DNA of 35,475 nt from Nevskia sp. (GTDB taxonomy: Bacteria; Pseudomonadota; Gammaproteobacteria; Nevskiales; Nevskiaceae): NCBI GenBank assembly GCA_028291705.1, contig JAQGNS010000466.1:1-35475 (forward strand), read 5' to 3'. Of this stretch, positions 1 to 35,475 are shown in pieces; the first letter of the stretch is position 1, and the number at the start of each line of letters is the position of its first letter. Below the pieces are notes generated by a model, which did no database searches, was not told the origin of the DNA, and saw nothing but the letters and a program-made list of their open reading frames with translations. A program made the position numbers and the translations under genes.

Positions 1-720
1 CTCGCGCGGCACCCGCGTGAACGAGAACTTGTTCCCCTGCCGATCCAGGATGGCGATGATCTCGTTGAAGCTCAGGAAATCGCCGACCAGCGGCAAATGC
101 TCGCCGTGCCCCGCGAGTTCCGGCTGCGCGAATGCGCCGGCAACGATGCGGCCGAGTTCGGAGACGTCGCCCATGTGGATGACGCGCCGCTCGGGATCGA
201 GCGGCAGCACCCAACCCGCGGTGCCATCCGCCTGCTTCTGCGGGCCCATGGCGCCGAGCAGGTTCTGGTAGTAGAACGGCGCGATCACGAACGTGTGGTA
301 GGCAAATCCGGCCTCCCTCACGCTGCGTTCGACCTTCGCCTTGTCGGTGAAATGCGGGACATCGATCGCGCCGCCGCTGATCTTCTCCACATCCGGCAGC
401 GTCGACCAGATCAAGTGCTGCACGCCGGCGCCCTTCGCCGCCTCAACGGCGGCAAGCGCCTGTCTGGGTTCCTCGCCACCGGCTTCCCAGGCGTTGGTGA
501 CCAGGAAAACGCCATATGCTCCGGCAAAGGCGGCTTTCAACGTTTCCGGACGATTGAGGTCCGCGGCAACGACTTCGTCGGCCAGGTTCGGATGCCTGGC
601 CGGATCGCGCGTCAACGCGCGCACCTTGAATTGACCGGTCGCCTGTAGCGCGCGCACAACGGCACCGCCTTGCTGACCGGTTGCGCCGACGACGGCGATA
701 AGCTTCTGGGTGTTCGACAT
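1..720 (-). CDS. NmrA-like / NAD(P)-binding atypical SDR family protein (3' end beyond window)
   Basis: Complement reads MSNTQKLIAVVGATGQQGGAVVRALQATGQFKVRALTRDP...: N-terminal Rossmann GATGxxG motif typical of NmrA; frame open to the window edge. Confidence 0.85.
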   Translation of the reverse strand, partial: MSNTQKLIAVVGATGQQGGAVVRALQATGQFKVRALTRDPARHPNLADEVVAADLNRPETLKAAFAGAYGVFLVTNAWEAGGEEPRQALAAVEAAKGAGVQHLIWSTLPDVEKISGGAIDVPHFTDKAKVERSVREAGFAYHTFVIAPFYYQNLLGAMGPQKQADGTAGWVLPLDPERRVIHMGDVSELGRIVAGAFAQPELAGHGEHLPLVGDFLSFNEIIAILDRQGNKFSFTRVPRE

Positions 721-790
721 GGTTGTACTCCTGTGATGGTTTCGATTTGCGGGCCGGCGTGCGCTCCACGCCGGCCCGCCTGTCGGGGGA

Positions 791-1195
791 TCAGTGGCTG
801 ATCGCGGGGCGCTCGAAACGGGCGTCCAGGCTCCACGCGCCGGCGCCGAAGTAGCCGATCTGGAGCAGGCCGCCGGCGATCATCACGTTCTTGAGGAAGT
901 GGATCATCTGGTTCTGATCGCCGAAGTTGCGGTGGAAGAACACCGCGGTGGCGATGCTGAACACGGCCAGGACCACAGCCACCAGGCGCACGCGGTAGCC
1001 GGAGACCAGCAGCAGGCCGCCGCCCACCTCGGCCAGCACGGCGAGGACGTACGCCAGCGGCGCGGCAGGCAGGCCGACCGCCGAGATGTAGCCGACGGTG
1101 CCGGCGTAGGCGGCCAGCTTGCCCAGCCCGCTCATGAGGAAGGGAACACCGATCAGGACGCGGCCCAGCAGGGGAAAATACTTGTTGCTTTCCAT
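791..1195 (-). CDS. DoxX family membrane protein
   Basis: MESNKYFPLLGRVLIGVPFLMSGLGKLAAYAG...: DoxX-like four-helix protein. The longer ORF start at 1345 overlaps the pirin gene; the ATG at 1195 is preceded by a GGAGAT-like SD. Confidence 0.85.
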   Translation of the reverse strand: MESNKYFPLLGRVLIGVPFLMSGLGKLAAYAGTVGYISAVGLPAAPLAYVLAVLAEVGGGLLLVSGYRVRLVAVVLAVFSIATAVFFHRNFGDQNQMIHFLKNVMIAGGLLQIGYFGAGAWSLDARFERPAISH

Positions 1196-1241
1196 GACAA
1201 TCTCCTTGAGAGAAATGAAGCGGTGGAGAAGGAAAATGAAC

Positions 1242-1940
1242 TCAGCCGGCCTCCACCAGGACCAGCTCGGAGTCTTCTGAAGCGGAAATCTCGATGGCCG
1301 CGGCCCCGGAGATGGCGACGCCGTCCAGCGGCCCCATGGGCTCACCGTCGATCTCGATGCGGCCGGAGGCGACGACGAGATAGACGTAGGGAAAGGAGTC
1401 GAGTTGCTGCCGGATCTTCATGCGGGCCGGCAGCGTCGCGCCGAGCACGCGCGCCTCGGCGCGAATCTCGAGAACGCCCTGGTCGCCGGCAAAGCCGCTG
1501 GCGAGCACCGCAAAGGCTCCGCTGCGATCGCCCTTCGGGAACGACCGGGTCCCCCAGCGCGGCTCGCCGCCGGATTGCCGGGGCAGCATCCAGATCTGGT
1601 AGAGCTTGAGCGGCACCTCGCCCTGGTTGAACTCGGCGTGCCGGATGCCCCGGCCGGCGCTCATCACCTGGATGTCGCCGGCGCGCAGGGTGCCCTCCGA
1701 GCCCAGGGTGTCGCGGTGCCCCAGCACGCCCTGGCGCACGTAGGTGACGATTTCCATGTCGCGGTGCCCGTGCAGCGGGAAGCCGCCGCCGACCGCGATC
1801 TCGTCGTCGTTCCAGACGATCAGGGAGCCCAGGGCCTGGTGCTCGGGATGGCCGGCGGCATCGATGCTGAAGTGGTAGCGGGCGTGCAGCCAGTCGCGGT
1901 TTGCCTGATCCAGTGATTCCCAACGCCGGTGCGAAAGCAT
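1242..1940 (-). CDS. Pirin family protein (YhaK-like bicupin)
   Basis: 232 aa; HxxHPHRDMEI-like cupin motif (GGGFPLHGHRDMEIVTYVRQGVLGHRDTLGSEGTLRAGDIQVMSAGRGIRHAEFN) characteristic of pirins. Confidence 0.92.
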   Translation of the reverse strand: MLSHRRWESLDQANRDWLHARYHFSIDAAGHPEHQALGSLIVWNDDEIAVGGGFPLHGHRDMEIVTYVRQGVLGHRDTLGSEGTLRAGDIQVMSAGRGIRHAEFNQGEVPLKLYQIWMLPRQSGGEPRWGTRSFPKGDRSGAFAVLASGFAGDQGVLEIRAEARVLGATLPARMKIRQQLDSFPYVYLVVASGRIEIDGEPMGPLDGVAISGAAAIEISASEDSELVLVEAG

Positions 1941-2083
1941 CTTCCGTCTCCTTGATTCCCGGCTCCGTTGGGAGCCTCGAACTGTGGACGAGATACTAGT
2001 AACGCAAAGATGCCGCGCATATCTCCTGCATTGGAAAGGATCATTGTCTAAAATAGAACGATAACGGCACAGAGGGCTATGCG

Positions 2084-3001
2084 ATGGACCAGATCTCCGA
2101 TCTCAACAATCTGCGGCTGTTTGCCCAGGTGGTGGAACATGGCAGCTACACCGCGGCCGCGCGCAGCCTCGGACTACAGACCTCGAAGCTGAGCCGGCGC
2201 GTGCGCGCCCTGGAGGAGGAGCTGGGCATCCGCCTGCTCAACCGCACCAGCCGCAGCCTGTCCCTGACGGAGAGCGGCCGGCAGTTTCACCGGCATTGCC
2301 TGGCGCTGGTGGCGGAGGCTGAGGCCGCCAGGCAAGTCGTCGATCAGACCCGGACGCTGCCGCAGGGCACCGTGCGCATCAGCTGCCCGATCCCGCTGTT
2401 GAGCGCGGGCATCGCCGACATCATCGCGCGCTACCTCGCGGAAAACCCCTTGGTGCGGGTCCTGGTCGAGGCGACCAATCGCCGGGTCAACGTCATCGAA
2501 GACGGCCTGGACTTTGCCATCCGCGTCAGGCTGCCGCCGCTGGAGGACACCGACTTGGCGGTGCGGCAGTTGGGGCTGTCAACACTGGTGCTCGCGGCCA
2601 GCCCCGCCTTGCTATTGCAGCGCCCGGCACCCACGTCACTGGAGTCGCTGAACGATTGGCCGACCCTGGCGATGGCCAGCAACAGCGAGCGCTACACCTG
2701 GACCTTGTTCGACGCCGACGGGAAGTCCCACTCGTTGACGCACAAACCGCGCATGGCTACCGACGACCTTGCCAGCTTGATGATCGCTGCGCATCACGGC
2801 ATCGGCGTGACCATGCTGCCCAAGGAATTCATCGAGAATGATTTGCGTAGCGGCAAGTTGCAACTGCTGCTGCCGCACCTCGCGGCGAAGGCCGGACTCG
2901 TGCATGCCATCTTCCCCACGCGCCGAGGCATGGTGTCGGCTGTCCGCCAGCTGCTCGATGCGCTGGTTGAGGGGTACGAGCATCTGAATCGCAGTAACTA
3001 G
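2084..3001 (+). CDS. LysR family transcriptional regulator
   Basis: N-terminal LysR HTH (NLRLFAQVVEHGSYTAAARSLGLQTSKLSRRVRALEEELGIRLLNRTSRSLSLTESG); divergent from the pirin/DoxX/NmrA genes. Confidence 0.95.
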   Translation: MDQISDLNNLRLFAQVVEHGSYTAAARSLGLQTSKLSRRVRALEEELGIRLLNRTSRSLSLTESGRQFHRHCLALVAEAEAARQVVDQTRTLPQGTVRISCPIPLLSAGIADIIARYLAENPLVRVLVEATNRRVNVIEDGLDFAIRVRLPPLEDTDLAVRQLGLSTLVLAASPALLLQRPAPTSLESLNDWPTLAMASNSERYTWTLFDADGKSHSLTHKPRMATDDLASLMIAAHHGIGVTMLPKEFIENDLRSGKLQLLLPHLAAKAGLVHAIFPTRRGMVSAVRQLLDALVEGYEHLNRSN

Positions 3002-3214
3002 CCAGCATGCCGATTTGGTACTGGGTCAGCTATGTGGCGAGGCCCGTATTTCCAGGCACATCGCACAAAGAGCCGCAGTGGCGAGGCTTGAGGCAGGTAT
3101 CTCGAAATGCCCACTTTCCTGGGAAAAACCAGACATCGAGCCATGCTGCGTGATGACCTTGTCATGCTGCTACGCGTAATCCAGACCAGTTTTTGGGGCG
3201 GGATTCCGACCGCA

Positions 3215-4039
3215 CTATCCCACGTGCGGCACGTAACCTCGACTATCCGGGCTTTCGAGGATCTTCAGGTCGGTTACCGAAAAGGACACCGAGCATCGAA
3301 AGCCCATTCCGGTTCGCACCGGAGTCAGCATCTGCATCTCTTCCCCGGGATTCCTCGGCAGGCAGATATCCCCCTCGCCAGTCCACATCTCGACTATCTG
3401 AAGATCGTCGGTAACCGACAGCACCAACTCTTCGACGGTCGGCTTTTCGTGCTTGCCGGCTTCGAGCCGGGGGAACCATCGCAAATTGACGACGGGTCGG
3501 GAGAAGATCTTCGTCACGTCGGGCTCGGCCTGGCGAAGGGTGATATGCGCCGCGGCCAGGCGCCGGCCGCATGCCGACAAGCTGCCCGTGAAGCGGCTTC
3601 CCGGTGCGATCGGTGCTGCCGCTGGACTCGGGGCGGAAAAACTACGTGTCTGAAACACACTGCCAAGGCGTCTGGGATACCCTTTTACCCACCCGCGCGC
3701 GATCGCGGCGTCGTTGTCGACAAAGTCGAACGGGCAGAATGTCACGGGCATATCGCGCCAAACCGCATCGATGAGAATCAGGCATTCGCGGCATTGGTAA
3801 CGCGCCGGGTCGAGCAATTCTTCGCCGGAGGCGGTGAATTGCCAGTCGCCAAACAGCAGCGTGGCGTGCCCATTGGTCTGTGGGTCCGGAGACAATCCAT
3901 CGGGGAGCAGGCAGGCCGTCGCCTTGGGATCGGCCCAGTACTCAACACCGATGAGGTCACCGGAGTAGTGCCACGGCGGAGGGGGTGTTACAGCCGCGAG
4001 ACCAAGCGGGGTGCGGGGAACCGAATAGCCTTTCAACAT
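3215..4039 (-). CDS. Acetoacetate decarboxylase family protein (paralog 1, RR in place of KK)
   Basis: MLKGYSVPRTPLGLAAVTPPPPWHYSGDLIGVEYWADP...KGYPRRLGSVFQTRSF...; clearly paralogous to the adjacent 4080-4892 product. Confidence 0.85.
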   Translation of the reverse strand: MLKGYSVPRTPLGLAAVTPPPPWHYSGDLIGVEYWADPKATACLLPDGLSPDPQTNGHATLLFGDWQFTASGEELLDPARYQCRECLILIDAVWRDMPVTFCPFDFVDNDAAIARGWVKGYPRRLGSVFQTRSFSAPSPAAAPIAPGSRFTGSLSACGRRLAAAHITLRQAEPDVTKIFSRPVVNLRWFPRLEAGKHEKPTVEELVLSVTDDLQIVEMWTGEGDICLPRNPGEEMQMLTPVRTGMGFRCSVSFSVTDLKILESPDSRGYVPHVG

Positions 4040-4079
4040 AAACGGCATTCCTATGGTGTGTGGTTGGACTCGGCCGGGC

Positions 4080-4892
4080 TCAGCTCCCTTTGGTGGCCGT
4101 GAAATCTTCCAGAATCTTCAGATCGCGGATCGAGCAGGAAACGGACAGGCGGTAGCCGGAACCCACTCGTTTTGGCTCGAATGCACAGAGCTCTTCGCCG
4201 TGGGCGTCCGGGAACACCAGTTCGGCCGAGCCGGCCCAGACGTCGATCAAGCTGAGGTTGTCGGTGACCACCATGGTGAGTTCATCGACTGCCGGTTGGT
4301 CGTGGTAGCCGGTTGTCAGGCGAGGGAAGTAACGCCGGTTGACGATTGGTCTCTGGAGTATCGTCGGAGGTCTGGAAAGTGGCCGATGCAAGGTAACGCG
4401 GCCATCCGCCAATCGCTGGCCGTGTGCCGATACGCTGACGCCGAACTTCGTGCCGCTTGCGACTGGTGCCGCTGCCGGGCCCGGAGCCGCGAAGGTGCGG
4501 GTCTGGAACACGCTGCCGAGTTTCTTGGGGCATCCCAGCGTCAAACCGCGCACCATCGCGGAATCGTTATCGACGAACATGAACGGGCACCAGGATACCG
4601 GCGTATCCCCGTAAAGGGCATCGATCATTAGATAGAACTCGCGGTACTGGTAGCGCGCAGGGTCCAGGTGCTCATCGTTTTGCGCGGTAAATTGCCAGTC
4701 CGCGAACAAGGCCAAGGTGTGACCCTTGGCTGCTTCGTCGAGCGTCAGCCCTGGCGGCAGCGATGCCCTTGCCACTTCTGGAGCAGCCCAGAATTCGATG
4801 GCGATCACGTCGCCCGAGTAGTGCCAGGGAGGCGCCGACACCAGGTTCGCCTCCCCACGCGGAGTAAGCGGAACGGTGTAGCCCTTCAGCAT
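4080..4892 (-). CDS. Acetoacetate decarboxylase family protein (paralog 2)
   Basis: MLKGYTVPLTPRGEANLVSAPPWHYSGDVIAIEFWAAP...LGCPKKLGSVFQTRTF...; retains the KK pair expected at the ADC active site. Confidence 0.88.
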   Translation of the reverse strand: MLKGYTVPLTPRGEANLVSAPPWHYSGDVIAIEFWAAPEVARASLPPGLTLDEAAKGHTLALFADWQFTAQNDEHLDPARYQYREFYLMIDALYGDTPVSWCPFMFVDNDSAMVRGLTLGCPKKLGSVFQTRTFAAPGPAAAPVASGTKFGVSVSAHGQRLADGRVTLHRPLSRPPTILQRPIVNRRYFPRLTTGYHDQPAVDELTMVVTDNLSLIDVWAGSAELVFPDAHGEELCAFEPKRVGSGYRLSVSCSIRDLKILEDFTATKGS

Positions 4893-4923
4893 GGGAAGTT
4901 CCTCTGACCAGCGGAGCGCAGGC

Positions 4924-4937
4924 GTACGGCGCCGTAC
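4924..4937. repeat. 14-bp perfect palindrome GTACGGCGCCGTAC in the ADC 5' UTR
   Basis: Sequence equals its reverse complement; lies between the predicted promoter (~5003) and the ATG at 4892. Confidence 0.8.
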
Positions 4938-5025
4938 CGGGCGTCACTTTTCATAAGACCCGCTTGATGTGCAGAGCGAGATGCCGCGTTGAACAGCCAC
5001 CAATCTTAAAATCGGCGGACAGCAG

Positions 5026-5056
5026 GCGCACGTTAGAAATTGTTAGAAGGTGCTAG
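5026..5056 (+). promoter_or_regulatory. Direct-repeat operator site a, upstream of the ADC pair
   Basis: GCGCACGTTAGAAATTGTTAGAAGGTGCTAG: TTAG/TTAG/CTAG at 10-bp period; minus-strand -10 TAAGAT at 5008-5003. Confidence 0.7.
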
Positions 5057-5068
5057 TTGCGCATTAGG

Positions 5069-8002
5069 CTACTGGGTTGGGGCCTGGTATCTGCGCTTGG
5101 CGCGTCCAGTCATTGCCCGTGCCTCCTGCAGGTCGCGGCTTACGATGCCTTCCGCGAACTCCCCCAGCAAGGGCGAGAGGAGTCCATCCACCTGGGCTTT
5201 CCGATCCTGCTTCACCCACAGCTTCGCCAGACTGATGGCCGCGCGCAGCTGCCACAGCGAGGAGCCATGCTGCGTCGCCAGTTCGATCGCGCTTCCGAAC
5301 CATCGCTCGGCTTCCTCGGCCCGGCCGCGGCCCAACGCGAGTTCGCCTTTGATGCGCAGGATTTCGGGGCGGCACCAATGCTCGGGGTTGCGGTCTTCGG
5401 CCACCATCATCGCAAACAACGCGTCAGCCTGGGCGTGTAGACCGGCGGCTGCCAGGGCCATCGCCCCTTCCGCCTGGAAGAGCGGGTTGAACACGCTGCA
5501 TTGGCCCCGGCTCAGCAATCTGGTGCCCGCGACGATTGCCTCCGCGGTTGCTTCCGGTGTGGTATCTGACGACCCCGATAGTGCACGAATGCACATGCCA
5601 AAGCCGTGGTAGGCCTCGATTCCGCAACGCTGCGCGTGCTGGATCAGAGTTCCGGCATGCCGCTCGATTTCCGACCATTCGGCCCCGACCAGATAGAGGT
5701 TGAAGCTGTGCCACGATTGCGCGATGCAAAAGGGGATAGGAAAATCTAGCTGGCGTGCCTCCGCGATGGCCATGCCGCTCATTTCCAGGGCTTCAGCCGC
5801 ACTGCCCTGCATCAGGAGTACATGGGAAAGGACGCCGAGGCCGTCGATGCGGCGATCATAGCCAAAGTGCCGGATCTGCAGTTGCCGATCCTCTTCGTCA
5901 TCGGTGGCAAGCGCTTCTTCGAGCAGCCTGCGGGCCTCCTTGTAATTCCCCTGTTGCTGCTCACACAGCCCTAGCATCCAGCGGGCCATTGGCCTGCCAC
6001 CCGCTTGGCCGGATTTTTCGGCGACTGCCGCACAGCGCCGCGCGAGGCGCCGAGCCTGGTCCAGATCGCCCGCGCGGACTTGCTGTGCCCACAGCGTGAG
6101 GTAGGCGATCAGCTGCCGCTTGCTGTCGCCGAGGACTTCGGCCAGCAAAAGAACCCTGGTCCAGGTCCTTGTGAATTCTTCTCCCATGCCAACGGTAAAC
6201 ATCACCGCCGCACCGAGCGCCATTTGGATCAGGATCTGCTCCTCCGGCGTCGCCTCGCTCGCATCGAGCCGTTCCAGTGCTTGCGCCATCCGGGTCCTGC
6301 ACTCCGGCAGAAGTCCCAGGCTGAGCCATATCGATGCCGAATACGCGGCCAGGCGGATGCCCAGAAGAGTATCCCCGAGGCTGGACATCGCCCAGTCCAT
6401 CGCCGCGCGGATGTCGTTGAGTTTGGAGGCAAGGCAATGCGGCCATTCGCCTATGCTTTGCTCAAGCTGTGCACTTTTGAATAGGATCCGTTCGTGGTAG
6501 CGCGCGTGCCTGTGGGAGATCTCCCGCGATTCCCCGGATTCCGCCAGCTTACGCAGGGCGTAGTTGCGCGTGGTTTCGAGCAGCCGATAGCGAACGTCCG
6601 GGCTGTCCGGCTCGGCGACCGCCAGGGATTTGGCGACCAGGCCCGAAACATCGACGTTGCCGATGCGCTCGAGGTTGTCGCCTTCCGCGAGCGCAACCGC
6701 GCCGATCGCTTCCAGATCGAATGCATCGACAAATACCGAGAGACGGTACAACAGGCGGCGTTCCGCCGGCGAAAGAAGGTTGTAACTCCAGTCCAGGGTT
6801 GCCGATAACGTCTGGTGGCGCGGCAAGGCCGTGCGCCGGCCAGGCCAGAGCAGGGAGAATTGCTGCCCCAGCAGTTCCGCGGTCTTGTGAATGCCATAAG
6901 CCTGCACCCGCCCTGCGGCCAGTTCAATGGCGAGCGCTATTCCGTCGAGTCGCCGACAGATATCGACGACGGCCGCGACGTCGACGTCATCATCCAGGTC
7001 AACCTGGGTGCCCCCGGCGCGGGCACGCTCCAGGAACATCTGTACCGCAGGGTACGCAGACGCTTCCTGCGCCGTTACCGCGACGCCCTCCGGCGGCATC
7101 TGCAGGGGGCGCAGCCGGAAGACGCGTTCCCCTTCCGCATTCAGGGGTTCGCGACTGGTTGCCAGGATATATACGTCAGGCGCATGTCTGAAAATCTGCT
7201 CGGCAACCGACGCCACCGGCTCCGCCAAGTGTTCGCAGTTGTCGAGAATCAACAGCATGCGCCGATGCTGCAGTATGGCCACGATTTCAGGCACGGGGTT
7301 TTCGGTGAAGACCTGCAACCCGATCGTGACAGCGATGGTCGCGGCGACCTGCCTGGCATCCTTCACGCCGCACAGATCGACGAACTGGACCGCGGCGGCA
7401 AAATCCGTCAGGACAGTATGGCCAAACGCCACTGCAACCGTCGTCTTGCCCATCCCACCAGGTCCGACGATGGTTACAAAACGCTCGGCCAGCAGTCTGA
7501 TGCCAACTTCGTGAACAGTCTCGGCGCGCCCCACCATCCGGGCCAGGACGGGTGGAAGGGTGCGCGATCCGCTCCTGGAGGATGAGGCGCTTGGCTTTAA
7601 GGCCGAGTCCGTGGTGCGCAGGTGCGTGACCGGCGCAACAAAGCAATAACCTCGTCCCGGGACATTGACCAAGTATCTGACGTCGGGCTGGCCGTCCCCA
7701 AGCGCCTTGCGCAGGGCCGATACGTGGAAGCGCAGACTCCCCTCATCGACGATCAGGCCCGACCATACCGTGGCGTGAATTTCGCGATGCGCAACAACTT
7801 CACTGGCCCGGTTGACCAGCAGCACGAGAATATCGAAGGCGCGACCGCCGAGCTTGACGGTTTCGCCGTTACGTTGAAGTAGGCGCCGCGCGGGAAACAA
7901 CTTGAAGGGACCGAACGAGAAGGCATCCGAACCGGTTGTAGACATACCATCGCTAATGGTCTCCAGTTCGTCTGGTTCACTCGGGTACTCTGGTGCGGTC
8001 AT
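5069..8002 (-). CDS. Winged-helix (Trans_reg_C/OmpR-type) + STAND/NB-ARC-like ATPase transcriptional regulator 1
   Basis: ORF open from 8134. The wHTH FGPFKLFPARRLLQRNGETVKLGGRAFDILVLLV...RYLVNVPGRGYCFVAPV is followed by Walker A GPGGMGKTTVAVAFGH, Walker B-like RRMLLILDNCEHL and a helical-repeat C-terminus. ATG at 8134 lies inside a proposed -10 element, so an internal start (8002 or 7945) is preferred. Confidence 0.88.
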   Translation of the reverse strand: MTAPEYPSEPDELETISDGMSTTGSDAFSFGPFKLFPARRLLQRNGETVKLGGRAFDILVLLVNRASEVVAHREIHATVWSGLIVDEGSLRFHVSALRKALGDGQPDVRYLVNVPGRGYCFVAPVTHLRTTDSALKPSASSSRSGSRTLPPVLARMVGRAETVHEVGIRLLAERFVTIVGPGGMGKTTVAVAFGHTVLTDFAAAVQFVDLCGVKDARQVAATIAVTIGLQVFTENPVPEIVAILQHRRMLLILDNCEHLAEPVASVAEQIFRHAPDVYILATSREPLNAEGERVFRLRPLQMPPEGVAVTAQEASAYPAVQMFLERARAGGTQVDLDDDVDVAAVVDICRRLDGIALAIELAAGRVQAYGIHKTAELLGQQFSLLWPGRRTALPRHQTLSATLDWSYNLLSPAERRLLYRLSVFVDAFDLEAIGAVALAEGDNLERIGNVDVSGLVAKSLAVAEPDSPDVRYRLLETTRNYALRKLAESGESREISHRHARYHERILFKSAQLEQSIGEWPHCLASKLNDIRAAMDWAMSSLGDTLLGIRLAAYSASIWLSLGLLPECRTRMAQALERLDASEATPEEQILIQMALGAAVMFTVGMGEEFTRTWTRVLLLAEVLGDSKRQLIAYLTLWAQQVRAGDLDQARRLARRCAAVAEKSGQAGGRPMARWMLGLCEQQQGNYKEARRLLEEALATDDEEDRQLQIRHFGYDRRIDGLGVLSHVLLMQGSAAEALEMSGMAIAEARQLDFPIPFCIAQSWHSFNLYLVGAEWSEIERHAGTLIQHAQRCGIEAYHGFGMCIRALSGSSDTTPEATAEAIVAGTRLLSRGQCSVFNPLFQAEGAMALAAAGLHAQADALFAMMVAEDRNPEHWCRPEILRIKGELALGRGRAEEAERWFGSAIELATQHGSSLWQLRAAISLAKLWVKQDRKAQVDGLLSPLLGEFAEGIVSRDLQEARAMTGRAKRRYQAPTQ

Positions 8003-8156
8003 GGTCGCACGCGGCAGTGACGCTGGGGCTGGCGTTGCCCGACTCCTGACAATCTGTGGCTCATATGTTTCTGCTCCCGGCGAATCTGACCTCACGGAAG
8101 CACTGGGTCCCTCCCTGCGCCCGAGTTTGATCATAGAACCCTGACCGTGCCTTCGG

Positions 8157-8184
8157 CGCGTTAGACGTTGTTAGACGTCATAAG
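8157..8184 (+). promoter_or_regulatory. Direct-repeat operator site b, upstream of regulator 1
   Basis: GCGCGTTAGACGTTGTTAGACGTCATAAG-type 10-bp repeats; minus-strand -10 TATGAT at 8135-8130. Confidence 0.7.
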
Positions 8185-8437
8185 TCCATAGCTGATTGAT
8201 TCACAAGAGGACTATTCACTGCTGACAGGGATGCAAATACACTTGGCAATCCCTGATGACTGCCAACGTGCCCGTCGAAAAGTACATTCGTATGATCGGC
8301 CCGCACCGATCGGCATCTTTGATACCAACGAGCAGCGCCACACTCCCGTCGGTCCATCCCCAGGCAATTCAGATATTGCTTCCGAAGTAACTCCGGTCAG
8401 GAGCCACGCAGCTTCCGATGGTCCGGAGCCGACACGA

Positions 8438-8458
8438 TCTAACAACGAATAACGTGCG
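8438..8458 (-). promoter_or_regulatory. Direct-repeat operator site c, upstream of the isochorismatase operon
   Basis: Complement GCGCACGTTATTCGTTGTTAGATCG; plus-strand -10 TAAGAT at 8477-8482. Confidence 0.7.
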
Positions 8459-8516
8459 CTACGCCGACCAGCTTTCTAAGATCCAGTGACCCATGCATCA
8501 CTGAAGGAGAGTTCCA

Positions 8517-9215
8517 ATGCCCCAGAAATCCAGCCTGGCAAAGCGCAGCGAGAAGGGTCTGCTGACGCCCGACAACTGCGTCGTCGCTTTTATCGATCTG
8601 CAACCGCAGATGCTATTCGGCGTCAGCAGTCACGACCGCCAGACCATCATCAATAACAACGTGCTGCTGGCCAAAGCCGCCAGAGTTTTCGGCGTGCCCG
8701 TGGTCCTTTCGACCGTGGAGAGTAAGAGCTTCAGTGGCAATACCTGGCCGCAGCTGCTGGCCGCACTGGCCGGCGTGGCGCCGATCGAGCGCTCGTCGAT
8801 GAACTCTTGGGACGACAGCAATTTCGTTGCCGCGATTGAGAAGACCGGCAAGAAGAAGATTGTGTTGTCAGGCCTGTGGACCGAGACCTGCGTGGCGCTG
8901 CCTACCATCCAGGCCATCCACGACGGCTACGAGATTTACGTTGCCGAGGACTGCTGCGGCGACGTCAGCCTGCTGGCTCACGACAACGCCATGAAGCGGG
9001 TGATCCAGGCTGGCGCCAAGCCGGTTACGGCGCTCTCGACCATGCTGGAATGGCAGCGCGACTGGGCCCAGCGCGACACCTACGATTCCGTGATGGATAT
9101 CGTCAAGGCGCACTGCGGGGCTTACGGCATCGGTGTGGAATACGCCTACACCATGGTGCACAAGGCGCCGGCGACCAAGCTACCTGACTACATCGTTCCG
9201 GGAATGAAGGTGTAG
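8517..9215 (+). CDS. Isochorismatase family hydrolase (YcaC-like)
   Basis: DNCVVAFIDLQPQMLFGV...KKKIVLSGLWTETCVALPTIQAIHDGYEIYVAEDCCGDVS: isochorismatase-like Asp/Cys motifs; SD AAGGAGAG upstream. Confidence 0.92.
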   Translation: MPQKSSLAKRSEKGLLTPDNCVVAFIDLQPQMLFGVSSHDRQTIINNNVLLAKAARVFGVPVVLSTVESKSFSGNTWPQLLAALAGVAPIERSSMNSWDDSNFVAAIEKTGKKKIVLSGLWTETCVALPTIQAIHDGYEIYVAEDCCGDVSLLAHDNAMKRVIQAGAKPVTALSTMLEWQRDWAQRDTYDSVMDIVKAHCGAYGIGVEYAYTMVHKAPATKLPDYIVPGMKV

Positions 9216-9231
9216 TTGAACCGGCCCACCG

Positions 9232-9265
9232 GGCACGATGTCCGCCGGCCGGCGGACATCGTGCC
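9232..9265. repeat. 34-bp perfect palindrome between the isochorismatase and XapX genes
   Basis: GGCACGATGTCCGCCGG|CCGGCGGACATCGTGCC: two perfect 17-nt halves, no spacer. Confidence 0.95.
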
Positions 9266-9278
9266 AAGGATCATGATC

Positions 9279-9563
9279 ATGAAGCCCTATGTCTTATCCA
9301 TGGGCGCCGGCCTTCTGGTCGGCATCATCTACAGCTTGCTCAACGTGCGTTCGCCTGCGCCACCGGTGATCGCCTTAGTTGGGCTGCTCGGCATCCTGCT
9401 CGGCGAACAGGCAATCCCACTGGCCAAGCGCTTGTCGGGCCCCGAGCCGGTCACGGCCGCGTGGGTCAGCCGGCAGTGTGGCGACCACGTGCTGGGCCGG
9501 TTGCCGCGGGCCGCGCACGAATGTGCAGAACGCGGGACCACGAAATCAGGAGATTCACCATGA
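9279..9563 (+). CDS. XapX domain-containing small membrane protein
   Basis: MKPYVLSMGAGLLVGIIYSLLNVRSPAPPVIALVGLLGILLGEQAIPLAKR matches the XapX family pattern. AAGGA SD 8 nt before ATG 9279; stop overlaps the next start (ATGA). Confidence 0.85.
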   Translation: MKPYVLSMGAGLLVGIIYSLLNVRSPAPPVIALVGLLGILLGEQAIPLAKRLSGPEPVTAAWVSRQCGDHVLGRLPRAAHECAERGTTKSGDSP

Positions 9564-11419
9564 GCACGCGCGCCGAGCTGGTTGTCCACAACGCACGCAT
9601 CACCACACTCGACCGTTCCAATCCGCAGGCCACGGCGCTGGCGGTGGCCGGCGGTGTGCTGGTGGCGGTAGGGCGGGACGAGGAGATACTGCGTTTCGTC
9701 GGCGCGGGAACGAAGGTGATCGACGCGCGCCGCCGCCGCCTCATCCCGGGCCTGATCGACTCGCACCTGCATATTATCCGCGGCGGCCTCAATTACAACC
9801 TGGAACTACGCTGGGACGGCGTGCCCTCGCTGCTCGATGCCATGCGCATGCTCAAGGAGCAGGTCGCGCGTACGCCGGCGCCGCAGTGGGTGCGGGTGGT
9901 TGGCGGCTTCACCGAGTTGCAGTTCGCCGAAAAGCGCCTGCCGACCATCGCCGAGTTGAACGCGGTGGCCCCGGATACTCCGGTTTTCATCCTGCACCTC
10001 TATGATCGCGCCTTGCTCAACGCGGCGGCATTGCGCGCCGTGGGTTACACCCGCGATACGCCAAATCCGCCGGGCGGCGAGATAGTCAAGAATTCCGGCG
10101 GCGAGCCTGTGGGCCTGCTGCTTGCCAGGCCGAACGCCGGCATCCTGTATTCGACACTAGCCAAGGGGCCGAAGCTACCCTACGAATACCAGCTCAACTC
10201 CACCCGCCACTTCATGCGCGAGCTGAACCGGCTCGGCGTTACCTCGGTGATCGACGCCGGCGGCGGCTTCCAGAATTACCCCGACGACTACAAGGTCATC
10301 GATACCCTGCACCGCGAGGGGCAACTCACGCTGCGCATCGCCTACAACCTGTTCACGCAGAAGCCGAAGGAGGAGGTCGCGGACTTCGTCGGCTGGACCG
10401 ACAACAACCGCTACCAGCAGGGCGACGACTTCTACAAGCTCAACGGTGCCGGCGAGATGTTGGTGTTCTCGGCGGCAGACTTCGAGGACTTCCGCGAGCC
10501 GCGGCCGGAGCTGCCGGCGAGCATGGAAGACGAGCTGGAGGCCGTGGTGCGCGTGTTGGCGGCGAAGCGCTGGCCCTGGCGCCTGCATGCAACCTACGAC
10601 CAGACCATCGGCCGCGCGCTGGACGTGTTCGAGAAGGTCGACCGCGACATTCCCCTGGCCGGCATCCACTGGTTCTTCGACCATGCGGAGACGGTGACCG
10701 ACCGCAACCTGGAACGCATCGCCCGCCTCGGCGGCGGCGTCGCCGTGCAGCACCGCATGGCCTATCAGGGCGAGTACTTCGTCGAGCGCTACGGCGCCGC
10801 CGCGGCCGAGCGCACCCCGCCGTTCAAGCGCATGCTGGAGATGGGCGTGAAGGTCGGCGCCGGCACCGACGCCACCCGCGTCGCCAGCTACGATCCCTGG
10901 AACGCCCTGTACTGGCTCAGCACCGGCAAGACCCTCGGCGGCCTGTCGCTGTATCCGACCGGCAACTGTGTTGATCGCGAGACCGCCCTGCAGCTTTATA
11001 CCCAAGCCAACACCTGGTTCTCCAACGAGGAAGGGTTCAAGGGCCAGATCGTCACCGGCCAGTTCGCCGATTTCGCGCTTTTGTCCGAGGACTACCTGTC
11101 CGTGCCGGAGGACCGCATCCGCCAGATCGTCTCGGTACTGACCGTGGTCGGCGGGCGCATTGTCTACGCCGACGGTGCGTTCAGCGACCTCGATCCGGGG
11201 TTGCCGGCGCCGATGCCGGACTGGTCGCCGGCCAATTTCGGCAGCCGCTACTGGAAAGCGCCGATGCAGTCCGGTGCCGCGCTGTCCGCGTCCTGCGGCT
11301 GCGCCAGCGCCTGCGGCGTTCACGGCCACGACCATGCCTGGACGCGCGGCGCACCGGTGGCCGATGAGGACCGCTCTGGCTTCTGGGGCGCGCTGGGCTG
11401 CTCCTGCTGGGCATTCTGA
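9560..11419 (+). CDS. Amidohydrolase family protein (YtcJ-like metal-dependent hydrolase)
   Basis: MSTRAELVVHNARITTLDRSNPQATALAVAGGVLVAVG...LIPGLIDSHLHIIRGG: amidohydrolase HxH motif; Cys/His-rich C-terminal tail; ATGA overlap with XapX. Confidence 0.92.
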   Translation: MSTRAELVVHNARITTLDRSNPQATALAVAGGVLVAVGRDEEILRFVGAGTKVIDARRRRLIPGLIDSHLHIIRGGLNYNLELRWDGVPSLLDAMRMLKEQVARTPAPQWVRVVGGFTELQFAEKRLPTIAELNAVAPDTPVFILHLYDRALLNAAALRAVGYTRDTPNPPGGEIVKNSGGEPVGLLLARPNAGILYSTLAKGPKLPYEYQLNSTRHFMRELNRLGVTSVIDAGGGFQNYPDDYKVIDTLHREGQLTLRIAYNLFTQKPKEEVADFVGWTDNNRYQQGDDFYKLNGAGEMLVFSAADFEDFREPRPELPASMEDELEAVVRVLAAKRWPWRLHATYDQTIGRALDVFEKVDRDIPLAGIHWFFDHAETVTDRNLERIARLGGGVAVQHRMAYQGEYFVERYGAAAAERTPPFKRMLEMGVKVGAGTDATRVASYDPWNALYWLSTGKTLGGLSLYPTGNCVDRETALQLYTQANTWFSNEEGFKGQIVTGQFADFALLSEDYLSVPEDRIRQIVSVLTVVGGRIVYADGAFSDLDPGLPAPMPDWSPANFGSRYWKAPMQSGAALSASCGCASACGVHGHDHAWTRGAPVADEDRSGFWGALGCSCWAF

Positions 11420-11465
11420 TGTCCGCTTCTTCCCAGGCGGAACCCACATTCGACGAGATTCGAGC

Positions 11466-11900
11466 ATGAGCCCATCACCCATCCTGATCATTCACTGGCT
11501 GGCGCGTTGCGGCCTGTGCGTGGCCTTCATCTACAGCGGCATCAGCAAACTGCTCGACTTCCAGTCGGCGATCGCCGAGCAGGCGCACTTCGGCCTGTCA
11601 CCGCCGGCGCTGTTCGCCGTCGCCGCCATCGCAACCCAGCTTGGCGGCTCGGCCCTGATGCTGTTTTGGCACGGACCTCTGGCGGCGCTCGGCGCGCTGG
11701 CCCTGGCCGGCTTCACCCTGTTGGCCACCTTCATCGGCCATCCATTCTGGCACGAGACTGGTATGGAGCGCTTCGCCGATCTCAATGCTTTCCTCGAGCA
11801 CTTCGGCCTGATTGGCGGCTTCGTACTGGTCATCCTGTGGGAACTGCGCATCGCCGTAACCAGGACCGTCTTCATCTCAAAAACGGGAGCAAACGCATGA
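11466..11900 (+). CDS. DoxX family membrane protein
   Basis: MSPSPILIIHWLARCGLCVAFIYSGISKLLDFQSAIAEQAHFGL...; four predicted TM helices; ATGA overlap with the next gene. Confidence 0.85.
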   Translation: MSPSPILIIHWLARCGLCVAFIYSGISKLLDFQSAIAEQAHFGLSPPALFAVAAIATQLGGSALMLFWHGPLAALGALALAGFTLLATFIGHPFWHETGMERFADLNAFLEHFGLIGGFVLVILWELRIAVTRTVFISKTGANA

Positions 11901-12802
11901 ACCTTTCCAAACATCGGGCCCTGCACCTCGTGCTGGTCGCCGCGCTTTTGGCCACCCCGGCATTCGGCAAAGACAAGATGAAGGATGCCGGCGTCGGCGT
12001 GGGGCCGCAGTACGATACCACCCACGTCTACATCGACAACGCTGATCACTACGACGCCTTCGTCAACAGCTTCACCGCCACCTTCGGCGGCAAGCCTTCG
12101 CCGCGCATCACCGCCAACATCATGCCGGTGGACAGCAGCACCCAGGCCCAGTACGTCTGGACGCCGGCCGGCACGCTGTCCACTTTCGCGTTCCAGACGC
12201 CGATCCCCTGGCCATTCGGTTACGAGCGCAACGGCTACCTGGTCACCGACCTGGACCAGGCTGTGAAGGCGGCGCGCGTCGCCGGCGCCGAGGTGATCGT
12301 GGACAAATTCAAGGACCCGATCGGCTATGACGCGGTAGTGCGCTGGCCGGGCGGCATCAACATGCAGCTCTACTGGCACTTCACCGCGCCGTCCTACGGC
12401 ACGCTCGACACGGTGCCGGACAACCGCATCTATGTCTCGGCGGACCGCGCCGACGCCTTCGTGCGCAGCTTCCTCAAGTTCTCCGGCGGCAAGGTGTCGG
12501 CGGATGACAGGAAAGTCAATGCCGGCGAGATCGGGCGTCCCGGCGAGACCTATCGCCGCATCCGCCTCGAATCTGTGTTCGGCAAGATGCAGGTGATGGT
12601 GACCGATGGCCACCTGCCGTATCCCTTCGGCTGGGAAATGACCGGCTACGAAGCCAAGGACCTAGCCGGTACGCTGGACAAGGCCAAGGCTTCTGGAGCC
12701 AGGCTGCTGTACGGGCCCGTCGACGTCGGCGACCGCGACACCGCCGTGGTGCAGTTCCCCGGCGGTTACATCGCGGAAATCCACGACGTGAAAGCGCACT
12801 GA
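11897..12802 (+). CDS. Two-domain VOC/glyoxalase-like protein with N-terminal signal peptide
   Basis: MNLSKHRALHLVLVAALLATPAFGKDK signal peptide followed by two VOC-like modules (THVYIDNADHYDAFVNSFTATFGGK... and NRIYVSADRADAFVRSFLKFSGGK...YIAEIHD). Confidence 0.8.
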   Translation: MNLSKHRALHLVLVAALLATPAFGKDKMKDAGVGVGPQYDTTHVYIDNADHYDAFVNSFTATFGGKPSPRITANIMPVDSSTQAQYVWTPAGTLSTFAFQTPIPWPFGYERNGYLVTDLDQAVKAARVAGAEVIVDKFKDPIGYDAVVRWPGGINMQLYWHFTAPSYGTLDTVPDNRIYVSADRADAFVRSFLKFSGGKVSADDRKVNAGEIGRPGETYRRIRLESVFGKMQVMVTDGHLPYPFGWEMTGYEAKDLAGTLDKAKASGARLLYGPVDVGDRDTAVVQFPGGYIAEIHDVKAH

Positions 12803-12813
12803 GCGCGAGCCGG

Positions 12814-14286
12814 ATGACCCAGCGTCACGCCAGCCTGGTCGCCGTCTTGCTGCTGCCCGTGTTCGGCGCGGCGGCAGCGCCGGCCGACCTGTCGGTGCCT
12901 AAGGTCGATCCCTCCGAATCGATCCTGTCGGAGTACGTGCCGCAGGCGGCGCCGGATCCGAACCCGCCGCCTTACACGCTGCTGCGCTACAACGAGCGCT
13001 ACGACTACCTCGCCGATCCGCGCAATCGCGGCGACTGGTTCGACCCGATCAAGTACATCCCGCTCAGCGCCTCCGATCAGCAGAGCTATCTCAGCCTCGG
13101 CGGCGAGTTGCGCGAGCGCTATGAAAACCTGCACCAGGCTGGTTTCGGCACCGGACCCCTGCCGAACCAGTCCTACCTGCTGCAACGCATCGCTGTGAGT
13201 GCGGACCTGCACGTGAACCAACGCCTGCGTGTCTTCGCGCAGGGCCTGTCCGGCCTACAGTTCGACCAGCAGAAACAGGCCCCGTCGGTAAACCAGAATC
13301 CGATCGATCTGCAGCAGGGCTTCGCCGACTACATCTTCGGTGACCCTTCGCCCGAGGGGCCGCGGCTGACCGCGAGGGCGGGGCGGTTCGAGATGAGCTA
13401 CGGCTCCGGTCGCCTGGTGGCGACACGCGCCGCTCCCAACCTGCCGTTCAAGTTCGATGGGGTCCAGCTGATCGGCGCCAGCGGTGCGGCGCGGTTCTAC
13501 CTCTTCGCGGTGCGCCCGGGCCAGGAGAACAAGTATCGCCTCGACGGTGAGAACGACGGCCAGGACTTCTGGGGGGGCTATGCCGTGCTGCCGACCGGCG
13601 GGCGCTGGCCCACCACGATCGACGCCTACTACCTCGGCGCACGCTACGCCAGCGCCACCTACATCGCCGGTACCGCCAGCGAGCTGCGGCACACCGTCGG
13701 TACGCGCCTGTCCGGCAACTCGGGCGGCTGGAGCTATGACTGGGAGCCGGTGCTGCAGTTCGGCCGCTTCGGCGACCGCGAGATCTTCGCCTGGACTCTG
13801 GCCACCGACACCGGCTACACCTTCAGGTCGTTGCCGTGGAGACCGCGCCTGGGCTTCAAGGCTGATATCGCCAGCGGCGACACTCGCGGCCCGGAAGGGC
13901 GCTTCGGCGCCTTCAACCCGCTGTATTTCAAGTCCGGCTATTTCAACGACGCCAGCATCATTCGGCCGACCAACGTCGCCGATCTGCATCCCTCCTTGCA
14001 GTTGGTGCCGGCCAAGTCCATTACCGCCACCCTGGCGGCCGACGCGTTGTGGCGCTACAGCGTCAAGGACGGCGTCTATGGCCCCAGCGGCAATATCGAG
14101 CTGCGCTCCACAGGAGGCGGCTCACGCTACATCGGCAATACCGCCGAAGCGGCGGTCGACTGGAAGCCGGGGCGCCACTTGGCCTGCACCGTGTCCTACG
14201 TGCACCTGTTCGCCAGCGACGCCGTCGTCGCCGCGCACGGGCACGATCTCGACTACCTCGGCACTTGGGTGGCTTTCACCTGGTAA
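12814..14286 (+). CDS. Alginate-export-type outer-membrane porin
   Basis: Signal peptide MTQRHASLVAVLLLPVFGAAAAPA; YLSLGGELRERYENLHQAGFGTGPLPNQSYLLQRIAVSADLHVNQRLRVFAQGLSG pattern of Alginate_exp; ends in ...LGTWVAFTW (beta-barrel C-terminal aromatic). Confidence 0.85.
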   Translation: MTQRHASLVAVLLLPVFGAAAAPADLSVPKVDPSESILSEYVPQAAPDPNPPPYTLLRYNERYDYLADPRNRGDWFDPIKYIPLSASDQQSYLSLGGELRERYENLHQAGFGTGPLPNQSYLLQRIAVSADLHVNQRLRVFAQGLSGLQFDQQKQAPSVNQNPIDLQQGFADYIFGDPSPEGPRLTARAGRFEMSYGSGRLVATRAAPNLPFKFDGVQLIGASGAARFYLFAVRPGQENKYRLDGENDGQDFWGGYAVLPTGGRWPTTIDAYYLGARYASATYIAGTASELRHTVGTRLSGNSGGWSYDWEPVLQFGRFGDREIFAWTLATDTGYTFRSLPWRPRLGFKADIASGDTRGPEGRFGAFNPLYFKSGYFNDASIIRPTNVADLHPSLQLVPAKSITATLAADALWRYSVKDGVYGPSGNIELRSTGGGSRYIGNTAEAAVDWKPGRHLACTVSYVHLFASDAVVAAHGHDLDYLGTWVAFTW

Positions 14287-14376
14287 CCCACCGGGGGAGG
14301 CACATTGCCACTGCCGACATCAGGGCCGTGTAAATGTCTCGACCCGACCGTCTTCCATCCTGCATGGCCAGCAGCG

Positions 14377-17262
14377 CTATGCGATCTTTTTTTGACCGGC
14401 AAGCAAACGCCTCGCTACTCGAAGATCGGCGCTGTCCTGTCCCCGATCGAAGCGGGAGAGAACTGCACGGATGGCCGCCCGGGACCGGTCGATCTCGCCC
14501 CGCGCCTGATGCAACGTGGCCAGTGACAGCGTCAGGCGAAGCTCCCACGACAAGGCACCGTTGCGGCGCGCCAGACTCAACCCTTCGGAAAAACATTTCT
14601 GGGCTTGTACGGAATCGGTTCCTTTTGCCGCAGCGAGCAGGTCGCCCTTGACGCGCAACATTTCCGGCAAGTTATGGTGCTCCCCGCCGTGACTGGATAC
14701 CCAGGTGAGCACCTTGTCGATACAGGCCAGCCCTTCCGCATGGCAGCCGTGCTGGAATAGCCCGTCGGCCAAGGCGCACATCAACGTGGCATCTCGCGAC
14801 CTGAATTCATTTTTCGGAGACTCGATATGGCAGCGCAAGCGGTCGAGACATTCCGGCCCGCCGCCGCGTTTCAACATCAATTCGCACAAAAAGCCGTGCC
14901 CCATGGCATTGAATACCGCAAGGCCAAATCTCTCCGCCTGATTCAACAGGGTCCTGATGACGACCTCGGCACGGTCCCAGTTGCCGTGCCAGATGAACAT
15001 TGGGGCGAGCCAGTTAAGCGCTATGCAGGTAACAGCCGGATAACCCACCTCATTGGCGGTTGCAATAGTTTCTTCGGCCCGATGTAGTGCTTCGACGCAA
15101 TATCCGTGCAGCCACAGGCTTCTGGCATGTGCGGCCTTCGCTTTGACCCAGTAGTCGTACCCTCCGCATTCCATGACTTGCACCTGTCGGCTGGCGAGGA
15201 ATGGTCGATCCGCGGATTCACAATAATGAATGGCTTCTCTTTGCTTCCCCGCCAGATGAAGTGTGATGCCCATGAACCAATCCGATAATGCTCTCGTATC
15301 CGATTCGCCGATTGCGCCGGAAATGAGCACGCTCTTTTCAGCTACCGCCACTGCGTGTCCGAACAATCCGCAATGCTGGTAGTACTGGATGAGCGCTCCA
15401 GTGATGCGGAGCTGAAAGTATCGATCGCCAAGATACTCGGCGATCTCCAGGCCCCTGGTAAGCTCGCCGCGGATCCTGTCCGTCGCGGGCTGGGTAGGCA
15501 GGGCGGAAAGGGCAAATGCCTCGCGCAGCCGCATTTCCGGACGGGCCCATTCCGAGCCGGGCGCAAGAAGAGCAAGGGCGCGCTCGGACCAGTATTTGCA
15601 TTCACTCCACAACGACATCTGAATGAATATGGCCGCGGCTTCAGCCGCCAGTTCGACACCGGTCCTGGCGTAGGTCTTGTCGGAGAAGCACCATTCCAGC
15701 GCCGCTCGAATATTGCCGATGTTGTGCTTGCACCACTCCCACTCCTCCAGGCCGTCGATGGTCCCGACGTCGGTATCAACCCGCTGAAGGACCCCGATGA
15801 AGTAGTGGGCGTGTGCCAACAGGACGCCCGGACCTTCCGAGCACTCGCGCAGCTTGTGTTGTGCATACGACCGCGTCGTATCGAGCAGGCGGTATCGCGC
15901 GTTCTGGTCGGAAAAGAACACTGTCACTAATGATTTCGCAACCAGGCTGGCCAGCGATTCGGCAACAAGAGCTGCATCCAGATCGTCACTACGGGCCACG
16001 TTCTGTGCGGCATCCATCGAGAACTGTCCGACAAACGCCGAAAGCCTGCGAAACACTGCGGCTTCGATCGGCGTAAGGAGCTGATGACTCCAGTCGAACA
16101 TGGCCATCATGGTCTGGTGCCTGACCGGTGCCGTTCTCCTCCCGACCAGAGCTTGTGAAGAAGGCTCGCCCAGAAGCGTGGCGATGCCACTGACCCCGAA
16201 GGTGTGGACCCGGCCGGCGGCCAGTTCTATGGCCAGGGGATTTCCGTCCAGTTGCGTGCAGATGTCGGCTACGACGCTGCACTCTTCGTCGCTCAGCTGC
16301 GTTCCACCTACAGTCATCGCCGCCCGGTCGATAAAAAGCTTTGCGGCTGGAAAGTCGAGAAGCCTGGCCTCGGTCATAGGCTCGTCCACGGGAGGGGTCG
16401 CCAGCGCCCCGAGCTGGTGGACGAACTCTCCCTCGACCCTCAAGCGCTCGCGCGTCGTCGCCAGGATGTGGATGTCCGGCGCTTGAGACCAGAGAGCCTC
16501 GGTTATTCTGGCGGCTTCTTCAATGACATGCTCACAGCTGTCGAACACGAGCAGCATCCGCTTGTCCTTCAGGAACTTCACCAGCCCGGCAACCGGATCG
16601 ACGGTACCTCCCGGTAGCCCAAACATGAATCCCAGGGTGGTTGCAAGGTGCGCCGGGTCCGACAGGTGCGAAAGATCGAGGAATCGAACCTCTCCATCGA
16701 ACCTGTTCGACAATGCGTGCGACACCGCCACGGCAAGGGTAGTCTTTCCAATTCCTCCCGGGCCGGCGATGCTCACGAACCGCTTTTGCAGCAGCGACAC
16801 GGTAAGTGCCTTGAGTTCGTCGTCGCGCCCGATGATTCTGAAGTGGCGGCGTAGCAATTCTTCCGGGGCATGGCCTTCAAAGCGGGCGACAGGGGCTGAT
16901 GCTTCGCGCGCGCGCGATATTGGTGTGACGAAACAATAGCCACGCCCCTGCACAGTAGCCAGATACCGCTCTCCAGTTGCGCCTTCTCCAAGCGCGCGTC
17001 GGATCATCGCAATCTGGAAGCGGAGGTTTCCTTCATCGATCTCCAGGTCCGGCCATACGTTCTCCAGCAACGCCGTCTTGGTGACGACCTCGGCAGGATT
17101 GGCAGCAAGGAGCAGCAGGATATCGAAAGCGCGATCGCCCAGACGGACCGGTTCACTACCCCGTTCGAGCTTGCGCTCCGCGGGCGTGAGGCGGAACGGA
17201 CCAAAGCAGAGTATTTCTCCCTGGTCCCATGCCGCTGCTCGAATTGTCTGTTTGGAACGCAT
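14377..17262 (-). CDS. wHTH + STAND/NB-ARC-like ATPase transcriptional regulator 2
   Basis: ORF open from 17508; the ATG at 17262 (MRSKQTIRAAAWDQGEILCFGPFRLTPAERKLERG) directly precedes the wHTH. Walker A GPGGIGKTTLAVAVSH, RMLLVFDSCEHV. Confidence 0.88.
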   Translation of the reverse strand: MRSKQTIRAAAWDQGEILCFGPFRLTPAERKLERGSEPVRLGDRAFDILLLLAANPAEVVTKTALLENVWPDLEIDEGNLRFQIAMIRRALGEGATGERYLATVQGRGYCFVTPISRAREASAPVARFEGHAPEELLRRHFRIIGRDDELKALTVSLLQKRFVSIAGPGGIGKTTLAVAVSHALSNRFDGEVRFLDLSHLSDPAHLATTLGFMFGLPGGTVDPVAGLVKFLKDKRMLLVFDSCEHVIEEAARITEALWSQAPDIHILATTRERLRVEGEFVHQLGALATPPVDEPMTEARLLDFPAAKLFIDRAAMTVGGTQLSDEECSVVADICTQLDGNPLAIELAAGRVHTFGVSGIATLLGEPSSQALVGRRTAPVRHQTMMAMFDWSHQLLTPIEAAVFRRLSAFVGQFSMDAAQNVARSDDLDAALVAESLASLVAKSLVTVFFSDQNARYRLLDTTRSYAQHKLRECSEGPGVLLAHAHYFIGVLQRVDTDVGTIDGLEEWEWCKHNIGNIRAALEWCFSDKTYARTGVELAAEAAAIFIQMSLWSECKYWSERALALLAPGSEWARPEMRLREAFALSALPTQPATDRIRGELTRGLEIAEYLGDRYFQLRITGALIQYYQHCGLFGHAVAVAEKSVLISGAIGESDTRALSDWFMGITLHLAGKQREAIHYCESADRPFLASRQVQVMECGGYDYWVKAKAAHARSLWLHGYCVEALHRAEETIATANEVGYPAVTCIALNWLAPMFIWHGNWDRAEVVIRTLLNQAERFGLAVFNAMGHGFLCELMLKRGGGPECLDRLRCHIESPKNEFRSRDATLMCALADGLFQHGCHAEGLACIDKVLTWVSSHGGEHHNLPEMLRVKGDLLAAAKGTDSVQAQKCFSEGLSLARRNGALSWELRLTLSLATLHQARGEIDRSRAAIRAVLSRFDRGQDSADLRVARRLLAGQKKIA

Positions 17263-17496
17263 TGAAATCCATGCACATGAAGGAGGCCGCCGGAAATCGA
17301 ATGACGCTGTCGAAACAGACCAAAGGCGGACAAGGCGTGTCACTCGGACATTCGCCGACGCTCGGGGCTGGAAGTTCTGCTCCTCGATCTCTCTTGGCAA
17401 ATGCCAAAACAGCATAAGCGGGCCCCGAACACGCGTCAAAATAATTCGAAGCCTCACGAAGAGGTGGTCGCAGGTATCGAGCCAGTCAGTAAGGCC

Positions 17497-17518
17497 TTCT
17501 AACAACAATTAACATGCT
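17497..17518 (-). promoter_or_regulatory. Direct-repeat operator site d, upstream of the exporter operon
   Basis: Complement AGCATGTTAATTGTTGTTAGAAGG; plus-strand -10 TAAGAT at 17537-17542, same spacing as site c and shared CTAAGATCCA 10-mer. Confidence 0.7.
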
Positions 17519-17752
17519 CCATCCTTCGCTCGCCTCTAAGATCCATCCATGGGATTTATGCGTGATGCTGCGCTCCGAATGAGGCCCTCTGATGAGGGGT
17601 AAAGCTCCATCGGTCTGGCGCATCGTTTCGTGAGCACGGCACCAGCTCGGCTTCCAGGAAGCTGTGCACTTGCCGGATAGCTGCAAGCTGAATCTTCGAG
17701 GCAAATGGCAGGGCTGGCCGCGATATGAACCGACCACGGAATGGAGGAATCG

Positions 17753-17959
17753 ATGCACCCCCGGATTTCAACCCGGCTTCAGGTCCGCGTTATCGCCCTG
17801 TACCTGAGCCTCATTAGAGCCCGACCGTCCCCCACCTCGGCCGATAGGACCTCGATGGTGGACAGACCGATTCAATCCGGTCGCGTCACTTCGCTTGTGC
17901 CGGAGCTTTTGATCGCGGTGTTCTGCTTCCTCGGCATGACGATATTCCTGCACGTCTAG
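17753..17959 (+). CDS. Hypothetical small protein with C-terminal TM segment
   Basis: 68-aa frame MHPRISTRLQVRVIALYLSLIRARP...LVPELLIAVFCFLGMTIFLHV; AATGGAGGAATCG SD; immediately upstream of the ytcA-like gene. Confidence 0.5.
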   Translation: MHPRISTRLQVRVIALYLSLIRARPSPTSADRTSMVDRPIQSGRVTSLVPELLIAVFCFLGMTIFLHV

Positions 17960-17965
17960 GCACCC

Positions 17966-18232
17966 ATGCTCATCGCCAAATCCCGGTGGTTGCCGACCTC
18001 TATTTGCACGGGGCTGCTCGCAGGCTGCAGCGGCGCCCCCTCGCAGAACATCCTGGGTTCTTATTTCCCGTCTTGGCTGATCTGTGCCCTGGTCGGCCTT
18101 TTCGGGTCCATTCTGGTACGCGAGGTTCTGAACGCCGCGGGTGTCGGCAAGAGCGTGCCGGTACCCATCCTGGTGTATCTGGCGCTCGCGGTGGCTCTTT
18201 CCTTTGCGCTATGGCTCACATGGATCGGTTGA
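17966..18232 (+). CDS. YtcA family lipoprotein
   Basis: MLIAKSRWLPTSICTGLLAGCSGAPSQNILGSYFPSWLICALVG...: lipobox LAGC plus GxYxPSW(F/L) motif as in E. coli YtcA; first gene of an exporter operon. Confidence 0.82.
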   Translation: MLIAKSRWLPTSICTGLLAGCSGAPSQNILGSYFPSWLICALVGLFGSILVREVLNAAGVGKSVPVPILVYLALAVALSFALWLTWIG

Positions 18233-18257
18233 TGAATCGGGGCAGGGAGGGCACGGC

Positions 18258-19286
18258 ATGAAATTCGCTCCGGCATGGTCCGGTCGTTTCGTAATGATCG
18301 CCGTTCTGGCCCTGACCATCGGCATGGTGTGGTGGGGGCTGAACCGCCTTGATCATCGCCCCCGCACCCAGAATGCCTACCTCTATGCCGATACCGCCGG
18401 TATTGCACCGGAGGTGAGCGGCCGGATTATCGCGATCACGGTGCGTGACAATCAGCGCGTCAAAAAGGGTGACGTCCTGTTCCAGATCGACCCCGAGCCA
18501 TACGAGCTGCGCCTGAAGCAGGTGCGGGGGCAGGCGGATTCGCTGCTGGCGCAGATCGACCTTACCGGACGCCAAGTGGAATCCCAGAACTCGGGCGCGA
18601 ACGCCGCCGCGGACCAGGTGCGCCGTGCCCGCGAGCAACTGAAGCTGGCGCGGGACAGTCGTGGCCGTCTGGAACCCCTGCTGGAGAAGGGTTACGTCAC
18701 CGAACAGCAGATCGACGAGGTGCGTACCAACGAGCAAACGGCGGAAGTCGCGCTGTCGGCGGTGGTGCAGCAGGCGGCCCAGGCCCATCAGGCGGTCGGC
18801 GATACCCATAGTCTGAGCGCACAGTTCGAAGCTGCTCAAGCGGCCGTGGCTCTGGCCGAGCGTGATTTGCGCAACACCAAAGTCCTAGCTCCGTTCGACG
18901 GGCTGGTGGTGAGCCTGAGCATCGCCGAAGGTGCATTCGCCGCCGCCGGGCATCCGCTGTTCACCCTTATCAAGGCCGATCGCTGGTATGCGGTCGGCGA
19001 TTTCCGCGAAACCGAACTGCCGCAGATCCAGATCGGCGACCCTGCCGCAGTCTGGCTGATGTGGAGCGGCAATCGCGCCCTCAAGGGGCATGTCGAAAGC
19101 CTGGGTTGGGGAGTTCGTCCCGAGAACGGGCTGGGGCCGGACTTGCCGGCGGTGAGCCGCACGCTCAACTGGGTGGTGGTCGCCCAACGTTTCCCCGTGC
19201 GCATCCTGCTGGACGACGCGCCTGCCGATGTCATGCGGGTCGGTGCCACCGTATCCATCCGGGTCAGTCATGAGCAGCATCCCTGA
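18258..19286 (+). CDS. HlyD-family membrane fusion protein (MdtN-like)
   Basis: MKFAPAWSGRFVMIAVLALTIG...NAYLYADTAGIAPEVSGRIIAITVRDNQRVKKGDVLFQIDPEPYEL: typical MFP lipoyl/coiled-coil architecture. Confidence 0.9.
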   Translation: MKFAPAWSGRFVMIAVLALTIGMVWWGLNRLDHRPRTQNAYLYADTAGIAPEVSGRIIAITVRDNQRVKKGDVLFQIDPEPYELRLKQVRGQADSLLAQIDLTGRQVESQNSGANAAADQVRRAREQLKLARDSRGRLEPLLEKGYVTEQQIDEVRTNEQTAEVALSAVVQQAAQAHQAVGDTHSLSAQFEAAQAAVALAERDLRNTKVLAPFDGLVVSLSIAEGAFAAAGHPLFTLIKADRWYAVGDFRETELPQIQIGDPAAVWLMWSGNRALKGHVESLGWGVRPENGLGPDLPAVSRTLNWVVVAQRFPVRILLDDAPADVMRVGATVSIRVSHEQHP

Positions 19287-21273
19287 AATAGCTCCGCCCG
19301 CCTGGCCGCTGCTGTCGTTTCTGCGGGAGGAGTTGGCGCCCTGGCAGGGCCGCTTCGCCGCGACGGTGCGGATCGCGGGGTGCTGTACGGTCGTGGTCGC
19401 CGTCTGCATGGTGTTCCAGATTCCCGAGACGGCCTACGCTGCCTACCTGGTCTTCATGGCCAGCCAGCGGGAGGCGACCAGCACCCTGCTGACCGGCGTC
19501 GTCGCCGGTGCCGCAGCCACGTTTTCGCTGTTCCTGAGCATTGCGCTGTACGCACTGGCTGCTTCGGAGCCGGCGCTGCGCTTGCCGCTGATGGCGGGCG
19601 CCACTTTCATCGGCATGTACCTGTCGCGCGTGCTGGCGTTGGGGCCGATGGCATTCCTGTCCGGCTTTGTGGTGGTCATCACGCAGACTCTGATCGACAG
19701 CATTCCAAACCTGGAAGCATTGGTGCGTCTCATCCTGTGGCTATGGATTGTGGTGATGCTGCCGGTGGTGATCACGGTGCTGGTAGACCTGTTTTTCGGG
19801 CGCAAGCCTGCGCAACTGGCCCGCATCAGCGCCCTCAAGCTGCTGGACGAACTGGCCCACGTGCTGCGTCACGGCAAGGCTTCCGCCAGCACTCTGGCCG
19901 ACGTGCCGGAACTGGCCGAACTGCGCAAGCGCGCGGCGCTGCTCGATCGCGGTCTGCGCGGCAAGTCGCAGGCCGACCAGACGCTGATCGAAATCCTGGG
20001 TGAGCTGTTGACGCTTTCGACCCTGCTGCCGCCTGGGACTCCATCCGAAGTGAGGCAGCAACTGGCACTGGCATGCGCCATCTGCCGCTCTGCGTTTGAA
20101 GCAAACACGGCGCCTGACATCGCGCCGCTGCTTCCCAAGCAGGATCAGCTTGCTTCGCTCGCATCCGATCAGCTGCCCGTGGTGATGGCGATCTCCAGCG
20201 CTCTGCGCCGCCTGGCTGACGGCCTGGAACGGCGGCTCGCTGCGCCGGAAGTTTCCAGCGCCGCCAAGGCTGCGAAGCCGCCGGCCGCTGGCGCTTTCAG
20301 CAATCGCGATCATGCCTTGTTCGCGCTCAAGACCACCATTGCGGCGATGGCTGCTTACATCATCTATACCGGCCTGGCCTGGCCCGGAATCCGTACCTGC
20401 GTGGTGACCTGCTTCTTTGTCGCACTGACGACTTTCGGCGAGACCGTGCACAAGTTGACCCTGCGCCTGAGCGGCGCCCTCATCGGCGGCTTGCTGGGTG
20501 GCTTGTGTGTGGTCTTCGTCATGCCCTGGATGACCGACATCGGCCAGCTATGTCTGCTGATCGCCGTAGCTTCCCTGGGCGGCGCCTGGATATCGACCAG
20601 CAGCCCACGACTTTCCTATTGCGGCGCACAGATGGCTTTCGCGTTCTTCCTGACGGTGTTGCAGGGCTATGCTCCCACCGATGATCTGACCGCGCCGCGT
20701 GATCGTGTCGTCGGCATCCTGCTGGGCAATGTGCTGATGTCGCTGGTGTTCAGTGTCGCCTGGCCAGTCAGTGCCGCGGCGCAAGCACGAGCGGCCCTGG
20801 GGCGCATTGCCCATGGTCTTGCCGAATTGCTGCGGGACCTGCCGGCGCAGCCAGGTCAGCGGATGGCCGTGATGGAAGCCGTCGCCAAAGCCAGGCAGCT
20901 TCTATCGATCTCCCTGTTCGAACACGGCGCGGTGTCCCAGGCCGCCGACGCGGTATTGGCGCAAAAGGCTCTGGACGATATGGAAACCGCAGCGGCGAGT
21001 GCCTTCGTCGTTGCCGAGATCGAGGCGAGGTCGACTGAACAGGCGCCCTGCACCCTGGATCGGGACGCAGCAGACTGGCTGGAGGAATACGCCCAGGCCA
21101 TGACGGAGAAAAGCGAGGTATCGCCGCTGCGTGAAGTGCCGAAGCCGGACACAGCACCGGGTGCGATGCCGAATCCCCAGGCTGCACAAGCGTCGCTCAC
21201 GGATCGTTCGCGACTCCAGGCACGCCAACTGCTGTTGGCCGGCCTGAATCAGGTGCGTGTCCATGCGCTCTAG
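19270..21273 (+). CDS. FUSC family inner-membrane transporter (MdtO/AaeB-like)
   Basis: Two hydrophobic bundles, with repeated TM clusters (YAAYLVFMASQREATSTLLTGVVAGAAATFSLFLSIALYALAA... and FALKTTIAAMAAYIIYTGLAWPGIRTCVVTCFFVALTTFGETVHKLTLRLSGALIGGLLG). ATG 19270 overlaps the mdtN-like 3' end. Confidence 0.9.
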   Translation: MSSIPEIAPPAWPLLSFLREELAPWQGRFAATVRIAGCCTVVVAVCMVFQIPETAYAAYLVFMASQREATSTLLTGVVAGAAATFSLFLSIALYALAASEPALRLPLMAGATFIGMYLSRVLALGPMAFLSGFVVVITQTLIDSIPNLEALVRLILWLWIVVMLPVVITVLVDLFFGRKPAQLARISALKLLDELAHVLRHGKASASTLADVPELAELRKRAALLDRGLRGKSQADQTLIEILGELLTLSTLLPPGTPSEVRQQLALACAICRSAFEANTAPDIAPLLPKQDQLASLASDQLPVVMAISSALRRLADGLERRLAAPEVSSAAKAAKPPAAGAFSNRDHALFALKTTIAAMAAYIIYTGLAWPGIRTCVVTCFFVALTTFGETVHKLTLRLSGALIGGLLGGLCVVFVMPWMTDIGQLCLLIAVASLGGAWISTSSPRLSYCGAQMAFAFFLTVLQGYAPTDDLTAPRDRVVGILLGNVLMSLVFSVAWPVSAAAQARAALGRIAHGLAELLRDLPAQPGQRMAVMEAVAKARQLLSISLFEHGAVSQAADAVLAQKALDDMETAAASAFVVAEIEARSTEQAPCTLDRDAADWLEEYAQAMTEKSEVSPLREVPKPDTAPGAMPNPQAAQASLTDRSRLQARQLLLAGLNQVRVHAL

Positions 21274-22732
21274 TACCTGGTTCCGGTTGTGGACACGGAC
21301 TCCCTGGGTGGGGGTCGTGCTGCTGGGCGCCTGCGCCACTGACGAGTTGAAGCTGGCTCCGCCGCGAGCGGAAGTTCCCTGGCCGATACCGCAAGTGGCG
21401 CCTGCCGGCAGTGCCGGGCAGTCGGGCGACAGAGTCTTGCCGCAACCGGGTCAGCAGTATGCGCTGCCGGAGCTGATCGATATGGCCCAACGTAGCAACC
21501 CGGAAACGCGGCAGGCCTGGGAACAAGCCCGCCAGGCGGCTCTTGCGGTCGGCCTGGCGGAAAGCGCCTATGCCCCGCAGTTGTCGGCCGAAGTGCTTGG
21601 CGGTTACCAGCACACGCCGCTGCCGATCCCCGCCACCCTCATCCCGAAAGGCTATTTCACCTCCGACACGCGCGAACTGGTGCCGGCACTGGCCTTGAAG
21701 TGGTTGCTGTTCGACTTCGGCGGACGCGCGGGCGCCGTGAATGCCGCCAGGGAAAATTCGTTCGTTGCCAACGTCGCCTTCACCGGCGCGCACCAGAAGC
21801 TGATTTTCACCGTTAGCCGTGACTACTACGCCCTCAGCGCCGCCCGCGGCAAGTTGCGCGCCGCCGAACAGTCGCTGAAGACTGCGATGGTGGTGGAGGA
21901 TGCCGTGACGGAGCGGCGCAAGAATGGCCTGGCTACCACAGTCGATCTGGCACAAGCCAAGCGCCAGACCGCGCAGGCGCGCTTCAATCGGGAGCGCGCC
22001 ATTGGTGCCGAGCATGCCGCGTACGAGGCCTTGATCAACAGCATGGGCGTCGATCCCGGTGTTCCGATGGAAATCGCCGAGGCTTCGGAGCAGCCGTTGC
22101 CCAATCTGCCGGAAAGCACGGTGGATCGATACGTGCGGGATGCGTTGTCCAGCCGTCCCGATGTGGTGGCATCGCTGGGCAAGGTGCGGGCCGCAGAAGC
22201 CGGTGTGCAGAAGGAGCGCGCTAGCCACTATCCGACAGTCGCGCTCGCCGGGCACGCCTATCAGAATCTCGGCGACCTGCGTTCGGAGGGCAGCCCCTGG
22301 TATTCGGTGGACAAACCCGGCGGCGACATCGGAGTAATGGTGAGTCTGCCCCTGTTCGACGGCGGACTGCGCAAAGCCCGCGATGCGGTGGCCAATTCCG
22401 AACTTGCCGGTGCCCGCGCGGGACTAGAGCAGGCTCGCGATGCGGCGATCAAGCAGGTGCGCGATGCGTACGACAACCTGAAGACCAGCCTCGCCGAATG
22501 TGCCGCGGCCACCGCGCTGGTCGACGCCTCGCAATCAGCCTACGACTCCGCGCTGGATGCTTACCGCCACGGCGTCGGCACCTACACCAGTCTGGTCAAC
22601 GAAGAGACAGCCTTGGCGCAGGCGCAGGCCGATCTGGCGTCCGCTCGATCCGATGCCATGACCTCGGCCAGCGCCCTGGCCTTCGCCACCGGATCGATCC
22701 TGCGCGGCGACGAGAGGCCGTCGATGAACTGA
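21263..22732 (+). CDS. NodT/RND-type outer-membrane factor lipoprotein (MdtP-like)
   Basis: Lipobox VVLLGAC; QQYALPELIDMAQRSNPETRQAWEQARQAALAVGLAESAYAPQLSAEVLGGYQ and a second OEP repeat. Confidence 0.92.
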   Translation: MRSSTWFRLWTRTPWVGVVLLGACATDELKLAPPRAEVPWPIPQVAPAGSAGQSGDRVLPQPGQQYALPELIDMAQRSNPETRQAWEQARQAALAVGLAESAYAPQLSAEVLGGYQHTPLPIPATLIPKGYFTSDTRELVPALALKWLLFDFGGRAGAVNAARENSFVANVAFTGAHQKLIFTVSRDYYALSAARGKLRAAEQSLKTAMVVEDAVTERRKNGLATTVDLAQAKRQTAQARFNRERAIGAEHAAYEALINSMGVDPGVPMEIAEASEQPLPNLPESTVDRYVRDALSSRPDVVASLGKVRAAEAGVQKERASHYPTVALAGHAYQNLGDLRSEGSPWYSVDKPGGDIGVMVSLPLFDGGLRKARDAVANSELAGARAGLEQARDAAIKQVRDAYDNLKTSLAECAAATALVDASQSAYDSALDAYRHGVGTYTSLVNEETALAQAQADLASARSDAMTSASALAFATGSILRGDERPSMN

Positions 22733-22857
22733 GACGGGTCCGTCCGGGGTGGCAGGGTGGGGGCGCTGCCGCTTCCCGATGGTCAAGGCAATCAGATCAA
22801 TGACGGCCTCGTCAGGAATGTACGACGCCACCTGCAGGCTATTGGAGGCATGTGCTA

Positions 22858-25764
22858 ATGTCACGAGCCATGTCTCAACAACTCCGCCCCGGGGACTGGT
22901 TCGCAGGCGAGGTCCTCCAGTTTGGCCCTTTTCGCCTGATTCCAGGCGAAAGGCGGCTTGAGCGCGACGGGAAGTCGGTCAAGGTCGGGGATCGGGCGCT
23001 AGATGTACTGCTTTGCCTGATCGCCAACGCGCCTGCTGTGGTCGGCAAAGCGGCGTTGATCGAGCACGTTTGGCCGAATCTCGTCGTCGAGGAGGGCAAC
23101 CTCCGATTTCAAATCAATGTCCTGCGGCGCATCCTGGCCGAGAGTCGTGATGGCCATCGATACCTGGCCACGGTGCAGGGCAGAGGCTATGCATTTATCG
23201 GCAACGTGACCCGGCTGCGGGCACCTGAGGTCCAGCCCAATGTTGTGGGAGCCGACACCAACCTCCGCCTGCCGGCGCAACATTTCGGCATTCTGGGGCG
23301 CGACCGCGAGATTGCCATGGTTGCCGAGCGGCTGACGGCCTGCCGTTTCGTCACCTTGGTCGGGCCCGGCGGTGTCGGCAAGACCACGGTGGCGGTGGCC
23401 GCGGCCCATGTACTTTTAGCGGCGTTCGGTGGCGCGGTCCGGTTTGTCGATTTCGGGGCTCTGAGAGACGCTTCGCTTGTCCCCGCCACCCTGGCTTCTC
23501 TCTTCGGACTGACCGCGCACACATCTGATCCGATCAGGAGCCTTGTTGCCCTGCTTCATGATGAGCGCCTCCTCCTGGTCATGGACAGCTGCGAGCATGT
23601 CATCGATGTAGCGGCACGGATCGCCGAGGCCTTGTTCCTGGAGGCTCCGGATGTTCACCTGCTGCTGACTAGTCGCGAGTCGCTGAGAGTCGAAGGGGAG
23701 TTCGTGGTCAGGCTACCGCCGCTGCCTGCCCCGCCGACTCCGGGAGACATCGACGCGGTTACTGCCATGGCCTACCCGGCAACCCTGCTCTTTGTCAAAC
23801 GGGTGAGCATGGCGATGCAGGGATTCAGGCTACGCGATGAGGATGCCGCGGCCGTCTGCGAGATCTGCCGGCGCCTCGACGGCCTGCCTTTGGCGATTGA
23901 GCTTGCTGCAGGCCGGATCCCGGCCTTCGGCATCGAAGGGACCCTGGCCCGATTGGGAGAGGATCTGCGCATCAATGGCCAAGGCCGCAGGACGGCCCCG
24001 CAGCGCCATCAGACTCTGGGAGCGATGCTGGACTGGAGCTATCAGCTGCTGACACCGGCTGAGCAGGTGATATTGCAGCGCCTGTCGATCCTGGCAGGTA
24101 CCTTCTCGATGGAAACGGCCCAGGCCATCGGATCGTTGCTGGACGAACGCAATTCCGACGCAATACCAGCGATCGCCGAGCTGGCTGCCAAGTCGCTGTT
24201 GAGTGTTGATCTCAATCAGGCAAAAACCCGCTTCCGCTTGCTCGACACCACACGAGCTTACGCCTTTCAAAAGCTGCGCGACGGTGCCGAGTTGTCTCCG
24301 GCGATGAAGGCTCTCGCCCAATACCTCTTCCAGGTCCTGGCACAGGCTGAGCAGAACGATGAGCTTGGCGACCTTGAATCGATGTCCATTTGCACGGAAG
24401 AGAATGTCAGTAACGTTCGGACGGCACTGGAATGGTGCTTCGCGCCGGGAGGCGACCTCGACCTGGGTGTAACGCTCGGCGCTGCCGCTATGGCGTTGTT
24501 TGTAGACCTGTCGCTCTGGGGCGAGTGCAAGCGCTGGGCCGCGAGAGCGCTGGCCGCGTTGACGCCCCGGCTGGCCGGCTCTCAATCGGAGATGAAGCTG
24601 CGTGGTGCGCTCGGCTTGGCATTGATGTTTACCGAGGACACCAAGAACCAACATCGCGTGGAATTGGACCGGTCCCTGGAGATCGCCAAAGAGCTTGGAG
24701 ACAGGAATTGCCAGTTTCGCGTGATGGGCTCCCTGATCCTCTACTGCCATCGCAGGGGTGAACTGGCGACGGCTCTTGACCTTGCCCGGAGCAGCGCCAT
24801 CGTCGCAGGCTCGTCAGGCAGCGAGGAAATGGTTGCGTTGTCCGACTGGTTGCTGGGCACGTCGCTGCACGCCATCGGAAACCAGGCGGAAGCAATCCCC
24901 TATTGCGCGACGGCCGCCAGCCCCCTGCGTCGCGCGTCCCGGAGCCGCATCATTGGCCATGGGATTTACGATCATTATCGGATCAGAGCTCGCGGTGGCC
25001 TGGCGCGGAGCCTTTGGTTGAGCGGATTTCACCGTAAAGGGGTTGAGGAAGCCGAAGCGTCAATCGCCGAGGCTGTCGAACTCGGGCACCCTGTGACAAA
25101 TTGTATCGTGCTGATCTGGGCTGGTCAGGTCTTCATCTGGAACGGCGATTGGTCGCGCGCGGAGTCTGTCGCCGCCGACCTGCTACGTTATGCTACCCAG
25201 TATTCGCTCCTGCCAAATGCTGCAATCAGTCGGTTGCTCCTTGGAGAACTGAGAATCAGGCAGGGTCGTGCGGCCGAAGGCATTGAGCATTTGTCCGCCT
25301 GCCTCACTTCCCAGGTATCGACGGTGTTGAACCAGTGTTACTTTGCCGAAGGACTCTTGATGCTCGGGCGGGTTGAGGAAGGACTCGAACTGATTGATAG
25401 CGCTTGGCGCGTGACTGTAGAGCGGGGAGGCTCCTTTTGGCTTCCGGAAATCTTGAGAGTCAAGGCAGCATTGCAAGCCCGCCTCGGTGAGGTCCCGCTT
25501 CTCGCGGAAGCCACGTTTCTCGAGGCGGCTGAACTTGCGGAACGGCAGGGAGCAGCATCGCTGAGCCTGCGCATTGCAATGTCTTTGGCGGAATGCCGGG
25601 CGAGCCGCGGTAGAGTCAATGAGGCAGTAGGTGCTTTGAGCTCGATGATCTCACGATACAGCGGTGACCAGGACAGCAGACTTTGGCTGGCCGCGCGGGA
25701 GCAGTTGGATGACCTCGAGCGGCGCACGGACAAACCTCCCCGGGAATCCAGGCATGCTTCGTAA
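22858..25764 (+). CDS. wHTH + STAND/NB-ARC-like ATPase transcriptional regulator 3
   Basis: MSRAMSQQLRPGDWFAGEVLQFGPFRLIPGERRLERDGKSVKVGDRALDVLLCLI...; Walker A GPGGVGKTTVAVAAAH; RLLLVMDSCEHV. Confidence 0.92.
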   Translation: MSRAMSQQLRPGDWFAGEVLQFGPFRLIPGERRLERDGKSVKVGDRALDVLLCLIANAPAVVGKAALIEHVWPNLVVEEGNLRFQINVLRRILAESRDGHRYLATVQGRGYAFIGNVTRLRAPEVQPNVVGADTNLRLPAQHFGILGRDREIAMVAERLTACRFVTLVGPGGVGKTTVAVAAAHVLLAAFGGAVRFVDFGALRDASLVPATLASLFGLTAHTSDPIRSLVALLHDERLLLVMDSCEHVIDVAARIAEALFLEAPDVHLLLTSRESLRVEGEFVVRLPPLPAPPTPGDIDAVTAMAYPATLLFVKRVSMAMQGFRLRDEDAAAVCEICRRLDGLPLAIELAAGRIPAFGIEGTLARLGEDLRINGQGRRTAPQRHQTLGAMLDWSYQLLTPAEQVILQRLSILAGTFSMETAQAIGSLLDERNSDAIPAIAELAAKSLLSVDLNQAKTRFRLLDTTRAYAFQKLRDGAELSPAMKALAQYLFQVLAQAEQNDELGDLESMSICTEENVSNVRTALEWCFAPGGDLDLGVTLGAAAMALFVDLSLWGECKRWAARALAALTPRLAGSQSEMKLRGALGLALMFTEDTKNQHRVELDRSLEIAKELGDRNCQFRVMGSLILYCHRRGELATALDLARSSAIVAGSSGSEEMVALSDWLLGTSLHAIGNQAEAIPYCATAASPLRRASRSRIIGHGIYDHYRIRARGGLARSLWLSGFHRKGVEEAEASIAEAVELGHPVTNCIVLIWAGQVFIWNGDWSRAESVAADLLRYATQYSLLPNAAISRLLLGELRIRQGRAAEGIEHLSACLTSQVSTVLNQCYFAEGLLMLGRVEEGLELIDSAWRVTVERGGSFWLPEILRVKAALQARLGEVPLLAEATFLEAAELAERQGAASLSLRIAMSLAECRASRGRVNEAVGALSSMISRYSGDQDSRLWLAAREQLDDLERRTDKPPRESRHAS

Positions 25765-25810
25765 TGCGCGGATCGCAGTTCGAACACCTCGCAATTAGCC
25801 TACCCCCCCG

Positions 25811-25992
25811 GCGCTGGACCCTTACCGCTTTGGCGTTGGCACCTATACCAGCCTGGTCAGCGAAGAAACAGCTCTGGCGCAGGCGCAAGCCGATCTGGTG
25901 CCGCCCGGTCCGATGCCATGACCTCTCACAGCCCCCTGACCTTCGCCACCGGGTCGATACTGCGCGGCGACGAGAGTTCGGCAGCGAATTGA
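25811..25992 (+). pseudogene. Frameshifted remnant of the 3' end of the NodT/MdtP-like outer-membrane-factor gene
   Basis: 182 nt aligning to the last 183 nt of the 21263-22732 gene (GCGCTGGA..TACCGC...GGCGT(C/T)GGCACCTA(C/T)ACCAG...GCGCGGCGACGAGAG...TGA), with a 1-nt deletion that breaks the frame after ...ETALAQAQADL. Confidence 0.9.
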
Positions 25993-26156
25993 GATTCCGG
26001 GTCATTCCGGGGGCGGCGGGGTGGATGTGCCGCCGCTTCCCGACCGACGAGAAAATTAGTTGAAGGAAGTCCTGATCGAGTCCACACACGACTGCTCGCC
26101 GCCCACGAGCGGCGTATGCTAGTGTCATAAATGTCGTGTGCTAGTGACAACAAGTC

Positions 26157-29066
26157 ATGCCTAAGCAACTCCGACCCGGGGACTGGTCCGCTGGCGAGGT
26201 CCTCCAGTTTGGCCCTTTTCGCCTGATTCCAGGCGAGAGACGGCTTGAGCGCGACGGCAATCCCGTCAAGATCGGAGATCGGGCACTGGATGTGCTGCTT
26301 TGCCTGATTGCCAACGCGCCGGATGTGGTCGGCAAAGCGGCGTTGATCGAGCATGTCTGGGCCAATCTCGTCATCGAGGAGGGCAACCTCCGTTTTCAAA
26401 TAAATGCCTTGAGGCGCGCCTTGGCTGAAAGCGGGGACGGCGATCGATATCTGGCCACGGTGCAGGGGAGGGGCTATGCCTTTGTCGGCGGCGTGACCCG
26501 GCTGCGGGCGGCCGAGCTCCGGCACAATTTTGTGGGAGCCGACACCAATCTCCGGTTGCCGGCGCAACATGCCGACATTCTGGGACGCGACAGCGAGATT
26601 TCCATGGTCGCCGAGCGGCTGACGGCCTGCCGTTTCGTCACCGTGGTCGGCCCGGGCGGCGTCGGCAAGACCACGGTGGCGGTGGCCGCGGCACACGTGC
26701 TTTTACCTGCATTCGATGGCGCGGTCCGTTTTGTCGATTTCGGGGCCCTGAGAGATGCTTCGCTGGTTCCTGCAACCCTGGCTTCTCTCTTCGGACTGAC
26801 CGCGCCCACGTCTGATCCGATCAAGGGCCTGATCGCCCTGGTGCACGACCAGCGTCTCCTGCTGGTCATGGACAGCTGCGAGCATGTGATCGATGTGGCC
26901 GCACGGATCGCCGAGGCGTTGTTCCTGGAGGCTCCGAATGTTCACCTGCTGCTGACCAGTCGCGAGTCGCTGAGGGTCGAAGGGGAGCTCGTGGTCAGGC
27001 TGCCGCCTCTGCCGACCCCACCGCCCGCGCCGACGGGCATCGACGCTGTCACCGCCATGGCTTACCCGGCAACGCAGCTCTTCGTCAATCGGGTAAGGAT
27101 GGCGGTCCATGGATTCGAACTGCGTGATGAGGACGCTGACGCCGCCTGCGACATCTGCCGGCGTCTCGACGGTCTGCCCTTGGCGATCGAGCTCGTTGCG
27201 GGCCGGGTCCCGGCCTTCGGCATCGAGGGAACCCTGGCCCGGCTGGGCGAAGATCTACGCATCGACGGCCAAGGCCGCAGGACGGCCCCGCCACGCCATC
27301 AGACCCTGGGGGCGATGCTGGACTGGAGCTATCAGCTGCTGACACCCACCGAGCAGGCGATACTGCGGAGGTTGTCGATCCTGGCGGGCACCTTCTCGAT
27401 GGAAACGGCCCAGGCCATCGGATCGCTGCTGAACGGCCGCAATTCCGACGCACTGCAGGCGATCGCCGGGCTGGCTGCCAAGTCCCTGTTGAGCGTTGAT
27501 CTCAGCCAGACGAAGACCCGCTTCCGCTTGCTCGACACGACTCGGGCTTACGCTGGTCAAAAGCTGCGCGACGGTGCTGAGCTGCATCCGGCAATGAATG
27601 CTTTCGCGCAGTATCTGTTCCAGATCATGGCACAGGCCGAGAAGGACGATGAACTCGGCGAACTTGAATCGATGTCCGTCTGCACGGAAGAGAATGTCAG
27701 TAACGTTCGGACGGCACTGGAGTGGTGCTTCGCGCCGGGCGGCGACCTCGACTTGGGCGTAAAGCTCGGCGCTGCCGCTATAGCCTTGTTCGTGGACATG
27801 TCGCTCTGGGGCGAGTGCAAGCGCTGGGCCGCGAGCGCGCTGGCTGCGCTGACGCCTCGGCTGGCTGGATCTCAATGGGAAATGAAGCTGCGCGCGGCGT
27901 ATGGCTTGGCATTGATGTTTACTGAGGACACCAAGGACCAGCATCGCGTGGAATTGGAGCGCTCCCTGGAGATTGCCAAAGACCTTGGAGAGAAGTATTG
28001 CCAACTTCGAATTATAGGATCCCTGATCATCTACTACTACCGCAGGGGTGAACTGGCTGCGGCTCTCGATATGGCACGGAGTAGTGCCGTCGTCGCGGGT
28101 TCCACAGGTAATGAGGAAATGGTTGGTTTGTCGGATTGGTTCATGGGAATCGCGCTGCACTTCATCGGAAGTCAGGCGGAAGCAATTCTCTATTGCGAGG
28201 TGGCTTCAAGGCCCCTGCATCGCACATCCCGGAATTACATCGTCGGCTATGGACTCTACGATCATCGGATCAGGGCCCTCGCCGGTTTGGCACGGAGCCT
28301 TTGGCTAAGCGGGTTTCACCGGAGAGGGGTGGAAGAAGCCGAAAAGACGATCGCCGAGGCAATCGAGCTCGGGCACCCCGTGACAATCTGTGTCGCCCTG
28401 ACCTGGGCAGGGCAAGTTTTCACTTGGAACGGAGACTGGTCGCGCGCCGAGTCCATTGTCGCCGATCTGTTGCGCTACGCCACCCAGTATTCACTCATGC
28501 CACATGCTGCGGTCAGCCGCATTCTTTTGGGTGAGCTTAGAATCGGGCAGGGCCGTGTAACCGAAGGCATTGAGCATTTGTCCGCCAGCCTCGCTCTAAT
28601 GAGCGGTTCTTACCAGGTATCGACGGCGCTGAACCAGTGCGCTCTTGCCGAAGGCCTTCTGATGCTCGGACGGGTTGAGGAAGGCCTCGAACTGATCGAT
28701 AGCGCCAGGTGCGCGATCGTCAGGCGGGGAGGTTTCTATTGGCTCCCGGAGATCTTGAGAGTGAAGGCGGCGTTGCAAGCCCGCTCCAGCGTGTTCTCGC
28801 TGCTCGCGGAATCCACGTTTCTCGAAGCGACTGAACTTGCGGAACGGCAGGGAGCAGCTTCGCTGAGCCTGCGCATTGCAATGTCTTTGGCGGAATGCCG
28901 GGCAAGCCGTCAGGCAATCGGTGAGGCCCTGGATGCCTTGCGTTCGATGATGTCACGATTCGGCGGTGACAAGGACAGCCGGCTTTGGCGGGCCGCGCTG
29001 GAGCAATTGGACGTTCTGGAGCGCGATACGACCAAGCATCGCCAGGATGCCAAGCACGGTTCGTAA
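26157..29066 (+). CDS. wHTH + STAND/NB-ARC-like ATPase transcriptional regulator 4 (tandem duplicate of regulator 3)
   Basis: MPKQLRPGDWSAGEVLQFGPFRLIPGERRLERDGNPVKIGDRALDVLLCLIANAPDVVGKAALIEHVW...; long near-identical blocks with regulator 3 along its full length. Confidence 0.93.
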   Translation: MPKQLRPGDWSAGEVLQFGPFRLIPGERRLERDGNPVKIGDRALDVLLCLIANAPDVVGKAALIEHVWANLVIEEGNLRFQINALRRALAESGDGDRYLATVQGRGYAFVGGVTRLRAAELRHNFVGADTNLRLPAQHADILGRDSEISMVAERLTACRFVTVVGPGGVGKTTVAVAAAHVLLPAFDGAVRFVDFGALRDASLVPATLASLFGLTAPTSDPIKGLIALVHDQRLLLVMDSCEHVIDVAARIAEALFLEAPNVHLLLTSRESLRVEGELVVRLPPLPTPPPAPTGIDAVTAMAYPATQLFVNRVRMAVHGFELRDEDADAACDICRRLDGLPLAIELVAGRVPAFGIEGTLARLGEDLRIDGQGRRTAPPRHQTLGAMLDWSYQLLTPTEQAILRRLSILAGTFSMETAQAIGSLLNGRNSDALQAIAGLAAKSLLSVDLSQTKTRFRLLDTTRAYAGQKLRDGAELHPAMNAFAQYLFQIMAQAEKDDELGELESMSVCTEENVSNVRTALEWCFAPGGDLDLGVKLGAAAIALFVDMSLWGECKRWAASALAALTPRLAGSQWEMKLRAAYGLALMFTEDTKDQHRVELERSLEIAKDLGEKYCQLRIIGSLIIYYYRRGELAAALDMARSSAVVAGSTGNEEMVGLSDWFMGIALHFIGSQAEAILYCEVASRPLHRTSRNYIVGYGLYDHRIRALAGLARSLWLSGFHRRGVEEAEKTIAEAIELGHPVTICVALTWAGQVFTWNGDWSRAESIVADLLRYATQYSLMPHAAVSRILLGELRIGQGRVTEGIEHLSASLALMSGSYQVSTALNQCALAEGLLMLGRVEEGLELIDSARCAIVRRGGFYWLPEILRVKAALQARSSVFSLLAESTFLEATELAERQGAASLSLRIAMSLAECRASRQAIGEALDALRSMMSRFGGDKDSRLWRAALEQLDVLERDTTKHRQDAKHGS

Positions 29067-29099
29067 GGTGTAGATCCCCGATTGACAGAACTGCCGGGC

Positions 29100-29134
29100 A
29101 AAAAAAGCCGGATTCCGCGAAGGCGAAATCCGGC
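29100..29134 (-). terminator. Rho-independent terminator (minus strand)
   Basis: Complement reads GCCGGATTTCGC-CTTC-GCGGAATCCGGC-TTTTTTT: ~12-bp stem (one G:U), 4-nt loop, 7 T. Confidence 0.88.
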
Positions 29135-29216
29135 AGGTAACTGGCGCGGGGGAGGTGCCCGGTGCGGGCGGAGGAGATGCGCCAGTGTGTTCGATACGTA
29201 CACCTTGCCTGTGCTC
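29100..29216 (-). ncRNA. Candidate small RNA with paired anti-SD loops and intrinsic terminator
   Basis: Complement strand: operator repeats (site e) and -10 TAGCAT at 29228-29223, then ~117 nt with nested hairpin CUGGCGC-AUCUCCUCC-GCCCG-CAC-CGGGC-ACCUCCCCC-GCGCCAG, ending in a strong terminator. The only SD-linked frame has no stop before the terminator. Confidence 0.55.
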
Positions 29217-29247
29217 CAGTTCATGCTACGAGCCTCCTATGCGGGAT

Positions 29248-29276
29248 GCACGTTAATGATTGTTAAAAGGTGGTAG
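29248..29276 (+). promoter_or_regulatory. Direct-repeat operator site e, upstream of the candidate sRNA
   Basis: GCACGTTAATGATTGTTAAAAGGTGGTAG; minus-strand -10 TAGCAT at 29228-29223. Confidence 0.65.
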
Positions 29277-29452
29277 CCCGTTCCGACTTCCAAGGCTTCG
29301 CGGTCAAGCTCAACTGAAGGCCGCGAATAGCGAGACGGAGGAACGCGATTTGTCGATGCGTGATGGCCGCGGACGCCTACCGCACATTTCACGAGACTGG
29401 GTCGGGCGACGCAGGGACTGCTCCGTTCCATGCCTACTCCAGCAGGGAATGC

Positions 29453-29481
29453 CTAGCAACTTTTAACGACGTCTAACGTGC
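29453..29481 (-). promoter_or_regulatory. Direct-repeat operator site f, upstream of the 37-aa sORF/TnsA-like unit
   Basis: Complement AGCACGTTAGACGTCGTTAAAAGTTGCTAG; plus-strand -10 TATAGT at 29502-29507. Confidence 0.68.
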
Positions 29482-29584
29482 TTCGTCTGAAAGCGTGCCC
29501 GTATAGTCGATCAGCAGAGGTCCGAGACTGCCGTCTGCGCAGGATGTCTTGCTGCCCAAATAACATATCGCATCGGATGGAGAC

Positions 29585-29698
29585 ATGGTCGAGGTCACTC
29601 AAAGCTCTTCGTCGAGACGCGAGGCGTCGCTGGAGACGGTAGCAGCCAAAGACGGAACGGTGCAGACAAAAATGACGGAGTATCTTGTTGGAAAATAA
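29585..29698 (+). CDS. Hypothetical 37-aa small ORF downstream of operator f
   Basis: ATG..TAA: MVEVTQSSSSRREASLETVAAKDGTVQTKMTEYLVGK; ~70 nt after the predicted TSS; SD weak/close (GGAG, 2 nt). Confidence 0.35.
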   Translation: MVEVTQSSSSRREASLETVAAKDGTVQTKMTEYLVGK

Positions 29699-29791
29699 TA
29701 AGATATACAGTCCATAGCACCGGATTGGAGTGGGGGGCCAGATACCAAGGTTTGCGACATTTTGGCAGAGGCGTATAGTGGCTCTGCAGCT

Positions 29792-29812
29792 TGTACGACA
29801 AGGAGTCGTACA
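29792..29812 (+). promoter_or_regulatory. Hairpin presenting the Shine-Dalgarno sequence of the TnsA-like gene
   Basis: TGTACGAC-AAGGA-GTCGTACA: 8-bp perfect inverted repeat, with the AAGGAG SD in the loop/closing base and the A of ATG (29812) at the stem end. Confidence 0.6.
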
Positions 29813-30327
29813 TGGGTATCAAGGACGAGCTACTGGCAACGCCCGAACCGGAGGCCTACCGAAGTCGCCTCACGGTTAATTTGTACACGCCGTATTCCTT
29901 GAAGGTAGACCGTGCTGTCTATCTCTACGGCCAGCCGAACTTCGATCACTGGGCGGTTCTGGAAACAGATCCGACGGTAACGCGCTTTAACGAAGCTTGC
30001 CCTCCGGTGACTCTCGGGAAGGGCTCCGGCGCCAAGGTAATCCTTCGGGTCCGACTGGAACTGAACCGGTTGCATAAACCGCCGACTATCGCCTGTGACA
30101 GCCCCACCGACCTGGATCTGCTCCTCTGGGTTCTGGGCGACGCCGGTGCGCATCTGGTGAGCCAGCCCCGCCTGAGCCTTGAGGCTATGGTCGTGGTAGT
30201 TGTCTGGGGTCGGGCTGAAGATACCTACTTCGCTGCACATCCCCGGCATCACGCATTGCATGATGCTCGGGCCTTACAGCGCGGATTTCATGCCTGGATC
30301 GTGGAGCAGCGGAGCCGGATGCCGTGA
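29812..30327 (+). CDS. TnsA-endonuclease-like protein (probable heteromeric transposase subunit remnant)
   Basis: MGIKDELLATPEPEAYRSRLTVNLYTPYSLKVDRAVYLYGQPNFDHWAVLETDPTVTRFNEACPPVTL: resembles the TnsA/TniC 'LExDPxVxxFxExP' pattern; SD AAGGAG 6 nt before ATG. Confidence 0.45.
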   Translation: MGIKDELLATPEPEAYRSRLTVNLYTPYSLKVDRAVYLYGQPNFDHWAVLETDPTVTRFNEACPPVTLGKGSGAKVILRVRLELNRLHKPPTIACDSPTDLDLLLWVLGDAGAHLVSQPRLSLEAMVVVVVWGRAEDTYFAAHPRHHALHDARALQRGFHAWIVEQRSRMP

Positions 30328-30503
30328 TCCGATTGGTATCCGAAGAGGAAAACAAGCGTCTCACCTCGGAGCGAAAAGCGGCCCTGGGCCTATTGGACTG
30401 GAATCAACTTGAACGTGCGGCATATGTTTGTGCATACATACGACAAGACCCCTTTATCAGAGGTAGAAAGCGAAGGGCAGAGCCGCTTGTCAGTGTCAGC
30501 TAG
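30324..30503 (+). CDS. Small hypothetical protein translationally coupled to the TnsA-like gene
   Basis: GTG start overlapping the preceding TGA (GTGA): VIRLVSEEENKRLTSERKAALGLLDWNQLERAAYVCAYIRQDPFIRGRKRRAEPLVSVSAS*; 59 aa, so missed by the ORF track. Confidence 0.45.
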   Translation: MIRLVSEEENKRLTSERKAALGLLDWNQLERAAYVCAYIRQDPFIRGRKRRAEPLVSVS

Positions 30504-30659
30504 CATTCGTGAGTACGTTGCCATTTGAAAGTATTACCAGCGGCTTAAACGCCCAAGTTGGCCGTGTCAGAGTTGATGCTTCGCTTTCGGCGATTTTAAT
30601 TGATTGGCGCGCTTCCTTGACTATCTTAGCTCCACAAATAAAAAACGGTAACGAGATCG

Positions 30660-31247
30660 CTACTTCATTAAATATAAAAGTGGAAAAAGTACGATCCACA
30701 GCAGGTCAACCATATGCCAGTACGTTGCTCCACCCTCCAATAGCATCCGGTTGTGTGGTTCGGGCTGACGCAGATGCAGGATTATGAACGTCAGAACACA
30801 AAGGCCAATTGTTACATGCATGAAATGGATTCCTGTCAACATGTAGTAAAACGTAAAGAATTCATTTGTCGTGAGTGTGATCCCATGCTTGATCTTTTGA
30901 CCGTACTCGACAATCTTTATGATTGCGAAACCGACTCCGCACAACCACGCAACGCTGAAAAGGTGCATGGCTGAATTTGCTCTTCCCTCGCGCTCGAGCT
31001 GTATCCCTAAGGCAACAAACCATGAACTCGTTAGTAGCAGTAAAGTATTGAGTGCTCCGAAGTTCTGGTTGAGTTCCCTCTGGGAGCTTAGGTACATCTC
31101 TAGATTCTCGTTGCGGTAGTAGATAAAGACAGCAAAGAGCAGGGCAAAGATTGTCATATCGCCTAATACGAAAATCCAGAGTCCTGCTTCGCCGGGAAGA
31201 TGGTTGGCTGGGCGGTGAAACGCAGGCATTGTCGATGGAGCATTCAT
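30660..31247 (-). CDS. Cytochrome c oxidase subunit III / NorE-like protein
   Basis: MNAPSTMPAFHRPANHLPGEAGLWIFVLGDMTIFALLFAVFIYYR...FFTFYYMLTGIHFMHVTIGLCVLTFI...GATYWHMVDLLWIVLFPLLYLMK: heme-copper oxidase subunit III signature. Confidence 0.9.
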   Translation of the reverse strand: MNAPSTMPAFHRPANHLPGEAGLWIFVLGDMTIFALLFAVFIYYRNENLEMYLSSQRELNQNFGALNTLLLLTSSWFVALGIQLEREGRANSAMHLFSVAWLCGVGFAIIKIVEYGQKIKHGITLTTNEFFTFYYMLTGIHFMHVTIGLCVLTFIILHLRQPEPHNRMLLEGGATYWHMVDLLWIVLFPLLYLMK

Positions 31248-31362
31248 GGAGCAGGATGGAATCCGAAGGCCTAGGGAAGAATCGGGATCTCGGCTGTTAG
31301 GGCCGACAAGGTATGCAACTTCGTTGTGCTGCGGACTCTGAAGGTAGTCAATTGGGATGGTG

Positions 31363-34068
31363 TCAGGCGACCAACCCCAGCCGACGCCCGATAATTGCAG
31401 CTTCGACGCGGTTCGAGGCATGTAGCTTGGCATTGATATTTCGAAGATGAGTCCGCACGGTGGATTCGGAAACAAAAAGGCGTTCAGCCATTGCCTCGTT
31501 CAAGAAGCCCTGCGCGGCCATATTAAGAACCTTTAGTTCCTTCTGGGTCAGTGGGCTATCGAGCACCAAAGGCGCTGCTTTGGTATGGGACAAGTCCGGG
31601 CTGGAGATCATGTGCCTGAAGCTACTGGCCGGCGTATCCGTCGCGCCGTTCGGGTCTTCTCCTCTCCTTAGTCTCAGCTCGACGAGCATGCCGCAGACCA
31701 TTGCGCCTTCTTCTAGGAAGATTCTTCTAAATCCTTCTCCCTGGGCTATATGCTGGGCACGAGACATGATGCGGAGTCCTTCCACGCGCTCACCACTACA
31801 ATATAGCGCTTCAGCAAGAAGAATGCGGAGCTTCAGCGCCCGCCTGGCGCGCAGTGATCGTTGCGCCTCTGCCAGATTTGATCGCAAGCCGGAGATAGCA
31901 TTTGTGGCTGCTCCAGTGCGTATCATCCAACGAAATTTCACAATTTCCGGAGTCAAGATATCGTTGGCTGTGAACCATAGCGTCTCCAGCTTGACCGCCT
32001 CCGGTCCCACGTCGCCAAGGATACGTTTCGCATGCAGCAACTGCTCACTGGCGCCCGTGGGATCGTTGCGCGACAGGTAAAGCGTCGACCGCTCCAGGCG
32101 TGCACTAGCGACCACTCTCGGCAGAATCAAACGATGACCCGATGCCTCCAACTCGTCAAGGGAGTGCAAGGCGAGGTCGTAGTCTCCCTTGTTCGATGCG
32201 ATTCGCGAGCGAATGACATGCGCCGAGATCAGCGTGTCCGGAAAATCAGCCCCTTGAACGAGTGAAGCGTTGGCGAAGAGCAGTCGCTCGGCCGCGTCAC
32301 AGTGGTCGCACTCGTACAGAAGTTCGGCAATATGAATAGCCGGCACAGCACTCCCGGTCCATGGCGTTTCAGGGGCCGTATTCTGAATCCAATTCGCAGG
32401 ACTGAGGCGTGACAATGCGCGCTTCAAATGCCCCGTCATGAGATCCGTTAGCGACTCGGTCGAATCGGCCAAAGTGATGCCCGTCTCATTCGACGAAACC
32501 GCGGCCGGGCCCATCAGCCTGAAGCTGTTCCGAGATTCGTCGTGAAAGCCGAGAATGGCACTAGTTCGGCCTAGCACCTCATAGAGCATGCTTCTAGTGA
32601 AGCTCGGCTCCACAGGTATTTGATTCAAAGCCCGAATGCTGAGATCGTATGCCTCCTTGACACGGTCCATTCTTGCCAAGAGCATGGGACGCAGGGTCCG
32701 TAGTTGCGCTGCTGGTTCTGCGGGCAACGCGGCATCATCGATGTCTGCAATTGCGCTTAGCGCCTCACCGGGGCCCCGTATAAAGCTGATGCACCAGGCG
32801 CGAATCAGCCGCAGTCTTGGATTGTCCTGAAGTTCTTTCTGAGGTAGTTGATCTAGCCAACCCCCCAACATACGAAAGTGGCCCTGGCTGAGTAGAGCAT
32901 CGACATTGGAAATGATCAGGTGAACGGCGATGTCGGTCGCCCCGGCACTTAGCGCGTGGCCGACGGCGGAAATAGGCTGGCCTGAGCCAAGATACGCCTC
33001 CGTTGCCCGTCGGTGAATGTGCGGAAGCTCTGCCGCAAAGCACCTCTTTAGCTCCGTTTGCAGAAAGTCTCGGAACAGACCATGAAAGCGGAACAGACCA
33101 GCCTTCCCACGTACGGCCTGCAGAAAGAGGTTCCTTTGTGCGATCTGATTCAGTATCTCCCCACTGTTGCGGACTTCACACACGGCATCGCACAGGGCAG
33201 GACTGAGTTCATCGAGAATGCTACTACGCAATATGAAGTCGCGCAGGTCGCCCGGCAGCGCTGCCACGACGTCCTCCGCGAAATATGAGGCGATGGCGGT
33301 GTTCGATCCGGAAAAATTGGCAAGGAAGCGCACCGGATCATATCGCCGTTCCAAAGCGAGGGACGCAAGCCAAAGCGCGGCGGGCCATCCCTCGGTGCAA
33401 TCAAGCAGCTTTTCAATCTGGTTCTGGCTCAGCGGCAGACGACGCCTCCGGATTAGATAATCACATGCCTCCGATGTATTGAAGCGCAGTGCGTCGGAAT
33501 CAACTTCCGCAATCCCGCCCTTGTCGCGCAGACGGGAAAAACCTACTTCAGGAACGTTACGAGCGCCGGCAATGATCCGGACATTTTGCGGAATAACCTC
33601 CAGGCCCCGGCTCATCAGGCCGATCACGATGGGATCTCGCAAGGTATCGAGATCGTCGAAGAAGATGTTGAGCGGGCCATCGAGCGCGTTGAGTCGATAC
33701 ACGATCCATAGAGATAATTCCGCGCTGCGCTCCGGTGGAGGTGTTGGTCCGCCCGGCAAGACCTCATAGAGTGCCGCAGCAAAGCTGGATAGGAAGCGTG
33801 AGGCGTCGTTGTCAGCATCGCTGAGCGGCAACCAAATGTTCTTGACCCCCCGCAACTCCTCGCTATCCCAGAGTTGTCGCATCAGCGTGGTTTTGCCGAA
33901 TCCAGCCGGGGCATGCACCAGCACCACGTTTCTGGCAGCCGCATAAATATGCGCGAGAATCTCGCGCCGCGGTATGTCGAACGGCGAGATAAGCGGCGGC
34001 GTAACCATCGCGTTGTTGAAGCGCGGCTTCAGTTGCGGCCCGTCAACTGCCGTCGTCATGCCGGTCAT
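31363..34068 (-). CDS. LuxR family, MalT-type STAND ATPase transcriptional regulator
   Basis: N-terminal P-loop APAGFGKTTLMRQLW; C-terminal LuxR HTH LTQKELKVLNMAAQGFLNEAMAERLFVSESTVRTHLRNINAKLHASNRVEAAIIGRRLGLVA. Confidence 0.93.
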   Translation of the reverse strand: MTGMTTAVDGPQLKPRFNNAMVTPPLISPFDIPRREILAHIYAAARNVVLVHAPAGFGKTTLMRQLWDSEELRGVKNIWLPLSDADNDASRFLSSFAAALYEVLPGGPTPPPERSAELSLWIVYRLNALDGPLNIFFDDLDTLRDPIVIGLMSRGLEVIPQNVRIIAGARNVPEVGFSRLRDKGGIAEVDSDALRFNTSEACDYLIRRRRLPLSQNQIEKLLDCTEGWPAALWLASLALERRYDPVRFLANFSGSNTAIASYFAEDVVAALPGDLRDFILRSSILDELSPALCDAVCEVRNSGEILNQIAQRNLFLQAVRGKAGLFRFHGLFRDFLQTELKRCFAAELPHIHRRATEAYLGSGQPISAVGHALSAGATDIAVHLIISNVDALLSQGHFRMLGGWLDQLPQKELQDNPRLRLIRAWCISFIRGPGEALSAIADIDDAALPAEPAAQLRTLRPMLLARMDRVKEAYDLSIRALNQIPVEPSFTRSMLYEVLGRTSAILGFHDESRNSFRLMGPAAVSSNETGITLADSTESLTDLMTGHLKRALSRLSPANWIQNTAPETPWTGSAVPAIHIAELLYECDHCDAAERLLFANASLVQGADFPDTLISAHVIRSRIASNKGDYDLALHSLDELEASGHRLILPRVVASARLERSTLYLSRNDPTGASEQLLHAKRILGDVGPEAVKLETLWFTANDILTPEIVKFRWMIRTGAATNAISGLRSNLAEAQRSLRARRALKLRILLAEALYCSGERVEGLRIMSRAQHIAQGEGFRRIFLEEGAMVCGMLVELRLRRGEDPNGATDTPASSFRHMISSPDLSHTKAAPLVLDSPLTQKELKVLNMAAQGFLNEAMAERLFVSESTVRTHLRNINAKLHASNRVEAAIIGRRLGLVA

Positions 34069-34089
34069 GGCGAAGAGCGTCCCGAAAAG

Positions 34090-35055
34090 TCAGGCGTACT
34101 GACGATAGAAGGCCGAGGCGAATTCTCCAAGGCGCTCCGCAGGCAAGTGGTTGATCCCGGCTGCCGCCGCTCTGCCGCCCCCGGTGGGAAATCCCCGGCA
34201 TAGTTGGTCGGCCCCCGTCTTCCGGTTAAGTGGGGCGCGAACGCTGACCAATAAACCGCCGTTTGCCTTCTCGGTCAGCACGGCGTGTGCCCGGTCTGGG
34301 TGCTGGTTCGCCAAATCGTTGCTATACACACCGCTGACACGTCGCGCCCAAGCTTGCTCCGGCAGCATCAGTAGAGCGGCGCGCTCGGTGGAACCGGTCT
34401 TCGGTTTAATTGCGGCCGCGTAGGCCATATCGGACCGATAGCCGTCCGCCAGCCTTTGGAAATGTTGCCGGCCTTCTACGATGAAATCAAATGGACTGGT
34501 ATAGACGCTGACCAGTTCGAATAGCTTGTCGGGCGGAAAGTGCAGGTCTTCGATGCGCTCACCATATCCGTTGTAGTTAAGGTATGTGCCAAGCGCCTCG
34601 AGCTGCCGCAATCCTGGTTCGCCAATTGACAGCCCCGTGGCCAGAGTTTCAGCGCTACGAGTGAGATTGTCTCCGAACGCACCTACCACTGCCCAGCCGA
34701 CGTAGCGGTTTCTTAGGCGGCCGTTTATCAAGAGGCTGGTACACACATCGGGCGCTTCGTTGAGAACGGCTTCAAGACGGCTATTTTTTGGAATTTCACC
34801 GGAAAAGTGATGATCGACATAGAGAACGTTGGCTCCGGCATCGATGATTCGCTGTAGCGCCAAGCGATTTTTGTCAAGGGATATATCCAGTACGGTGATT
34901 CGATCGCCGGGCCCTGCAGATGTAAGTTGTTCGAGCAGGTTGATGTCGCGCTTCACCCCGGTTACAAGCTGGGCGTTCCTGGGCTCCGCCAATCGGAGCT
35001 GTGTCAAGGCGCAGATGCCGTCTGCATCGCCGTTGAAAACGTCAATATCTGTCAT
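34090..35055 (-). CDS. DHH family phosphoesterase
   Basis: MTDIDVFNGDADGICALTQLRLAEP...ITVLDISLDKNRLALQRIIDAGANVLYVDHHFSGEIP...: DHH motifs DxDG and DHH; C-terminal GGGRAAAAGI (DHHA1-like). Confidence 0.88.
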   Translation of the reverse strand: MTDIDVFNGDADGICALTQLRLAEPRNAQLVTGVKRDINLLEQLTSAGPGDRITVLDISLDKNRLALQRIIDAGANVLYVDHHFSGEIPKNSRLEAVLNEAPDVCTSLLINGRLRNRYVGWAVVGAFGDNLTRSAETLATGLSIGEPGLRQLEALGTYLNYNGYGERIEDLHFPPDKLFELVSVYTSPFDFIVEGRQHFQRLADGYRSDMAYAAAIKPKTGSTERAALLMLPEQAWARRVSGVYSNDLANQHPDRAHAVLTEKANGGLLVSVRAPLNRKTGADQLCRGFPTGGGRAAAAGINHLPAERLGEFASAFYRQYA

Positions 35056-35056
35056 T

Positions 35057-35475
35057 TCAATTCTCCTGTTCCTGGTAGTACCCCATGAGGATCTTCGCCA
35101 CTTCCGGCCTGGAGAATTCCGGCGGCGGGGCCTGCCCCGCACCGAGCATCTGCCGGACCTTGGTGCCGGAGAGGTTGATGAAGTCCTCCGGGGCATGGTC
35201 CGGCGCTTCACGCATCATCACCACGCGATCCAGCTTCTTGCTGTAAGCGGTGTTGTCGGCGCGGAAGATCTCGATCTTGAGGGCATCTTTGGGGACGCTG
35301 GTGTCGAAGATGGTCTGGGCATCGAACGGCCCGTAGTAGTCGCCGACGCCGGCATGGTCTCTTCCGACGATGAAGTAGTTGGCACCCATGTTCTGGCGGA
35401 AGATGGCGTGCAGCACGGCTTCGCGGGGACCGGCGTAGAGCATGTCGAAGCCGTAGCCGGCGATCATCACGGTAT
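35057..35475 (-). CDS. sat: Sulfate adenylyltransferase (ATP sulfurylase), C-terminal part; 5' end beyond window
   Basis: ...HAIFRQNMGANYFIVGRDHAGVGDYYGPFDAQTIFD...FINLSGTKVRQMLGAGQAPPPEFSRPEVAKILMGYYQEQEN: ATP sulfurylase GRDHAGVG and SGTxxR motifs. Confidence 0.93.
   Translation of the reverse strand, partial: TVMIAGYGFDMLYAGPREAVLHAIFRQNMGANYFIVGRDHAGVGDYYGPFDAQTIFDTSVPKDALKIEIFRADNTAYSKKLDRVVMMREAPDHAPEDFINLSGTKVRQMLGAGQAPPPEFSRPEVAKILMGYYQEQEN

Follow-up and report, generated by a model that had tools for sequence, protein, structure and literature searches.

We report a candidate small RNA gene on the minus strand of the window, the whole 35,475-nt stretch of DNA analyzed here, which forms contig C55 of a 5.88 Mb genome assembled in 614 contigs. 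The locus is likely to be a genuine sRNA gene under operator control. We assign a probability of roughly 0.58 to the fuller reading of the sequence, in which a stand-alone, operator-driven sRNA would act in trans by anti-Shine-Dalgarno (anti-SD) pairing. The locus had been singled out from the letters of the DNA as a novel sRNA with two opposed anti-SD loops (the sequence-only reading). That observation was confirmed, with all of its elements present on the minus strand where they had been placed, and its interpretation was partly supported. The operator/-10 architecture, the RNA anatomy, the accessibility of the loops, and the absence of an ORF are all read directly from the DNA.

Promoter e and its operator family

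The match of promoter e to a promoter family of its own genome lies far beyond chance and is the strongest part of the case, though it looked the weakest at first. The operator, YTAAC-N6-TAACGTGC, occurs in six copies in the window and three on contig C115:

29266-29248, minus strand: operator e, TTAAC-AATCAT-TAACGTGC (in full TTAACAATCATTAACGTGC), a direct repeat that fits the family consensus exactly
29228-29223, minus strand: -10 hexamer TAGCAT, 19 nt past operator e, with a predicted start at about 29216
29463..29481, plus strand: operator d, divergent from e, with -10 TATAGT at 29502-29507, followed by some 300 nt of leader up to the ORF at 29812
8439..8457, plus strand: operator copy preceding 8517, an isochorismatase-family gene
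17499..17517, plus strand: operator copy upstream of the HlyD/FUSC/OEP efflux genes
8156..8174, minus strand: operator copy upstream of regulator 1 (5069-8134)
5028..5046, minus strand: operator copy upstream of an acetoacetate-decarboxylase-like gene (about 4892 to 4080, minus strand)
Contig C115 (locus L034), 2833 and 8259 on the plus strand and 16447 on the minus strand: operator copies of the same YTAAC-N6-TAACGTGC family

A TANNNT hexamer follows the operator in 9/9 copies, at an offset of 19 nt in seven and 20 nt in two, against a background rate of 0.66% per site at those two offsets. The composite pattern TAAC-N6-TAACGTGC-N19/20-TANNNT has five exact matches in the genome, promoter e among them (29265-29223). 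It was matched in 0 of 84 other genomes of the order and once outside its own genome in a 369-genome sample of the class, giving a single outside match in about 450 related genomes overall. With its operator and a -10 at 19-20 nt, the sRNA promoter belongs to the TAAC-N6-TAACGTGC regulon. The earlier proposal that operator e drives a discrete minus-strand unit is supported both by the 9/9 alignment of operator and -10 and by the exact composite match. Because TAGCAT stands at a fixed spacing after operator e, the RNA is predicted to start near 29216.

The operator-linked genes of the window are the isochorismatase-family gene, the acetoacetate-decarboxylase-like gene, and the HlyD/FUSC/OEP efflux set, while the C115 operators are linked to a UbiA/quinol oxidase operon, an operon with a beta-propeller gene, and a PQQ dehydrogenase. 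Most sites lead into genes, and no second copy of the sRNA was seen downstream of the other eight operators. The operator at 17499 lies about 700 nt ahead of the likely HlyD start (18258); the longest ORF of the regulator at 14377-17508, on the opposite strand, has a 5' end that overlaps this operator. Between operator d and the ORF at 29812 (171 aa, without a Pfam match), the leader of about 300 nt at 29508-29811 leaves room for another regulatory element.

Extent, coding content, and fold of the predicted RNA

The features of the transcribed unit and of the gene it faces are as follows:

29100..29216, minus strand: candidate sRNA, predicted at about 113-117 nt (about 115), without a stop codon in any frame
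29179..29186, minus strand: 5' arm of the outer stem, ACUGGCGC (8 bp, fold prediction)
29170..29178, minus strand: 5' C-rich 9-mer, AUCUCCUCC (unpaired probability 1.0)
29157..29169, minus strand: inner hairpin GCCCG-CAC-CGGGC (fold prediction)
29148..29156, minus strand: 3' C-rich 9-mer, ACCUCCCCC (unpaired probability 1.0)
29140..29147, minus strand: 3' arm of the outer stem, GCGCCAGU (8 bp, fold prediction)
29134-29107, with T7 at 29106-29100, minus strand: intrinsic terminator GCCGGATTTCGC-CTTC-GCGGAATCCGGC plus T7 (12-bp stem, CUUC loop, U7)
26157..29066, plus strand: regulator 4, a Trans_reg_C winged helix plus STAND/NB-ARC-like NTPase, convergent with the sRNA

As first described, the unit of about 117 nt ends at a Rho-independent terminator and is convergent with regulator 4, with 34 nt separating the regulator 4 stop codon from the 3' end of the sRNA. 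The terminator is the longest and most GC-rich among the candidates found in the window, and the strongest of them. On the plus side its hairpin lacks a U tract, so it should act on minus-strand transcripts alone. On the plus strand, no terminator was found at 28900-30000 and no run of four or more T between 29067 and 29460. These findings, together with the convergent geometry, would fit an sRNA that acts mainly in cis: the regulator 4 mRNA would read into the sRNA gene, and full-length pairing would feed back on the stability of that mRNA. However, the regulator 4 mRNA may end by Rho-dependent termination, the terminator of the sRNA lies short of the regulator 4 ORF, and two exposed C-rich strands would be needless for pairing in cis. 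We consider this account unlikely and favor action in trans.

Since no frame of the predicted sRNA contains a stop codon, it lacks a complete ORF; GTG is the sole candidate start codon besides CTG. Just upstream, the minus strand carries an AGGAGG followed, at 8-nt spacing, by an ATG at 29224, an arrangement that looks like a gene start. The sequence-only reading had named translation of this ATG as grounds for abandoning the sRNA. The SD sequence of such a small protein looks good, but its ATG overlaps the -10/start region of promoter e, so that the transcript from e would not contain it. Moreover, the reading frame stays open past the end of the terminator and matches no Pfam family, and the search for a promoter farther upstream on the minus strand gave none. 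A protein beginning at 29224 was accordingly rejected as highly improbable; as the RNA start near 29216 lies downstream of the ATG, the AGGAGG/ATG pair is read as promoter spacer. With a promoter that matches the consensus, a Rho-independent terminator, and no complete ORF, the predicted unit has the build of an anti-SD sRNA gene.

The 117-nt RNA is predicted to fold at -49.4 kcal/mol (z = -5.0), with the nested hairpin as both the minimum free energy and the centroid structure (z = -4.0 for the hairpin alone). Hairpin stability alone proves little, since 16% of 61-nt windows in DNA this rich in GC reach an absolute folding energy equal to or better than that of the hairpin. The outer stem lies where it had been reported, though it measures 8 bp (29186-29179 / 29147-29140) instead of the 7 bp originally given. 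Stems of 7 bp or more that enclose CCUCC on both strands were found only once in 3.67 million strand-bases, at this locus. The claim that the RNA exposes two C-rich strands complementary to GGAGG held up, as both are unpaired with a probability of 1.0 in the predicted ensemble and are predicted to form duplexes with UAAGGAGGUGA at -9.5 and -10.4 kcal/mol. The RNA therefore offers the accessible, GGAGG-complementary C-rich seed expected of anti-SD sRNAs. With its preceding C, ACCUCCCCC reads CACCUCC, a string also present at the 16S 3' end.

An internal loop with pyrimidine strands placed symmetrically on its two sides also resembles a protein-binding platform. The strands could bind a cold-shock-type protein or an RNA chaperone; alternatively, the RNA could serve as a sponge for another sRNA with G-rich seeds. 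Known sRNAs with such a motif, however, act on ribosome-binding sites (NfeR1, PMC10746234; AbcR, PMC7143759), and we regard either role as improbable next to anti-SD pairing.

Predicted targets, regulators, and proposed mechanism

Canonical SD sequences pair with each loop strand at about -9.5 to -10.4 kcal/mol, and candidate targets were ranked against 124 sampled background genes. The two SD sequences originally put forward as targets did not stand out: pairing at 8517 scores -8.7 kcal/mol (rank 0.40 against background), that at 29812 -6.7 kcal/mol (rank 0.51). The HlyD start at 18258 (GGGAGGG) reached -12.9 (rank 0.07) and a start at C115:17304 (GGAGGAG) reached -14.5 (rank 0.03); gene starts elsewhere pair as well as these two. 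For the leaders of the operator-driven units, pairing did not exceed that of random DNA (P 0.10-0.65). By its loop sequences, the sRNA appears suited to strong G-rich SDs in general.

Four related regulators, each with a winged helix and a STAND/NB-ARC NTPase, are encoded in the window:

5069-8134, minus strand: regulator 1
14377-17508, minus strand: second regulator
22852-25764, plus strand: third regulator
26157-29066, plus strand: regulator 4

Identity to regulator 4 is 35-82% in the other three. Each begins with an OmpR/PhoB/CadC-type winged helix (Trans_reg_C), the N-terminus matching CadC/PhoB/OmpR DNA-binding domains, and continues with matches to STAND/NB-ARC NTPase models; three of the four also match TPR models. 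The tandem regulators at 22852-25764 and 26157-29066 are 82% identical and likely arose by a recent duplication. The candidate sRNA sits behind the second tandem copy only. Regulator 4 has no close relative in its own genus, and its best identity elsewhere is about 44%.

The operator recurs near these more distant homologues. Among 80 regulator-homologue loci, mostly from Bradyrhizobium, 43 carry the same kind of operator. These loci contain 46 operator matches versus 2 for the reversed pattern, and a -10-like hexamer stands at 19-20 nt in 46/46. In many Bradyrhizobium loci the operator lies directly behind the regulator gene. Because the operator is linked to their genes across species, the winged-helix/STAND/TPR regulators are proposed as its likely binders. 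The operator repeats directly adjoin the -35 position, as they do in PhoB-type activation, from which we infer that the regulators activate.

Transcription of the sRNA, the identity and sign of its regulator, its pairing mechanism, and all of its targets are likewise inferred, and the scheme we propose is as follows. The operator and -10 copies (about nine, TAAC-N6-TAACGTGC) would be bound by the neighboring OmpR/PhoB-type winged-helix/STAND/TPR regulators. Once a regulator is active, the sRNA would be made alongside the enzymes, efflux pump, and oxidase of the regulon. The RNA of about 115 nt would then fold so that its hairpin displays two unpaired anti-SD strands, with the strong terminator behind it. 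One strand or the other would most likely pair in trans with purine-rich ribosome-binding sites and block initiation, and the targets would be mRNAs to be turned down while the cluster is on. We tentatively raise the possibility that a STAND/TPR winged-helix regulon carries its own anti-SD sRNA, whose face-to-face strands would serve as a built-in translation brake.

To our knowledge, the winged-helix/STAND/TPR regulator class has not been credited with any sRNA as a direct output, and we know of no description of a two-faced anti-SD internal loop. If correct, the scheme would give a defined operator and a post-transcriptional arm to a large, little-studied class of proteobacterial regulators, whose combination of winged helix, STAND NTPase, and TPR is present in many Bradyrhizobium genomes. 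It would also be a case of anti-SD sRNAs having an independent origin, apart from the alphaproteobacterial families. By itself, the operator consensus opens the regulon to direct tests in several species.

Conservation and comparison with known systems

The sRNA was absent from 60 relatives searched at the DNA level, where only a 24-base match was found, and blastn against plasmids gave no match. A covariance model of hairpin and terminator detected no homologue in 40 relatives and 48 loci; its weak matches fit mainly the terminator and not the C-rich strands. In Rfam searches, no family was found in the window at the gathering threshold or at E up to 10, and the best sub-threshold match of the sRNA scored 20.2 bits against a threshold of 52. 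The sRNA is probably a lineage-specific RNA of anti-SD type, with unusual wiring.

The lack of detectable conservation in the relatives searched, along with the lack of a target above background, would agree with a unit that is transcribed to no function of its own, whether as an insulator or collision point against read-through from regulator 4 or as a mere extra binding site for the operator-binding protein. A passive unit of this kind, however, would need no double-CCUCC hairpin, let alone one that is fully accessible and unique in the strand-bases surveyed. We therefore view a functionless unit as unlikely and retain the trans-acting anti-SD sRNA as the preferred reading.

Kinship with the alphaproteobacterial CCUCCUCCC families, which the sequence-only reading cited as examples of an established anti-SD strategy, was not borne out. 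The loop strands are AUCUCCUCC and ACCUCCCCC, neither containing CCUCCUCCC, and membership in cuckoo (CcsR) or alpha-r14 was rejected. Nor does the RNA have the three-hairpin layout of alpha-r14; it has one nested hairpin, with both strands in a single internal loop, plus the terminator. The genome encodes a one-piece tmRNA (RF00023 at 198.8 bits, tag ANDANYALAA), with no alpha_tmRNA above cut-off, which argues against an alphaproteobacterial host, an assignment on which the assembly contamination of 4.56% casts a small doubt. The CCUCCUCCC families are analogues of the sRNA, not kin.

A separate hairpin, GGCTCGC-GCCC-TCCTCCTCCC-GGGC-GCGAGCC, was encountered in Bradyrhizobium. A strong terminator comes after it, and it lies behind an AraC-family gene that itself follows the operator-linked unit:

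L057:16665-16760, L069:8781-8876, L071:15077-15172, L093:15888-15983, and L099:15176-15271, plus 8 other loci: Bradyrhizobium hairpin

Its TCCTCCC core is invariant in 13 sequences, and two of them carry a double-sided change of one inner pair, from GC to AU, which lends weak support to the fold. Five loci scanned against Rfam gave no match. This CCUCCUCC hairpin was rejected as a homologue of the sRNA, as it has a single loop and lies behind the AraC-family gene with no operator directly in front; it is possibly an anti-SD sRNA derived from a 3' UTR.

Among regulators, the PhoB/OmpR/CadC proteins and SARPs share with the present system a Trans_reg_C winged helix and direct-repeat operators that abut the -35 position. 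The window regulators differ in their C-terminal STAND NTPase and TPR and in their TAAC-N6-TAACGTGC operator, to which binding is proposed from linkage.

Among sRNAs, two sub-threshold Rfam matches are informative solely as analogues. The Betaproteobacteria toxic sRNA (RF02278) is likewise short, ends in a terminator, and contains an 8-nt UCUCCUCC identical to that of the candidate 5' strand; its motif, however, lies at the 5' end and not in an internal loop, and the candidate scores 13 bits against a gathering threshold of 50. SorX from Rhodobacter (RF02784) carries GCACCUCCC, a string common to the candidate 3' strand, after a small hairpin and before its terminator, but has a single C-rich stretch, and the candidate scores 15 bits against 46.6. 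AbcR1 and AbcR2 resemble the candidate in length, at 114-120 nt, and in carrying two CU-rich anti-SD motifs that remain unpaired (PMC7143759), whereas they lie next to lsrB in rhizobia, form three stem-loops, and have no detected sequence relation to it. Like the candidate, the alpha-r14/NfeR1 and cuckoo (CcsR) sRNAs are short and expose C-rich anti-SD motifs as unpaired stretches of their hairpins. CcsR/CIN1 RNAs adjoin a DUF1127 gene (PMC10253847), and none was seen beside the candidate. In NfeR1/alpha-r14, three redundant CCUCCUCCC motifs block initiation of ntrB translation (PMC10746234); where alpha-r14 presents this fixed motif in three hairpins, the candidate would present two different 9-mers that face each other in one internal loop.
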